Source: Brachyspira intermedia PWS/A
GTDB taxonomy: Bacteria; Spirochaetota; Brachyspiria; Brachyspirales; Brachyspiraceae
Assembly: GCF_000223215.1 (NCBI RefSeq)
Contig: NC_017243.1
Coordinates: 1,364,001 to 1,428,000, forward strand
DNA length: 64,000 nucleotides
Direction of reading: 5' to 3'
The notes under the pieces are model-generated. The model was not told where the DNA came from. It ran no database searches and worked only from the letters and a program-made list of their open reading frames with translations. A program made the translations under genes and the position numbers. Positions within the stretch are counted from its first letter, which is position 1, and the number at the start of each line of letters is the position of its first letter. Of this stretch, positions 1-64,000 are shown in pieces.

Positions 1-126
1 TTTATGAAATTCATAATATGATATAGTTTTACCGCTCATTAATATATAAAAATATTCTGATGGCTGTTCTCCTGCTTTAATAATAATATCATTTTTATTA
101 AATTTAATTGTATCATATTTTTCCAT
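1..126 (-). CDS. cyclic nucleotide-binding domain protein (partial)
   Basis: Only the first 42 codons lie in the window; the gene runs off the left edge. It begins MEKYDTIKFNKNDIIIKAGE and continues through an EYFYILMSGK stretch. This is the usual start of a Crp-type cyclic nucleotide-binding beta-roll (hydrophobic strand, GE turn, then a Y-I-L-x-S-G-K strand). It lies about 110 bases downstream of the two-domain cNMP protein on the same strand, so the two may be co-transcribed paralogues. The ligand and any DNA-binding part cannot be judged from this fragment. Confidence 0.7.
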   Translation of the reverse strand, partial: MEKYDTIKFNKNDIIIKAGEQPSEYFYILMSGKTISYYEFHK

Positions 127-235
127 AAAGATCCCATTATATTTTTTACTAGAATAAATCAAGACCAAATATTATATTATAAAATGCAGTTATGTCAAAT
201 AATTATTATGAAAAAATATAATAGTTTTAGAATTA

Positions 236-1420
236 TTAAGATATATTAGGAGTTGAATTTCTTTTTCTGTACATATCATACTCTTTGAAGAAATTTTGTA
301 TATTTGGTATTATTATTTTTTCATTGCCTGAGAATAATATTACTTTAATTTTATTCATTTCTGATTTTATATAATCGATATTTTCTATACCAACCATAGT
401 ACATATATCATGAAGAGTGTAAGGTAGTTCTATAAAATCAATGTTCTTATCGAATAATAATTCTGTTTTTACAAATGAATATACCATACTATAAAATTTT
501 CCAATAGGGTTCTTTATTGTTATACTATAGCTTTTTATTATTGTATTGTATGTTCTTCTTGCCATTATATTTACAAGATGATATTGAAGTTTTGTATTGT
601 TCGAAGCTAATCTTAAAAAATCTTCTTTGTTTACAACCTGTAATATTGTATCTTCTAATACTATGCATGTTGTGAGTAATAATTTATTTCCAAGTATAGG
701 CTTATAACCTATGATGTTTCCGCTTTTAAATATTATTCTAGTAATAATTTTTCCATCGAATACACTATACACTCCAACTTTTCCATCTCTTATTACATAT
801 AGATCTGTATTATTTTCTAATTCTGAAAATATACAAGTACCTTTTTTATATTCCTGCAAATTAGAACTTATTTCCAATGGAGGTTTTATTTTATAGTTGC
901 TTTCTATTTCATTTATTTTTTCGTTTATTACTGTATGATCTTCATTAGGGAACATTTCTATGATTTTTTTGTACATATAAAGCGCAGCTGATTTATATCC
1001 ATTATCATTATAAATATTTGCTATTTCAAGTGCATCATTTTCTTTATAGCTTCCTATATTTAAAGATTCAGATAATTTATAAAAATATTTACCCAACCAT
1101 ATTTCCATAAATTTTATTAAATATTTATATATTTTTTCTATTATTTTTATATCTTCTATATTATATATGTCTTTGGTATGTATCTCTACTAATTGTACAT
1201 CTGTTACCGCAATTGCAGTTGAATAATAAGGTTCTAAAAGTATAGCAGGGACAATACCTATTATATCTCCTGAAGTAAATTCAAAATTAGTATTTTCTAC
1301 AACATAATTTTTATCTATTACAGTACCTTCTTTTATTATGTAAAATACTTCTCTTGCATTTTCACCTGCAACAAATATTGCGGAATCTTTTTTAAATTCA
1401 ACTACATTAAAGTCAATCAT
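236..1420 (-). CDS. two-domain cyclic nucleotide-binding, Crp-like regulator
   Basis: A 394-residue soluble protein. Residues about 1-100 form one cNMP-type beta-roll (AGENAREVFYIIKEGTV, then a SGDIIGI glycine strand). Residues about 185-300 form a second (KKGTCIFSELENNTDLYVIR, DGKVGVYS, SGNIIGYKP). Between them is a mostly helical linker with a TPR-like stretch around residues 130-165. The C-terminal 90 residues could be a degenerate winged helix (IELPYTLHDICTMVGIENID), as in the Crp/Fnr family, but the recognition helix is not typical. Neither beta-roll shows a clear phosphate-binding R-x-A-T-V motif, so cAMP or cGMP binding is uncertain. It could sense another ligand or act only as a scaffold. 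The next gene on the strand also starts with a cNMP domain. Confidence 0.72.
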   Translation of the reverse strand: MIDFNVVEFKKDSAIFVAGENAREVFYIIKEGTVIDKNYVVENTNFEFTSGDIIGIVPAILLEPYYSTAIAVTDVQLVEIHTKDIYNIEDIKIIEKIYKYLIKFMEIWLGKYFYKLSESLNIGSYKENDALEIANIYNDNGYKSAALYMYKKIIEMFPNEDHTVINEKINEIESNYKIKPPLEISSNLQEYKKGTCIFSELENNTDLYVIRDGKVGVYSVFDGKIITRIIFKSGNIIGYKPILGNKLLLTTCIVLEDTILQVVNKEDFLRLASNNTKLQYHLVNIMARRTYNTIIKSYSITIKNPIGKFYSMVYSFVKTELLFDKNIDFIELPYTLHDICTMVGIENIDYIKSEMNKIKVILFSGNEKIIIPNIQNFFKEYDMYRKRNSTPNIS

Positions 1421-1504
1421 AATTAATACCCTAAATTTTGATAATATATATTATACTATATAATTTGTATATAACAATAATAAAATCTTTTTTATTAAAT
1501 AATA

Positions 1505-2545
1505 TTAATTGTATTCTACAGCCACTTTTATACAATTATCCTGTTTCTTATCAAATATTTCATAACCTTTTAATATATCATCTAATTTTACTCGATGAGT
1601 TATGAGAAAATCAGTGTTTAATTTACCTTCAGATATCAATTTAAGAATTCTATCACTATGAACAGCATCGACTCCGCCTGTTTTGAATATTAAATTTTTT
1701 CCGTACATAATATTAAGCGGAAGAATTTGAGGTTTTTCATACATCGCAACTAATGCAACAACAGAATTAGGTCTTGCTATTTTCCAAGCTAATTCAAATG
1801 TATTTTCTCCGCCTGCTGCTTCTATAGTGCCGTCAGAAAGTCTGCCTTTATTTATATCTTTTATGTATTCTTCTATATTTTCAACTTTATTAGGATTTAT
1901 GAAAAAGTCAGCTAATTTATTTTCTTTTGCAATATTTAGTCTATCTTCATTTATATCAATAGCAATTATTTTTTTAGCTCCGAAAACTTTTGCACTCATC
2001 ATAGCACAAAGCCCCACAGGTCCTGAACCTATAACAGTAACAGTATCATCATTTTTTATTTCGCAAAGCTCAGCACCGAAATATCCACTTGCTAAGATAT
2101 CACCTACAAATAATGCATTATCATAAGTTACATTTTCCGGAAGTATATTCAATGACATATCTGCATAAGGTACTCTTATATATTCTGCCTGACATCCATT
2201 TATATGGCATCCTATTTCCCAACCGCCTTTTTCACAATTATTAATAAATCCGTTTTTACAATAATAACATTCTCCGCAGAAAGTGATGCAGTTTCCTGAT
2301 ACTCTATCGCCTTTTTTTAATTTCTTGACTTCGCTTCCTGTTTCTATAATTTCACCTACAAATTCATGCCCAAGCACAATATTTTCTTTTGCTCTTGGTA
2401 CTGCTCCGTTTATTATATGAAAATCACTTGTGCATATGCTAGATAATGTAACTTTTACTATTACATCTTTATTATCTATAATTTTTGGATTTTCTATTTC
2501 TTTTAATTCTATTTTATTATTTCCTAAATATACTAAGCCTTTCAT
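1505..2545 (-). CDS. zinc-dependent alcohol dehydrogenase family protein
   Basis: A 346-residue medium-chain dehydrogenase/reductase. The N-terminal GroES-like domain has the catalytic-zinc residues (C in SICTSDFH, then GHEFVGEI). It also has the four-cysteine structural-zinc lobe around residues 90-110 (NCITFCGECYYCKNGFINNC). The Rossmann domain has VTVIGSGPVGLCAM near residue 170, followed by an acidic IAIDIN strand, which favours NAD over NADP. Family members oxidise secondary alcohols or polyols, for example threonine, sorbitol or butanediol dehydrogenases; the substrate cannot be set from sequence. It is transcribed divergently from the NADAR gene across about 80 bases and is followed on its own strand by the cNMP regulator, 84 bases away. 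Confidence 0.85.
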   Translation of the reverse strand: MKGLVYLGNNKIELKEIENPKIIDNKDVIVKVTLSSICTSDFHIINGAVPRAKENIVLGHEFVGEIIETGSEVKKLKKGDRVSGNCITFCGECYYCKNGFINNCEKGGWEIGCHINGCQAEYIRVPYADMSLNILPENVTYDNALFVGDILASGYFGAELCEIKNDDTVTVIGSGPVGLCAMMSAKVFGAKKIIAIDINEDRLNIAKENKLADFFINPNKVENIEEYIKDINKGRLSDGTIEAAGGENTFELAWKIARPNSVVALVAMYEKPQILPLNIMYGKNLIFKTGGVDAVHSDRILKLISEGKLNTDFLITHRVKLDDILKGYEIFDKKQDNCIKVAVEYN

Positions 2546-2624
2546 ATTTATTTCCTAATTTATAATAGTTGATATTCAAATAATATAATGATATACTTTT
2601 ACAAAACTTTTACAAGGATTTTTT

Positions 2625-3398
2625 ATGCAAAATATAATGCCTCCTATATGGTTTGTAAATAGTAGTTCTTATAATAAAGTATTCAGTAATTATTTTAATA
2701 GACTTTCAAATGATGATAAAGAAGAGTATAAGAAACTTTTTGAAGAGCCTATAGTATTTAAAGGCTTTTATGATAATAATTTAATGAATGGGGTAGGAGA
2801 GCAAAAATATTCTTTAGAAAAACTTAGAAAAGATTTTAATTCCGGAAAGAAAATTGACTTTTTATTTTTCTATGGTCATACTAATGATAAAAAAGAAGTT
2901 ACTAAATCATCATTGAGTCAATGGTATATTAAAGATTTTAAAGAAAATGATTTAGTATTTAATTGTATGGAAAAATATATGATGTACAATAAGGCATTAT
3001 TATTTGATGATAAAGATATTGCTAATGAAATTTTGAATAGTAATCAGCCGAAAACTATAAAAGAACTTGGAAGAAAAGTTAAAAATTTCAATGATGAATT
3101 GTGGGATAAAATGAAATACAAAATAGTATTTACAGGTAATTATTATAAATTTTCGCAAAACACTGATTTAAGAAATTTTTTATTAAGTACAAAAAACAAA
3201 GTATTAGTTGAGGCAAGTCCCTATGATAAAGTATGGGGAATAAAAATGAAATATGATGATGAGAATATAGAAAATCCTTTTTGCTGGAAAGGAGAAAATT
3301 TATTAGGCTTTGCTTTAATGGAAGCAAGAGATGAAATAAAAAGAGTATACAAAAATTATGATTTGATAGATTGGAGTAAATTTTTATATAAAGATTAA
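2625..3398 (+). CDS. NADAR family protein (YbiA-like)
   Basis: A 257-residue protein. From about residue 85 it reads as a NADAR/YbiA (DUF1768) domain: an FFYGH strand, LSQWY, a FNCMEKYMMYNKALLF helix, then KIKELGRKV-like and LLSTKNKVLVEASPYDKVWGIK. The last two resemble the family's L-x-x-T-G-x-x-x-L-V-E-A-S-P-x-D-x-x-W-G signature. NADAR proteins act on N-glycosidic bonds of ADP-ribose-type compounds. Known roles are handling riboflavin intermediates and reversing guanosine ADP-ribosylation. The first 80 residues are a less conserved extension. The preceding bases carry an AAGGA-type ribosome site. There is no obvious toxin partner nearby, so a housekeeping or stand-alone repair role is as likely as defence. 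Confidence 0.75.
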   Translation: MQNIMPPIWFVNSSSYNKVFSNYFNRLSNDDKEEYKKLFEEPIVFKGFYDNNLMNGVGEQKYSLEKLRKDFNSGKKIDFLFFYGHTNDKKEVTKSSLSQWYIKDFKENDLVFNCMEKYMMYNKALLFDDKDIANEILNSNQPKTIKELGRKVKNFNDELWDKMKYKIVFTGNYYKFSQNTDLRNFLLSTKNKVLVEASPYDKVWGIKMKYDDENIENPFCWKGENLLGFALMEARDEIKRVYKNYDLIDWSKFLYKD

Positions 3399-3412
3399 AA
3401 TAATCAGTATTA

Positions 3413-4516
3413 TTATTGTGTAAGAAGTTTTATTATTTCTTCATTTTTTCCGTATTCTCTGGCATAATACAATGCATCATAATTACCTCTTTTTATACTT
3501 TTATCAGCACCAGCATCTAAAAGCATTTTTGTCATTTCTAAATTTCCTTTACGACAAGCCCACATCAATGCTGTCATACCATACTTATTTTGAACATTAA
3601 CATCAGCATTATTTTTAATAAGCACTTTTACAGCATTAATATTATTATAATCAGCTGCTTCTATCAATGCAGTTTTTTCATCATAATTTTTATAATTTAC
3701 ATTTGCACCATTATCAATAAGCTTTTGTAAAAAAACTTCATTAGTAGAATAGTGTGCAGCAGTTATTAATGGAACATCATAACTAAGCAAAGTTTCTTTA
3801 TTAAGATTACAAACTTTCAAACTTTTATCTAAAGAATCAGAACCATTTTGAAGTAAAATAGTCGCTATATCCTCATGTCCATACATATAAGCATAAATCA
3901 AAGCATTTGCATTATAAATATTTCTTTTATTTATATCAGCTTTATTTTCAATTAATATTTTTACAGTTTCTTTATAGCCTTTCATAGCAGCATACATTAA
4001 AGGTGTTTCTTCATTTCCATAATCTCCATCATAAGCTATATTAACATCCGCTTTATTTTTTATTAAGAGTTTTACCATTTCAATATTTTCTTTATTCTCA
4101 CCGCCTTTGTTTAAAGAAGAAAATAATGCTGTCCTTCCTCTAAATCCCTGATAATCAATATCAGCACCATAACTTAAAAGTAGTTTAACCATTTCCATAT
4201 TTTTATTATCAACTGCACCTATTAATAAGCTATCTCCAAGATCTACATTAGCATTAACATCTGCTTTATATTTCAAAAGAAGCTCAGCCATTTCTATATT
4301 ATTACGTATAACTGCAAGCGATAACAATGTAAATCCCTCATAATTACGATTGTTTACATAATCATTATATTTTTTAAGAATATTTTCAGCTTCTTTAACG
4401 TTACCTTCATTAACATAATCTATTAATTTTTCAGAAACTTTGCTTTTATTATTATCATTATTTTGAGCGTATAAGTACAAACTAAATAAAAATAAAATAA
4501 ATATTAACTTTTTCAT
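3413..4516 (-). CDS. secreted ankyrin-repeat protein, copy A
   Basis: A 367-residue protein with a signal peptide (MKKLIFILFLFSLYLYAQ, cleavage likely after YA) followed by about nine ankyrin repeats. Repeats are visible as recurring TPLMYAAMKGYKETVKILIE, GMTALMWACRKGNLEMTKML and N-x-A-D-V-N turns. It should be a periplasmic or surface protein-binding solenoid; ankyrin repeats give no catalytic clue. It begins 31 bases after the membrane-protein copy A and is very similar to the ankyrin protein at 5918-7006, from the signal peptide to the shared C-terminus YDALYYAREYGKNEEIIKLLT. It is convergent with the NADAR gene, with only 14 bases between the stops. Confidence 0.85.
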   Translation of the reverse strand: MKKLIFILFLFSLYLYAQNNDNNKSKVSEKLIDYVNEGNVKEAENILKKYNDYVNNRNYEGFTLLSLAVIRNNIEMAELLLKYKADVNANVDLGDSLLIGAVDNKNMEMVKLLLSYGADIDYQGFRGRTALFSSLNKGGENKENIEMVKLLIKNKADVNIAYDGDYGNEETPLMYAAMKGYKETVKILIENKADINKRNIYNANALIYAYMYGHEDIATILLQNGSDSLDKSLKVCNLNKETLLSYDVPLITAAHYSTNEVFLQKLIDNGANVNYKNYDEKTALIEAADYNNINAVKVLIKNNADVNVQNKYGMTALMWACRKGNLEMTKMLLDAGADKSIKRGNYDALYYAREYGKNEEIIKLLTQ

Positions 4517-4547
4517 AATTCATAAACCTCTTTAAATTATTAAACTT

Positions 4548-5797
4548 TTATTTATCTTTTAAAAATACCATTACAATAGGAGCTATAAAAGAAAAAATAA
4601 ATGAGTAAATACCATAAACATAAATGAAGCTATATATTTTATTATTTCCAATTACTGCCTCATTTATATTGATATTGTTTTTTAATATCTTTATTATAGA
4701 CTTTATATTTTGTATTATAATATATACTAAATTAACAGCTATTATTATATTAAGAACTGCAATAGAAATTTCATTTATTTTATTTTCAGAAATAATTACT
4801 CTGTATATGCTTGCTCCTAATACTAATATATTAAATAATAATGCTATTATTGGAAATATTATATACATTGCCTTTGTTATTACTCCAGCTTTATAATCTG
4901 CTCTTATAAAGTATAAAGTAATAATAGATAAAATTAATAATACATTATAAATTATAAAAGACTTAGTATTGTCAAAAGGTCTTATAGGTTCATATAGTAA
5001 GGCAAAAAATGAAACAAATATTAAAAATGAATATAAAAATAATAATCCTCGAGAAATATATATTGATAAAACAGTTTTGAATCTCTTTTGCACAAAGAAA
5101 AATATAAACGGTATTAAAGTAGATAAATATACAATAAAAATCAAAATCAGTTTTGAGGCTAAGGTATTTCCATGTTCTTCAGAAAAAACAGATAACATTA
5201 AACCAAAAAATAATAATACCATAATTGCCAAAAATTCTAGCAATTCTACCAATTCTACCAATTTAATAATTAAGAATAATATTATTGCTAATAAAATTTC
5301 TGATGCTACAGAAAACAGTATTATATCTCCTAATTTAGTAAAACTATTATATGTATTATTCTTTATATTAAAATTGTTATCAGATAAAACTATTATAATA
5401 AAAAGATTATAGAAGATAATATACTTTTATTAATCATTATATTAGATTTAAAAAATTCAAGCATAACAGGTATTTCATCTTTTAATGGTGCTGAAGTAAA
5501 TATGCCAAGCAAAAATAAAAGTAAAAATGACAAAAATGTTATTAGTATTGTTCTTTTATTAATATTTTCTAAATTACTATCTATAATAAATAAAAATGAA
5601 TAACAAAAAAAATAAAATACTTGATAATAAAAACTATTAATAATAATTGTTGGATAGAAATTGTCAGCATTATGATCAATATCATATAATAATATTTGTA
5701 TATTTATAGGAAGAGAAGCTATTATTATTATGGTAAATACTAATATATGATATAATCTTTTTTTACTGCTCAAATTCATAAGCTTATTTTCAGACAT
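4548..5797 (-). pseudogene. multi-pass membrane protein, copy A, frameshifted
   Basis: Two reading frames together match the intact 400-residue paralogue at 7038-8240. The N-terminal part ends with SSIIFLL and a stop. The C-terminal part continues with DNNFNIKNNTYNSFTKLGDI in another frame. At 5400-5404 there are five A on the plus strand where the paralogue has six at the equivalent site (IIFL versus IMFF). Adding one base gives a single 416-residue frame of about ten membrane spans. The part starting at 5261 therefore begins inside the gene, not at a true start. The middle (around codons 160-200) differs strongly from copy B and contains a 9-base tandem repeat coding for V-E-L units at 5234-5260. 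Function is unknown. It may be dead, slippage-controlled or a sequencing undercall. Confidence 0.8.
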
Positions 5798-5842
5798 TTT
5801 TCATAACCCCTTATAGGTATTTTTACAAATACTTGAAAATGG

Positions 5843-5870
5843 ATTATAACTTATAATTAGAAATTGTAAA
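5843..5870 (-). promoter_or_regulatory. predicted sigma-70-type promoter of duplicated unit A
   Basis: On the minus strand TTTACA (5870-5865) and TATAAT (5848-5843) are separated by 16 bases, about 45 bases ahead of the membrane-protein start. The same block recurs ahead of unit B. A strong ribosome site (AAGGGGTT) lies just before the ATG. Confidence 0.55.
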
Positions 5871-5917
5871 GTAAATACTTATTTAGGTATATATAATGTT
5901 TTTTGTAAACACTATAC

Positions 5918-7006
5918 CTATTTTGTGAGTAATTTTATTATTTCTTCATTTTTTCCGTATTCTCTGGCATAATACAATGCATCATAATTACCTCTTTTTA
6001 TACTTTTATCAGCACCAGCATCTAAAAGCATTTTTGTCATTTCTAGATTCCCATTATAACAAGCCGACATCAATGCTGTCATACCATCTCTATTTTGAAC
6101 ATTAACATCTGCATTATTTTTAATAAGCACTTTTACAGCATTAATATTATTATAAGAAGCGGCTTCTCTCAATGCAGTATCATAATCATAATCTTTATAT
6201 GAACCACTATCAATCAGCTTTTGTAAAAAAACTTCATTGGTAGAATAGTGTGCAGCATTTATCAATGGAACATTAAGATTAAGCAAAGTTGATTGATTAA
6301 GATCACAAACTTTCAAACTTTTATCCAAAGAATCAGAACCATTTTGAAGTAAAATATTTGCTATATCCTCATGTCCATACATATAAGCATAAATCAAAGC
6401 ATTTGCATTATTTCTATTTCTCCTGTTTATATCAGCTTTATTTTCAATTAATATTTTTACCGTTTCTTTATAGCCTTTCATAATAGCATACATTAAAGGT
6501 GTTTCTTCATTCTCATAATCTCCATCATAAGCTATATTAACATCAGCTTTATTTTTGATTAAGAGTTTTACCATTTCAATATTTTCTTTACCATTATCGC
6601 CTTTGTTTAAAGATGAAAATAATGCCGTTCTTCCTCTAAAGCCCTGATAGTCAATATCAGCACCATAACTTAAAAGTAGTTTAACCATTTCCATATTATT
6701 ATTATCAACTGCAAGTATCAATGCAGTATCGCCATCACTTACTACAGTATTAACATCTGCCTTATATTTCAAAAGAAGCTCAGCCATTTCTATATTATTA
6801 TCCATAACTGCAATCGATAATAATGTAAAATCTTCATAATCAAGATTATTTATATCTCCATTATATTTCTTAAGAATATTTTCAGCTTCTCTAACATTAC
6901 CTTCATACACATATTCTCTTAATCTTTCATAAACTTTAGTTTTATTATCAGTTTGACTATATAAGTACATACTAAATAAAAATAAAATAAATATTAGCTT
7001 TTTCAT
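5918..7006 (-). CDS. secreted ankyrin-repeat protein, copy B
   Basis: A 362-residue paralogue of the protein at 3413-4516. It has the same signal peptide (MKKLIFILFLFSMYLYSQ), the same run of about nine ankyrin repeats and the same C-terminal ending. Differences concentrate in the solvent-facing positions of repeats 1-3 and in one repeat near residue 265, where about five residues are missing (SGSYKDYDYDTALREA versus a longer N-G-A-N-V-N-Y form in copy A). It follows membrane-protein copy B by 31 bases, exactly as in unit A, so the two-gene unit was duplicated as a block. Binding partner unknown. Confidence 0.85.
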   Translation of the reverse strand: MKKLIFILFLFSMYLYSQTDNKTKVYERLREYVYEGNVREAENILKKYNGDINNLDYEDFTLLSIAVMDNNIEMAELLLKYKADVNTVVSDGDTALILAVDNNNMEMVKLLLSYGADIDYQGFRGRTALFSSLNKGDNGKENIEMVKLLIKNKADVNIAYDGDYENEETPLMYAIMKGYKETVKILIENKADINRRNRNNANALIYAYMYGHEDIANILLQNGSDSLDKSLKVCDLNQSTLLNLNVPLINAAHYSTNEVFLQKLIDSGSYKDYDYDTALREAASYNNINAVKVLIKNNADVNVQNRDGMTALMSACYNGNLEMTKMLLDAGADKSIKRGNYDALYYAREYGKNEEIIKLLTK

Positions 7007-7037
7007 AATTCATAAACCTCTTTAAATTATTAAACTT

Positions 7038-8240
7038 TTATTTATCTTTTAAAAATACCATTATAATAGGAGCTATAAAAGAAAAAATAAATGAGTAGAT
7101 ACTATAAATATAAATAAAACTGTATATTTTATTATTTCCAATCACTGCCTCATTTATATTAATATTATTTTTAAATATCTTTATTATGGACTTTATATTT
7201 TGTATTATAATATATACTAGATTAACGGCTATTATTATATTAAGAACTGCAATAGAAATTTCATTTATTTTATTTTCAGAAATAATTACTCTGTATATGC
7301 TTGCTCCTAATACCAATATATTAAATAAAAATGCCAGTATTGGAAATATTATATACATTGCTTTTGTTATTACTCCAGCTTTATAGTCAGCTCTTATAAA
7401 GTATAAAGTAATAATAGATAAAATTAATAATGCATTATAAATTATAAAAGATTTAGTATTGTCAAAAGGTCTTATAGGTTCATATAGTAAGGCAAAAAAT
7501 AAAGCGAATATTAAAAATGAATATAAAAATAATAATCCTCTAGAAATATATATTGATAAAACAGTTTTAAATCTCTTTTGCACAAAGAATAATATAAAAG
7601 GTATTATAGAAAAAACAAATACAATAGACATAAAAAGAAGTTTTTCAATTAACGATTCAAAATCACCTGCTATATTAGTTCTAAAAATAAATCTATCATA
7701 GAAAAAAGCAATAAATACCCAAAATACAAATGCAATAATTGCCGCTATTGTAGAAAATACAATTATATCTCCTAGTTTAGTAAAACTATTATATGTATTA
7801 TTTTTTATATTAAAATTATTATCAGCTAAAAGTATTATAATAAAAAACATTATAGAAGATAATATACTTTTATTAATCATTATATTAGACATAAAAAAAT
7901 CAGTCATATTAGGTATTGAATCTTTTAATGGTGCTGAAGTAAATATGCTAAGCAAAAATAAAAGTAAAAATGATAAAAATGTTATTAGTATTGTTCTTTT
8001 ATTAACATTTTCAAAATTGCTGTTTACACTAAATAAAAATGAATAACAAAAAAAGTAAAAAACTTGAAAATAAAAACTATTAAAAATCATATTGTAAATT
8101 AATTTTTCAAGATCATATGTAGTATCAAATAATAATATATATATATTCGTAGGAAGAGAAGAAATTAGCATTAGCACAAATACTAATATAAAATATATTA
8201 TTTTTTTACTGCTCGAATTAATTAGATTATTTTTAGACAT
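7038..8240 (-). CDS. multi-pass membrane protein, copy B (intact)
   Basis: A 400-residue integral membrane protein of unknown family. About ten hydrophobic segments can be seen, including IIYFILVFVLMLISSLPTNI at residues 14-33, a central IVFSTIAAIIAFVFWVFIAF and a C-terminal SFIFSFIAPIIMVFL. It ends in a short basic tail. No catalytic or transport motif was recognised. It is the first gene of a two-gene unit with the ankyrin protein, with the promoter at 8286-8314 and an AAGGGG ribosome site. The pairing with a secreted ankyrin protein and the tandem duplication suggest that the two act together at the envelope; that is inference only. Confidence 0.75.
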   Translation of the reverse strand: MSKNNLINSSSKKIIYFILVFVLMLISSLPTNIYILLFDTTYDLEKLIYNMIFNSFYFQVFYFFCYSFLFSVNSNFENVNKRTILITFLSFLLLFLLSIFTSAPLKDSIPNMTDFFMSNIMINKSILSSIMFFIIILLADNNFNIKNNTYNSFTKLGDIIVFSTIAAIIAFVFWVFIAFFYDRFIFRTNIAGDFESLIEKLLFMSIVFVFSIIPFILFFVQKRFKTVLSIYISRGLLFLYSFLIFALFFALLYEPIRPFDNTKSFIIYNALLILSIITLYFIRADYKAGVITKAMYIIFPILAFLFNILVLGASIYRVIISENKINEISIAVLNIIIAVNLVYIIIQNIKSIIKIFKNNININEAVIGNNKIYSFIYIYSIYSFIFSFIAPIIMVFLKDK

Positions 8241-8285
8241 TTTTATAACCCCTTATAGGTATTTTTTATAAATACTTGAAAATGG

Positions 8286-8314
8286 ATTATAACTTGATAA
8301 TTATAAATTGTAAA
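8286..8314 (-). promoter_or_regulatory. predicted sigma-70-type promoter of duplicated unit B
   Basis: Minus strand: TTTACA (8314-8309), 17-base spacer, TATAAT (8291-8286), then about 45 bases to the ATG at 8240. The block is near-identical to that ahead of unit A, so the promoter was carried along in the duplication. It overlaps the region just downstream of the helicase gene's stop. Confidence 0.55.
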
Positions 8315-8326
8315 GTATTTATATGT

Positions 8327-10894
8327 TTATGATTGTTTAATATTGAGAATAAAGTTAATAGTCAAAAAATTATTCATATCATTGAAAATTTCTCCCATAC
8401 TTCCTCTTAAAATTTTGGCATTAGGAAGAGATTGAATAAATTGAGAGCCGTAAGTTTTTGTATAAAGCCTCTTATCAAGAACGAATACAACACCCCTGTC
8501 ATCTTTGCTTCTTATAAGGCGTCCGAATCCTTGTTTGAACTTTATAACAGCGAAAGGAAGAGCATAATCTAAGAATGCATTTCCTCCATTTTCTTCTATA
8601 TATCTGTATCTTCCTTCGCTTATAGGATCAGTAGGCACGGCAAAAGGAAGTTTAGGTATTATAACAACTTCCAAATTCTTTCCTGCAACATCAACACCTT
8701 CCCAGAATGAATCTACTCCGTAAAGTACATTGTTTGAAGATGATTTGAACATATCGAGTAAAGTATGTCTATGTATTGAAGCTGTTTGGGCTAGGGCATT
8801 TATATTTTTACTTTTCAATTTTTCTGATGTGTTTTCATATACATTCATAAGCGATGCAAAAGAAGTGAAAAGTATAAAAGCTCTTCCGCCTGTTATATTG
8901 CATACCTGAAGCAATACTTTTGAAGTGAAGTCATTAAATGTATCTGCAGCTACATCAGGCATATCTGTTGCTATATATAATCTTGCATTATCCTCATAAT
9001 TGAATGGAGATTCCAAATATATTTCTATTTTTTTATTTTTTTCTATATAATCAAAGCCTAATCTATTAGAAAAGAAATTAAAACTCTTTGAAACTGTTAA
9101 AGTAGCAGAGTACATTGCCACAGTATCAAATCTTGAGTATAGAAAATCATTTAAATTTTTGGCTACAGTTACAGGAGTTAAATGCCAATTAAGAATGAGA
9201 TTTCCTTTTTTGGTGAGTCTTGTTTCCACCCATCTTATATATTCATCTTTTTTGTAATCTATTGTAGAATTTAATGAAACTAATTGTCTTTTAAGCCTTT
9301 CTAAATAAGCATTTGACATTTGAGCTATTTCTTCATAATCAAAATCTTTTTCAATAGCAATATCAAAAAACTTTTTATATAATTTATCGCATACATTAAC
9401 AAGAGAGGTCATTGAAAGCACCATCTCTCTTAATGCTTTTAATCCCTCATTCTGCCAATGCTGACTCATAACGAGTTCAGGACTTATTCTAAATTTATAA
9501 CCTAGTCCTTCTTTAGTCTGAATATTTTTATGACAATATGTTATGAATTCTTTTGATTTATCTTCAACAACATTTCTCACCCTTGAAGTTAAATCATGTG
9601 CTTTATTTATTAAATCAAGTATTTCATCATATTCATGCTTTTCGATTAATGATTGTTTTTCATTAAGCATATTATTAATACTTTCTATCACTCCAAGTCT
9701 TTTATTTTTCTTTATTCTTGAAAGATAGAAAAGTGCTTTTAATATTCCGTTTTTACTTCCCTCATCTCCGAAATAACTTGAAGCAGAGTTTTCAAAATTA
9801 TGTGCCTCATCAATTAAGACTTTTGTATATCTAGGGAGAAGGCTGTATCTTCCTGCTGTTTCTGCATAAAGAGATAAATCAGCACAAAGTATATGATGAT
9901 TAACTATCAATAATTGTGCGGCATTTAATTGCTTACGCATTTTATAAAAATAACAATCTTCTAAATATTCGCATTTTCTATGAGTGCAAGTATCAGTATC
10001 GCAGCAAACCATTTCCCATAATTCGCCTTTAGGTTTATATCCTAAATCTGTTATTGAACCGTCTTTGGTTATATTAAGCCAATGGTCTATATCCTCAAAG
10101 AAATTTATCTGTTCTTCAAAATCAAATTTATCATGATCATTTAAACCTTCTTTAACTTTTTTGATACATACATAATTATTTCTGCCTTTAACCAAAGCAT
10201 ATTTTACATTCGGAGCAATTCCTCCTATGATAGAAGGTATATCTTTTGAAATAATTTGTTCCTGAAGATTTATAGTATTAGTAGAAATTACTATTCTAGT
10301 TTTATTTTCTTTTAACCATAATAAAGCAGGTATTAAATATGCAAAAGATTTTCCTATTCCCGTTCCAGCTTCAGATATTAAATGTTTATTATTGTTAAAT
10401 GCTTCTATAGTAGCCTCAACAAGTTCAGTTTGTTCCTGTCTGTATTCGTACTTTTTTAATAATTGGCTTAAAGTACCGTTTTCAGTAAACATATATAAAG
10501 CTTCAGGAACATCTATAGTTTTTACATTCTCTGATTTTATAGGCTTTACAACTTCATAATAATCATCAACATCATTATTGACTATATAAAAACCTACCCC
10601 TGCGTTATTACCGAGTTCACTTGCTATTGCTAAGTCTGCTCTTGAAGGTGTGAGCTGTCCAGAAGGGTGATTATGAATAACGGCATCAAATTCCAATGAC
10701 AATGATATTATAGCAGGTACAGAGTCTTTATTGCCTCTAGCCATTACCTCTATATAATCCAATATTCCGTAAGCATTAAAATTTATTCCAAAGTATACTT
10801 CATTTCCATAAGCATCTACTATTGCCTTTCTCATATAATTAATTGCATCTATGGAAAATACATTGTCTATTTCTTTTGCATAATTATTATTCAT
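8327..10894 (-). CDS. DinG-family helicase with N-terminal RadC-like JAMM domain
   Basis: An 855-residue two-part protein. Residues 1-130 resemble the RadC/JAMM fold, with HNHPSG at 74-79 followed by S84 and D87. This matches the H-x-H-x(7)-S-x(2)-D metal site of JAMM proteins. Residues from about 145 are a DinG/XPD-type superfamily 2 helicase: EAGTGIGKS Walker A at 175-183, DEAH at 362-365, and a C-terminal GVDSFWEGVDVAG plus QGFGRLIRS motif VI. Cysteines at about 243, 298, 303, 308 and 314 sit where DinG and XPD carry their iron-sulfur cluster. It probably unwinds recombination or R-loop intermediates. Whether the JAMM part is an active metalloprotease is unknown. The protein ends in a short tail rich in hydrophobic residues. 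Confidence 0.85.
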   Translation of the reverse strand: MNNNYAKEIDNVFSIDAINYMRKAIVDAYGNEVYFGINFNAYGILDYIEVMARGNKDSVPAIISLSLEFDAVIHNHPSGQLTPSRADLAIASELGNNAGVGFYIVNNDVDDYYEVVKPIKSENVKTIDVPEALYMFTENGTLSQLLKKYEYRQEQTELVEATIEAFNNNKHLISEAGTGIGKSFAYLIPALLWLKENKTRIVISTNTINLQEQIISKDIPSIIGGIAPNVKYALVKGRNNYVCIKKVKEGLNDHDKFDFEEQINFFEDIDHWLNITKDGSITDLGYKPKGELWEMVCCDTDTCTHRKCEYLEDCYFYKMRKQLNAAQLLIVNHHILCADLSLYAETAGRYSLLPRYTKVLIDEAHNFENSASSYFGDEGSKNGILKALFYLSRIKKNKRLGVIESINNMLNEKQSLIEKHEYDEILDLINKAHDLTSRVRNVVEDKSKEFITYCHKNIQTKEGLGYKFRISPELVMSQHWQNEGLKALREMVLSMTSLVNVCDKLYKKFFDIAIEKDFDYEEIAQMSNAYLERLKRQLVSLNSTIDYKKDEYIRWVETRLTKKGNLILNWHLTPVTVAKNLNDFLYSRFDTVAMYSATLTVSKSFNFFSNRLGFDYIEKNKKIEIYLESPFNYEDNARLYIATDMPDVAADTFNDFTSKVLLQVCNITGGRAFILFTSFASLMNVYENTSEKLKSKNINALAQTASIHRHTLLDMFKSSSNNVLYGVDSFWEGVDVAGKNLEVVIIPKLPFAVPTDPISEGRYRYIEENGGNAFLDYALPFAVIKFKQGFGRLIRSKDDRGVVFVLDKRLYTKTYGSQFIQSLPNAKILRGSMGEIFNDMNNFLTINFILNIKQS

Positions 10895-10978
10895 ATTAGT
10901 ACAATAATATAGTATATATTGAAATGTTTGTCAATGATTTATTTTTTGTTTATTTAATTATTATTTATATTTAATATA

Positions 10979-11405
10979 CCGCACGCAGACTAAAATTTTT
11001 AATATATGTTTATTGAAAATTCAAATTTAAATAATAAATATCAATACGTCCACCGTGCGTTAAAAGAATTCTATATATAATCAACTCTAGGGTGGGGATG
11101 CTTTTACAATTTAAGCTTTAAATATAAATCAATTTATAATATGTAAATAAAATAAAAAATATAAAGGGCGGGGTATGTAAATAAATCTTTAAAACTTATT
11201 TTCACTGCCCACCCTTTAGACTTGTTAATTTAATTTGTAATTTATGTTTTCTTATTTTTATTATTTATATTAGAATTTAAAAGCACCCACCCAAGTTTTG
11301 TTTAGGTTTAAAACTTGTACAACGCACGCAGAACAAAATTTTTTATATATGATTACTTTGAATTATAATCTAATAAGTAAATATAATTTTATTTACCGTG
11401 CGTTA
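10979..11405. repeat. nested GC-rich inverted repeats in an AT-rich gap
   Basis: This 508-base gap has no gene but holds six GC-rich islands. Two similar blocks of about 83 bases (10979-11061 and 11322-11405) each start with CGCACGCAG and end with CCGTGCGTT, so each can fold on its own ends. Between them GGGTGGGGATGCTTTT (11090-11105) faces AAAAGCACCCACCC (11279-11292). Inside that pair AAAGGGCGGGGT (11163-11174) faces GCCCACCCTTT (11207-11217). The order is symmetrical. The right-hand block overlaps the stop codon of the CapA-like gene. The islands may be REP-like repeats, terminators or remnants of a small mobile element. Confidence 0.7.
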
Positions 11406-12573
11406 TCTATGAGCTAAACTATTATTAGATACAATGCTACTGTTAGTTATATTATCAGCAAACATAGTCTTTACACTCTCATTTGTAAGAGGAGAATAAA
11501 AATCATGTATAAGTTCATAACCCTTTTTTATAGCATTAGTATCATAGGTGTTGTATACATAATTGCTTGCTAGAGTAGGCATATTAATATTAGGATCTTC
11601 TTTTATAGGCTTCATTACCACTTCAAAACCATTCTGTTTAAAGAAAGCATAATAAGTCGGTACATAAGAAAAATTAATCTCTTTGTTTTCATTGATTTCT
11701 AATGATACAACTGTACCTATATCAAGATGCGGATATCTTCCTTTATGATTAGCAATGAAATTTCCTAATGAATATATAATGATTCCGCTATGATTAGTTC
11801 CTTCATAAATTTCTACTGGCCTTGGTACATGTGGATGATGACCTACTATTATGTCAACTCCATTTTCTATCAAAGCTCTTGCAGTTTCCTTTGTTTTTTC
11901 TTCAGGAGCAGTTGTATATTCTAATCCGAAATGAAGAGATATTATTTTTATTTCATTGTTTGTGGCAAGTGCCAAATCAGATTTTACTTTTTCTACTAAA
12001 TCTTCTTGTTTAGGGAAGAAATTCATAAAATAGAAATGATCATTTTTATTTGTTTTATGACTTAGACCATTATCAAGCATAGTATATGCAGATATAAAAA
12101 GAGGCACATTATTAATATTTGTTATTATAGGTGCTATGCTAGGAGAATTAGTTGAACCTCCTAAAGTTAATTTATTATTTCTATGAAGTTCTGCTACAGT
12201 TTCAGATTCAGCCTGAGCCCCCTGATCATAAGCATGATTATTGGCTATTGAAAAAGTATTGAAGTAATTAAAGAAGTATTGCAAATAATCTAATGAGCCA
12301 TTAAATTCAGGATAAGGCATTGGCGGTTTATTTGTATTAACAACAAATTCTAAATTTGCAAATACAATATCTCCTTTAAAATAATCTTTCAAATCTATTA
12401 AAACATCATTGCTTTCAAAAGCCTTTACAATAGTTGGATGTGTCATTATATCGCCTGTGAATACTAATTTAAGACTCTGAGGTGGTTGAGGCTTTTTTTC
12501 TTGTTCCTGCTTATTATCAGCACATGAATATAGTAATATTAAAGATAAAGCAATGATTTATTTTTTTTATCAT
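11403..12573 (-). pseudogene. CapA-family lipoprotein, signal peptide frameshifted
   Basis: The uninterrupted frame from 12446 encodes a CapA/PgsA-type metallophosphatase-like domain: NLEFVV, SIANNHAYDQG, LHFGLEYTTAP, VGHHPHVPRPVEIYEG and YSLGNFIAN are the family's motifs. Upstream the same frame continues with ALSLILLYSCADNKQEQEKK and LVFTGDIMTH. This gives a lipobox (L-Y-S-C) and the first conserved GD motif. That frame meets a TAA just before. The ATG at 12573-12571, with an AGGAAA ribosome site, joins it only if one base is removed from the TTT at 12557-12559. The restored protein would be 389 residues and membrane-anchored. As written, translation from 12446 would give a cytosolic form lacking the first metal motif. 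CapA proteins function in polyglutamate or capsule export; the exact role here is unknown. Confidence 0.75.
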
Positions 12574-12612
12574 AATTATTTTCCTAATTAGTAATTATTT
12601 ATTTTAATTATC

Positions 12613-14001
12613 TTATTCATTTAAAATTTCTGAATCATTTTTTTCTGAGTCAGTTGTATCTTGTAAATCAATATTATCACTTTCATTTGTTCTTGAATAT
12701 TTTAAAGGCGTGAATTCCATTTCAACTATTCTTCTGTCTTCAACTTTCATTATCCTTACTCTGTAGCCTTTAAGTATAAAACGTTCATTTGTTTCAGGTA
12801 TATGATCAAGCATATCAATTACATATCCTGCTATAGTTTGATATTCTTCATGTTCTAATTCTAATTTTAAAGTTTTATTAACATCTTCTATAGGAGCATT
12901 TCCATTTATTATGATTCTTTTTCCTTTGAATCTTATTACATCAGCTTCTTTTTTATCGCTTTCATCTTCTATGTCGCCCATTATCTCTTCTATTATATCT
13001 TCCATAGTAACAAGTCCGGCAGTTCCCCCATATTCATCAATAGTAATTACCATCTGAAGTTTTTTCTTCTGCATATCATTAAATAAACTACTTATAGTCT
13101 TAGTTTCAGGTACAAAGTATGGCAGCATTATATAATCAATAGCTTTCTTTTTTATTTTGTTCATTTTTCCGCCGCCTTTAACATACTCTTTAAATAAAGC
13201 TCTAGTATGAAAAATTCCTATTATATGGTCAACTGTTTCCTCATAAACAGGGAATCTTGAAAGTCCTGATTCTACAGTAAGTTTTATAATTTCATTTACA
13301 TCTGTTTCAGCTTCTATGCATACCATATCAACACGAGGAGTCATAATTTCTTCTACAGTTTTATTTCTGAAATCTATTACACCTGTTAACATCTCATGAG
13401 TATATTCTTTAATTATTCCTTCTTTATGCCCTAGATGTATTATTGTTGTTATATCGTCCATACTAGATAATGCGCTTCTTTTTTCAGCATCTCTTAATCT
13501 TTTAGGTACAAAATAATTCATTATAAAAGTAGTTATTTTGTCCATTAAAAAAGTTATAGGCTTAAATATAAAATGACAAAACTTCATAAAGTATAGAAGA
13601 TAAGGCATCATCTTTTCAGCATTAACTCTCATAAGTACTTTAGGCAGTATCTCTCCAAATATTATAATAAGTATTGTTATTGTAGCAGTTGATATTGTAA
13701 CCATCACATTTGTTGATACATGGGGTAGAATGTCAGCAAGCCTCACAGCAAATACTGTTATAATGGAACTTGCTGATATATTAACTATGTTATTACCAAC
13801 TAATAGAGTAGGTATCATAGAACTTGATTTTTCCCAGTACTTTTTATCTTCCTCTTTTATTTTTTTCTCTCTTACTAAACGCATTAAGGTAACATCATCT
13901 ATAGAAGTATATGCAGTTTCGCTTCCTGAGAATAATGCTGAGAGCATAATAAGAATAATTATTATAAATATTTCAAATAAATAAACTAGTAGTACTTCCA
14001 T
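12613..14001 (-). CDS. CNNM/HlyC-family transporter with CBS pair and CorC_HlyC domain
   Basis: A 462-residue protein. Residues 1-190 form a DUF21/CNNM transmembrane domain (FIIIILIMLSALFSGSETAY at the start, then three more spans and GEILPK near residue 115). Residues about 205-330 are a CBS pair (VEEIMTPRVDM, then DYIMLPYFVPETKTISSLFN and QMVITIDEYGGTAGLVTMED). A C-terminal CorC_HlyC domain follows (residues about 345-430), then an acidic tail. The family is annotated as hemolysin-like, but characterised members are Mg2+ or cation exporters. It lies 26 bases after the amidase gene and 39 bases before the CapA-like gene, on the same strand. Confidence 0.87.
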   Translation of the reverse strand: MEVLLVYLFEIFIIIILIMLSALFSGSETAYTSIDDVTLMRLVREKKIKEEDKKYWEKSSSMIPTLLVGNNIVNISASSIITVFAVRLADILPHVSTNVMVTISTATITILIIIFGEILPKVLMRVNAEKMMPYLLYFMKFCHFIFKPITFLMDKITTFIMNYFVPKRLRDAEKRSALSSMDDITTIIHLGHKEGIIKEYTHEMLTGVIDFRNKTVEEIMTPRVDMVCIEAETDVNEIIKLTVESGLSRFPVYEETVDHIIGIFHTRALFKEYVKGGGKMNKIKKKAIDYIMLPYFVPETKTISSLFNDMQKKKLQMVITIDEYGGTAGLVTMEDIIEEIMGDIEDESDKKEADVIRFKGKRIIINGNAPIEDVNKTLKLELEHEEYQTIAGYVIDMLDHIPETNERFILKGYRVRIMKVEDRRIVEMEFTPLKYSRTNESDNIDLQDTTDSEKNDSEILNE

Positions 14002-14026
14002 AAATAATGAGCCTTATATTTTTTAT

Positions 14027-14701
14027 TTAAATTCTTTTTCTTAATTCCTGCATGAAATTAGTGCCTGGATCTCTTTTACCAGGATTTATATATTTTGTAT
14101 TTAGTTCTTTATATAGAGAATAATGAGGCAGAGTTTTATCTTTATATTCATAATGTGCTATTATGTATTTTATGCTTTTATATTTACTTTTTATATATTT
14201 TATCAATTTAACATTGGCTTCTAACTGTTCTTTTGTTAATTTATCAGCATATCCTATATTTTCTATACTTATAGATGTATAATTAAATCCTACAGTATGT
14301 CTTGCTATATATTCAATAGGAGTATTAGCATATATAGTACCATCGAAATCAACTAAGAAATGAGTTCCAACATTTACTTCCCCGCCTGCTTCTATATCAG
14401 GTCTTCCTATTAAAGTGTCGTTTTTAAATATATTTACGGCTATACTAAGATTAGGAGTTTCTGTAGAATGAACAACTATTATTTGAGGATTATCTAAATA
14501 TATTAATTTGCTTCCATAATGCGTTTGTGTGTATTCAGATAATAATTGTAATCTAAGAGCGTTAGGAGTGATTTTGTATTTATCACTTATATCTGGTTTT
14601 ATTGCCACATCATTAGTTTGTATAACATTGCTGCTTACAGTATTAGTACATGATAATAATAAAGATATTATAATTGATATATAAATAATGTTTTTTATCA
14701 T
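14027..14701 (-). CDS. AmpD-like N-acetylmuramoyl-L-alanine amidase, lipoprotein
   Basis: A 224-residue protein with a lipoprotein signal peptide (hydrophobic run then LLLSC-T at residues 13-18). The Amidase_2 domain has VVHSTETPN as the first zinc histidine region, GTHFLVDFDGTIYANT, SISIENIGYAD, IIAHYEYKD and a closing GKRDPGTNF, which matches the family's D-P-G zinc ligand. It should cleave the bond between muramic acid and the stem peptide, here in the periplasm. It starts 9 bases after the cheX stop, which implies co-transcription. Confidence 0.87.
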   Translation of the reverse strand: MIKNIIYISIIISLLLSCTNTVSSNVIQTNDVAIKPDISDKYKITPNALRLQLLSEYTQTHYGSKLIYLDNPQIIVVHSTETPNLSIAVNIFKNDTLIGRPDIEAGGEVNVGTHFLVDFDGTIYANTPIEYIARHTVGFNYTSISIENIGYADKLTKEQLEANVKLIKYIKSKYKSIKYIIAHYEYKDKTLPHYSLYKELNTKYINPGKRDPGTNFMQELRKRI

Positions 14702-14710
14702 TTAATATTA

Positions 14711-15211
14711 TTATGCATCCATAGCAATATTAACGCTGACAAATCCAAGTGATGATTGGAAAGGAATAATTATAGTTTGTAAATTTTTAGGAATTATTTG
14801 TATTTCTTTTCCAAAATAAAGTATAGGAGGAGTGATATCGCAGCTTATACCTTCTTCAGCTAATTTAGTAATTGCAAGACCGCTTATAGTATTTCCCATT
14901 TCATTTATAACACTTCTCATCATATCTTCAAAATCATCTTCAGAATCATATTCTCCGCGTTTTTTATCTGTAAGATTTTCAGTAAGAAGCTGAGAGAAAT
15001 TTTCAGGAAATTCATAAAGCACTTGTCCATTAACATCGCCGACAATTCCTATAGCAACACCATATCCGGAGAAAAGTTTACGGCCTTGTCCTTTAACTAA
15101 AGTACCTTTTTCCATTGTAAGACCAGCCATCTCTTTGAATATTGATACTAGAGATACAATAAATGGATTGATGAATCTAACGTCCATAAATTTTATAGGT
15201 GTTGTAGCCAT
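14711..15211 (-). CDS. cheX: CheX-type chemotaxis phosphatase
   Basis: A 166-residue single-domain protein. The helix around residue 110 reads INEMGNTISG, which has the E-x-x-N catalytic pair of CheC/CheX/FliY phosphatases. The glycine-rich strands GVAIGIVGDVNGQVLYEFPE and PFQSSLGFVSVNI fit the CheX fold. CheX dimers remove phosphate from CheY-P and are the main such enzyme in spirochaetes. It is the first gene of a minus-strand run (cheX, amidase, CNNM protein, CapA-like). No other chemotaxis gene is in the window. Confidence 0.85.
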   Translation of the reverse strand: MATTPIKFMDVRFINPFIVSLVSIFKEMAGLTMEKGTLVKGQGRKLFSGYGVAIGIVGDVNGQVLYEFPENFSQLLTENLTDKKRGEYDSEDDFEDMMRSVINEMGNTISGLAITKLAEEGISCDITPPILYFGKEIQIIPKNLQTIIIPFQSSLGFVSVNIAMDA

Positions 15212-15493
15212 GTTTATTTCCTTTTGAGTTTTATTTTTATATTTTAATTATAACATAATTGAGTATTATTTCAATTAAAAAATAAATCTAATTAAAATTA
15301 TAGTACTAAAAGAGAAATTGTCAAATTTAAAAATAAAAAATTGTTTATATTTTACATAGTCTATATAAATTTTATAAATTAAGTACCGTAAATATTTATA
15401 GTGAATAAATAAGAACTATTTATATATTTTTTAAATTTAACTTGCTATTTAACTTAAATAATATAGAATAATAGAATCAAATAGGGGTTTATT

Positions 15494-18400
15494 ATGTCAT
15501 TTGTTCATTTGCATGTACATACACAATATTCAATACTTGACGGAGCTGCCCGTATTAAGTCATTATATTCTAAGAAGGATAAAACTAAAAGACTTATACC
15601 GGGATTAATAGACAGAGCTAAAGAATTAGGAATGCCAGGCATAGCTATGACAGATCATGGTAATATGTTTGGTGCTATGGAATTTTTCTCTGAAGCAAAG
15701 GATAAAGGTATTATACCTATTATAGGATGTGAAGTATATGTTGCCCCTAAAACAAGATTCGATAAAAAGATAGAAAACTCTGAAGAAAAAAGTGCTATGC
15801 ATTTAATTCTTCTTGCTAAAGATAAAGAAGGTTATAATAATCTATGTAAATTAGTTACTTTTGGATATACTGAAGGTTTCTATTATAGACCTAGAGTAGA
15901 CCATGAATTAATAGAAAAATATAATAAAGGTCTTATTTGTTTATCAGCATGTATGGGCGGAGAGATTCCTATTGCTATAAGAAAAAAAGATTATAAACAA
16001 GCATCAAAATTAGCTGAATATTATAAATCTATTTTTGGAAATGATTTTTATATAGAACTTCAGGATCATAATATACCTGAGGAGAAATCTTTAAATAGTG
16101 CATTATATAAACTTGCTAATCATCATAATATAGAGTTGGTAGTTACAAATGATGTGCATTATGTATCCAAAGAAGATGCTAAAGCTCATGAAATACTTTT
16201 AGCAATACAAACTAAAGCCACTTTAGATTCACCAAGAAGATATAAATTCCCAAGCAATGAATTCCATCTAAAAACAGAAGAAGAGATGATGAAGTCATTT
16301 GCTAAACTTCCTAAAGCATTTGAAAATACTGTGAAAATAGCAGAGCAATGCAAAGATTTAAATATAATGACTAAGACTTATTATATGCCTAATTATGAGC
16401 TTCCTAATGGTGAAACAGAAACCACAGCATTAAGGAAGATGTGCTTAGATGGTCTTAATAAATACTATAATAATGATATACCAAAAGAAGCTATGGAAAG
16501 GCTTGATATGGAATTGGGTGTTATAGGAAAGATGGGATTTGAAGGATACTTCCTTGTAGTTCAGGACTTCATTAACTATGCAAGAAATCATGATGTTGCA
16601 GTAGGACCTGGAAGGGGAAGTGCTGCCGGTTCAATAGTTGCATTTGCTACTGGAATTACAAAAGTTAATCCTCTTGATTATGATTTGCTTTTTGAAAGAT
16701 TTTTAAATCCTGAAAGAAAAAGCATGCCTGATATTGACGTTGACTTCCAAGATGATAAGAGGGAAGTTATAATAGATTATGTAAAAGAAAAATACGGTAA
16801 AGATAATGTTTCTCAAATAGCTACTTTCGGAGCTTTGGGAGGACGTTCTGTTATAAGAGATGTTTGCCGTGTTATGGGTATAGATTTAGCTACTGCTGAC
16901 AGACTTGCTAAAAGCATACCTGATGATGTTAAAAGAGTTGTAGATATATATGATCATCCTGATTGTGCTGCTTTAGTTAAAGAAATAGAAGGCAACAGAG
17001 AATTAAAAAATATGTATGAGATATCTACAAGACTTGACGGTTTGGTTAGGAATGTAGGTTTGCATGCTGCTGGTGTTATTATATCATCTCATCCTATAGC
17101 TGATTTAGCACCGGTTTATCAGGATTCTAAGACAGGTACTAGAGCTTGTCAGTATGAAATGACTTATGTTGAAAGTGCCGGACTTATAAAAATGGACTTT
17201 TTGGGTATTAAGAACTTAAGACTCATAAAAGATGCCATAAAAGATATAAAAGATAGATATGGTGTTGAAATAGATATAGATAAGATTCCGCTAGATGATG
17301 AAGCTGTTTATGATATATTTAGGAAGGCTGATACAGGCGGAGTTTTCCAGTTTGAAAGTCCTGGTATGCGTCAGATGCTTATAAATATTCAGCCTACAGG
17401 TTTTGATGACTTAGTATCAAGCGTAGCATTGTATCGTCCTGGTCCTTTAAACTCAGGTATGGATAAAGACTATGCAGACAGAAAGAATAAAAGAAAAGAA
17501 ATAGTATATAAACACCCAGATTTAGAGCCTATACTTAAAGAAAGTCAGGGAGTATTAATATATCAAGAGCAGATTATGGCTATAAGCCGAGTTATAGGCG
17601 GATTTACTGCTGCAGAAGCTGATGATTTAAGAAAGGCTATGGGTAAAAAAATCGTAGAGAAAATGAACTCTATGAGAGAGAAATTTATTACTGGCGGACT
17701 TGAAAGAGGTTATGATGAAGAATTATTAAATTATCTTTTTGATACAATGAAAGGTTTTGCTGAATATGGTTTCAATAAATCTCACTCTGTTTGCTATGCA
17801 TTAATAGCCTATCAGGAAGCTTATATTAAAGCTCATTATCATATGGAATATTATGTGGCTTTGCTTAATACTGTTATAGCCGATACTGATAAAATAGCTT
17901 TATATCTTAATGAAATTAAACAGAAAAATATAGAGATAGTTACAGCAAGCGTATTTGAAAGTGATGCTTTATTCTCTCAAAAAGATGGTAAAATAGTTTA
18001 TGCTTTACATGCAGTTAAAGGTGTTGGTCTTCATGCTGCTTTGGCTATTCAGGAAGAGAGAGAAAAAAATGGACAATTCAAGAATTTAGAAGATTTTGTA
18101 AAACGTGTTGATGTTCATTTAGTTAATAGAAAAGTTTATGAAACTCTCATAAAATGTGGGGCTTTCTCTGAATTCGGACATACTGAAAGTGCATTGCTTA
18201 GTTCACTTGATGCTATACTTGCTCATGCTTCTAATTATCAAAAGGAAACTTTATCCGGTCAAACTATGCTGTTTGATTCTATGTCTGAAGATGACAGCGG
18301 AAGTGCTTCTTTGGTAATAGAAAAACAAGTGGAATATGCTTCTAATATTTTAATGGAAAATGAAAGAGAAGTTTTAGGTTTTTCATTAAGATATCATCCT

Positions 18401-19204
18401 TTTGCAAGATATATTACTAAAATTGATTATAAATATTTCCATAATACTTTGGATATTGATAATCTTAAAGATAAAGATGAGTTTTTACTTCCTTGTGTTG
18501 TTATGTCAGCTATTGAAACAACTACAAAGAAAAATACTCCTATGATTACATTAAAAGTTATGGATATATTTACTGAATATGTATTTTATATTACAGCTAA
18601 TAGTCAGATAGAGAAATACAAAGATATGCTTGAAGAACAAACAGGAATATTAATAAAAGGACGCAGAGATAAAAATAGATTCTCAGATAAAATATATAAT
18701 AATATTGTTGATATCAAATTATTAGATTCTTTCTTAAAAGATAAGAATCTTAAACTCAAAGAAGTAAAAAGAGATAATATAAAAAGAGAGAATAATTCAG
18801 AATCAACACCTGAAAATAGACAGGTGCATGTAAATAAGAATGATGCTCCATTTAAAAATACTTCTAATAAAGAGAATGATATTAAAAGATCTGATAATGT
18901 TGTTTCCAATGCACCATTTACAAGCAGGCCTAATAACAGTATAGCTGTAAAACATACTAACAGCGGTAAGAAGCAATTAGCATTATATATGAATAAAAAT
19001 ATATTTGATGATATGGATTTATTATGTCTTCAAAATGCTATATCTTCAAACCCCGGAGATTATACAATATTCTTAAAATTGAAATCTGAAAGCGGCATGG
19101 AAATATTTAAAATAGGTGAGGATTATAAAGTTGATCCTAATCCTAGATTCTTAAATGAAGCTAAGAGTGCATTGAGATCATTAATAGAAATTGAATATGC
19201 TTAA
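15494..19204 (+). CDS. dnaE: DNA polymerase III alpha subunit
   Basis: A 1236-residue replicative polymerase of the DnaE1 type. The PHP domain starts at once (FVHLHVHTQYSILDG) and continues with MTDHGNMFG. The palm has GPGRGSAAGS near residue 370 and PDIDVDFQDD near 413, which provides catalytic aspartates. Later motifs are ATFG, GLHAAGVIIS, FQFESPGM and FNKSHSVCYALIAYQEAY. The tandem helix-hairpin-helix region lies near 840-880 (HAVKGVGLHAALAIQEER). Then come an OB-fold region and a lysine/asparagine-rich linker (about residues 1080-1160) before the C-terminal domain. The start follows an AGGGG ribosome site. It is convergent with clpB, with a shared terminator between. Confidence 0.96.
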   Translation: MSFVHLHVHTQYSILDGAARIKSLYSKKDKTKRLIPGLIDRAKELGMPGIAMTDHGNMFGAMEFFSEAKDKGIIPIIGCEVYVAPKTRFDKKIENSEEKSAMHLILLAKDKEGYNNLCKLVTFGYTEGFYYRPRVDHELIEKYNKGLICLSACMGGEIPIAIRKKDYKQASKLAEYYKSIFGNDFYIELQDHNIPEEKSLNSALYKLANHHNIELVVTNDVHYVSKEDAKAHEILLAIQTKATLDSPRRYKFPSNEFHLKTEEEMMKSFAKLPKAFENTVKIAEQCKDLNIMTKTYYMPNYELPNGETETTALRKMCLDGLNKYYNNDIPKEAMERLDMELGVIGKMGFEGYFLVVQDFINYARNHDVAVGPGRGSAAGSIVAFATGITKVNPLDYDLLFERFLNPERKSMPDIDVDFQDDKREVIIDYVKEKYGKDNVSQIATFGALGGRSVIRDVCRVMGIDLATADRLAKSIPDDVKRVVDIYDHPDCAALVKEIEGNRELKNMYEISTRLDGLVRNVGLHAAGVIISSHPIADLAPVYQDSKTGTRACQYEMTYVESAGLIKMDFLGIKNLRLIKDAIKDIKDRYGVEIDIDKIPLDDEAVYDIFRKADTGGVFQFESPGMRQMLINIQPTGFDDLVSSVALYRPGPLNSGMDKDYADRKNKRKEIVYKHPDLEPILKESQGVLIYQEQIMAISRVIGGFTAAEADDLRKAMGKKIVEKMNSMREKFITGGLERGYDEELLNYLFDTMKGFAEYGFNKSHSVCYALIAYQEAYIKAHYHMEYYVALLNTVIADTDKIALYLNEIKQKNIEIVTASVFESDALFSQKDGKIVYALHAVKGVGLHAALAIQEEREKNGQFKNLEDFVKRVDVHLVNRKVYETLIKCGAFSEFGHTESALLSSLDAILAHASNYQKETLSGQTMLFDSMSEDDSGSASLVIEKQVEYASNILMENEREVLGFSLRYHPFARYITKIDYKYFHNTLDIDNLKDKDEFLLPCVVMSAIETTTKKNTPMITLKVMDIFTEYVFYITANSQIEKYKDMLEEQTGILIKGRRDKNRFSDKIYNNIVDIKLLDSFLKDKNLKLKEVKRDNIKRENNSESTPENRQVHVNKNDAPFKNTSNKENDIKRSDNVVSNAPFTSRPNNSIAVKHTNSGKKQLALYMNKNIFDDMDLLCLQNAISSNPGDYTIFLKLKSESGMEIFKIGEDYKVDPNPRFLNEAKSALRSLIEIEYA

Positions 19205-19236
19205 TAAAAATAATTTAATTATTTAAAATAACAAAA

Positions 19237-19268
19237 GGCTTACTGTTAATTTCAGTAAGCCCTTTATT
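19237..19268. terminator. terminator between dnaE and clpB
   Basis: A perfect 9-base stem GGCTTACTG / CAGTAAGCC (19237-19245 and 19253-19261) with a 7-base loop. It is flanked by AAAA on the left and TTTATTTT on the right, so it can work in both directions for these convergent genes. Confidence 0.85.
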
Positions 19269-19299
19269 TTATTGAATTAATTATTGAGTCTATTAAATA

Positions 19300-21879
19300 T
19301 TATTTTTCAAATACTAAACCATCTCCTGATTTTTTCACCTTTATAGTATCTCCTTCTAAATATTTGCCTGCTAGCATTTCTTTAGCTAGAGGATTTTCTA
19401 TAAAGTTTTGTATAGCTCTTTTCAATGGTCTTGCTCCAAACTGAGGATCATAACCAATATCAGCAATATAGTCTATAGCTTCATCGCTTACATCTAAAGT
19501 TATTCTTCTGTCTTTAAGTCTGTTAGCAACTCTTGCTATTTGATTTCTTACTATCTCAGCAATGTATTTTTTGTCAAGTCTAGTAAATGTTATTATCTCA
19601 TCTATTCTGTTTAAGAACTCTGGTCTAAATGACATCTTTAATAGTTCCTGAATCTTTTCTTTGATATCATTAGTATCATTAGCTTCAAGAATAAGATCAG
19701 AACCTAAATTACTTGTCATTATGATAATAGCATTTTTGAAATCTACTATTCTTCCTTGTCCGTCAGTAAGTCTTCCATCATCTAATACCTGAAGTAAAAC
19801 ATTAAATACATCAGGGTGAGCTTTTTCTATCTCATCAAATAGTATAACAGAATAAGGTCTCCTTCTAACTGCTTCTGTTAATTGTCCTCCCTCATCATAA
19901 CCTACATATCCCGGAGGGGCTCCTATAAGTCTAGTAACAGAGAATTTCTCCATGTACTCACTCATATCTATTCTTGTTAAAGCATGCTCATCACTAAATA
20001 AGAAATCAGCAAGTGTTTTAGCAAGTTCTGTTTTACCAACTCCAGTAGGTCCTATGAACAAGAAACTTCCAAGAGGTTTATTTTCATCGGAAAGTCCTGC
20101 TCTGTTTCTTCTAATAGCATCAGCAACTGAAGTTATAGCCTCATCTTGTCCTACAACTCTCTTATGTAATACTTCTTCAAGCTGTAAGTATTTTTGTTTT
20201 TCACTTGCAAGCATTTTGCTCACAGGTATTCCAGTCCATACAGATATTACTCTAGCTATATCATCTTCAGAAATTTCTTCTCTTAAAAGCCTTTTCTTAT
20301 CAGAGTTTTTAGCCTCTTCCATAGCCTTAGTAGCTTCTTCTAATTTTTTCTGAAGTTCTGGTATTTTACCATATTTTATTTCAGCAGCTTTTGCTAAATT
20401 TCCTTCTCTTGTATACTGAGTTTCTTTTATATTTAAAGCCTCAAGTTCTTCTTTTAATTTTCTTGTTTCTTCAATTCTTCCTTTTTCATTATCCCATTGA
20501 AGTTTCATAGCATTACGTTCTTCAGAAAGTTCAGATAATTCTTTTTCAAGTTTTTCTAATCTTTCTTTAGAAGCAGCATCATTTTCTTTTGAAAGAGCTT
20601 GTTTTTCTATATTAAGCTGTAAAATTTTTCTTTCAATTTTATCAAGTTCAGTAGGCTGACTATCTATCTCTATTTTCAATTGGCTTGCAGCTTCATCTAC
20701 CAAGTCGATAGCTTTATCAGGTAAGAATCTATTAGTTATGTATCTGTTAGATAAAACAGCAGCAGCAACTAATGCATCATCTTTTATTCTAACACCATGA
20801 TGAACTTCGTATTTATCTTTCAAACCTCTTAATATTGAAATAGTATCTTCAACACTAGGTTCTTTACAATAAACCTGTTGGAATCTTCTTTCAAGTGCTT
20901 TATCTTTTTCAATATATTTTCTATATTCATCTAAAGTAGTTGCACCTATTGCTCTTAATTCACCTCTAGCTAATGCAGGTTTTAATAGGTTAGAAGCATC
21001 CATTGCACCTTCAGTAGCACCGGCTCCTACAAGAGTATGAAGCTCATCTATAAATAATATTATGTTACCTTCAGATTTTTCTATCTCTGTAATAACAGCT
21101 TTTAATCTTTCTTCAAACTCTCCTCTAAATTTAGCACCAGCAACCAAAGCACCTAAATCCAAAGCTAATAATCTTTTGTTTTTAAGTCCGTCCGGTACAT
21201 CTTGAGAAACTATTCTTCTAGCAAGTCCTTCAACAATAGCAGTTTTACCAACACCAGGCTCACCTATGAGTACAGGGTTATTTTTTGTTCTTCTTGATAA
21301 TACCTGCATAACACGTCTTATTTCTTCATCACGTCCTATAACAGGGTCAATTTTTTCAGCCTCTGCTAATGAAGTCAAATCACGGCAATATTTATCAAGT
21401 GCCTGCATTTTTGCTTCTGGGTCTTGGCTATTAACACTTTGTCCTTTTCTTAAATCTTTTAATGCACTTAAAACTTCTTTTTTACTTATTCCGCTTTTTC
21501 TAAGCATGTCTCCTGCTTTGTTATCAGCTTCAACAAGTGCTAAAAATATATGCTCTGTAGATACATATTGATCTTTCAAAGCATTAGCTTCTTTTTCTGC
21601 TTTTGCTAAAACTTTACCAGCATTAGTAGATAGATGTAACTGTACATTTTCACCTGTAACCTTTACGTTTTCATCAACTAATCTTTGAGTTTTATCTATC
21701 AATGTATTTATAGGTACGCCTATTCTTTCTACTAAAGGCTGAATAAGTCCGTCCTCTTGTTTCAATAATGCTAAAAGTAAATGTTCGCTTTTTATTTCGT
21801 TATGGTCTTCACCATTGGCTATATTAGCAGCTTCATTTACTGCCTCTTGGGCTTTTATTGTATATTTGTTATAATCCAT
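19300..21879 (-). CDS. clpB: ATP-dependent disaggregase ClpB
   Basis: An 859-residue Hsp100 chaperone. The layout is an N-terminal Clp_N repeat pair (1-145), a first AAA+ module with [13 protein letters not shown] near residue 203 and a [12 protein letters not shown] Walker B, a long coiled-coil middle domain (about 410-530, rich in E/K/L), and a second AAA+ module with [12 protein letters not shown] near 605. The C-terminal domain follows. The middle domain separates ClpB from the ClpA and ClpC proteases, and no ClpP-binding loop was seen. It works with DnaK to rescue aggregated proteins. Its upstream region shows no CIRCE element. The ribosome site is oddly placed (separate entry). Confidence 0.96.
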
Positions 21880-21925
21880 ATTCTAATTAATTGACGGTTT
21901 AAAACCGCCTAACTCCTTTATAAAT
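21880..21925 (-). promoter_or_regulatory. clpB leader: hairpin between distant AAGGAG and the start
   Basis: Going upstream from the clpB ATG there is no good ribosome site within 12 bases. An AAGGAG lies about 35 bases away, and between the two sits an inverted repeat GGCGGTTT-T-AAACCGTC. If the hairpin folds, it brings the AAGGAG closer to the ATG. This could make translation depend on structure or temperature, or the AAGGAG may be chance. The rest of the 21880-22178 gap is AT-rich without other recognisable structure. Confidence 0.35.
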
Positions 21926-22178
21926 TAATTATTTAAGTTTTAATTAAATAATTTGTTTTCAGCATTTAATTGCTGTACACTACCATATATGCAAAAAATA
22001 TGCCAATTAATAGGTATGAAATGTTTTGTTTTTATACATTTATAATATGCATAATTGTTTTTTAGAATATTGTGAATATAATTAATGTATAAATTTTATA
22101 TATGAAAAACTATATTATGTATAAAAATAATACTATAAATATATATTGTGTATTAATATAGCATTAAAATTTATTATT

Positions 22179-23927
22179 TTAGTTTATTTCAAAAGTGTAA
22201 TGAGTGAAAGCCTTATCAGGTTTGAAATATTCATTGCTTCTATCTTTAATTATTTTAATCATATCTGCCATAGCTTTATAGTATAAAAAGTAATAACAAT
22301 TCTTTTTATATTCTGATATAGGAGAGTTTATAAGTAAATTATAATATTGTTCAGATAGATTTAATGCTTCCTGATATTGATTATTTAATTTGAACTCTCT
22401 GTCATAATCCACCAAACGAACTAATTTTCCATTAAAATTAAATAAATCTGCTCCGCCGCTTTCCCAAGCTGTAGATGAAGTTATTTGATTTTTAGGAACT
22501 ATTGTAACCCAATCTGTTTCTTTAGCATTATCAGGGTGAACAGATGACATTTGAATTTGATAAATACCTGAATTTTTTATATGTTCTTCTGTAATTGTGA
22601 AATTAGTTTCAAATCTTTCAACTGCTTGCATAATTTCTTTTACAGGAGGTATTGGATATGTTGTATTGAAAGTCCTATAATATTTGCCGCTAAGTTCTGT
22701 ATATTTAGGTTCAAAAGGAGTACCATCATCAGATGCTCTATATGTAATTAAAGGATTTATTTTAAGATAGTTTACAATCTCTCCAGCATATCTAAAAGGA
22801 TATGGTGTTTTTTCTAGCTCCCAATTAATACCATCTTCAGTAGACCATATTCCATCTTCCATAGTAGGTAGATAGGCTTTTAATATATCAAGATACCAAT
22901 ATCCGTCAGAAGTATTATATTTATATGCGTATGAATTTCCTCCTGCCATATACATTTTTTTACCGTCATAACGATAATTATCAATCCTAGTTCTTCTTCC
23001 CCAAGGTGTTTCATTGGTTTGCCAATTTTTGGGGTCAGATGTATCTTTATCAACATCTATACTATAATAATATTTTGAATCCAAATAAAAATATTCACTT
23101 GAAGGAGGAATAAATCCATCTGTATAATAATCATATACTGTAGGGTGAGTAAATAATAAAAATTTACCTTTAAAATACATCAATGTAGTATCAGCATGTC
23201 CTGAGCCAATTCTTCCTTGGAAATTTGGATTATCAAAATCTAATTTAGGTAAAATATATTCCCTTTTATAAACATCAGGAGAGTCAATCCAATTGATCAA
23301 GTCTGAAGTATCCTTGCCTCTCAAATTAAGGAAAACAGATGATATATATTTAAAATTAGTATTATAATATTTTATGTTTTTATATTCATATTTTTTCTCT
23401 GTCTTTGTATATATTGATCCATAATCACCAGATGTAGGAATTCTTACTTTGCTTTCTTCTATTAAAACTTTTCTTGAATTAAGGTTAGTCCAATATTCTC
23501 TTTTTTCTAAATCATCACCTAATGAAAGGCTATGTATTTTAGTTATAGTTTTTCCATTATTATCTATTTTTAATATAGCTCCTTTACCTGTTGGAGTTAA
23601 TCTTTTAGTATTAGGGTCATATTCATATTCATTAGTTGCAAGTACATGCCATTCATTTTTAAATTTAAATCTTCTTCCATATCCACCGAATACAGTTCCA
23701 TCTTTTACAATTTCTGGAGTAACAACGATATTCTTTTCTTCTGTTTTTTTAGGAGGTATAGGCAGTGTTGGACTTGGTATAGGATATTCTGGTATTTGTC
23801 CGTCATTTGGAAATTCTGTTGGCGGAGGTATAATTGAAGGACTTAATAAATTTATTTTTTTGCATGAAATAATTAGAATAAAAAGAGATGCTAATAAAAA
23901 TATAATTATATAAAATTTGTTTCTCAT
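22179..23927 (-). CDS. lipoprotein of unknown function, possible beta-propeller
   Basis: A 582-residue protein with a lipoprotein signal peptide ending L-I-I-S-C at residues 18-22. A proline-rich linker of about 40 residues (PIPSPTLPIPPKKTE) follows. The body is rich in aromatic residues and glycine and has several W-x-x-x-N/D-x-P strands. One segment, GIWSTEDGINWELEKTPYPF, resembles an Asp-box/BNR turn found in sialidase-type and other beta-propellers. ADTTLMYFKGKFLLFTHP and KLVRLVDYDREFKLNNQY may be further blades. I do not recognise the family. No catalytic residues can be assigned. It stands alone, divergent from the symporter gene. Confidence 0.6.
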   Translation of the reverse strand: MRNKFYIIIFLLASLFILIISCKKINLLSPSIIPPPTEFPNDGQIPEYPIPSPTLPIPPKKTEEKNIVVTPEIVKDGTVFGGYGRRFKFKNEWHVLATNEYEYDPNTKRLTPTGKGAILKIDNNGKTITKIHSLSLGDDLEKREYWTNLNSRKVLIEESKVRIPTSGDYGSIYTKTEKKYEYKNIKYYNTNFKYISSVFLNLRGKDTSDLINWIDSPDVYKREYILPKLDFDNPNFQGRIGSGHADTTLMYFKGKFLLFTHPTVYDYYTDGFIPPSSEYFYLDSKYYYSIDVDKDTSDPKNWQTNETPWGRRTRIDNYRYDGKKMYMAGGNSYAYKYNTSDGYWYLDILKAYLPTMEDGIWSTEDGINWELEKTPYPFRYAGEIVNYLKINPLITYRASDDGTPFEPKYTELSGKYYRTFNTTYPIPPVKEIMQAVERFETNFTITEEHIKNSGIYQIQMSSVHPDNAKETDWVTIVPKNQITSSTAWESGGADLFNFNGKLVRLVDYDREFKLNNQYQEALNLSEQYYNLLINSPISEYKKNCYYFLYYKAMADMIKIIKDRSNEYFKPDKAFTHYTFEIN

Positions 23928-24372
23928 AAAAAGTTTAAAATATTTTGATATTAAAATGCCATTTGAATTTGTATCAAAATATATTTTTAATTATTTTATA
24001 TTATAATATATCAAATAAATATAGTTTGTCAATTTTTGTACAATTATAATTTTTAAATTAACTCAATTAATTATTATTATTATAAAAATTATTATTATTC
24101 ATATTTTGTTATATTAATATGTATTATGCTATATCAAAAAAATACTATTTATGATATAATATTACGCGAATAATTTAGAAAATTATTTCAATTATATTTC
24201 AATTATATGGAAAGTAATATTCGCAATAATTGCGAACTGTTTATTAAGAATTTTTGTATCAATATAGTATTTTAATAATGATGCAATATATTTTAGTAAC
24301 TTTTTTACTAATTTTTATAATGACAGAAATATTTTTTTTGTAATATAAAATTAAAAATCATAGGAGTTTATT
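23928..24372. promoter_or_regulatory. divergent intergenic region with inverted repeats
   Basis: This 445-base AT-rich gap separates the lipoprotein and symporter genes. It holds a perfect palindromic site TTCGCAA-TAA-TTGCGAA at 24220-24236 and an inverted repeat AATAATTT-AGA-AAATTATT around 24170-24188. A second GCGAA motif lies at about 24165, and there is a duplicated CAATTATAT segment at 24189-24208. The palindrome has the form of a dimeric repressor operator. I saw no riboswitch. Confidence 0.4.
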
Positions 24373-25773
24373 ATGGATACTGTATCATCTATAGTAGCAA
24401 AAGTTAACAGTTTTTTATGGGATTATTTATTAATAATTTTACTATGCGGAAGCGGGATTTATTTCACTATAAGATTTAAATTCGTGCAAATTTTTAAGTT
24501 TAAAGACGGCTGGGATAGAACATTCGGAAGTATCTCATTAATGGGTAAATCCGCAGGTAAAGAAGGTATGAGTTCTTTTCAGTCTTTGGCAACAGCAATT
24601 GCAGCACAGGTTGGTACAGGTAATTTAGCAGGTGCTGCTACAGCTTTAATATCAGGAGGTCCCGGAGCTATATTTTGGATGTGGGTATCTGCCTTTTTAG
24701 GAATGGCTACTATATTTGTGGAGGCATCTTTGGGACAAAAATATAAAACTACAACAGAGGACGGCCATATTATAGGAGGTCCTGCTTATTATATTCAGGC
24801 TGCTTATAAAGGCTGGTTTGGTAAAGTATTATCTGTTTTATTTGCGATATTTATTATATTAGCTTTAGGTTTTATGGGAAATATGGTACAGTCAAACTCT
24901 ATAAGCGGTGCTTTTGTTAATGCATTTCCTCAAATCAAGCCTATATATGTTGGTGTAGTATGTGCTTTAATAGCTGCTTTTATATTTATAGGCGGACTTA
25001 AAAGAATAGCTTCATTTGCTGAAAAGATAGTTCCTATAATGGCTTTGTTCTATATAATAGGTTCTTTAATAATTATTTTAATGAATATTGAAAATTTAGG
25101 CTCTTCTATAGTTTTGATATTTACATCTGCATTTAATCCTCAAGCTGTTATAGGTGGCGGTTTGGGAATAGGTGTTCAGCAGGCTATGCGTTTTGGTGTG
25201 GCAAGAGGTTTATTCTCTAATGAAGCTGGTATGGGTTCTACTCCTCATGCTCATGCTTTGGCTAAAGTAAAACATCCATGCGAACAGGGTGTGGTTGCTA
25301 TGATAGGTGTATTTTTCGATACTTTCATCGTTGTAACTTTAACTGCTTTAGTTATATTGACTTCAAATATATTGCAGACACAAATATATCCTTTAACATC
25401 TGCTGCTGATATACCAGAAATTTTAAAAGGTGTTGGTTTACCTCAGGAAGCATTCAGATTAGGATTCGGCTATTTCGGCGTTATATTCGTTGCTATATGT
25501 TTATTCTTTTTTGCTTTCACTACAATAATAGGTTGGTATTTCTTTGGTGAACAGAATATAAAATATTTATTTGGAGTTAAAGCTAAAAAGGTTTATGCTG
25601 TATTAGTTGTAGGTTTCGTGTTATTAGGTTCAGCATTAAAAGTTGATTTAGTATGGTCATTAGCAGATACTTTTAATGGACTTATGGTTATACCAAACCT
25701 TTTAGGACTTTTAGCATTGGGCGGCGTTGTTTCTGTATTATTTAAAGAATACAATGAATTAAATAAAAAATAA
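24373..25773 (+). CDS. sodium:alanine/glycine symporter (AGCS family)
   Basis: A 466-residue carrier with about 11 membrane segments. AGCS hallmarks are present: GKEGMSSFQSLATAIAAQVGTGNLAGAATA near residues 57-85, FWMWVSAFLGMAT, GGPAYYIQ, GVARGLFSNEAGMGSTPHAHA near 275 and a TTIIGWYFFGEQ segment near 385. It imports alanine or glycine with Na+ or H+. A GGAG ribosome site precedes the ATG, and a terminator follows about 30 bases after the stop, so it is probably monocistronic. The palindromic site in the gap upstream could be its operator. Confidence 0.93.
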   Translation: MDTVSSIVAKVNSFLWDYLLIILLCGSGIYFTIRFKFVQIFKFKDGWDRTFGSISLMGKSAGKEGMSSFQSLATAIAAQVGTGNLAGAATALISGGPGAIFWMWVSAFLGMATIFVEASLGQKYKTTTEDGHIIGGPAYYIQAAYKGWFGKVLSVLFAIFIILALGFMGNMVQSNSISGAFVNAFPQIKPIYVGVVCALIAAFIFIGGLKRIASFAEKIVPIMALFYIIGSLIIILMNIENLGSSIVLIFTSAFNPQAVIGGGLGIGVQQAMRFGVARGLFSNEAGMGSTPHAHALAKVKHPCEQGVVAMIGVFFDTFIVVTLTALVILTSNILQTQIYPLTSAADIPEILKGVGLPQEAFRLGFGYFGVIFVAICLFFFAFTTIIGWYFFGEQNIKYLFGVKAKKVYAVLVVGFVLLGSALKVDLVWSLADTFNGLMVIPNLLGLLALGGVVSVLFKEYNELNKK

Positions 25774-25801
25774 TATTAAATTAATAAAATATAAAAATAA
25801 A

Positions 25802-25838
25802 AGGGCTTATATAAAAAATATATAAGTCCTTTTTTATT
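25802..25838 (+). terminator. terminator of the symporter gene
   Basis: Stem GGGCTTATAT / ATATAAGTCC (25803-25812 and 25820-25829, one G-U pair) followed by a T-rich run. It lies between convergent genes and is also A-rich on the left, so it may serve msrB too. Confidence 0.8.
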
Positions 25839-25851
25839 TTTAAGTTGATAA

Positions 25852-26214
25852 TTATTTTTTAGGCTTGAATATTAAAGAAATAGAATTGACGCAATGTCTT
25901 GTATTTTTAGCTGTGAGATGTTCTCCTATAAATACATGTCCTAAATGTCCTCCGCAATTATTGCATGTTATTTCTATTCTGTAGCCATCTTCATCTAATG
26001 ACCTTTTTACTGCACCTGCTATCTCATCATCGAAACTAGGCCAGCCGCAATGTGATTTGAATTTATCTTCAGAGCGGTATAATTCAGCACCGCATTGTTT
26101 GCAGCAATAAATACCATCTTCAAAAAAATCATTGTACTCTCCTGTGAAAGGGTATTCTGTGCCTTTAAAAATTATTACATTTCTTTCTTCTTCAGTTAAT
26201 TCTCTTTTTTCCAT
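25852..26214 (-). CDS. msrB: peptide methionine-R-sulfoxide reductase
   Basis: A 120-residue MsrB. Two zinc CxxC pairs are visible (CKQC near residue 39 and CNNC near 86). The active-site motif [11 protein letters not shown] near residue 108 has cysteine, not selenocysteine. Other signatures are [20 protein letters not shown] and GGHLGHVF. It reduces the R form of methionine sulfoxide in proteins using thioredoxin; there is no signal peptide, so it is cytoplasmic. It starts 17 bases downstream of the GNAT gene on the same strand, with a GGAGG ribosome site. No msrA is fused or nearby. Confidence 0.94.
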
Positions 26215-26231
26215 AATATGTTGCCTCCATT

Positions 26232-26804
26232 TTATTTATAATTTTCTATAAAAAATATTATTTTTTCTTTATCTATTTCTTTTATTGGTATTATATCTTT
26301 GGGATTATTATAATCAAAAATAAGTTCTTTTTCAAATAATCTAACACTATGCCATTTACCATTTTTATATCCTATATTGTTGTAAGTTCCTATTAGATTA
26401 AAACCTAATGAATAATGAAGTTTTTCACTTTTTGTATTAGGTACTGTAATCTTTGAATAAATATTTTTTATTCCCTGATATTTTAGAATATCAATAATAA
26501 TAGAACATAATTTTTTACCGATTCCCATATTGATATTCTTATTATCTAAATATATAGATAGTTCGCAGCTCCAATTATATGCTTCTCTTTCAAGAAATTT
26601 ATTAGCATAACAATATCCTATGATTTTATTATTTTCATCTTCGCATACTAAATATGGATATTTTTCTATAATATTTTCTATACGATTTTTGAATGTTTCT
26701 AAAGTTGGAAGCTTATATTCAAATGTTATGCTTGTATCAATATACTGAGAATATATAGAAAGAATTTGAGAAGTATCTTCAGTATTTGCTAATCTTATTT
26801 TCAT
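26232..26804 (-). CDS. GNAT family N-acetyltransferase (phosphinothricin-type)
   Basis: A 190-residue protein starting [20 protein letters not shown], the usual GNAT opening. It has [24 protein letters not shown] as the acetyl-CoA pyrophosphate loop (a variant of Q/R-x-x-G-x-G/A), then [33 protein letters not shown]. The last stretch is characteristic of the Pat/Bar and YwnH subgroup, which acetylates amino-acid analogues such as phosphinothricin or methionine sulfoximine. About 25 residues after the domain form a short charged tail. It is the first gene of a pair with msrB, which fits a detoxification or oxidised-methionine theme, though the substrate is inferred. Confidence 0.85.
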
Positions 26805-27022
26805 ATATTAATTGAATAGCTCCTTTAGTATCTATTTATGTATTCATAAATTAGATTTTATTAATTATTAGCAATATTTTGATATAGATGAATATATCTC
26901 TTTTTGGATTTTACCATATTAATTTAATATAAAAATAATATTATAAAACAAATTATAAGTCAATTTTGGAATTAATAAAATAAATTAGTATCATTTTTAT
27001 TAATTGTTTATATAAAAAATAT

Positions 27023-27261
27023 TAGACTTGTTTCAAAAGTACTTAACAAAATTAGTTATGTAATTTTCAAAATAATTTTAGCTACAAAATATGTTTTATA
27101 TGTTGTGTAATAATTAATTTTAATGTGTAAAATTGCAGTCTTTTTGGTTCTTTGTGCCAACAAAAGAACTGGGGTTTGGGGCAAAGCCCCAATTATAAAT
27201 TTAAAAATACTAAAAATTAAACAGTGTAAATATTTATTAAATTAGTTTTGAAACAAGTCTA
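27023..27261. mobile_element. MITE-like element with 16-base terminal inverted repeats
   Basis: In the 530-base gap between the GNAT gene and deoD, TAGACTTGTTTCAAAA (27023-27038) and its exact reverse complement (27246-27261) bound 239 bases without a gene. Inside is TGCAGTCTTTTTGGTTCTTT and a GGGGCAAAGCCCC palindrome (27179-27191), a core shared with the repeats at 45.6 kb and 58.8 kb. A TA dinucleotide at each edge could be the target duplication. No transposase is present, so it would depend on one elsewhere. The flanking bases of the gap are plain AT-rich sequence. Confidence 0.6.
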
Positions 27262-27337
27262 TTATTAAATTTATTTTACTTGATATAAAGAAGATTAATA
27301 TTTATAATTGAAAAAAATTAATTAAAGGAGAATATAT

Positions 27338-28036
27338 ATGGCTACACCTCATATAGCTGCCAATAAAGGCGATATTGCTGAAACTATACTTTTACCGGGA
27401 GATCCTTTAAGAGCTAAATTTATAGCTGAGAATTTTTTAGAAAATGTTACTCAATATAATTCCATTAGAAATATGTTTGGATTCACAGGTACATATAAAG
27501 GAAAGAAAGTTTCCGTTCAAGGTACTGGTATGGGAATGCCTTCTTGTAGTATTTATTCTTATGAGCTTATACATTTCTATGGCTGTAAGAATTTAATTCG
27601 TATAGGTACTGCTGGTGCTTTGGTAGATAAACTTCATATTGGTGATTTGGTTATAGGAATGGGAGCTTGTACAGATTCTAATTATGCGGCACAGTATGAA
27701 CTTCCGGGTACTTATGCACCTATAGCTAGTTATGAATTATTAAGAAAAGCTGTTAATAAAGCTGATGAAATGAAGATAAATTATCATGTAGGTAATATAG
27801 TTTCATCTGATGTATTTTATGGTGCTAATAATGCTACTCCTAAATGGGCTAAAATGGGAGTATTGGCTGTTGAAATGGAGGCTGCTGCCTTATATATGAA
27901 TGCTGCTTATGCTGGTGTTAATGCTCTTTGTATGGTAACTATTTCTGATTCTTTAGTTACAGGAGAGGCTACAACTGCAGAGCAAAGAGAAAAAACTTTT
28001 ACTAATATGATGGAAGTTGCTTTGTCTTTAGCTTAA
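27338..28036 (+). CDS. deoD: purine nucleoside phosphorylase, DeoD type
   Basis: A 232-residue trimer/hexamer-type phosphorylase. It has [20 protein letters not shown] with the GDPLRAK phosphate loop, [44 protein letters not shown] and a late [10 protein letters not shown] with the catalytic aspartate. It splits purine (deoxy)nucleosides with phosphate to give base and (deoxy)ribose 1-phosphate for salvage. A strong AAAGGAG precedes the ATG and a terminator follows directly, so it is a single-gene unit. Length matches the family. Confidence 0.96.
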
Positions 28037-28044
28037 AAATATAT

Positions 28045-28093
28045 AATAATAAGCATTTATAAATTTATTTTTATGAATGCTTATTATTTTTTT
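28045..28093 (+). terminator. terminator of deoD
   Basis: An AT-rich stem AATAAGCATT...AATGCTTATT (about 28048-28057 and 28075-28085, extended on both sides) followed by a run of T. It ends deoD transcription just before the next promoter. Confidence 0.75.
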
Positions 28094-28101
28094 ATAAATT
28101 A

Positions 28102-28129
28102 TTGACTTTTTTTATAATTTGTATATAAT
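28102..28129 (+). promoter_or_regulatory. predicted promoter of the DAHP synthase unit
   Basis: TTGACT (28102-28107) and TATAAT (28124-28129) with a 16-base spacer. The start of transcription would fall at about 28136-28138, right at the leader-peptide ATG. Of the promoters I marked, it is one of the closest to consensus. Confidence 0.65.
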
Positions 28130-28137
28130 TAATTACT

Positions 28138-28209
28138 ATGAAAGGTATTATTATTTCAAATAATTTCAAAAGCATCTACGCTTATTACTTTTTCTATTAT
28201 GGCGTTTAA
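28138..28209 (+). CDS. Tyr/Phe-rich leader peptide upstream of DAHP synthase
   Basis: A 23-codon frame ATG...TAA. After MKGIIISNNFKSI it reads YAYYFFYYGV: seven of eight consecutive residues are Tyr or Phe (with one more Phe earlier), ending at TAA 28207-28209. It sits directly after a strong promoter and 165 bases before a DAHP synthase of the Tyr/Phe-inhibited type. There is no ribosome site, and the predicted transcription start coincides with the ATG, so it would be read as a leaderless message. The layout matches classical amino-acid attenuation leaders such as pheL. Inference: scarcity of charged tRNA-Tyr or tRNA-Phe stalls the ribosome here and changes folding of the hairpin overlapping the stop codon. 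It is too short to judge by coding statistics, so the case rests on composition plus position. Confidence 0.7.
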   Translation: MKGIIISNNFKSIYAYYFFYYGV

Positions 28210-28232
28210 GACGCCAGTATATCTATTTTTCT
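28200..28232 (+). promoter_or_regulatory. candidate attenuator hairpin overlapping the leader stop
   Basis: T-GGCGT-TTAAG-ACGCC-A (28200-28216) forms a 6-base-pair stem whose loop contains the leader stop codon, followed by a U-rich stretch (GTATATCTATTTTTCT). It is the only GC-rich block in the 338-base gap. A ribosome stalled on the Tyr codons at 28192-28200 would cover it; a ribosome released at the stop would free it. Further on, GATAAT / ATTATC around 28275-28293 could form a competing weak stem. Whether the first hairpin terminates is not provable from sequence. Confidence 0.5.
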
Positions 28233-28374
28233 AATTTAAACACACACATATATTATTAATTTTTATAACTATAAGATAATTTGACATATTATCATTTATA
28301 GGTTCAAAACAAAAATTATTATCTATTTTATGCATAAATTTTAAAATTAAATTATTTTTAAGGAGAATTATATT

Positions 28375-29418
28375 ATGATAGTAGTAATGAAACCAAATGC
28401 AAAAGAAGAGCATGTAAACAGTATTATAGAAAGACTTAAAAATGCAGGTCTTGGTATAAATAAAAGTGTTGGGGTAGATTATACTGTAATAGGAATGGTA
28501 GGAGATACTTCAAAGATAGACAGAGAGTTAATAGCTTCTTTACCGGGTGTATCTAAAGTATTGAAAGTTCAGGAGCCATTTAAAAGAGCAAATAGAGCAT
28601 TTAAAAAAGAAGATACCGTAGTAGATGTAAGCGGTGTTAAAATAGGCGAAGGTAAGCCTGTTATAATAGCTGGTCCTTGTTCCGTAGAAAGTGAGGATCA
28701 GGTTATAAACATTGCTAAAAGCGTAAAAGCTGCAGGAGCTTCAATACTTAGAGGAGGAGCTTTCAAGCCTAGAACTTCACCTTATGCTTTTCAAGGTTTA
28801 GCACTTGACGGACTTAAAATATTAAAACTTGCAAAAGAAGAAGTTGGAATACCTATAGTAAGTGAGATTGTTTCTATAAGACATTTAGAAGATTTTGATA
28901 ATACAGTTGATATGATTCAAATAGGGGCAAGAAACATGCAGAACTTCGAGCTTTTAAAAGAAGTAGGAAAATTAAAAAAGCCTATACTTTTAAAAAGAGG
29001 TTTATCAAGCACCATAGAAGAATGGCTTATGAGTGCGGAATATATACTTAATCAAGGTAATGAGAATGTTGTATTATGTGAAAGAGGTGTAAGAACTTTT
29101 GAAACTTATACTAGAAATACTTTCGATGTTTCAGCTATTCCTGCAATAAAGCGTTTAAGCCATTTACCTGTTATTGGAGATCCGTCTCATGCTAGCGGTA
29201 AGGCTTGGATGGCACTTCCTCTTACTTTGGCGGCTATTTCTGCAGGTGCTGATGGTATGATTATAGAAGTACATAATGATCCTGAACATGCTTTATGTGA
29301 TGGGGCACAGTCTATAAAGCCTGATGTCTTTTCTGATATTATGGAATCTGTTAATATGATATCCGATACAGTTGCTAAGATAAAAGAAAAACATGGCGGT
29401 AAAATTTATACAAAATAA
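28375..29418 (+). CDS. aroF: 3-deoxy-7-phosphoheptulonate synthase with N-terminal regulatory domain
   Basis: A 347-residue type I-beta DAHP synthase. Residues 1-75 form a ferredoxin-like (ACT-like) domain opening MIVVMKPNAKEEHVN and including YTVIGMVGD. It closely parallels the Thermotoga maritima enzyme, in which this domain gives feedback inhibition by Tyr and Phe. The TIM barrel has IIAGPCSVES, LRGGAFKPRTSPYAFQG, GARNMQNFELL, LKRGLSSTIEEWL, CERGVRTFETYTRNTFDVSA and PVIGDPSHASGK. These contain the metal and PEP/E4P ligands. It commits carbon to the shikimate pathway. A good AAGGAG precedes the ATG. With its own promoter, leader peptide and terminator the gene is a complete regulatory unit. 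Confidence 0.95.
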   Translation: MIVVMKPNAKEEHVNSIIERLKNAGLGINKSVGVDYTVIGMVGDTSKIDRELIASLPGVSKVLKVQEPFKRANRAFKKEDTVVDVSGVKIGEGKPVIIAGPCSVESEDQVINIAKSVKAAGASILRGGAFKPRTSPYAFQGLALDGLKILKLAKEEVGIPIVSEIVSIRHLEDFDNTVDMIQIGARNMQNFELLKEVGKLKKPILLKRGLSSTIEEWLMSAEYILNQGNENVVLCERGVRTFETYTRNTFDVSAIPAIKRLSHLPVIGDPSHASGKAWMALPLTLAAISAGADGMIIEVHNDPEHALCDGAQSIKPDVFSDIMESVNMISDTVAKIKEKHGGKIYTK

Positions 29419-29434
29419 TAAAAAATAATTTTTT

Positions 29435-29474
29435 ATAGTCTATTCATATAAATTATGAATAGACTATTTTTTTA
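29435..29474 (+). terminator. terminator of DAHP synthase gene
   Basis: A perfect 14-base stem ATAGTCTATTCATA / TATGAATAGACTAT (29435-29448 and 29454-29467), 5-base loop, then seven T. Confidence 0.85.
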
Positions 29475-29553
29475 AAATAAACTAATTTGATTTTTACATT
29501 TATATATTATATAATTTATGATATATTTTATATTAAATTTTTTAGGAATAAAC

Positions 29554-30831
29554 ATGTTAATTACAATATTTGCATTATTTATATTATTTCAAAGTAGTGT
29601 ATTTGGATATATAGATCCTGGAACAGGAAGTTTGCTTTTCTCTGCATTATTTGGTATAATAGGTACACTTTTCTTTTTGTCAAAAGCATTGTTAATAAAA
29701 TTAAAAACTATTTCTTTTTCTAAAAGCAAAAATATAGAAACAGAAGCTTCAAAAAAAGCTAGAATAATAATTTATGGTGAAGATAAAAGATATTATAATG
29801 TATTCAAACCAATTATAGAAGAATTAATAAAATTAGAAATACCAGTTATATATTATAGTTCTAGTGAAGATGATCAAATATTTGAAATAAAAAATGATTT
29901 GCTACATACAGAGTTTATAGGAGTAGGTAATAAGGCTTATGCTAAATTAAATTTTATAGAAGCAGATATTTGTTTAATGACAACTCCAAATTTAGATGTA
30001 TTTCAGTTAAAACGCTCTAAAGGTGTAAAGAAGTATGTACATATATTCCATGCTCCTAGTGAAGCAGCATTATATTGTTTGTATTCATTAGATTTTTTTG
30101 ATGCTGTATTGCTTAATGGTGAAAATCAAGTAGCTGATATTAGAGAATTGGAAGGTACAAGAAATACTAAAGTTAAAGATTTAGAAATTATAGGAAGTAC
30201 ATATTTAGATGAACTTAATAAAAAGAAAGAAGAAGCTTTAAAATCTATTACTAAAAGTACTGATAAGAGAACAGTTTTAATAGCACCTTCTTGGGGTATG
30301 AATGGACTTCTTACTAGATTTGGCGAAAAATTAATTGATCCTATACTTGATAGCGGTTATCATGTTATTGTACGTCCGCATCCTCAGTCTTTAATAGTAG
30401 AAAAAGATATGATAGAAAAATTAAAGAATAAATATAAAGATAATTCTAATTTAGAATGGGATTTTAATAGAGATAATATTTATTCTTTATCAAAAGCTGA
30501 TGTTATGTTATCTGATTTTTCAGGTGTTATATTTGATTATGCTTTTCTTTTTGATAAACCAACTATAATACCTAGTTTTACTTTTGATAAAAGAGGCTAT
30601 GATGCAATAGAATTAAAAGGCGAAACTTGGACTTTCAAAACTTTACCAAATATTTCTGTTTCAATAGATGAGAATAACTTTGCTAATATCTCATCTATTG
30701 TTGAAGACACTATTAATAATAATTCATTAAAAGATAATATTTTAAAGGCTAAAGATGAGGCTTATATGTATAGAGGTCAAGCAGGTGTAAGAGGTGCTAA
30801 TATTTTGAAATCATATTTGGAAACTATTTAA
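29554..30831 (+). CDS. CDP-glycerol glycerophosphotransferase-like membrane-anchored protein
   Basis: A 425-residue protein from the ATG at 29554, chosen because TTAGGAA lies 7 bases before it; an in-frame ATG at 29518 has no ribosome site. Residues about 1-50 hold two hydrophobic segments around YIDPGTGSLLFSALFGIIG, a motif seen at the N-terminus of small membrane anchors. The rest is a Glyphos_transf/TagB-TagF-type glycosyltransferase domain: RIIIYGEDKRYYNVFKPIIE, VHIFHAPSEA, VLIAPSWGMNG, YHVIVRPHPQS and SKADVMLSDFSGVIFDYAFL. Related enzymes move glycerol-phosphate or ribitol-phosphate from CDP donors onto polymers. It is the first gene of the phosphonate run and may transfer a CDP-activated phosphonate or glycerol phosphate to a surface glycan (inference). 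It stops 11 bases before the decarboxylase start. Confidence 0.8.
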   Translation: MLITIFALFILFQSSVFGYIDPGTGSLLFSALFGIIGTLFFLSKALLIKLKTISFSKSKNIETEASKKARIIIYGEDKRYYNVFKPIIEELIKLEIPVIYYSSSEDDQIFEIKNDLLHTEFIGVGNKAYAKLNFIEADICLMTTPNLDVFQLKRSKGVKKYVHIFHAPSEAALYCLYSLDFFDAVLLNGENQVADIRELEGTRNTKVKDLEIIGSTYLDELNKKKEEALKSITKSTDKRTVLIAPSWGMNGLLTRFGEKLIDPILDSGYHVIVRPHPQSLIVEKDMIEKLKNKYKDNSNLEWDFNRDNIYSLSKADVMLSDFSGVIFDYAFLFDKPTIIPSFTFDKRGYDAIELKGETWTFKTLPNISVSIDENNFANISSIVEDTINNNSLKDNILKAKDEAYMYRGQAGVRGANILKSYLETI

Positions 30832-30842
30832 GGATTGTAATT

Positions 30843-31963
30843 ATGATAAAAGCAGAAGAGTTTATTGAGATTTTAAATAAAAATAATATTAATTTTTTAC
30901 TGGTGTTCCTGATTCCAAACTTCAGAGTTTTTGTGATAAGCTTATGGAAAAATACGGAATTTCAGATAATCATATTATAGCTGCCAATGAGGGAAATGCA
31001 GTCGCTCTTGCATGCGGATATAATTTAGCTACTGGATATTACCCTTGCGTTTATTTACAAAATAGCGGAATTGGTAATATAATAAATCCTGTTGCTTCTC
31101 TTTTAAATGAAAAAATATATGCCATTCCTACTTTATTTATTATTGGATGGAGAGGCGAGCCGGGTGTTAAAGATGAACCTCAGCATTTATTTCAAGGCGA
31201 AATAACATTAAAACTTCTTGATGATTTAGATATTGAATATGTGGTTTTGGATAAAAATGTTACATTTGATATTGTAGAAGATTCTTTAAATAAGTTTAAA
31301 TCAATATTAGATAAAGGTAAACAGGCAGCATTTGTAATAAGAAATGATGTATTTGAAAAAGAAAAATTATTTGATTATAAAAATAATAATAGTTTAATAA
31401 GAGAAAAAGCAATAGAAACAATACTTAAATATTCAGAAAATGATATTATTGTATCAACTACAGGAAAAATTTCACGTGAATTATTTGAAATAAGAGAAAA
31501 TAAAAAACTAGGTCATAATAGAGACTTTTTAACAGTTGGTTCTATGGGACATAGTTCAATGATAGCATTGTCTATAGCATTACAAAAGAAAGATAAAAGA
31601 ATTTGGTGTTTAGATGGAGATGGTGCTGTACTTATGCATATGGGAGCTTTAGCTATTATTGGAAATAGAAAACCTAATAATTTTGTTCATGTAGTTTTAA
31701 ATAATTTTGCCCATGAATCTGTTGGGGGAATGCCTACCGTTGCTGATAAAATTAATTTGCCGGAAATAGCTAAAAAATCTGGCTATGAATATGCTGAAAC
31801 AGTGAATAGTTTAGATGAATTAAATGATGTTCTTTCAAATTTAAAAAATGTTTTATCGTTTATTGAAATAAAAGTGTCTATATTCTCTAGAAAAGACTTA
31901 ATAAGACCTAATATAACCCCATTAGATAATAAAAATAATTTCATTAAATTTTTAAGACAATAA
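30843..31963 (+). pseudogene. phosphonopyruvate decarboxylase, frameshifted near the N-terminus
   Basis: A TPP enzyme of the Ppd/AepY family: AANEGNAVALACGYNLATG with the TPP glutamate, YLQNSGIGNIINPV, WRGEPGVKDEPQH, then the C-terminal GDGAVLMHMGALAIIG...NFAHESVGG with the Mg/TPP motif. From ATG 30843, with AGGA before it, the frame reads MIKAEEFIEILNKNNINF and then goes wrong. One extra T in the T6 run at 30893-30898 restores FTGVPDSKLQSFCDKLMEKY and a 373-residue protein of normal family length. As written, the longest frame starts at 30944 inside the first domain and lacks part of the TPP-binding half. The reaction is phosphonopyruvate to phosphonoacetaldehyde plus CO2, the step that pulls PEP mutase forward. 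Confidence 0.85.
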
Positions 31964-31992
31964 AAAATTATAATTAAATAATAGGATTTTTT

Positions 31993-33848
31993 ATGAAAGC
32001 TTTTATTTTAAAATCTGATTTTTCTTCATATATTGTTTATAATAATGAAGATTTATTAAAAAGGCAATTAAGATTATTAAGTAAATTTGAAATAACAGAT
32101 ATATATTTCTTATATAAAAACAATAATATAGATAAGTATTGTAGAGAATATAATCTTAATTATACTATTATAGATAATATTTCTAATGTATTTGATGGAA
32201 GTTTAGAAGATGATATATTAATATTAAATGGGGATTCTATATTTTCAGAATATGTTTTAAGTGATGTACTTGCTTTTAATACTAAAGCAGCTGCAGTAAA
32301 TAGTTATGTTAATCTTTCTGGTGTTACTATTGATCAAAATAATATAGTAAAAAGTATAGATATTAATACAAGAGATAATTTATTTTATTATTTTCCAATT
32401 ATAAAAATTAATAAATTATCAAATATAAATGATTATAGCAAGATATTTGACTTTGAAGATATTTCATTAATAGAAAACAATAGCAATGAGATTTGTTTTG
32501 TTTTAGATAATTGTACAAGGAAGAAAGAATATATTAATGACTATTTTAATAAAGAAAGAGTTGTTTATTTGGCATTCAGCACAGATATAATACATGGTGC
32601 TCATATAAGAATATTAAAAAAAGCTAAAGAATTGGGCAAGGTTATAGTTGGAGTTATGAGTGATCAGGCTGTTGCTAGTTTTAAAAGATATCCTGTACTT
32701 GATTATGAACATAGATATGAGATTATAAAGAATATTAAATATGTTGATGAAGTTGTTGAGCAGAAAACATTAAGTTATACAGATAATCTTATGAGTATCA
32801 AACCTAATTATGTTGTACATGGTGATGATTGGAGAGATGATAATTTAAGATATATTAGAGATGAAACTATAAATACTTTGAAAAAATAGGCGGAGTATTA
32901 ATAGAGTATCCTTCTGCTAAAGATAAGGAATTTAATGTATTTGAATACAAATCAGCAGAATATTTATCTATACCAGAAATGAGAAGAGGAAGATTAAAAA
33001 AGATACTATCTTATAAACCAACAGTTTCTATTATAGAGGCACATAATGGACTTACTGGATTAATAGCTGAAAAAACTACTGTTATAAAAGATGGAAGATA
33101 TTATCAATTTGATGGAATGTGGGTATCTAGTTTATGCGATTCTACTTCTAGAGGAAAACCAGATATAGAATTAGTTGATTTATCGTCAAGACTTCAAACT
33201 ATTGATGAAATAATGGAAGTTACAACTAAACCTATAATATTGGATGCTGATACAGGAGGACTTATAGAACATTTTGTTTATAATGTAAAAACTTTGGAAC
33301 GTATAGGAGTTTCTGCTGTTATCATAGAAGATAAAATAGGACTTAAGAAAAATTCTCTTTTTGGTACAGAGGTAGAACAGCAGCAGGATACTATAGAAAA
33401 TTTTTGTAATAAAATAAGTTCTGGTAAAAAAGTATTAAAGACAAAAGACTTTATGATAATAGCGAGGATAGAAAGCCTTATTTTAGAGCAAGGAATGGAA
33501 GATGCTTTAAAAAGAGCCTTTGCTTATGTTGAAGCGGGAGCTGATGGTATTATGATACATTCTAGAAGAAAAGAGCCTGATGAAATATTCGAATTTTGTC
33601 ATAAGTTTAGAGAAAAAGATAATAAAACTTATTTGGTTGTAGTTCCTACTACATTCAATACTGTTACAGAAGATGAATTTGCCGATATAGGTGTTAATAT
33701 AGTTATATATGCTAATCAACTTACAAGAAGTGCTTTTCCTGCTATGAAAAAAACTGCTGAAACTATCCTTTATAATAGGAGGGCAAAAGAAGCTGATGAT
33801 ATGTGTATGTCTATAAAAGATATACTCACTTTAATTCCAGAAGAATAA
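31993..33848 (+). pseudogene. nucleotidyltransferase-like / cytidylyltransferase / PEP mutase fusion, frameshifted
   Basis: Two frames join if one A is added to the A6 run at 32881-32886: ...INTLKK then I-GGVLIEYPSAKDKE. The restored protein has 618 residues. Residues 1-185 resemble a GT-A nucleotidyltransferase (LLKRQLRLLSKFEITDIYFL, ILNGDSIFSEYVL) but lack the G-G-x-G-x-R loop. Residues about 190-315 are a GCT/TagD-type cytidylyltransferase with HGAH (DIIHGAHIRIL) and HGDDW. Residues about 345-615 are PEP mutase: EAHNGLTGLIAE, WVSSLCDSTSRGKPD, DADTGG, IEDKIGLKKNSLFG and ARIESLI. PEP mutase makes the C-P bond, converting PEP to phosphonopyruvate. As written the gene would give a cytidylyltransferase and, from the ATG at 32979, a mutase nearly complete at its start. 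The start is preceded by AGGA. Confidence 0.85.
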
Positions 33849-33875
33849 ATTATACTATTTTTGGAGATGAAAATT

Positions 33876-34976
33876 ATGAATATAAAAAGAAATATATTAT
33901 TAAATCCTGGTCCTGCAACTACCACCGATACTGTTAAGATGGCACAAGTTGTAAGTGATATTTGTCCAAGAGAAAAAGAGTTCGGTGAAGTTATGGAGTT
34001 TATAATAGAAGAACTTACTAACTTTGTAGCTAATAATAAAGATTATACTACAGTTTTATTTGGAGGAGCTGGAACTGCTGGAGTTGAGGCTGTTCTTTCT
34101 TCTATTTGTAATGGAAAAAAGATTTTAGTTATAAATAATGGTTCATATAGTCAAAGAATGACAGAGATACTTTCTACTTATGATGCTGATTTTTATAATT
34201 ATAAAAGCGATTTAATAAAGCCTATAGATTATCAAAAATTAGAAGAAGTTTTAAAAAATAATAAATTTGATTATGTATGTGCTGTGCATAATGAAACTGG
34301 TACAGGTCTTTTAAATGATATTGAGCATATAGGTTCATTAGCAAGAAAATATAATATTGAATTTGTTGTTGATGCTATGAGTTCTTATGCTGGAATACCA
34401 ATAGATATGGAAAAAATGAATATACATTTTTTGATTGCTAGCTCAAATAAAAATATTCAGGGTATGGCTGGAGTTGTTTTTGCTATATGTAATAGAGTTT
34501 CATTAGAAAAATTAAAAAATATAAAGTCCAAATCTTATTATTTAGATTTATATGCACAATATGCTAATTTTACTAAAACTAAACAAACTAGATTTACACC
34601 ACCGGTTCAGACATTATATGCTTTAAAACAAGCTATAATAGAAACAAAAGAAGAAACTATAGAAAAAAGAAATAAAAGATATACAGAATCTTTTGAAACT
34701 TTAATAGCTGGATTAAAAAAATTAAATTTAAAGCTTTTATTAGATTATGAATGTCAGTCAAAAATTATAACAGCAATATTTGAGCCTGAATGCGATGGAT
34801 ATAATTTTAATAATATGCATGACTATTTATATGAAAGAGGATTTACTATTTATCCTGGTAAAGTTTCTAATTTCAACACTTTTAGAATAGCAAATATTGG
34901 TGCTATAGATAAAAATGATATAGCTAATTTTCTAAATATTTTAGAAGAATATTTAAAAAGTATTAAATATATATAA
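33876..34976 (+). CDS. 2-aminoethylphosphonate-pyruvate transaminase-like (class V aminotransferase)
   Basis: A 366-residue fold-type I PLP enzyme. It opens NILLNPGPATTTDTVKMAQ, the PhnW/AepZ start. It has LFGGAGTAGVEAVLSS for PLP phosphate binding, HNETGTGLLND, VVDAMSSYAGIPID with the PLP aspartate and IASSNKNIQGMAG with the Schiff-base lysine. The ATG at 33876 is preferred over the TTG at 33861, because TTTGGAG then sits 9 bases before it. Likely reaction: interconversion of phosphonoacetaldehyde and 2-aminoethylphosphonate with an amino donor; next to PEP mutase and the decarboxylase, the biosynthetic direction is expected. It follows the mutase by 27 bases and precedes the nucleotidyltransferase by 11, so all are probably one transcript. 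Confidence 0.88.
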   Translation: MNIKRNILLNPGPATTTDTVKMAQVVSDICPREKEFGEVMEFIIEELTNFVANNKDYTTVLFGGAGTAGVEAVLSSICNGKKILVINNGSYSQRMTEILSTYDADFYNYKSDLIKPIDYQKLEEVLKNNKFDYVCAVHNETGTGLLNDIEHIGSLARKYNIEFVVDAMSSYAGIPIDMEKMNIHFLIASSNKNIQGMAGVVFAICNRVSLEKLKNIKSKSYYLDLYAQYANFTKTKQTRFTPPVQTLYALKQAIIETKEETIEKRNKRYTESFETLIAGLKKLNLKLLLDYECQSKIITAIFEPECDGYNFNNMHDYLYERGFTIYPGKVSNFNTFRIANIGAIDKNDIANFLNILEEYLKSIKYI

Positions 34977-34987
34977 TAAGGATTTTT

Positions 34988-35722
34988 ATGAGAGGAATAA
35001 TACTGGCAGCAGGAAAGGGAACTAGATTATATCCATTCACTTTAAAAGAACCTAAGCCTTTATTTAAAGTTAATGGTAAAACTCTTTTGGAAAGAAATAT
35101 CGATTTTTTACGTTCTAATAATATAAATGATATTACCATAGTTACAGGTTATATGAATGAAGCATTTGATAGATATGTAGAAAAATATAATTTGAAAAAG
35201 ATAGTATCTGATGTATATGATAAAAAAAATAGTAGCAGTTCTCTTAATTTGGTAAGAGATATTCTTGATGATTCATTAATTATTAATGGAGATATTTATA
35301 TTAAGGAAAATGTATTTCCATATATTAAACCTAATGTATCTCAAATAATTTCTAAAAAGATAGTAAAAGGTGAGGAAGATGGCTATATATCAAGAGATTC
35401 AGATGATAGAGTTATAAAGATAGTTAAAAAATCAACATCTGGATATGGTGATACAGGAATGATGTATTTAGTAGGAGATATGGCTAAAGCTGTGTCGGAG
35501 AAACTTCCTTTTGCTAAAGATGAAGAATTTTGGGAGGATATAGTTTATAATTTAATAGATGATTATCCTTTATATTTAACAAAAATACCAAATTTAATAG
35601 TTGAAATAGATTCAGCAAGAGATGCTATATTGGAAGGATTAATGACTAAGGAAGATGTAATTAATGCCTGTAATAACGATGATGATTTATTAAAGAAATT
35701 AGATGAAGTATTAAATTATTAG
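34988..35722 (+). CDS. LicC/PntC-like CTP-dependent nucleotidyltransferase
   Basis: A 244-residue GT-A nucleotidyltransferase: MRGIILAAGKGTRLYPFTLKEPKPLF carries the G-x-G-T-R nucleotide loop and the E-P-K-P motif, followed by LLERNIDFLRSNNIN, SLIINGDIYI with the metal aspartate and EIDSARDAILEG. The nearest characterised types are LicC (phosphocholine) and PntC (2-aminoethylphosphonate) cytidylyltransferases. Placed directly after PEP mutase, decarboxylase and transaminase genes, CMP-2-aminoethylphosphonate is the most likely product (inference). That would be the activated donor for decorating a lipid or glycan. In Treponema denticola PntC is fused to the transaminase; here the two are separate neighbours in reverse order. 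It ends the plus-strand run; the following gene is on the other strand. Confidence 0.85.
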   Translation: MRGIILAAGKGTRLYPFTLKEPKPLFKVNGKTLLERNIDFLRSNNINDITIVTGYMNEAFDRYVEKYNLKKIVSDVYDKKNSSSSLNLVRDILDDSLIINGDIYIKENVFPYIKPNVSQIISKKIVKGEEDGYISRDSDDRVIKIVKKSTSGYGDTGMMYLVGDMAKAVSEKLPFAKDEEFWEDIVYNLIDDYPLYLTKIPNLIVEIDSARDAILEGLMTKEDVINACNNDDDLLKKLDEVLNY

Positions 35723-35831
35723 TATTTTTGTATAATAAAAAATATGCTATGTTATAGTTTGTAATGATTATAAAACTTTGTTTTTTATTATAGTTTTCAT
35801 TTTATAAAATAATTATGTATAATTGATATGA

Positions 35832-37094
35832 TTAATTTATCTTATTTTTTATATTTTTTAATAAAATGCTTGATATTAGTATTCCTAATATAGAAAATCC
35901 TGCCATTATAAAAAATATGATATTATATCCTTTTATACCATTATTATGATCTAATATATATCCGTATAAAGTATATATAAAACTTCTAGGAAAATATCCT
36001 ATCATACAAGCAACTGACATAGCAGTACCCGTTATTTCTTTAGGAACTTTTATTTCGTTTATAGGAGCAAAATATATGGCTCTCATTGAAAATACAATGA
36101 CTCCATAGCTTAATGTTAATATCATTCCAACATAAAAATATTTATTCATATGTTCATGAGGTAATAGTATAAATGCTATAATTGTTATTGCAGACAATAT
36201 AAATGCCAGTCTAAGATATTTAGTAGGGGATTTAAATATTTTGTCGGAACATATACCTCCTGTTGGGCTTCCTATTATTTTTAATCCGTATTGATTTATA
36301 ATTCCATAAGTTCCTAAAAATTCTAATGGTACTCCATAAATATCTTTTAAAAATGGTATGAAATATGTTATGCCGCAGTACACAGAATATACAGAAAATA
36401 TAGTTAAAGAAACAAGCCATATTTCTTTATTTTTGAGTACAGTAATAATTCCATTTAATACAGCTCTATTTTTAGATATCTTATTACCATCTTTATCTTC
36501 TAATTTTATTGTATCATTTTCAAGCAAGAAATATGATAAAATTCCAGCTATCATAACAGTTATTGAAAAGAATATTATAGTACTTCTTAGTGCCAATGCA
36601 TTTGAACCTAGCAATATAAATATTCTAAGACCAATAAAAGCAATAGAAACATCTACAATACCTCTTCCAAGTTCTAAAAAGCTAAATAATCTTCCTTGTT
36701 CATTATCTCTTCCTAATAGTCGAATGGCTTTTAATATTACAGGCCATGATATAATTTCTGCAAATAAAGAAAATAGTCCCCAGCATATTAAAATACCAAT
36801 ATAACTTGGGAAAGTTGCTAAATATAATCCTGTAATAGAAACACCTATAAGCCCAAATGGAATTAGAATTTTTTTTGAAAATCTATCTGCTATATAAATT
36901 GATAATGAGCCTCCAAATGCTTGTACTAAACCATATACAGACATAGCTAAACCAATCTGTGTATGAGTAACATTCATATATTCTTGCATTGGAATATAAA
37001 AAGCATCTTTTAAATAAGCAGCTTTAGTAAAAGTGCCTGCTCCTAATATCAATATAGAAAATGTTATCCATTTTTTTGTATTTATTTTATTCAA
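35832..37094 (-). CDS. MFS transporter
   Basis: A 420-residue carrier with 12 predicted membrane spans. The first half has FYIPMQEYMNVTHTQIGLAMSVYG and YIADRFSKKILIPFG, a variant of the MFS loop 2-3 motif G-x-x-x-D-R. The central cytoplasmic loop (about residues 195-215) is charged (LEDKDGNKISKNRAVLNG), and the second half has GGICSDKIFKSPTKY as the symmetric motif. Its overall pattern resembles the organophosphate/hexose-phosphate and oxalate/formate-type MFS groups, but the substrate is unknown. It stands alone on the minus strand within the phosphonate island, so a role in phosphonate or polymer precursor transport is possible but unproven. Confidence 0.82.
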   Translation of the reverse strand: MNKINTKKWITFSILILGAGTFTKAAYLKDAFYIPMQEYMNVTHTQIGLAMSVYGLVQAFGGSLSIYIADRFSKKILIPFGLIGVSITGLYLATFPSYIGILICWGLFSLFAEIISWPVILKAIRLLGRDNEQGRLFSFLELGRGIVDVSIAFIGLRIFILLGSNALALRSTIIFFSITVMIAGILSYFLLENDTIKLEDKDGNKISKNRAVLNGIITVLKNKEIWLVSLTIFSVYSVYCGITYFIPFLKDIYGVPLEFLGTYGIINQYGLKIIGSPTGGICSDKIFKSPTKYLRLAFILSAITIIAFILLPHEHMNKYFYVGMILTLSYGVIVFSMRAIYFAPINEIKVPKEITGTAMSVACMIGYFPRSFIYTLYGYILDHNNGIKGYNIIFFIMAGFSILGILISSILLKNIKNKIN

Positions 37095-37421
37095 TTTAAA
37101 CTACCCATTAAAATTCTATATTAAATATTTTATAAATGTAAAGATAATGTTTTATTTATTAATTAACACAATGATAATTTGAAAAGTATATATTTAATTT
37201 TATTTTTGTCAATTATAAAAAATATGAAATAAACTTTTATTAAAGTAGATGTTATTAATTAATTTTCAATTTTTTAGTAATATTTAAACTACTTTATTAT
37301 GTAAATATTATAATGTTGTATTATTTCTGTATTCCAATACTTTTCAAATATTAATTAGTTTATTTGATTTTTATATATAATATAATATAATTAATCCAAT
37401 TTTATAAGAAGAGGAAAATAT

Positions 37422-37490
37422 ATGATTAATGGTCAATACATCATAAACTCAAAGAAATTTCTTTCTAAGGAGTATTATAATGTTTTTTGA
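37422..37490 (+). CDS. short upstream ORF overlapping the YidC-sulfatase gene
   Basis: The 385-base gap after the MFS gene is AT-rich and otherwise featureless. At its right end an ATG with GAGGAAAATAT before it opens 22 codons (MINGQYIINSKKFLSKEYYN...) and stops at 37488-37490, 11 bases inside the next gene. The next gene's own ribosome site (AAGGAG, 37467-37472) lies inside this frame. It could couple translation of the large membrane protein, or be the remnant of a longer start. No known family. Confidence 0.35.
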   Translation: MINGQYIINSKKFLSKEYYNVF

Positions 37491-40473
37491 TATACTTTAT
37501 AATATCTTTATTTATCCAATAGAATTTATTATAGAAATATTATTTTACTTATTTAATACAGTATTTCAGTCAGGATATGGAGTAAGTTTATTTTTTTTAA
37601 GTTTATGTATAAATTTTTTATCACTTCCTTTATATAATATAGCGGAATCTTGGCAGGCTAAAGAAAGAGCAATTCAAGATAAGATGAAGCCAATGATCGA
37701 TAATATTAAAGCTGTATATAAAGGAGATCAAAGATATTTATTAATAAGAGCTTGTCAAAGAATTAATGGATATAAAACTATATATGCTTTTAGAGGTACT
37801 CTAGGACTTTTAATACAAATACCATTTTTTATGGCGGCATATAATTTTGTACATAGTATATCTGGATTAAATGGCCAGAGTTTTTTATTTATAAAAGATT
37901 TATCTAAGCCAGATGCTTTAATACATATTGGCAGTATTAGTATTAATTTACTTCCATTTGTAATGACTTTATTTAGCTTATTTGCTGGATTTGTTTATGC
38001 TAAGAAATTGAAGTTCAAAGAGAGTTTGCCATTATATATAGTATCATTAATCTTTTTAGTATTATTATATACTTCACCATCAGGACTTTTATTTTATTGG
38101 ACTATTAATTGTTTATTTTCTTTAATAAAGAATATTGTAATAGAGTTTAAATTATATGAAATATTTCTGAAAAATAAATATAAGTTATTAAAAGTATATA
38201 ACATATTTTTTATTATCATTACTGCAGTATTTATATTATTAATTTCTTTAGCTAATATAGAGAGAAAAGGATATTTGTCTGATTTTGAATTTATAAATAA
38301 TAGAGACGGATATTTTTATAGTGCTAGAGTAAGATATTATAGTAAGATTTTTATTACTAGCGATATATTTTCTTTTGTTGGTAATAATGATAAATTAGAT
38401 GATAATGTAATTAGTATAGAGTTTGTCGGTGATAGCACAATAACATCTACTTTGACTCTAAAAGATAAAATTGAAAATATAAAAGATGATATTGTTATAT
38501 ATTATAGACTTTCCCCTAGAAGTTATTCAATTAATATATATTTGTTTTTGTTGTTTATAACAGCTATTTTAAATATGTCAAATATATATAAATTTATATT
38601 TAATAAAACTTCTTTAATAGAATCTTTTGAAAAAAATAGATACAAATTGATGCTCACTTCTTGTTTAACAATTAGTATATTATCTGGACTTTTCATATTG
38701 TCCTCTCTTATATCAAATTCTCCTCAAGAATTTTCATCTCCTTTTTATTTGATTATAAATGATTTATCTATGAGTATAGGGTTATTTTTATTCTATCCAA
38801 TGTTTATATATTCATTATTTTCAGAAAGAATTAAAAATTATTTAACTTTACTCTTTTTATTTTCTGTTATATTTGTATTAATAAATACATTCGTCATGAC
38901 AGGTAATTATATTAATATAAATAATGAATTTTTATTTGATAATGCTGATTTATTAAAATTCTCTTTTAAAGAATTATTGTTGAATTTATCATTGACTTTT
39001 ATATTTGGTTTAATATTAATTTTTATTTTAAGGATTAATAAAAGTATATTTTTTATTAATATAAATTGTATTATATTAGCTGTTTTATTAATTATTTCAT
39101 TGTTAGATATGTCTAAGATATATAACTCACATGTAAAACTTAATGATATTAAACAGCAATCAAATGAATTATCAGGTTTTAAAATATTTAATTTATCTAA
39201 AACAGGTGAAAATGTTATAGTTTTATTCTTGGATAGAGCTATCAATTCTTATTGGCTTGATGCTTTTGAAGAATTTCCAGAATATAAGGAAAAATTAGAT
39301 GGATTTACAATATATCCAAATACTGTTTCTTTTAGTGGTTTAACTGTAACAACAGCTTCTTTATATGGAGGTTATGATTACTTACCTTTTGAATTGAGTA
39401 CAAATGGCAGTTATGTATTAAAAGATAAACATAATGAAGCACTATTAACTATACCGTTATTGTTAGGAAATTATGGTTATAATTCTATTTTATTAGATCC
39501 CCCTTATGCTAATTTTTCAGATACTTCAGATTTGAGTATATTTGATGATTATACTAATATTTCAGCTTATCCATCAGATTCTATTTTAAATTATAGTTTG
39601 AATATTTATATGGGTGGTACAAACTTTAATTTTGAAAAGACTTTAGAAATGGATCAAAAAAATAAATCTTTAAGGTTCTCATTATTTAGAATGATGCCTA
39701 TTAATTTAAGATATAATTTTTATAATAATTCTGGTTGGTTTTTAGCAAGTTCTTCTTTTTTAAGATTTAATTCTAGTGTAAGGTATTATTCTATTTTAGA
39801 TTCTACAACTAACTTTATGAATATTAATGAAAATGGTAATTATTATAATATGATATATAATTTAGTCACACATGAATCATATTCTTTTTCTTCAGATTTT
39901 TTACCTCATACTACTCTAAAAGATATTGATGTTAAAGATTTAGATATATATAAAGATGAATCTAGTGTAAGGCATTATTATGTTAATGTAGCTGCCATTA
40001 ATTCTTTAATAAAAATTATAAAATATTTAAAAGATAATGATGTTTATGATAATACTAAAATAGTAGTTATTTCAGATCATGGACGAGGAGTTAATACAAC
40101 AGTATTCACAAATGATAATTGTGAATTTATGCCATTGTTTAATGCTTTACTTATGTGTAAAGATTTTAATAGTAAAGGAAATATAAAAATTGACACTAAT
40201 TTTATGACTATAGCTGACATGCCTTATTTAGTAACCAAACATATTGATAATCCTATAAATCCATTTAATAATAAAATAATAACAAATGATTATAAAAATA
40301 ATGGAGTTAATATAATAAGTCTTGATTCTTGGCAGGTTGATAGACAATTAACTAATTCATATCATTTTAATTATTATTATAATGTCAAAAATAATATATT
40401 TGATATAAATAATTGGAAAAAATTTAAAATTGATTGGAAAACTAAAGAATCAAAGGAAGTAGAATTAAAATAA
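37480..40473 (+). CDS. YidC/Oxa1-like domain fused to sulfatase/LTA-synthase-like domain
   Basis: A 997-residue membrane protein in three blocks. Residues 1-225 look like the YidC/Oxa1 core: GVSLFFLSLCINFLSLPLYN, a charged hairpin QAKERAIQDKMKPMIDNIKA, RGTLGLLIQIPFFMAAYNFV, and a span pair ending TSPSGLLFYWTINCLFS. Residues about 230-560 add an extracellular beta-rich insert and further membrane spans. Residues about 580-960 are an alkaline-phosphatase-superfamily domain with ENVIVLFLDRAINSYW, a Thr/Ser-rich TVTTASLYGGYDYLP region where the nucleophile is expected, and KIVVISDHGRG as a metal site. Related single-domain enzymes (LtaS, MdoB, EptA) move phosphoglycerol or phosphoethanolamine from lipids. 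Placed after the phosphonate genes, it may transfer a polar head group such as 2-aminoethylphosphonate at the outer face of the membrane (inference). Confidence 0.78.
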   Translation: MFFDILYNIFIYPIEFIIEILFYLFNTVFQSGYGVSLFFLSLCINFLSLPLYNIAESWQAKERAIQDKMKPMIDNIKAVYKGDQRYLLIRACQRINGYKTIYAFRGTLGLLIQIPFFMAAYNFVHSISGLNGQSFLFIKDLSKPDALIHIGSISINLLPFVMTLFSLFAGFVYAKKLKFKESLPLYIVSLIFLVLLYTSPSGLLFYWTINCLFSLIKNIVIEFKLYEIFLKNKYKLLKVYNIFFIIITAVFILLISLANIERKGYLSDFEFINNRDGYFYSARVRYYSKIFITSDIFSFVGNNDKLDDNVISIEFVGDSTITSTLTLKDKIENIKDDIVIYYRLSPRSYSINIYLFLLFITAILNMSNIYKFIFNKTSLIESFEKNRYKLMLTSCLTISILSGLFILSSLISNSPQEFSSPFYLIINDLSMSIGLFLFYPMFIYSLFSERIKNYLTLLFLFSVIFVLINTFVMTGNYININNEFLFDNADLLKFSFKELLLNLSLTFIFGLILIFILRINKSIFFININCIILAVLLIISLLDMSKIYNSHVKLNDIKQQSNELSGFKIFNLSKTGENVIVLFLDRAINSYWLDAFEEFPEYKEKLDGFTIYPNTVSFSGLTVTTASLYGGYDYLPFELSTNGSYVLKDKHNEALLTIPLLLGNYGYNSILLDPPYANFSDTSDLSIFDDYTNISAYPSDSILNYSLNIYMGGTNFNFEKTLEMDQKNKSLRFSLFRMMPINLRYNFYNNSGWFLASSSFLRFNSSVRYYSILDSTTNFMNINENGNYYNMIYNLVTHESYSFSSDFLPHTTLKDIDVKDLDIYKDESSVRHYYVNVAAINSLIKIIKYLKDNDVYDNTKIVVISDHGRGVNTTVFTNDNCEFMPLFNALLMCKDFNSKGNIKIDTNFMTIADMPYLVTKHIDNPINPFNNKIITNDYKNNGVNIISLDSWQVDRQLTNSYHFNYYYNVKNNIFDINNWKKFKIDWKTKESKEVELK

Positions 40474-40543
40474 ATAAAGTAAGTTCTGAAATAACCGATA
40501 ATTTTGACGAACAAATTTATATATCGCAAGGAGGCGTAAAATT

Positions 40544-41695
40544 ATGGGAGTCAAAAAGTATTTCTTTTTATTGCTAGTTTTATTAGCTATGAATAGTATA
40601 TATGCATTTGCAAATCAAAATATCATAAGAGTACAATTAACAGATGTAAAAGCACCATATACTATTAATATTAAAGGTCCTTATAAGGCATACAATTATA
40701 AATATGAAAGTGAAATTATATCTGCTCTTACTAATGAAACTGTAATGGTAGTTGAAAACAGATTGGGATTAAAAGTTAATGATGTTGGAGTTTATAAAGA
40801 AGGTATAGTATTTGAAACTCAGGACGGATTTACTTTAAATGGTGTTGAATATTATGGTTCTTTAATGTTCATTCCATACAATAACACAATGATAGTAGTT
40901 AATGAACTTAATATTGAAGATTATGTTAAAGGAGTACTTCCTCATGAAATGTCTCCTGATTGGCCCATGGAAGCTTTAAAAGCTCAGGCTGTAGCAGCTA
41001 GAACTTATGCTATGTATCATATACTAAAAAATGCTAATAAACTTCCTTTTGATGTTGATAATACTACAAAATATCAAGTTTATAACGGCAAAGAAAAAAT
41101 GAATTGGTCTGTTGAGCAGGCAGTTGACAGAACTAGATATGAAATTGCTGTTTATAAAGGAAAAGTTATAGCTACATATTTCAGTGCTTTATGCGGCGGA
41201 CATACTGACAGTGCAGAAAATGTATTCGGTGTTGCTGTTCCTTATTTGGAAGGCGTTTCTTGCCCTTATTGCAATGCTCAGATTAAGCCTTGGACAAATA
41301 CTTTAACTTATAATGAATTAAATAATGATTTAGCTAATTATTCTGTACATGCTAGTGAAAAATCATCTATAGGTATAAGTACTGACCCTAAATCAGGTAA
41401 AGCTACAAATATAAAAATAGATGAAAGTGATATTAGTTCTAGAGATTTCAGAACAACACTTTCTCCTAAAGTAGTTCCATCTCTTAATTTTACTATTAAA
41501 AAAGTTGATAATGGTATCATAATTACTGGAAAAGGAAGCGGACATGGTGTAGGTATGTGTCAGTGGGGTGCTTATGGTATGGCACAAGTTAGAAAAGATT
41601 ATAAAGAGATATTAAAATTCTATTATAACGGAGTTGATATTGTAGATTATAATAGAGTTAATAAAGAGTTTGAACCTGATGTTTGGGGAAACTGA
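40544..41695 (+). CDS. SpoIID/LytB domain protein
   Basis: A 383-residue secreted protein with a signal peptide (YFFLLLVLLAMNSIYAFA). The SpoIID domain covers about residues 105-370: LNIEDYVKGVLPHEMSPDWPMEALKAQAVAARTYA includes the catalytic glutamate region, then ATYFSALCGGHTDSAENVFG with the conserved C-G-G-x-T, SCPYCNAQIKPWT with two cysteines, and GSGHGVGMCQWGAYGMA. SpoIID in spore formers is a lytic transglycosylase acting on peptides-free glycan; in non-sporulating bacteria such proteins trim the wall or modify amidases. A strong AAGGAGG ribosome site precedes the ATG. It follows the YidC-sulfatase gene by 70 bases and ends in a terminator. Confidence 0.9.
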   Translation: MGVKKYFFLLLVLLAMNSIYAFANQNIIRVQLTDVKAPYTINIKGPYKAYNYKYESEIISALTNETVMVVENRLGLKVNDVGVYKEGIVFETQDGFTLNGVEYYGSLMFIPYNNTMIVVNELNIEDYVKGVLPHEMSPDWPMEALKAQAVAARTYAMYHILKNANKLPFDVDNTTKYQVYNGKEKMNWSVEQAVDRTRYEIAVYKGKVIATYFSALCGGHTDSAENVFGVAVPYLEGVSCPYCNAQIKPWTNTLTYNELNNDLANYSVHASEKSSIGISTDPKSGKATNIKIDESDISSRDFRTTLSPKVVPSLNFTIKKVDNGIIITGKGSGHGVGMCQWGAYGMAQVRKDYKEILKFYYNGVDIVDYNRVNKEFEPDVWGN

Positions 41696-41720
41696 TTAAT
41701 AAATAATTAAGTTAAAAATA

Positions 41721-41758
41721 AAAGGCTTATATTGATATTCAATATAGGCCTTTTTTTA
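41721..41758 (+). terminator. terminator of the SpoIID-like gene
   Basis: Stem AAAGGCTTATATTGA / TCAATATAGGCCTTT (41721-41735 and 41739-41753, one G-U pair) followed by more T. It is shared with the convergent aldehyde dehydrogenase gene. Confidence 0.85.
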
Positions 41759-41773
41759 TTATTAGAATAATAT

Positions 41774-43144
41774 TTATTTCTTTGTAAGATTGTATAAAAA
41801 TTTTAATGATTTTATATTTTTTTCATAAGGAGGATATCTGGTATCAATTTCAAAACCATAACCTTTATTTAAAATAGTTGTTTCTTTTGAAAAGCATTTA
41901 AAGCTATCGTAACCATGATACTGTCCTATACCGCTGTTTCCAATTCCTCCGAAAGGTGCATGAGGATTAAGTATTTGACTTATAGTATCATTCACCGCAC
42001 AGCATCCGTAACTCATTTTTTCTATAAAATAATAATTAAAAGCAATATCCTCTGAAAATACATACATAGCTAAAGGCCTTGAACAAACTTTATTTATTAT
42101 TTCTCTTGCTTCTTCTTTTGTTTTGTAATAGAGTATTGGGAATATGCTTCCGAATATTTCATCTTTAATTATATTAGTTTCTAAATCTTTAGGTTCTACT
42201 ATTGTAATGGAAATGGATAAATTATTATCATCATATTCACCGCCGTAAATTATTTTTCCGTCATTTAAATATGATTTTATTCTTTTATAATGATTTTCAT
42301 TTATTATTCTATGCAGTTTTCTTTCTTTATTGAATAATTCTATTTCTTTACTGAATGCAGCTAGAAATTTTTCTTTTAAATCTTCTCTTAATAATATATA
42401 ATCCGGAGATATACAAGTTTGACCGGAGTTTAAAAATTTACCCCATATTATTCTTTTTACAGCTTTATTAAAATTATTTCCTTTTATATCATCTATTATT
42501 ACAGGTGATTTTCCTCCAAGCTCTAAAGTTACAGAAGTAAGAAAGTCTGAGGCATTTGACATAATGATTTTGCCAACTCTTGGAGAACCTGTGAAGAAAA
42601 TTTTATCATATTCTATTTTTGTTGTACTTTCTGGAGGCACAGTTTTATCTATAACTGCAATATACTCTTCATCAAATGTATTTTTTATTGAATCGTAAAT
42701 TACATCATAAACGCAAGGAGTTAATTGAGAAGGTGCTATTATAGCGGTATTTCCTGCACCTATTGCTCCTACAAGCGGAAGAAAAGTTAATTGAACAGGA
42801 TAATTCCAAGGCGATATTATCAATGATACCCCAAATGGCTTATTTATAACCATTGTCTTAGCATCCATTGTTATCATGTTCTTTTTAACTTTTTTATGAT
42901 GCATCCATCTCTTTAAATTTTTTATGAATAGATTAATTTCTTCTATAACCATATAAAATTCTGAAGCTATAGACTCAAACTCACATTTCTGCATATCTTT
43001 GTATAAAGCATCTATAAAATCTTTTTCATATTTTATTAACATTGATTTTAATTTTTTTAATTGCTCTATTCTGAAATTATATGATAAAGTTTTTGATGTT
43101 TGAAAGAATTTTTTCTGCTTATCTCTTAATTCTATTAAATCCAT
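41774..43144 (-). CDS. aldehyde dehydrogenase family protein
   Basis: A 456-residue class 3-type aldehyde dehydrogenase. It has SPWNYPVQLTFLPLVGAIGAGN with the NAD fold entrance, TLELGGKSPVIID with the general-base glutamate near 207, LNSGQTCISPDYILL with the catalytic cysteine near 242, DEIFGSIFPILYY, and a C-terminal HAPFGGIGNSGIGQYHG. The length and the hydrophobic, slightly basic C-terminal tail (SLKFLYNLTKK) are typical of the group that oxidises long-chain or aromatic aldehydes. The exact substrate is unknown. No alcohol dehydrogenase is adjacent. It is convergent with the SpoIID-like gene. Confidence 0.92.
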   Translation of the reverse strand: MDLIELRDKQKKFFQTSKTLSYNFRIEQLKKLKSMLIKYEKDFIDALYKDMQKCEFESIASEFYMVIEEINLFIKNLKRWMHHKKVKKNMITMDAKTMVINKPFGVSLIISPWNYPVQLTFLPLVGAIGAGNTAIIAPSQLTPCVYDVIYDSIKNTFDEEYIAVIDKTVPPESTTKIEYDKIFFTGSPRVGKIIMSNASDFLTSVTLELGGKSPVIIDDIKGNNFNKAVKRIIWGKFLNSGQTCISPDYILLREDLKEKFLAAFSKEIELFNKERKLHRIINENHYKRIKSYLNDGKIIYGGEYDDNNLSISITIVEPKDLETNIIKDEIFGSIFPILYYKTKEEAREIINKVCSRPLAMYVFSEDIAFNYYFIEKMSYGCCAVNDTISQILNPHAPFGGIGNSGIGQYHGYDSFKCFSKETTILNKGYGFEIDTRYPPYEKNIKSLKFLYNLTKK

Positions 43145-43304
43145 TTTATATATTTCTCCATAATTTGTTTATAGTTAATATACAAAAATATTGATAAATT
43201 CCTATTATTTTTTATGATTAAAATATTAAATTGATTTGCAAAAAATTGTAAAAATAATAAAATAAAAATTTATATATAAAAAATTATATTTGGGTTTTGT
43301 GTAA

Positions 43305-45554
43305 ATGAAAAATAAAGCTTTTAAAAGATTCATATTATTTATTATTTGTTTTGCTATTATTATTGCTGTAATTGCATCTATGCTTACTGCACAGGATATT
43401 TCTCTAAAGAAAAAAATCACTTCAAAGAATAAAATCAATTATGGTACTGCATTAGAATTATATAATAGAGAAAAATATTTAGAAGCATATAATCAATTTA
43501 CTAATATAATGAATAGAGATGAAGATGCAATTATAAAAGATTATATTATATATTATGGAGCTAAAAGTGCTTTAAGTACTAATATGTATGATGAAGCTAT
43601 AGATTTATATTCATTATTAATGAAAGAATATACAAACTCTCCATTATATCCTTATGCTGAACAGTATAAAGCATTAGCAGAGTTCTATAAAGATGATTAT
43701 CCTGTAAGCAACTTTTTTAATAGCAGGAAACAAAAATGGATTAAAGAATTTGTAGGTATAAGAGCTTTAAGAAATACTGATGATACTAATAAAGCTAAGA
43801 TGATAGCTTATGAACTTATAACTAAATTATCAAATAGTGAAGCTATTATTTATTATAATGATAATTATGAAGATGAAATATCTTTATTTGATAATGAATT
43901 AAAATATAAAGCAGCTTCTGTACTTTATGATGCCGGATTTAGGAAATCTGCATTAAAACATTTTGAATATTTATACTCTAATAATTATAATAAGGGAAAT
44001 TCAACTTATTATATGGCTAGAATAAATGAAGCAGAAGGAAATAGGACAGAAGCAGCTAAATTGTATGATGAATATTTATCTAATGCCAATAATAAAACAT
44101 ATAGAAAAATGGGTCTTTACTATTCTGCAGGTAATTATTCTAAATTGACAAATAATGCTAAATCAATGGAATTATATAATACATTTTTGAGAGAGTACCC
44201 AAGAGATGATTATGTTCCTAGAATATATAATAATTTTGTTAATACTAGTTTGAATAAAAATAATTTAGTTCAGGCGAAAGTTTATTTAACTAATGTTATG
44301 AATAAATTTCCAAATAGCTGGCAAACTGAATTGGCATTAAAATCATATTTAAGAAAGGCGTTTAAATTAAAAAATAAAACTGAAACTTATTTTGCAACTT
44401 CCGCATTAGAGAAAAGATATACTAAATTCAGACATGATTTTCCATTGTCTTGGAGCATGTGGAGTGCAGAAGAATTTGGAGATACTGAAAAAAGAGATGA
44501 ATATTTAATGAAAACGCTTCTTACAAGTAAAAATCATTATTTTGTAAAAGGTGCTTTGACTTTAGCTAATGATGATATGATTAAAAACGTTGAAATCAGC
44601 AATACTTATTATTTTGATGAAGCTAAAAAATATTACACTGATTCAAACTATACTAAATCTATGGAAATGCTTGATAAGATTCAGTTCTTAAATTATATTG
44701 CTACCGGAAAAGAAGATGATTTGATGAAATCAGCCAGAGATATGGCTAAAAATATTCTTATGCAAAATGATTTTGTAAAAGAACTATATTCAAATAAAAC
44801 TGATTATACTTTATTTAATGAATTATCATTACAAACTACTAATGAAGTTGATAGATCAATATTGTTATATTGTTATGGTGATTATGATAATGCATACACA
44901 GAATATGATAAAATATTTAAGAAAGCTGAAAAAGTAAATTATCCATTATTTTATTTTGCTGAAAAGATTTTTAAAGATTCAGGAAATACTAAAAGGCTTA
45001 TGCAGATATCTGTGAATATAGGAAAGTACTTTGATTATCCTTATACTTATAATACAGATTTGCTTCCGGATGAGTTTAGAAAAATGGTTTATCCTAGATA
45101 TTTTGATGAGTATGTTCTTCCAGAGGCTAAACATTATAAAATAGATCCATTATTTGTATATGCTATAATGCGTGAGGAAAGTACATTTGATCCGAAGGCT
45201 AAATCTTGGGTTGGAGCTATGGGACTTATGCAGTTAATGCCTGCAACAGCAGCAGAGCAAAATAGAAATCCTAGATACAGATACGATCCTTTAGATTTAA
45301 CCGATCCTAAACAAAACATTAATATAGGTATCGGACATTTAAGCTGGTTATTTAAAAATGAAAATGCAAGTAACTATATAATAGTGGCTGCAAGTTATAA
45401 TGCAGGTTCAGGACGCGGAGCAAGATGGAAAAAAGAGTATGGTACTAATAATATGTATCGTACAGGAAGATTCATAGATATTGAAGAAACTGAATATTAT
45501 GTAGAGAAAGTTATTAATAGTTATGAACATTACAGTAAATATTATCAAGATTAG
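43305..45554 (+). CDS. soluble lytic murein transglycosylase, TPR type, copy 1
   Basis: A 749-residue periplasmic protein. One N-terminal membrane/signal segment (FILFIICFAIIIAVIASML) is followed by about 550 residues of TPR-like helical repeats (LYNREKYLEAYNQFTNI, YPYAEQYKALAEFYKDDYP, GDYDNAYTEYDKIF). This is the superhelical doughnut of Slt70. The C-terminal SLT domain (about 610-745) has the catalytic glutamate in YAIMREESTFDPKAKSWVG, then GLMQLMPATA and VAASYNAGSGRG. It cleaves peptidoglycan glycan strands to 1,6-anhydro ends. There is no clear ribosome site before the ATG. A close paralogue follows 440 bases downstream. Confidence 0.92.
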   Translation: MKNKAFKRFILFIICFAIIIAVIASMLTAQDISLKKKITSKNKINYGTALELYNREKYLEAYNQFTNIMNRDEDAIIKDYIIYYGAKSALSTNMYDEAIDLYSLLMKEYTNSPLYPYAEQYKALAEFYKDDYPVSNFFNSRKQKWIKEFVGIRALRNTDDTNKAKMIAYELITKLSNSEAIIYYNDNYEDEISLFDNELKYKAASVLYDAGFRKSALKHFEYLYSNNYNKGNSTYYMARINEAEGNRTEAAKLYDEYLSNANNKTYRKMGLYYSAGNYSKLTNNAKSMELYNTFLREYPRDDYVPRIYNNFVNTSLNKNNLVQAKVYLTNVMNKFPNSWQTELALKSYLRKAFKLKNKTETYFATSALEKRYTKFRHDFPLSWSMWSAEEFGDTEKRDEYLMKTLLTSKNHYFVKGALTLANDDMIKNVEISNTYYFDEAKKYYTDSNYTKSMEMLDKIQFLNYIATGKEDDLMKSARDMAKNILMQNDFVKELYSNKTDYTLFNELSLQTTNEVDRSILLYCYGDYDNAYTEYDKIFKKAEKVNYPLFYFAEKIFKDSGNTKRLMQISVNIGKYFDYPYTYNTDLLPDEFRKMVYPRYFDEYVLPEAKHYKIDPLFVYAIMREESTFDPKAKSWVGAMGLMQLMPATAAEQNRNPRYRYDPLDLTDPKQNINIGIGHLSWLFKNENASNYIIVAASYNAGSGRGARWKKEYGTNNMYRTGRFIDIEETEYYVEKVINSYEHYSKYYQD

Positions 45555-45604
45555 TATATACTAAACAATTATATTTTGTAAAATAATTTTTTTTAATTTA
45601 AAAT

Positions 45605-45856
45605 ATTTTCAGGGCTTTGCCCACCGCTCTGCGTGCTTACGCAGCACCCCAGTTCTTTTTATGGCCAAAAGAACCTATATCCTCGACAGGCTCGGATACG
45701 CTTCGCGAAAGACTGCATTTTTACTTTAAATTTAGGTTATATCCTATATTTAATAAGTATTTTTTTATATAAAGTTATATCAATTGCGTTTTGCGAAGCG
45801 TGCCTGTGGCAGCAACTTTGGCGAAGCCCGCAGAGCGTGTGCGGCAAAAAAGTTGA
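45605..45856. repeat. dispersed GC-rich repeat, about 250 bases
   Basis: The 440-base gap between the two transglycosylase genes holds a block much richer in GC than its surroundings. It contains GGGC-TTT-GCCC (45612-45622), CTGCGT-GCTT-ACGCAG (45629-45644), GTTCTTTT-N7-AAAAGAAC (45652-45674) and CTTCGCGAA/TTGCGAAGCG stems. Its reverse complement aligns along most of its length with 58777-58965 (CAACTTTTTT..., GGGCTTCGC.AAAGTTGC, ACCTAAATTTAA, ATGCAGTCTTT). The small frame at 45633-45869 inside it is not a plausible gene. The rest of the gap has a 14-base palindrome TTAGTATATACTAA at the end of copy 1 and the promoter of copy 2. Confidence 0.7.
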
Positions 45857-45879
45857 TAATTATATATAAAGTTAATCGT

Positions 45880-45910
45880 TTGACAAACTTAAAAATTTTC
45901 AGTATATAAT
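45880..45910 (+). promoter_or_regulatory. predicted promoter of transglycosylase copy 2
   Basis: TTGACA (45880-45885) followed by TATATA/TATAAT overlapping at 45903-45910, giving a 17- or 19-base spacer, 85 bases ahead of the ATG. Copy 2 can therefore be expressed separately from copy 1. Confidence 0.5.
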
Positions 45911-45994
45911 CGAAATGTAAAATTTATTTGCAAAAAATCAAAAAAGTAATACAATAATAGTTGCTATATAAAAACTATTTCAGGCTTATATTAA

Positions 45995-48253
45995 ATGAAA
46001 AATACTATCTTAAAAATTTTTAATAAAAGAGTTTTACTTTTTACATTTTGTTTTGAAATCATTGTTATTGTAATGACATCTATATTAGGTGCTCAAGATA
46101 TATCATTACAAAAGAATATTATATCAAAGAATAAAATCAATTATGGTACAGCATTAGAACTTCATAATAGAGAAAAATATTTAGAGGCTTATAATCAATT
46201 TACAAATATCATGAATACAAAAGATGATATGATTATAAGAGATTATATTATATATTATGGTGCTAAAAGTGCTTTGCTTACAAATATGTACAATGAGGCA
46301 ATAGATTTATATGCTTTACTAATGAAAGAATATCCTCGTTCATCATTGTACCCTTATGCAGAGCAGTATAAAGCATTAGCAGAGTTTTACAGAGATGATT
46401 ATCCTATAAGCAATTTTTTTAATGGAAAGACTCAAAAATGGATCAAAGAGTTCGTAGGAATAAGAGCCTTAAGAAATACTGATGATACTAATAAAGCTAA
46501 AATGATAGCTTATGAACTTCTAAATAGATTCGGATTAAGTGAAGCTGCTATATATTATAATAATAATTTTTCTGAAGATATTTCATCTTTTCCAAATAAT
46601 TTAAAATTTAAAACAGCAGCTATACTTTATGAAGCAGGATATAGAAAGGCATCTTTGAAGCATTTTGAGGATTTATATGATAATAATTCACATAAGGCAA
46701 GTTCTACATATTATATGGCTAGAATTAAGCAGAAGTCTGGGGATAGAAAAGATGCTGCAGCTTTATTCGATGAATATTTATCAAATGCCAATAATAAATC
46801 ACATAGAAGATTAGGGCTTTACTATTCAGCAGATAATTATACTAAATTAAAAAATTATAATAAGGCAGCAGAGCTTTATAATACTTTTTTGAAAGAATAT
46901 CCTAGAGATGATTATGTTCCTAGAATATATAATAGTTTTGTTACTTTGAGTTTGAATAGAAATAATTTAGTTCAGGCAAAGACTTATCTTACAAATGTAA
47001 TGAAAAGATTTCCTAAAAGCTGGCAGACAGAACTTGCTTTAAAATCATATTTAAGAAAGGCATTTAAATTAAATAATAAAACAGAAACTTATTTTGCTAC
47101 TAAGGCTTTAGAGGCAAGATATCCTAGTTTCAGACATGATTTTGCATTATCTTGGAATATGTGGACTGCTGAAGAGTTTGGAGATATTGAAAAAAGAGAT
47201 GAATATTTAATGAAAACACTTCTTACAAGTAAAAGCCATTATTTTGTAAAAGGTGCTTTGAGTCTTGCCAATAATGAAATGATAGCTAATGTTCAGCTTA
47301 GTAATACTTATTATTTGAATGAAGCTAAAAGATATTATGCAGATTCTAATTTTACTAAATCTATGCAAATGCTTAATAAAATACAATTTTTAAATTATAT
47401 TGCTACAGGAAAAGAAGATAATATCACAAGAGAGGCTAGGGCATTAGCTAAAAATATTCTTATGAGAAATAAATTTGTAAAAGATTCATATGCCAATAGA
47501 AGCGAGAATGATTTATTTAATGAATTATCACTTCAGACTAGAAGGGAAGTTAATAAAGCAATAATATTATACTATTACGGCGATTATGATAATGCATATA
47601 CAGAGTTTGATAAAATATTTAAAAAAACACAGGTAACATATCCTTTATTTTATTTTGCTGAAAAAATATTTAAAGATTCAGGAAATACAAAAAGACTTAT
47701 ACAAGTATCAGCAAATATAGGTAAATATTTCGGATATCCTTATAATGATAATGTTGATTTGCTTCCCGATGAGTTTAGAAAGAGAGTGTATCCTAGATAT
47801 TTTGATGAGTATGTTGTACCTGAAGCTAAATATTATAAGATAGAACCTGCCTTTGTATATGCTATAATGCGTGAAGAAAGCCTATTTGATCCTAAAGCTC
47901 AGTCTTGGGTTGGGGCTATGGGGCTTATGCAGTTAATGCCTACAACAGCAGCAGCTGAAAATAAAAAGGCTAGATATAGATACAATCCTTTAGATTTAAC
48001 AGATCCCAAGCAGAATATTAATTTAGGAGTTTCTCATTTAGGTTGGTTATTCAGCAGTCAAAAGGCAAGTAATTATATATTAGTAGCGGCAAGTTATAAT
48101 GCAGGTTCAGGTCGCGGAAGAAGATGGAAAAAAGAGTATGGCACTAATAATATGTATCGTACAGGAAGATTCATTGATATTGAAGAAACCGAATATTATG
48201 TAGAGAGAGTTATAAAAAGCTATGAATATTACAGTAAGTATTATAAGGATTGA
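45995..48253 (+). CDS. soluble lytic murein transglycosylase, TPR type, copy 2
   Basis: A 752-residue paralogue of the preceding transglycosylase, collinear throughout and clearly the product of a tandem duplication. It shares KNKINYGTALEL, YLEAYNQFTNIMN, FVGIRALRNTDDTNKAKMIA and the SLT domain with YAIMREESLFDPKAQSWVG, GLMQLMPTTA and VAASYNAGSGRG. The signal segment (LFTFCFEIIVIVMTSILGA) and the TPR region around residues 190-260 differ most. It has its own promoter within the repeat-bearing gap. Two near-identical enzymes may differ in timing or in partner binding through the TPR surface (inference). Confidence 0.92.
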   Translation: MKNTILKIFNKRVLLFTFCFEIIVIVMTSILGAQDISLQKNIISKNKINYGTALELHNREKYLEAYNQFTNIMNTKDDMIIRDYIIYYGAKSALLTNMYNEAIDLYALLMKEYPRSSLYPYAEQYKALAEFYRDDYPISNFFNGKTQKWIKEFVGIRALRNTDDTNKAKMIAYELLNRFGLSEAAIYYNNNFSEDISSFPNNLKFKTAAILYEAGYRKASLKHFEDLYDNNSHKASSTYYMARIKQKSGDRKDAAALFDEYLSNANNKSHRRLGLYYSADNYTKLKNYNKAAELYNTFLKEYPRDDYVPRIYNSFVTLSLNRNNLVQAKTYLTNVMKRFPKSWQTELALKSYLRKAFKLNNKTETYFATKALEARYPSFRHDFALSWNMWTAEEFGDIEKRDEYLMKTLLTSKSHYFVKGALSLANNEMIANVQLSNTYYLNEAKRYYADSNFTKSMQMLNKIQFLNYIATGKEDNITREARALAKNILMRNKFVKDSYANRSENDLFNELSLQTRREVNKAIILYYYGDYDNAYTEFDKIFKKTQVTYPLFYFAEKIFKDSGNTKRLIQVSANIGKYFGYPYNDNVDLLPDEFRKRVYPRYFDEYVVPEAKYYKIEPAFVYAIMREESLFDPKAQSWVGAMGLMQLMPTTAAAENKKARYRYNPLDLTDPKQNINLGVSHLGWLFSSQKASNYILVAASYNAGSGRGRRWKKEYGTNNMYRTGRFIDIEETEYYVERVIKSYEYYSKYYKD

Positions 48254-48311
48254 TGATATAATACCTTATAACTTTATAGATATTCATTTTAATTTATTTT
48301 GAATTTTGATT

Positions 48312-48350
48312 GTTAAAAAATTACAGGGCATTAGAAATCTAATACCCTGC
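48312..48350 (-). terminator. terminator of the PepSY-like gene
   Basis: Inverted repeat CAGGG-C-ATTAG / CTAAT-A-CCCTG (48324-48349). On the minus strand it is followed by TAATTTTTT. Confidence 0.7.
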
Positions 48351-48374
48351 ATTGTATATGGGATGGAAAGTAAA

Positions 48375-48803
48375 TCAATCGTCAAATTTTTGTCCTATCA
48401 GCTGACCGTCAGAAGATATATAAAGCTCCATCATATTATTAAGCTTTATTTCATAAGTACCCCATTTCTTTTCAGCACTTATTATAACGGTTTGCGGATA
48501 TGTGTTTCTTATAGTGTTTGCAACATTGGCAGGAAAGGCGTTATATGGTATTCCAATATACTCTGCATCTATTTCCTTCCAATCGCCATTTCCTAAGAAG
48601 TCTATTTTTATGCCGTTGGAAAGTTCTACCTCATATTTACCATCATCCATTTCAACATACCATATTTGTGCATCAGGAAATATTTGCGCTATAAATTGTT
48701 TAGCTCTTTCAGGTAAATTGTCTGGAGAGACTATCCAATCATCGGCGAATAGACTGCTGGAAGAGATTATGATAATTGTTAATATTACTTTAAGTATTTT
48801 CAT
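48375..48803 (-). CDS. PepSY-like (DUF2874) periplasmic protein
   Basis: A 142-residue secreted protein with a signal peptide (ILKVILTIIIISSSSLFA). Two copies of a small alpha/beta repeat follow, each with a helix ending in a P-x-A/T stretch and paired strands. They are LPERAKQFIAQIFPDAQIWYVEMDDGKYEVELSNG-I and FPANVANTIRNTYPQTVIISAEKKWGTYEIKLNN. This is the PepSY-like/BLIP-like fold of DUF2874, common in Bacteroidetes and spirochaetes. The pattern LSNG-x-x-I-x-F-x-x-x-G-x-W is typical. Its role is unknown; suggested roles are inhibitor or scaffold. It stands alone with an AGGAGG ribosome site and its own terminator. Confidence 0.8.
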   Translation of the reverse strand: MKILKVILTIIIISSSSLFADDWIVSPDNLPERAKQFIAQIFPDAQIWYVEMDDGKYEVELSNGIKIDFLGNGDWKEIDAEYIGIPYNAFPANVANTIRNTYPQTVIISAEKKWGTYEIKLNNMMELYISSDGQLIGQKFDD

Positions 48804-48953
48804 AAATAACCTCCTCCTACTTTTATATTATTAGTATATCATATTTATTATTATGTGTCAATATTTTTTACAAATATTTTACTTCTTGTTTACAAGGTAT
48901 TTGTTTTTATAATTATTGCTTACATATTATCGTATATGTTTGCTGTAAATTTA

Positions 48954-48993
48954 AAAAAACAGTTCTAATATGAAAATATTAAGACTGTTTTTA
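48954..48993 (-). terminator. terminator of the YfhO gene
   Basis: Inverted repeat AAAACAGTTCTAATAT-GAAA-ATATTAAGACTGTTTT with a two-base internal mismatch, leading into T7 on the minus strand. Confidence 0.75.
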
Positions 48994-49024
48994 CATAAAA
49001 TATATATTTTTATAAAAATTATTG

Positions 49025-51589
49025 TTAATTATCTTGTTTTTTGAAATATAAAACTATATTGAGGATAGAAATCACTATAAATATTATCCAGCAAATTATT
49101 GTACTGTATAAATATTTCATTGTAGGTGTGAACTCAAATACGATATTGTTATCCCCAGCATCAACATAAACCCCCCTGAATAATAAATTAGCATTTAATA
49201 ACTCTTTCTTTTCTCCATTTACAGTTACAGACCAATCTGTATTATAACGTTCTTTAGATACAAGAACACCAGCTTCAGGAGTTTTTACATTAATTACTAT
49301 TTTATTATCGCTTTCTTCAAGTAATTCAGCAGTATATATTGCATTTCCATTATTCAAAGTGATATTATTATTTGAATTATTAAGTAAAACAACCTCATTA
49401 GCTAAATTGAAATTAGGCATAGTAATTCTTCCAAGTCCGTCATTGAAATCTACTGCATTATAAGCATTATTAACAAATTCATATTTATTTCTATAGCCTT
49501 TAAGTTCATATAATACAGCAGCAGAGAATTGATCCTGATATTCAGTTATCTTTGTCAAATCATTAGAAAGTACTGACTGATCCAAATATGTAGGACTTAA
49601 AATATATCTTACTCCAAGCAAATCCATAAGTCTAGGCTGATAACCTACATAATCATTTATTCTGAATGCTGAAAATACATCTGTAATATCTTTTGATAAT
49701 CGGCTTGCAGCAGGCGGTTCAGTTAAAGGTATTTTGTAATAAGGCATTGTATGAGTAGTGTATCTATATAGATAAGGAATCAATATAGGCATTGTTGTTT
49801 CATTTCCTTTTTCATTCAATATATGATCAACTATAGGAGTGGATTTATACATTTGATCATAATTAGATTTTACTACAAACATGTTTCCGCTTTGAGCCAA
49901 ATCCAAGAATAATACAGCTATAAACATATAAGGCAAATATTTATAGAATAATTTATCTTTATTAGCTATTACAACATATAAAAATACTATTATACTTCCT
50001 ATTATAAGGAAACCTATATGTCCTAAATCATACACAGAGAATAATATAAATCCTATTAATGGCACTATTACAAGGAATTTATCTTTTATAGTTACTTCTT
50101 TTAATGAAATAGCATTATTGATTAAAAGAAGTACAGAAGAAGATATTAAAGTTAATCTTATAAATGACATGAATATATTTTTTGATATTAATGCAGCATT
50201 AGCTTCTTTCCAATCATTTACAAAACTATTGTATATCATTCCATTTGTTAATATTGTTATTAATGCAAGTACAGCAGAAACTATTGTTATTGCATACATA
50301 ATTTTTTGGGCTATATTTATATATTTATAATCATCTTCTAAATATTTTAATAGCTTATCCTCTTTTTTTGCTTCTAATGCTTTAAATATATAGTCGCATG
50401 CAAATGATGAAAGAATTGCAAATGGAATAGGTATAATTTCTATAAATTTATTAGGATTTCTTGCATCTTGGAATATAGGTATTTGAAATAAAGCTCCGTA
50501 TATAACAGGAAAATATCTTCCGAAACTTGCTATCAAGAAAAATAAAGCAGTACCAATCCAGAAATATTTTTCACTGTATTTTTTTCTGCTTATAAATATT
50601 GCAAATATTATAAAAATAAAAGTTATATAACCAATATTAGCAGAAGTTAAAGAGAAGTTAGAAGTTTTAGGTTCTCCGGGCATATTAGCTATTCTTCCCC
50701 AATAAGGGTGAGTCTGACTTCCTGAATAATATCCAAAGAATCCAGGCATAAAGAATCCCAATACCTCTTCAGGTGGGTATGACCATCTTGTAGCCCATTC
50801 CCATAATTGATTCTTATCTGTAACTCCAGCTGCTCCCATATCTTGAGTATTTTTTGTTACCATTATAATTTGTATAGACATTAAAAAAGAAAATACTGCT
50901 ACTAATGCAAATTTTACACATAAAAGAATTATTTTTTTAATATCTGTTTTTATAAATTCAATTATTTTCTTATCATTTTTTTTATTGTAAAGTAAGTATA
51001 AAAAATAACATGATAAAAATAAAGCGAAGTACATTGCAACGTCCAAAGCTCCGCCTAAAAATGCTATTCCCAAAAAAGCACCTGTAAAAAGGAAATGAAT
51101 CCATTTTTCACTATTCATAGCTTTTGAAAGGAAATATAATACAAATGGAAAATAACAGTAAGTTTCAAATTTACCTAAGTGTCCAGGAAGTATTAATGTT
51201 ATCATAGCATTTGAAAACATCAAAGCAACTGCACCAAACATAGATGCTTTTATTGATAATTTCTTTTCTCTCAAGAATAAGAATAAACCATATCCCATAA
51301 TAGTTATATGAAACATTATACTTACTTGAGGGTATATATTATTGGGTAATAATGCTATTAATAATGACTTTGGGTGAATAGGCACTGTTGAAGAAGTGGC
51401 TATTGTGAAATAAGCATTATTCCAGAAATATAAATTTCCGCTGAATATTGCATCTTTAATATTTTTAATATCCCATAATATAACATCGCCCATTTGAAGA
51501 TAGGAAAATGTTAAGTTGCTGTAGAAAAATAGTATAGAAAGAATTGCAAATATAATAGGATATATAATTTCTTTTTTTAATGATTTCAT
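49025..51589 (-). CDS. YfhO-family multi-pass membrane protein
   Basis: An 854-residue protein with about 13 membrane spans and a C-terminal beta-rich extracellular domain before the last span. It opens with a membrane span and the loop YLQMGDVILWDIKNIKDAIF, as expected for GT-C-fold glycosyltransferases. The loop near residues 270-310 (WSYPPEEVLGFFMPGFFGYYSG) is characteristic of YfhO. The tail ends with VSKERYNTDWSVTVNGEKKELLNANLLFRGVYVDAG followed by a final span, again a YfhO hallmark. In Gram-positives YfhO glycosylates lipoteichoic acid; in other phyla it is implicated in glycosylating surface polymers, with the target here unknown. It is monocistronic with its own promoter and terminator. 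Confidence 0.88.
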   Translation of the reverse strand: MKSLKKEIIYPIIFAILSILFFYSNLTFSYLQMGDVILWDIKNIKDAIFSGNLYFWNNAYFTIATSSTVPIHPKSLLIALLPNNIYPQVSIMFHITIMGYGLFLFLREKKLSIKASMFGAVALMFSNAMITLILPGHLGKFETYCYFPFVLYFLSKAMNSEKWIHFLFTGAFLGIAFLGGALDVAMYFALFLSCYFLYLLYNKKNDKKIIEFIKTDIKKIILLCVKFALVAVFSFLMSIQIIMVTKNTQDMGAAGVTDKNQLWEWATRWSYPPEEVLGFFMPGFFGYYSGSQTHPYWGRIANMPGEPKTSNFSLTSANIGYITFIFIIFAIFISRKKYSEKYFWIGTALFFLIASFGRYFPVIYGALFQIPIFQDARNPNKFIEIIPIPFAILSSFACDYIFKALEAKKEDKLLKYLEDDYKYINIAQKIMYAITIVSAVLALITILTNGMIYNSFVNDWKEANAALISKNIFMSFIRLTLISSSVLLLINNAISLKEVTIKDKFLVIVPLIGFILFSVYDLGHIGFLIIGSIIVFLYVVIANKDKLFYKYLPYMFIAVLFLDLAQSGNMFVVKSNYDQMYKSTPIVDHILNEKGNETTMPILIPYLYRYTTHTMPYYKIPLTEPPAASRLSKDITDVFSAFRINDYVGYQPRLMDLLGVRYILSPTYLDQSVLSNDLTKITEYQDQFSAAVLYELKGYRNKYEFVNNAYNAVDFNDGLGRITMPNFNLANEVVLLNNSNNNITLNNGNAIYTAELLEESDNKIVINVKTPEAGVLVSKERYNTDWSVTVNGEKKELLNANLLFRGVYVDAGDNNIVFEFTPTMKYLYSTIICWIIFIVISILNIVLYFKKQDN

Positions 51590-51658
51590 TATTTGTTTTC
51601 CTTAAATTAAAGTAAGTTATATGTATGTTTTTATGATAAATAAAAAATTAGATATTAA

Positions 51659-51687
51659 ATAATATATAAAAGATACTGTATTGTCAA
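51659..51687 (-). promoter_or_regulatory. predicted promoter of the YfhO gene
   Basis: Minus strand TTGACA (51687-51682), 17-base spacer, TATTAT (51664-51659), 70 bases before the ATG. The remainder of the 51590-52111 gap is very AT-rich. A 10-base element (GATAC-GTATTG form) recurs near 51672 and 52024. No RNA or gene was found there. Confidence 0.5.
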
Positions 51688-52111
51688 GGAGTTTTGTATT
51701 AAAATATTTTATGTATTATTTATGATAAATAAAAAAAGTATTAATTTAAAACTGATACATTTAAATATATTTTATTAATGATCGTCATATAATATTTAGT
51801 ATGAAATATATACAATATTTATATTATTTTTAATTATAAGTTTGTAACTGTTTTTTATTATAAATGTATGACTATTATTAAATATAATTAATATAACTAT
51901 GAAAAGAATATTTTTTATGATGTATAATATTTTATATATTAGATAAATTATAAAAAATAATCATTTTTATATATAAAATAACTATTTTATATATAAATAA
52001 TCTAATTTTTATATAAATATTACTAGATACAGTATTGTAAAAAAAATATATGTACTATAATATATGAAATATTTTTTTATTTTATTGATGATTTTTAAGG
52101 AGACTTTTATT

Positions 52112-53257
52112 ATGAGAGATAAAACATTTTTGATGATACCAGGTCCCACACCAGTACCTGAATCAGCATTAATAGAAATGGCAAAACACCCTATGGCACA
52201 TAGAAGCAAAGAATTTTCAAATATATTAAAAGAAGTATATGAAGATTTAAAATATGTGTTCCAAACTAAGAATGATGTATATTTATTCACAGCAAGCGGA
52301 ACAGGTGCTATGTGTGCTGCTTTAGAAAACCTTATTAATGAGGGTGATAAAGTATTATGCTTATCTATTGGTAATTTTGGGGCAAGATGGGCTAAAATTG
52401 CTGCAAGCAGAGGAGCTGTAGTTACAAAAGTAGAAGTTGAAGCTGGAAAAGTTATAACTCCTGAAATGCTTGAAGAAGCTTTGAATAAGGATAAAGACAT
52501 AAAGATCGTAACTCTTACTCATAGTGAAACTTCAACAGGTGCTGCTAATGATGTAAAGACATTATGTTCTATTATAAAAAAACATGGTGCTGTATCAGTT
52601 GTAGACGGTATAACAAGTTTATGTGCTATGGAGTTTAAAACTGATGAATGGAATATTGATGTTGCTATATCTGGTTCTCAAAAAGGATTTATGATTGCTC
52701 CTGGACTTTCATTTTTAACTGCAAGCGAAGATGCTTTTAAAATGCATGAAAAATGTAAATATCCTAGTTTTTATTTTAACTGGACTGAACATAAAAAGTC
52801 TTTAGCTAAAGATACAACTCCTTTTACTCCAGCAGTAAGCCTTATAACTTCTTTACATACTGCTTTAAAAATGATAAAAGAAGAGGGTATTGAAAATGTT
52901 AATAAAAGACATAAAAAACTTTCTCTTGCTTTAAGGGCTGCTGTAAGAACTATAGGATTAAAATTGCTTGTAGAAGATGATAATAATGCAAGCCATGCTA
53001 TCACTTCAATACTTCCTCCTGAAGGAATAAGCGTACCTGATATAAGGAAAACTTTGAAAGAAGATTATGATATAATAGTTGCTAATGGTCAGGGTAATTT
53101 AGAAAATAAAATCTTTAGAATCGGAAGCCTTGGATTTGTATGCGAAAGAGATTTAATAATGGCTATGGGAGCATTAGAGGCTAGCCTTTTAAAATTAGGA
53201 TACAAATTTGAATTAGGCAGCGGAGTTAAAAAGTTAATTGAAGAATTAAATAAATAA
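52112..53257 (+). CDS. class V aminotransferase, likely phosphoserine/serine-forming
   Basis: A 381-residue PLP enzyme of the serine-pyruvate/alanine-glyoxylate group. The ATG at 52112 with AAGGAG before it is preferred over the ATG at 52064. It opens KTFLMIPGPTPVPESALIEMAKHPMAHRSKEF and has ASGTGAMCAALENLI, HSETSTGA, VVDGITSLCAMEF and AISGSQKGFMIAPGLSF with the PLP lysine. The next two genes are serA and serB, so it probably supplies the transamination step of serine synthesis in place of a classical SerC. The same aminotransferase-serA pairing is known in Thermotoga (TM1400/TM1401). It could also act on alanine and glyoxylate. Confidence 0.9.
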   Translation: MRDKTFLMIPGPTPVPESALIEMAKHPMAHRSKEFSNILKEVYEDLKYVFQTKNDVYLFTASGTGAMCAALENLINEGDKVLCLSIGNFGARWAKIAASRGAVVTKVEVEAGKVITPEMLEEALNKDKDIKIVTLTHSETSTGAANDVKTLCSIIKKHGAVSVVDGITSLCAMEFKTDEWNIDVAISGSQKGFMIAPGLSFLTASEDAFKMHEKCKYPSFYFNWTEHKKSLAKDTTPFTPAVSLITSLHTALKMIKEEGIENVNKRHKKLSLALRAAVRTIGLKLLVEDDNNASHAITSILPPEGISVPDIRKTLKEDYDIIVANGQGNLENKIFRIGSLGFVCERDLIMAMGALEASLLKLGYKFELGSGVKKLIEELNK

Positions 53258-53284
53258 TAGTAAATAGTTTTGATTATTTTATAT

Positions 53285-53325
53285 ATTCTAATATAATGTT
53301 TTTTCATTATATTAGAATTTTTTAT
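53285..53325 (+). terminator. terminator between the aminotransferase gene and serA
   Basis: A perfect 14-base stem ATTCTAATATAATG / CATTATATTAGAAT (53285-53298 and 53305-53318) followed by seven T. Its strength implies that serA is transcribed at least partly from its own promoter. Confidence 0.8.
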
Positions 53326-53336
53326 TAGTAATAGTT

Positions 53337-53582
53337 AGAAAGCGAGAAAAGTTTATTCAATAATTTATTATTGATGAGTTTGTATACTTTTTTGAGCATA
53401 GTAATAATAAAGTGAGCCGAAGCTACATTCGTACAAATAAATTTATTTATTTGCTTATTATAGGCGAACCAATTAGGCACCTTAAAGGTGGGCGAACATA
53501 GCAATAAAAGAAGCGAGAAAAATCCGCCTCGATAATTCATTATCGAGGGGCTTATAGGATTTTTCGAGCATAGTAACAATAA
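53337..53582. repeat. three tandem structured repeats ahead of serA
   Basis: Three related blocks of 70-100 bases fill the gap up to the serA ribosome site. Blocks 1 (53337-53411) and 3 (53510-53582) both run A-A-GCGAGAAAA, an inner hairpin, then TTTTT-GAGCATAGTAA-AATAA. Their inner hairpins are CAATAA-TTTA-TTATTG (53358-53373) and CCTCGATAA-TTCA-TTATCGAGG (53527-53548). In block 3 AAAAATCC also pairs with GGATTTTT, giving a long stem. Block 2 (53412-53509) shares only the ends (GTGAGCCGAAG...GGGCGAACATAGCAATAA) and holds CACCTT-A-AAGGTG. The changes keep pairing, so RNA folding seems selected. It may be a repeat family or a serA leader. Confidence 0.6.
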
Positions 53583-53595
53583 GGAGAAAATTATA

Positions 53596-55200
53596 ATGAA
53601 GGTTTTAATAACTGATAAGGTAAATGAATGCGTTAAGGATATAATATCTGATGTTTCTGAAGCTGTATTTCTTCCTACTATGAGTGAAGATGAATTAGTA
53701 AAAGTTATCGGTGAATACGATGCTTTGATGGTTAGAAGCCAAACTAAAGTAACAAAAAGAATCATAGAAGCTGGAAAGAATTTAAAAATCATAGGACGTG
53801 CAGGAGTAGGAGTGGACAATATAGATGTTGAAGCTGCTACAGAAAAAGGTGTAATAGTAGTAAACTCTCCTGATGGAAATACTATTGCAGCATCAGAACA
53901 TACTATAGCTTTAATGCTTGCAGTATCAAGAAATATAGTACCTGCTGCAGTATCCACTAAAGAAGCTAAATGGAACAGAGATAAATTCACTGGTAATGAG
54001 CTTTTAGGAAAAACTTTGGGTGTTATGGGATTTGGAAGAATAGGAAGAAAGGTTGTTCATATTGCTTTGGCTATTGGAATGAAAGTTATTGTATATGATC
54101 CTTTTGCTACAGAAGAAATAGTTCAGAAAGCTGGTGCTGTTTATGAAACTTCTTTAGATGAGTTTTTACCTAAACTTGATTATTTATCACTTCATATACC
54201 AAAAACTCCTGAAACAAATAATATTATAAATAAAGATAATTTATGCAAGATGAAAAATACTGCAATAATTATTAACTGTTCAAGAGGCGGACTTGTTAAT
54301 GAAGAAGATTTAAAAAATGCTTTAGAAAATGGTACTATAGCAGCAGCTGCAGTGGATGTATTTGTAAATGAACCTAAAATAGAAACTTGTCCTTTAGTTG
54401 AATATAAAAAAGATAATTTGATACTTACTCCTCACCTTGGAGCTAGTACAAAAGAAGCACAGATAAATGTTGCTTTGGATGTTGCTAAGCAAATAAAACA
54501 GGTACTATCTGGAGGATATACTGAATCAGCAGTGAATATACCTTCTCTTAATCCTGAAAAATTAGAGCCTGTTAAAGATTACATGAAAATTTCAGAGAAT
54601 GCAGGCGAAATGATAATGCAGACAGCTAATGGAAAAATAAAATCTCTTGAAATAACAGCTCAGGGCGATTTGATTAATTTAGATATTCAGCCTCTTGAGG
54701 TTGCTATATTAAAAGGTGCATTATCTTATATGTTCCAAGATGTTAACTATGTTAATGCTCCTTATCTTGCTAAACAAAGAGGTATTGAAGTAAAAACTAT
54801 TAAGTCTGAAGCTCCTTCAACTTTCACAAGCATACTTAAAGTAAAATTAACAACAGATAAAGAAACAACAAGCGTATCAGTATCATTGATAGCTAAAAAT
54901 ATTGCTAGAATAGTTAAGTTTAATGATTATGATGTTATAATCAAACCTCAGCCTCATATATTGATAGTACCTCATATAAACCAGCCTGCTATGGTAGCAA
55001 AAGTTGCAACAGTTCTTTCAGGCGATGGAATCAATATTGGTTCAATGAGCGTATCTGAAAACATTAAGGGAAGCAGTACATCTATAATGGCAATAAACGT
55101 TGATAGAGTTATTGGAAATGATGTTATAACAAAAATTTCTAATATAGAAGGTGTTCAAGATCCTAAATATGTAAGACTTACAGCAGAATATAGTTTATAA
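53596..55200 (+). CDS. serA: D-3-phosphoglycerate dehydrogenase
   Basis: A 534-residue long-form SerA. The substrate and NAD domains have VRSQTKVTKRIIEAG, RAGVGVDNIDVEAAT, LLGKTLGVMGFGRIGRKV for NAD, NCSRGGLVNEEDL, and HLGASTKEAQINVA with the catalytic histidine near residue 280. An intervening allosteric substrate-binding domain (about 320-450) is followed by a C-terminal ACT domain (HILIVPHINQPAMVAKVATVLS...GSMSVSE), the serine-feedback site. It oxidises 3-phosphoglycerate to phosphohydroxypyruvate. AAGGAG lies 8 bases before the ATG, at the end of the structured repeats. The serB gene follows after 18 bases. Confidence 0.95.
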   Translation: MKVLITDKVNECVKDIISDVSEAVFLPTMSEDELVKVIGEYDALMVRSQTKVTKRIIEAGKNLKIIGRAGVGVDNIDVEAATEKGVIVVNSPDGNTIAASEHTIALMLAVSRNIVPAAVSTKEAKWNRDKFTGNELLGKTLGVMGFGRIGRKVVHIALAIGMKVIVYDPFATEEIVQKAGAVYETSLDEFLPKLDYLSLHIPKTPETNNIINKDNLCKMKNTAIIINCSRGGLVNEEDLKNALENGTIAAAAVDVFVNEPKIETCPLVEYKKDNLILTPHLGASTKEAQINVALDVAKQIKQVLSGGYTESAVNIPSLNPEKLEPVKDYMKISENAGEMIMQTANGKIKSLEITAQGDLINLDIQPLEVAILKGALSYMFQDVNYVNAPYLAKQRGIEVKTIKSEAPSTFTSILKVKLTTDKETTSVSVSLIAKNIARIVKFNDYDVIIKPQPHILIVPHINQPAMVAKVATVLSGDGINIGSMSVSENIKGSSTSIMAINVDRVIGNDVITKISNIEGVQDPKYVRLTAEYSL

Positions 55201-55218
55201 TTAATAGGATAAATAAAA

Positions 55219-55845
55219 ATGAAATTAGCAGTTTTTGATTTTGATTCTACTTTAATGGACGGTGAGACTTTGGATATCATAGCCAAGGAAACTAATTTTG
55301 CAAAAGAGATTGCTGAAATTACAGCAAGAGGAATGAGAGGAGAATTAGATTTCTTTGAGAGTTTGCAAAGTAGGGTAGCTTTACTAAAAGGTATCAAATT
55401 AGAAACTGTTAATGAAATTTGTAATTCGCTTCCTGTAATGAACGGAGCAAAAGAAATTATCGAAGAGCTTCATAAAAGAGATTATAAATGCGTATGTTTC
55501 TCTGGTGGATTTAAAAATGCTACTGTTCCATTTGCTAAGAAATTAAATTTAGATGCCGAGTTTTCAAATATATTTCATGTTAAAGATGATGTACTTACTG
55601 GAAAAGTAGGCGGCGAGATGATGTTTTCTGACAGCAAGGGAAATATGCTTTTAACATTGCAGAGGCTTTTGAATATTTCTTATGATGATACTTTAGTTGT
55701 TGGAGATGGTGCTAATGATTTGAGTATGTTTAAATACGCTAAAAATAAAGCTGCTTTCTGTGCTAAAGAGATTCTAAAAAAAGAAGCGAATATTGTAATA
55801 GATAAAAAAGATTTAACTCTTATATTAGAAAAATTGAATATGTAG
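55219..55845 (+). CDS. serB: phosphoserine phosphatase (HAD-IB)
   Basis: A 208-residue HAD phosphatase. It has AVFDFDSTLMDGET with the nucleophile aspartate, ITARGMRGELDFFESLQSRV in the cap, VCFSGGFKNAT as motif II and VVGDGANDLSMFKYA as the metal motif. These match SerB closely, and the length is that of single-domain SerB. It removes phosphate from phosphoserine, the last step of serine synthesis. It follows serA by 18 bases, with the terminator after it closing the operon. There is no ACT domain. Confidence 0.94.
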   Translation: MKLAVFDFDSTLMDGETLDIIAKETNFAKEIAEITARGMRGELDFFESLQSRVALLKGIKLETVNEICNSLPVMNGAKEIIEELHKRDYKCVCFSGGFKNATVPFAKKLNLDAEFSNIFHVKDDVLTGKVGGEMMFSDSKGNMLLTLQRLLNISYDDTLVVGDGANDLSMFKYAKNKAAFCAKEILKKEANIVIDKKDLTLILEKLNM

Positions 55846-55871
55846 AGAGTTAGTATAAAATATTAAAAAAT

Positions 55872-55901
55872 AAAAAGAGGCTTTTTAAGTCTCTTTTTTT
55901 A
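55872..55901 (+). terminator. terminator of the serA-serB operon
   Basis: Stem AAAGAGGCTT / AAGTCTCTTT (55874-55883 and 55887-55896, one G-U pair) with T7 after it. Confidence 0.85.
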
Positions 55902-55952
55902 TTATCTTTTATTTTAAAATAAATCTTCAAATGTATATAAATTTAGATTATA

Positions 55953-55995
55953 TAAAAAAGGAGCTTTATATAAAATAAAACTCCTTTAAAATTTT
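55953..55995 (-). terminator. terminator downstream of citrate synthase
   Basis: Inverted repeat AAAGGAG...CTCCTTT (55957-55963 and 55981-55987) with an AT-rich inner stem. On the minus strand it leads into TTTTTT. It closes the acn-icd-gltA run. Confidence 0.75.
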
Positions 55996-56014
55996 TATTA
56001 GAAATTATATTTTA

Positions 56015-57358
56015 TTATCTTTTATCCATGCTTATAAACTCTTGAGGTTCTATAACATTTTTATAAGCAGGTCTTATTATTCTTCTGTCATCAAAATTAA
56101 GCTCTTCTATTCTATGAGCACACCAGCCAACAATTCTTGACATAGCAAATAAAGGAGTATAAATTTCTTTAGGTATTCCAAGCATGTCATATATGAATCC
56201 TGAATAAAGGTCTACATTAGCACATACTCTTTTTTTCTCTCCTTTTACTTTCATAAAGCATTCTACAGCTCTTTCTTCTATTAATTCTAAGAATTGAAGT
56301 TCGCATTCTTTTTTCTTTTCTTTTGCTAATTGTCTAGCTAAATCTTTTAATATAACAGCTCTAGGGTCTGATAAAGTATATACAGCATGTCCCATACCAT
56401 AAATTAAACCGCTATGATCGTATGCTTCTTTATTAAGCATTTTTGTAAGATAATCATCTATTTCATTTTTATCTTCCCAATTATCTATTACTTCTTTTAA
56501 GTGAATAAACATATCCATTACTTTTGCATTAGCACCACCATGCAAATCACCTTTAAGAGAACCAATACCGGCTGATATGCTTGAATATGTATCTGTTCTT
56601 GATGAGCTTGTAACACGTACTGTAAATGTAGAGTTATTACCGCCGCCATGATCAGCATGAAGTATTAAAAGTAAATCAAGCATTCTAGCTTCTAAAGGAC
56701 TAAATTCTTGTTTAAGCATATACAAGAAATTTTCTGCTATTGAATATTTTGGTTTTGGTAATGTTATATTTAAATATTTTTGATTAACGCTATATTTATA
56801 CATATTATAAGCATAGGCAATAACTGCTGGGAATCTTGCTATTAATTGTATAGACTGAAGCATTAAATTATCCAATGATAAGTCTTCAGGGTTAGGATCA
56901 TGAATATACATTTCAAGTACGCTTCTTGAAAGAATATTCATAATATTTTGTCCTTCCAAATCAATTATATTCATAATTGTTTTTTTATCTAAGTACATAT
57001 TTTCAGCTATAAGATCTCTAAAAGATTGAAGTCTTTCCTCATCTGGAAGTTTACCAGAAAGAAGCAAATAACAAACTTCCTCATATCCGAAACGATTATT
57101 TTTTAATATGTCTTCAGCTATATCATTAATGCTGTATCCTCTATAGTATAATTTACCGTCTATAGGATATACATTTCCATTTTCATCTTTTTCATAACCT
57201 ACAACATCACCTACATTAGTAAGTCCTACAAGTACCCCTGTTCCGTCTTCATTTCTAAGCCCTTTTTTCACATTATATTTTTGAAAAAGCTCGCTATCAA
57301 TTTTTATACGTTTACTGGAATGATCGTATAGTTTATAAAGTAGATATTCTTTTTTCAT
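56015..57358 (-). CDS. gltA: citrate synthase
   Basis: A 447-residue citrate synthase with an N-terminal extension of about 70 residues before LYYRGYSINDIAE. Catalytic residues are visible: HADHGGGNNSTFTVRVTSS with the first histidine, GMGHAVYTLSDPRAV with the second, and ANVDLYSGFIYDMLGIP with the aspartate. SLKGDLHGGANAKVMDMF is the substrate loop. It condenses oxaloacetate and acetyl-CoA. Preceded by the isocitrate dehydrogenase and aconitase genes, it completes a three-enzyme route to 2-oxoglutarate, probably for glutamate supply; no further TCA genes are in the window. A 2-methylcitrate synthase role is possible but less likely in this context. Confidence 0.92.
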   Translation of the reverse strand: MKKEYLLYKLYDHSSKRIKIDSELFQKYNVKKGLRNEDGTGVLVGLTNVGDVVGYEKDENGNVYPIDGKLYYRGYSINDIAEDILKNNRFGYEEVCYLLLSGKLPDEERLQSFRDLIAENMYLDKKTIMNIIDLEGQNIMNILSRSVLEMYIHDPNPEDLSLDNLMLQSIQLIARFPAVIAYAYNMYKYSVNQKYLNITLPKPKYSIAENFLYMLKQEFSPLEARMLDLLLILHADHGGGNNSTFTVRVTSSSRTDTYSSISAGIGSLKGDLHGGANAKVMDMFIHLKEVIDNWEDKNEIDDYLTKMLNKEAYDHSGLIYGMGHAVYTLSDPRAVILKDLARQLAKEKKKECELQFLELIEERAVECFMKVKGEKKRVCANVDLYSGFIYDMLGIPKEIYTPLFAMSRIVGWCAHRIEELNFDDRRIIRPAYKNVIEPQEFISMDKR

Positions 57359-57435
57359 AATAAACTCCTTATAAATTTATTTTAGTTTATAAAATATAAT
57401 GTATATTTTATGTGTAAAAAATAATTATGAATCAA

Positions 57436-58695
57436 TTATATTAGAGAAATAATTTTTTCTCCAAACTCTTTAGTATCAAGAGGCTTTCCATTATCCATAA
57501 AGTTTGCTAAATCTTCGGTAGCATAACCGCTTTCAAATGACTTCTCTAATGCATTTATTATCATATCAGCAGCTTCATTCATATTCAAATATTCCAATGC
57601 CATAACAGAAGAAAGTATTAATGAACAAGGATTAGCTTGATTTTTTCCGGCTATATCTGGTGCTGTTCCATGAGTAGCCTCAAAAATAGCATGTCCTGTT
57701 TTATAATTAATATTTCCTCCCGGTGCTATTCCTATTCCTCCAACCATAGCTGCTAATTGGTCAGATATATAATCACCGTTTAAATTTAGTGTAGCTATTA
57801 CAGAATAGTCTTCAGGTTTTAATAATGTATTTTGTAAGAATGCATCGGCTATATTATCTTTTATTATTATTTTTCCACTTTCTTTAGCTTCTTTTAATTT
57901 TGCTTTTGCTTTATCTTCACCTAACTCTTTTTTTATTTCGGCATATTCTTCCATAGTGAAAGTTTTATCAGCAAATTCTTTTCTAGCAAGTTCATATCCG
58001 TATTTTTTGAATCCGCCTTCAGTAAACTTCATTATATTACCTTTATGAACTAATGTAACAGAAGGGAGCTTATTCTCAATAGCATATTCAATGGCTGATG
58101 CTATTAATCTTTTAGAACCTTCTTCTGATACAGGCTTAACTCCGAAAGATGAAGTTTCTGGGAATCTTACTTTACTTACTCCCATTTCATTTTTTAAGAA
58201 GTTGTAAAATTTCTTAGCTTCTTCAGTACCAGTTTTCCATTCTATACCTGCATATATATCTTCAGTATTTTCTCTGAATACTACCATATTAACTTTATTA
58301 GGTTCTTTTACAGGTGAAGAAGTACCTTTAAACCATCTTACTGGTCTTAAACAAACATAAAGATCCAAAGTTTGACGAAGTGCCACATTAAGAGAACGCA
58401 TACCTTCACCTACAGGAGTAGTTAAAGGCCCTTTTATACCTATAAGATATTCTTTAAAAGTATTTATAGTTTCATCAGGCAAAGGAGTGCCTAATTTTTG
58501 CTGTGCCTTATCTCCGGCAAGCACTTCAAGCCATTCTATAGATTTCTTGCCATTATATGCTTTTTTTACAGCTTCATTCACAATCATTTGAGATACTGGT
58601 GTAATCTCTGCACCAACTCCGTCTCCTTCTATAAAAGGAATTGTAACATTATCTGGTACTATTAATTTACCATTTTTCATTTCTATTTTACTCAT
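57436..58695 (-). CDS. icd: isocitrate dehydrogenase (NADP-type)
   Basis: A 419-residue homodimer-type isocitrate dehydrogenase. It has [52 protein letters not shown] with the isocitrate-binding serine and arginines, [58 protein letters not shown] with metal aspartates and [19 protein letters not shown] with the coenzyme loop. It converts isocitrate to 2-oxoglutarate. The citrate synthase gene begins 77 bases downstream. A repeat element separates it from aconitase upstream. Confidence 0.93.
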
Positions 58696-58776
58696 ATTGA
58701 AATCCTATTATTAATTAGTTTTTATTTATTTTTTATATGCTAAAACAACTATATTTTTTCGTATAATTTTTTTATT

Positions 58777-58965
58777 CAACTTTTTTCCGTCGCACACTCT
58801 GTGGGCTTCGCTAAAGTTGCAAATATTTTAATTTTTATACAATTAGAATATATATTAAATATAGCACAAAACCTAAATTTAAGTTAAAATGCAGTCTTTT
58901 TATTTCTTTTGCTCACAAAATTGTAAAATATACATATCGGTTGAGCAAAGCCGCCGCAAATAAAA
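58777..58965. repeat. dispersed repeat inside the acn-icd gap
   Basis: The 309-base gap between aconitase and icd holds a copy, in the opposite orientation, of the 45.6 kb repeat. It has CAACTTTTTTCCGTCGCACACTC, GGGCTTCGCTAAAGTTGC, ACCTAAATTTAAGTTAAAATGCAGTCTTT and a closing GAGCAAAGCCGCCGC. It is shorter and more AT-rich than the 45.6 kb copy and has lost the GTTCTTTT/AAAAGAAC hairpin arms, so it looks degraded. Confidence 0.65.
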
Positions 58966-59004
58966 AACTTAAAAAATTATAAATATAGTTTGTTTAGCTA
59001 TAAA

Positions 59005-61260
59005 TTAATTTTTCATTAAACTATTCAATGCTCCTCCGTTTTTAAACCATTCAATTTGTGCTTCATTATAAGTATGCACTGCTTCAAATGTATCTTCATT
59101 GCCATTTTCATGAACGACTTTAACAGTAAGATTTTGTTTAGGTTTGAAATTATCAAGACCTAATATAGTTATTTTATCTTTTTCTTGTATTTTATTGTAA
59201 TCTTCTTTATCTTTAAATGTTATTGCAAGCATACCTTGTTTTTTTAGATTTGTTTCATGTATCCTAGCAAAACTTTTAGCAAGTACTGCTTTTACATTCA
59301 AAAATCTAGGCTCCATTGCAGCATGCTCTCTGCTTGAACCTTCACCGTAATTTTCTTCTGCTACAACTATAGAAGATATATTTTTATTTTTATATTCTTT
59401 TGCTGTTTTTGAAACTTCCTCATAACTGTTATTTAATTGATTGAATACACAGTTTGTTTTATCATTAAAGAAATTAACAGCACCCATTAACATGTTATCT
59501 GAAATATTCTCTAAATGTCCTCTGAATTTTAGCCAAGGTCCAGCCATTGATATATGGTCTGTTGTACATTTACCTTTTACTTTTATTAATAGAGGCATAT
59601 TATTAAAATCATTGATATTGAATTTATCGAAAGGTTTTAATAATTGTAAACGTTTAGAATCTTTATCTATTATAATTTCTATATTACTATCAGGGGCATT
59701 CTGTCTTTTTTTATTTTCTGTGTTAAGTCCATTTTTAGGCAAAGCTATTCCAACAGGTGCATCAAGTTTTACTTCTTTTCCTTCTTCATTAATAAGAGTA
59801 TCTTTAAGAGGATTGAATCTTAAATCTCCTGCTATACTCAAAGCCATTACAGTTTCAGGAGAAGCAACGAATGCATGAGTATTAGGGTTGCCGTCTGCTC
59901 TTTTAGCAAAGTTTCTATTGAAAGATGTTACTATTGAGTTTGCTCTTGTATTATCAGGTTCTTGTCTGTTCCATTGTCCTATACAAGGTCCGCATGCATT
60001 AGTCATTATAACAGCACCAATTTTTTTGAAGTCATCAATTATGCCATCTCTTAAAGCGGCATTATATGAAGCTTCAGAACCCGGATTAATTATTATTTTT
60101 GCTTTTACTTTTAATTTCTTTTCTATAACTTGACGGGCAATAGAAGCAGCCTTGCTTAAATCATGATAAGAAGAATTAGTACAAGAACCTATTAAACCAA
60201 CTTCCATAGCTGTAGGATATTTATTTTCTTCTACTTTTTTAGCAAACTCACTTATAGTGCATGCAGCATCTGGTGTAAATGGTCCATTCAAGTATGGTTC
60301 TAATTCAGACAAGTTTATTTCTATTATTTTGTCATAATATTTTTCTGGATTATTATATACTTCTTCATCAGCTTTTAAATTATTAATATTTTCATCTGCA
60401 AGTTTGGCAATTTCTTCGCGTCCTGTAGAAATTAAATATTCTTTTATATTATTGTCATAATGGAATATTGAAGTAGTAGCTCCAACTTCAGCACCCATAT
60501 TACATATTGAAGCCTTACCAGCGGCGGATAGGGTAGAAGCACCTTCACCAAAATATTCTATAATAGAATTAGTACCGCCTTTAACTGTTAAAATACCAGC
60601 TAATTTTAGTATTACATCTTTAGCACTAGCCCAGCCGCTTAATGAACCAGTCAATTTTACCCCTATTATATTAGGTATTTTTAATTCCCATTCCATACCA
60701 GTCATAACGTCAACTGCATCAGCTCCTCCAACACCTATAGCAAGCATTCCAAGTCCTCCGGCATTAGGTGTATGAGAGTCTGTACCAATCATCATACCTG
60801 CAGGAAAAGCATAATTTTCTAATACTATTTGGTGAATTATTCCAGAACCTGCCTCCCAAAAACCAAGTCCGTATTTTTTAGCAACGCTTTCCAAAAAATT
60901 ATAAACTTCTTTATTTGTATTAATTGCGTTTTTTAAATCTTCTTCAGCACCTTTGCATGCTTCTATTAAGTGATCACAATGTATTGTTGCTGGTACTGCA
61001 GAAGAAGTTTTTCCAGCATTCATAAATTGAAGGAGTGCCATTTGTGCTGTGGCGTCTTGCATAGCAACTCTGTCTGGTCTAAAGTCCGCATAATCTTCAG
61101 CTCTTTTAAAATCTTTTATATCATTTTCATTATATAAATGAGCATATAAAATTTTTTCTGATAATGTTAGGCTTCTGTTTAATTTAGATTTTATATTATT
61201 AATTTTATTAGAATATCCTTTATAAAAATTTCTTATCATTTCTATATCATATACTTCCAT
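59005..61260 (-). CDS. acnA: aconitate hydratase
   Basis: A 751-residue aconitase of the mitochondrial type (shorter than E. coli AcnA). The iron-sulfur cysteines are in [18 protein letters not shown] and [45 protein letters not shown] and [23 protein letters not shown] are the N-terminal active-site motifs, and [19 protein letters not shown] and [17 protein letters not shown] belong to the swivel domain. It isomerises citrate to isocitrate. It is the first gene of the acn-icd-gltA run and is divergent from the Spy-like gene. The N-terminus has no signal peptide. Confidence 0.94.
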
Positions 61261-61433
61261 AATTATAACCTTCTTAAATAAATATTGCTATAGAGTATTA
61301 CTATATAATAATATTATGTTTTTATCAATACTTTTATAATTTTTTATATTTATTGGGAACTTTTATGAAAAAACTACGTCTAATAAAGCAAATAGAAATT
61401 AGAAATTATTATTTTTATTGAAGGAGATTGAAA

Positions 61434-61958
61434 ATGAAAACTAAAATATTATTATCACTTTTTATAATTAGTTTAATATCATCAATTGCTTTTGCACAGC
61501 CGCCAGCACCAGATCCAGCTAATGAACCTAGATACAGATATGAAGCTACTCCAAGAGATAGAGAGCCAGTTCCTCCAGCTCCTAGAGATAGAGAACCTGT
61601 CCCTCCAAGACATAGACCTGGAGCAAGAGGTGATATATACAGAATGTGCAGAAATGCTGGAATATATTTGACAGATGAGCAAATTGATGAAATGAGCAAG
61701 ATATTTTATGAGTATGAATTAAAAATCAATGATTTAGAATATCAAAAAAGAAATATTGATTATAAATTCAAATTAGAAAGAGAAAAAATTGATATTGATT
61801 TAAACTTAATAAAAGACTTAATCAATCAAAAGAAAGATTTAGAAAAAGAAATAGATTATCTTAGAATTGAAAAAGATGTTGCTGTTTTAGATGTTCTTAC
61901 AGATGAACAATTAGCACAATTAAATAGCTACAGAATGAGATACTACTATTACAGATAA
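61434..61958 (+). CDS. Spy/CpxP-like periplasmic protein with Pro/Arg-rich linker
   Basis: A 174-residue secreted protein. The ATG at 61434 with GGAG 7 bases before it is preferred over an in-frame TTG at 61428. The signal peptide ends IAFA. A linker of about 45 residues then repeats PRDREPVPP twice. The helical body carries two L-T-x-x-Q motifs (YLTDEQIDEMSKIF and VLTDEQLAQLNSYR) flanking a long charged coiled coil, the Spy/CpxP/LTXXQ pattern. Such proteins are periplasmic chaperones or metal-stress sensors. The tail ends in YYYYR. A small 18-codon frame (61365-61421) lies just upstream; its stop abuts the ribosome site. Confidence 0.72.
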   Translation: MKTKILLSLFIISLISSIAFAQPPAPDPANEPRYRYEATPRDREPVPPAPRDREPVPPRHRPGARGDIYRMCRNAGIYLTDEQIDEMSKIFYEYELKINDLEYQKRNIDYKFKLEREKIDIDLNLIKDLINQKKDLEKEIDYLRIEKDVAVLDVLTDEQLAQLNSYRMRYYYYR

Positions 61959-62010
61959 TAAAATAGAAAACTGATTTATAAAATATATATACGAGGTTTA
62001 TTGAAAAATT

Positions 62011-62042
62011 GAGGCAGTATTTTCTACTGCCTCTTTTTTATT
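62011..62042 (+). terminator. terminator of the Spy-like gene
   Basis: Perfect stem GAGGCAGTA / TACTGCCTC (62011-62019 and 62025-62033), 5-base loop, then T6ATTTTT. Confidence 0.88.
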
Positions 62043-62083
62043 TTTGATATATAATATCATAAAAATATTATTGGGATTTTATT

Positions 62084-62553
62084 ATGATAAAAGAGTTTAA
62101 AAAATTTATTATGAAAGGAAGCATATTGGATATGGCAGTAGGCTTAGTGATTGGAGCGGCATTTACAAAAATTGTTAATTCTTTTGTAGATGATATATTA
62201 ATGCCTCCAATAGGTATGATATTAAGCGGTATAGATTTTTCTAATATATTTATAGTTATAAAAAAGGTACTGATACTTTAGGTAATTATAGTTCTATAGA
62301 AGCTGCTAGAAATGCAGGTGCTGTTGTCATAGGTGTAGGTGTATTTATTAATGCTATAATAAGTTTTATAATAACCGCTTTATCTTTATTTATAATTATC
62401 AAACTATTCAATAAAATACAAGAAAAATCTACAAAAAAAGAAAAAGATGATAAAGAGTTAAAAGAAAAAGTTTGTCCTTATTGTTATTCTACTATAAATA
62501 TTAATGCTGTAAAATGCCCAAATTGTACATCTGATTTAGTTTCTAAGGAATAA
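62084..62553 (+). pseudogene. mscL: large-conductance mechanosensitive channel with zinc-ribbon tail, frameshifted
   Basis: The first 62 residues are MscL ([41 protein letters not shown]). The frame then hits a stop after [10 protein letters not shown]. Adding one A to the A6 run at 62260-62265 gives [39 protein letters not shown], the second membrane span, and a 156-residue protein. After the usual cytoplasmic helix ([11 protein letters not shown]) the restored frame adds [18 protein letters not shown], a C-x-x-C...C-x-x-C zinc ribbon that E. coli MscL lacks. MscL opens under hypo-osmotic tension. As written only the first span would be made, so no channel. The gene sits alone between a terminator and the symporter gene. 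Confidence 0.85.
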
Positions 62554-62763
62554 TTTAGTATATTTTTTACATTTATGATATTTTTGTTTACATATATTGT
62601 TTGTTTTAGTGATATTTTATCTTTTTTAATATTGTATATAGTAATATGGTATGTTTTTTAATATTATTATATATGATAATATTTAAAAAAATGTACTATC
62701 TATTTACAAATTAATTTTTTTGTATTATATTATATAATATATACTACTAATTAGGAGAAACTA

Positions 62764-63969
62764 ATGGAAAAAAAGTTTAAACTCGGTCTAGTTCCAAGAC
62801 TGATTATTGGAATTTTACTTGGTATATTTTTCGGACAGCATTTTATACCAGAAGTAATATCCAGAATTATCGTTACAGCTTCGGGAATATTCAGCTCCTA
62901 CCTAAAATTTGTAATACCTTTGATGATTGTTTCTTATGTATCTATGGGTATAGCAGACTTAAAAGAAGGCTCTGGTTTCTTATTACTTGTAACTTGTGCT
63001 TTAGCTTATGGATCTACTTTAATAGCAGGTTCAGCATCATTTTTAGTGGCATTCAATTTATTTCCTAGCTTTATGAGTGCTGATGATATTCAAAAAATTG
63101 CAGCAGCAGCAGGAAATTCAGTTAGTCCTTACTTATCAATAACCGTTACACCGCTTTTGGATACATTGGCAGCAGTTTTATTTGCTTTCATTATAGGACT
63201 TGGAATATCTTCTATGAGAGGTAAAGAAATAGGAGATTATTTATATAATGTTTTCAAAGAGTTATCAACTATAATAGATAAAGTATTAAGAGTATCTATC
63301 ATTCCTCTTTTACCTTTATATATTTGTGGTACTTTTGTAGATATGACTAGATCAGGAAAAACTTTTGTAATATTAGGTATATTATGGAAAGTATTCATAG
63401 TAGTAATTATAATGCATTTACTTTATTTATTAATAGCATTCTTAGTATCCGGTTCAATAGGAAAGAAAAATCCTTTTATGCTTATGAAAAACCAAATAGC
63501 AGGATATGCTACAGCTTTAGGTACACAGTCATCAGCTGCTACTATACCTGTTAATTTACAATGTGCTGAAAAAGACGGTATATCTGAGCAAATAAGAAAT
63601 TTCGTAGTACCTCTTTGTGCTAATATTCACATGGCCGGTTCTATGATAACAATTACAGCCTGTGCTACAGCAGTATGTTTAATGAATCAGATACCTATAA
63701 CTTATAGTACTATACTTCCATTTATTGCTATGCTTGGTATCGCTATGATAGCTTCTCCTGGTGCTCCTGGCGGTTCAATAATGACAGCTTTACCATTCCT
63801 TTATATGGTTGGTCTTGGCGGTCCTGACAGCCCTTTGAGTGCTATAATGGTTGCTTTATACATCACTCAAGACTCATTTGGTACAGCTTGTAACGTATCT
63901 GGTGATAATGCTTTGGGTGTTATAGTTGATACAATTTATAAGAAAAAAGTTGTAAAAACTGACGCATAA
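62764..63969 (+). CDS. dicarboxylate/amino acid:cation symporter (DAACS family)
   Basis: A 401-residue carrier of the glutamate/dicarboxylate:Na+ or H+ symporter fold with about eight spans and two re-entrant loops. It starts LVPRLIIGILLGIFFG. Hairpin 1 appears as GTQSSAATIPVNLQCAEKDGISEQIRNFVVPLCANIHMAG, which contains the serine-rich tip and the N-x-x-x-x-x-G site. Hairpin 2 follows as SPGAPGGSIMTALPF, and SFGTACNVSGDNALGVIVD carries the substrate-binding aspartate region. Substrate is serine/threonine, glutamate or C4-dicarboxylate; the closest pattern is the SstT-like group, but this is uncertain. AGGAG precedes the ATG. The last 30 bases of the window (AAAAAAGCCGC) may begin its terminator. 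Confidence 0.9.
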   Translation: MEKKFKLGLVPRLIIGILLGIFFGQHFIPEVISRIIVTASGIFSSYLKFVIPLMIVSYVSMGIADLKEGSGFLLLVTCALAYGSTLIAGSASFLVAFNLFPSFMSADDIQKIAAAAGNSVSPYLSITVTPLLDTLAAVLFAFIIGLGISSMRGKEIGDYLYNVFKELSTIIDKVLRVSIIPLLPLYICGTFVDMTRSGKTFVILGILWKVFIVVIIMHLLYLLIAFLVSGSIGKKNPFMLMKNQIAGYATALGTQSSAATIPVNLQCAEKDGISEQIRNFVVPLCANIHMAGSMITITACATAVCLMNQIPITYSTILPFIAMLGIAMIASPGAPGGSIMTALPFLYMVGLGGPDSPLSAIMVALYITQDSFGTACNVSGDNALGVIVDTIYKKKVVKTDA

Positions 63970-64000
63970 GTTTGCCGTATATTAAAAAAGCCGCTTGTTA

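Follow-up and report, generated by a model that had tools for sequence, protein, structure and literature searches.

The locus analysed here lies in a stretch of 64,000 nucleotides of the Brachyspira intermedia PWS/A genome (NC_017243.1, positions 1,364,001 to 1,428,000), hereafter the window. It consists of a single uninterrupted open reading frame on the minus strand that starts with ATG and, according to the open reading frame list and its translation, encodes a protein of 855 amino acids (Table 1). In this protein a RadC-type JAMM domain (residues 6–125, approximately) is followed by a DinG/YoaA-type Fe-S helicase (approximately residues 128–850). A search of the complete genome with its own sequence returned the protein as the sole match at E 0.001.

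The gene has no evident operon in the window. Its downstream neighbour, on the same strand, encodes a membrane protein that matches no Pfam family (7038–8240); upstream, after 508 bases, come genes for a PGA_cap protein (11403–12446) and then a CNNM/CBS/CorC protein (12613–14001); none is an operon partner that hints at a substrate. The promoter predicted from the aligned upstream regions of the genus ends 11 bases before the ATG, which suggests that the mRNA is likely near-leaderless, with a very short 5' leader or none. Both lexA and recA are present in the genome, and no inverted repeat with six-base arms, as a possible LexA site, is shared by the regions before lexA and before the RadC-like DinG gene; SOS control may nevertheless be compatible with the lack of a shared repeat.

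Table 1. Features of the RadC-like DinG gene and its product, in window coordinates, and loci with the neighbouring phosphorylase gene.
Feature	Position	Strand	Basis
RadC-like DinG, 855 aa: RadC-type JAMM domain, then DinG/YoaA-type Fe-S helicase	8327..10894	-	Open reading frame, translation, Pfam, NCBIfam
RadC-type JAMM (JAB/MPN+) domain, approximately residues 6-125	10520..10879	-	Pfam RadC, AF2 model, VIA-align
E32, upstream JAMM glutamate	10799..10801	-	Invariant 79/79; aligns with Glu of own-genome canonical RadC
HNHPSG, residues 74-79, with putative metal ligands H74 and H76	10658..10675	-	H74, N75, H76, P77 invariant 79/79
S84-x-x-D87 of JAMM motif	10634..10645	-	S84 and D87 invariant 79/79
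Walker A EAGTGIGKS, residues 175-183	10346..10372	-	Conserved across 88 aligned proteins
Span of the four Fe-S cysteines C243, C303, C308, C314	9953..10168	-	Each invariant 88/88
DEAH box, residues 362-365	9800..9811	-	Conserved in 88-protein alignment
Helicase_C_2, residues 661-825, including motif VI 788-796	8420..8914	-	Pfam E 7e-46; motif VI conserved
Divergent C-terminal tail, about 11 residues unlike congeners (close relatives end DMNNFF/DMNHFF)	8327..8362	-	Compared translations
Promoter TTGACA-17 bp-TATATT, ending 11 bases before ATG	10895..10934	-	24 aligned genus upstream regions; spacing counted by eye
PNP-upstream loci: L036, L039, L041, L043, L049, L052, L054, L056, L057, L058, L060, L061, L085, L115, L121			

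Identity of the protein

Pfam searches with the full-length protein returned RadC (PF04002; 23.1 bits, cut-off 22.1), DEAD and Helicase_C_2, and the identification of a JAMM domain joined to a helicase is confirmed, far beyond chance. Among the NCBIfam models E. coli YoaA (NF053712) matches the helicase best, yet its 538 bits stay under the equivalog cut-off of 680. The same holds for ExoDinG (NF005981, 485.7 against 789 bits; TIGR01407, 384.9 against 547.7), for canonical RadC (NF000642, 22.5 against 180; TIGR00608, 19.3 against 133.85) and for the Type IV CRISPR DinG (Csf4, TIGR03117; 120.3 against an equivalog score of 400). The PADLOC model typeIV_DinG gives 386 bits in a match confined to the helicase part (residues 140–828), and the Pfam and NCBIfam searches matched no exonuclease family in the 855 residues. 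YoaA itself is not known to carry a JAMM domain and works with HolC; the HolC/chi family has 0 matches in the genome that carries the window.

The predicted structure of the whole protein (pLDDT 89.5, pTM 0.84) resembles the E. coli and S. aureus DinG/ssDNA structures with Z of about 36, the comparison with S. aureus DinG extending over 647 residues (Z 36) at 20% identity. Since this fold search covered residues 128–853, the N-terminal domain was folded and searched separately. A YoaA-like C-terminal helix is modelled at residues 833–854, with low confidence at the very end, where the last residues deviate in this strain. The protein is 855 residues long compared to 843–846 in nearly all congeners (846 in 16 close relatives), and its divergent tail looks like the outcome of a small indel in an A/T run that affects the C-terminal helix.

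The architecture is not new. The earlier note had implied that the fusion is rare; it turns out to be published as well as widespread. A recent review names a "RadC-like DinG" subgroup in its section 3.8 and describes a RadC-like domain in which E/H/H/D are conserved, together with a zinc-containing AlphaFold3 model and a metalloprotease-like topology; its DALI search gave metalloproteases, and this section presents no experimental work on the subgroup (Cheng, 2025; PMC11981726). The window protein shares with the subgroup so described the N-terminal RadC-like domain, the E/H/H/D residues, the YoaA-like helicase, the Fe-S domain, the C-terminal helix and a host without HolC (PMC11981726). We find each of these defining features here: the RadC domain, E32/H74/H76/D87, the four cysteines and motor motifs, the C-terminal helix and the missing HolC. 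The protein is thus a member of this subgroup. The review models a Desulfuromonas soudanensis protein, and its main text contains no word that begins with "spiroch", although its supplementary tables may list spirochaetes (PMC11981726). Fusions of RadC to DinG/RAD3-like helicases are also mentioned by Iyer et al (2017; PMC5512222), where a single sentence notes the same pairing of a RadC-clade JAB with a DinG-like helicase as background to plasmid proteins; the window protein, in contrast, is chromosomal and comes with data on conservation and loss. We recognised no experimental study of a fused RadC-DinG protein in the open-licence literature.

As the architecture already has a name, the value of the present analysis lies in the invariance of E32 and of the full motif, in the pattern of repeated whole-domain losses and in the lack of any ubiquitin-like machinery that could be recognised. 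RadC is a widespread protein over whose biochemical role the literature disagrees; a JAMM domain on a partly understood helicase offers a concrete handle, with one protein, one motif and natural relatives that lack the domain.

The JAMM domain and its metal site

Taken alone, the N-terminal domain matches Pfam RadC with 27.5 bits, and all 42 of 42 aligned N-terminal domains match this family as well; a sequence profile of the domain finds the solved RadC structure 2QLC (E 1.8e-9) as the only clear solved relative by sequence. The AF2 model of the domain (pLDDT 92.1) aligns in VIA-align to JAMM structures with Z of 8–11. Bacterial BubCD comes first (9ea4, Z 10.8, rmsd 2.7, 109 residues), alongside Rpn11 (Z 9.9), PfJAMM1 (Z 9.9) and AfJAMM (1oi0, Z 8.9); the fold match to RadC 2QLC has Z 8.5, rmsd 3.5 and 24% identity over 102 residues. 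By its motif and its predicted fold the domain is a JAMM/MPN+ domain.

The classical motif used for comparison is E-Xn-H-x-H-X7-S-X2-D (PMC300881), and the window protein has exactly this spacing, H-x-H-x7-S-x2-D, with N75 in the position between the histidines where the classical motif has S/T. An earlier note had proposed a complete JAMM site, made up of HNHPSG with S84 and D87, directly ahead of a complete DinG helicase with its cysteine cluster, and the spacing, the Pfam matches and the four invariant cysteines (88/88) bear this out. The upstream glutamate, which that note had left unplaced and whose absence would have spoken against such a site, is E32; E49 was considered for this role and rejected, as it varies across the alignment whereas E32 does not.

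Conservation and loss of the domain

How well is this site kept among relatives? Our alignment of 88 proteins comprises the window protein and 87 loci of the same phylum. The 60 relatives that were fetched had been hand-picked from the matches in the phylum, with each genus represented by one or a few and strong matches favoured. Two copies of the window protein (L001, L032), two fragments (L027, L029) and a canonical RadC (L031) were dropped before alignment. HNHP is found in 79 of these 88 DinG-like proteins, and E32, H74, N75, H76, P77, S84 and D87 are invariant in all 79. At 1e-10 the protein matches 260 of 296 genomes of the phylum, a count that includes helicase-only matches.

The RadC-DinG architecture extends beyond spirochaetes. 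A scan of the genome collection with a 43-sequence alignment yielded at least 80 loci; among the matches listed, the motif is complete in 38 of 80, and one further locus (L104) is cut ahead of the glutamate. Titles of these loci include, among the matches listed, Geobacter, Citrifermentans and other Desulfuromonadales, KSB1, Gemmatimonadota and Treponema, as well as single metagenome-assembled genomes, whose labels may be wrong, of Hydrogenedentes, Dadabacteria, Sumerlaeota, PVC, Fusobacteria and Acidimicrobiia. In a total of 168 aligned DinG-like proteins, all five residues (E32, H74, H76, S84 and D87) are present in 117, a number with at least one duplicate (L052 equals L115 in the helicase part); one protein is cut by its contig, 50 are motif-less, and partial motifs were found in none. 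The motif is complete even in domains with approximately 27–40% identity to that of the window protein.

The distribution of the domain was read on a careful tree of 46 of the 168 sequences, built from helicase columns only and rooted on three exonuclease-DinG sequences. This tree requires nine changes between presence and absence of the domain, at least eight of which are forced by well-supported branches. Its simplest reading would be one gain and eight losses of the JAMM domain, where "lost" depends on the rooting with the three exonuclease-DinG sequences. Presence of the domain is not more clustered on this tree than in shuffles (122 of 500 were as low) because its rows were picked around the losses. 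It is strongly clustered (0 of 500 shuffles) in a quick tree of 143 sequences, which likewise nests single domain-less sequences inside domain-bearing clades, and from which L104, L114, L132, L142, L092 and the genus loci L002–L023 except L006 and L021 were left out. L131 was omitted from the 46-sequence tree and not scored as a separate loss, since it has about 230 bases upstream on its contig. A split gene behind the domain-less DinGs was considered as well and rejected: the domain profile, run over all open reading frames of at least 25 amino acids in those loci, found no separate JAMM domain nearby.

Two sequences stand apart. The DinG at L061 retains only the last strand or strands of the JAMM domain (VIDNN...YVVVEP) and is apparently the remnant of an in-frame deletion. 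At L092, in a small genome of approximately 1.4 Mb, the N-terminus aligns to the JAMM domain and all motif residues are gone. Its JAMM profile score of 3.5 bits was reached by 1 of 397 scored shuffles (999 made) and so sits at the margin of chance; the L092 stretch may be a pseudo-JAMM, a candidate exception to a strict all-or-none rule. The loss of histidines in orthologues, which the earlier note had set against its own proposal, is accordingly seen at most in this candidate decayed copy, and H74 and H76 hold in all 79 domain-bearing proteins of the 88.

These patterns bear on whether the domain has only a structural role, as a module taken over from RadC for binding or regulation. That the domain is dispensable in several lineages, where it was lost while the helicase stayed, and that L092 is possibly a ligand-less decayed remnant, would fit a structural module and count against a catalytic reading. 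A purely structural domain would, however, be expected to yield many partly decayed motifs, and we find the complete motif in every recognisable, uncut domain, including those at approximately 27–40% identity. We consider a structural role improbable, and the suggestion of structural recycling in the earlier note fares poorly also in view of the canonical RadC that coexists in the same genome. The pattern instead suggests that lineages which retain the domain retain its chemistry as well, and that where this chemistry is not needed the whole domain goes.

Relation to canonical RadC and to ubiquitin-like systems

The separate canonical RadC of the genome scores 126.6 bits. Within the genus, PF04002 is matched twice in 24 of 26 genomes, and the stronger of the two matches is as strong as a canonical RadC. 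When this RadC (L031, a frame of 239 amino acids) and 2QLC are aligned with the fused domain, the RG, HNHPSG and PSxxD motifs and the upstream glutamate correspond, whereas the fused form lacks the N-terminal part of RadC and the 8-residue insert after the RG motif. Could the fused domain stand in for RadC, the canonical function having moved onto DinG? Canonical RadC is missing from 16 of the 79 JAMM-positive genomes and kept in 9 of 9 domain-less genomes, as such a transfer would have it. Yet 63 of the 79 JAMM-positive genomes, that of the window included, have both, and across the 88 genomes loss of the domain is not significantly associated with canonical RadC (Fisher p 0.20). The link is a hint at most, and we regard a replacement of RadC as very unlikely. 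Three genomes of the same family in other genera (G043, G051 and G140) have 9, 5 and 14 RadC matches, respectively, compared to two in most genomes of the window genus.

A role in ubiquitin-like-linked processing, one of the functions that the earlier note had suggested, would have the JAMM domain remove ubiquitin-like conjugates at forks or R-loops. Archaeal and eukaryotic JAMM isopeptidases perform such deconjugation, and the folds that lie near the N-terminal domain with high Z include Rpn11 and PfJAMM1, with bacterial BubCD at the top. The 100% complete genome, however, has 0 matches to ThiS/MoaD (PF02597) and 0 to ThiF (PF00899), whereas the same Pfam searches detected ThiS/MoaD in 11 and ThiF in 12 of 14 named control genomes. 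None of the 26 genomes of the genus matches ThiS and three of them match ThiF, though weakly (E of about 2e-4), and 51 of the 79 JAMM-positive genomes have no ThiS/MoaD match. The JAMM domain thus persists without recognisable ubiquitin-like substrates, with the reservation that Pfam ThiS/ThiF models can miss unfamiliar ubiquitin-like systems. Because of these absences we consider classical ubiquitin-like deconjugation most unlikely, and this suggestion of the earlier note is not supported.

Possible substrates and mechanism

What, then, might the JAMM domain act on? The intact E-HxH-S-D motif, the helicase motifs and the four-cysteine cluster can be read from the sequences, as can the apparent losses of the whole domain from helicases that are themselves retained. 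We infer from them that the domain is a metal-binding hydrolase of some kind. The reading that we tentatively favour, while holding it to be somewhat short of probable, is that RadC-like DinG is a YoaA/DinG-type helicase of the XPD family with a catalytic N-terminal JAMM cassette that acts on DNA or on a DNA-attached substrate. ExoDinG (S. aureus DinG, 8ZEF/9II8; PMC12345164) belongs to the same helicase family and likewise has an extra enzyme domain at its N-terminus, in that case a 3'-5' exonuclease and not a JAMM domain. This shared position at the same end of the helicase, together with the lack of recognisable ubiquitin-like systems, suggests that the JAMM domain may work on something linked to DNA. 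Judging from its helicase family, the protein would load on single-stranded DNA where a fork has stalled or the template is damaged and would move 5' to 3', and the motor could present DNA, a nucleotide-like end group or a DNA-attached entity to the JAMM centre, which would then hydrolyse it.

Among candidate substrates we would place nucleic acid or a nucleotide first, a DNA-bound protein second and a ubiquitin-like conjugate last. A nucleic acid role has been considered for RadC itself: in Zhang et al (2012; PMC3482391) RadC figures as a potential nuclease. Iyer et al (2017; PMC5512222) argue that RadC JABs have no groove into which a ubiquitin tail would fit and that they occupy the same position as nuclease domains; instead of ubiquitin processing, they propose that these domains act as nucleases or otherwise on nucleic acids. 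Characterised JAMM enzymes are peptidases or isopeptidases, so that nuclease activity would add a new chemistry to this fold.

A rival reading is the processing of DNA-bound proteins, in which the helicase would meet a crosslinked or tightly bound protein and unfold it, and the JAMM domain would cleave it. Eukaryotes divide such work between FANCJ, an XPD-family helicase, and a protease (a comparison with SPRTN), and the protein-processing reading would make RadC-like DinG a one-polypeptide counterpart of FANCJ plus protease. The N-terminal domain has the fold and motif of a metallopeptidase and an XPD-family motor as its partner, its own genome offers no recognisable ubiquitin-like substrate, and the DALI search of Cheng also gave metalloproteases (PMC11981726). 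Against this, known JAMM peptidases are narrow in specificity, and it has been argued that RadC-type domains have no groove to take up a peptide tail (PMC5512222). On balance we think protein processing unlikely, if worth keeping in mind.

The most far-reaching reading is a motor-coupled JAMM hydrolase in a single polypeptide, whose Fe-S helicase would feed blocked DNA to the JAMM centre for removal of the block, either a chain-terminating or damaged nucleotide or a protein adduct; we see it as a speculative possibility, rather doubtful as it stands. The gene order of other spirochaetes is of interest here. In 15 loci (14 domain-bearing and L061; Table 1) the gene immediately upstream, in the same orientation, encodes a purine nucleoside phosphorylase (PNP). 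Its distance from the DinG start, measured in 13 of these loci, falls between -11 and +41 bases in 11, and the arrangement occurs in eight families. PNP is the commonest neighbour family (12 of 97 loci), and there is no general operon partner. Were the motor-coupled hydrolase real, this pairing in eight spirochaete families would point to its nucleotide version. Wider gene-order conservation in some lineages makes the adjacency a lead rather than proof of joint function. Stop-free frames at L060 and L085 had raised the possibility of a PNP-JAMM-DinG fusion, which we rejected, as these are out-of-frame readings of a phosphorylase gene that overlaps the DinG start.

The two substrate classes differ in what they would imply. 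If the nucleotide version is true, the RadC-type JAMM would be the first domain of this kind with a demonstrated action on nucleic acid, and the "peptidase" label of an entire clade of domains would have to be revised. With protein adducts as its substrate, the protein would be a bacterial helicase-protease in one chain.

Other observations in the window and genome

Two further features were observed outside the RadC-like DinG gene. Two copies of an ankyrin-repeat protein gene lie on the minus strand (3413–4516 and 5918–7006), each adjoining a copy of the membrane-protein gene, of which the one next to the RadC-like DinG gene is intact and the other (4548–5797) is split between two frames. In the same genome, a run of approximately eleven tandem five-base units of GGCTT precedes lexA (L176).
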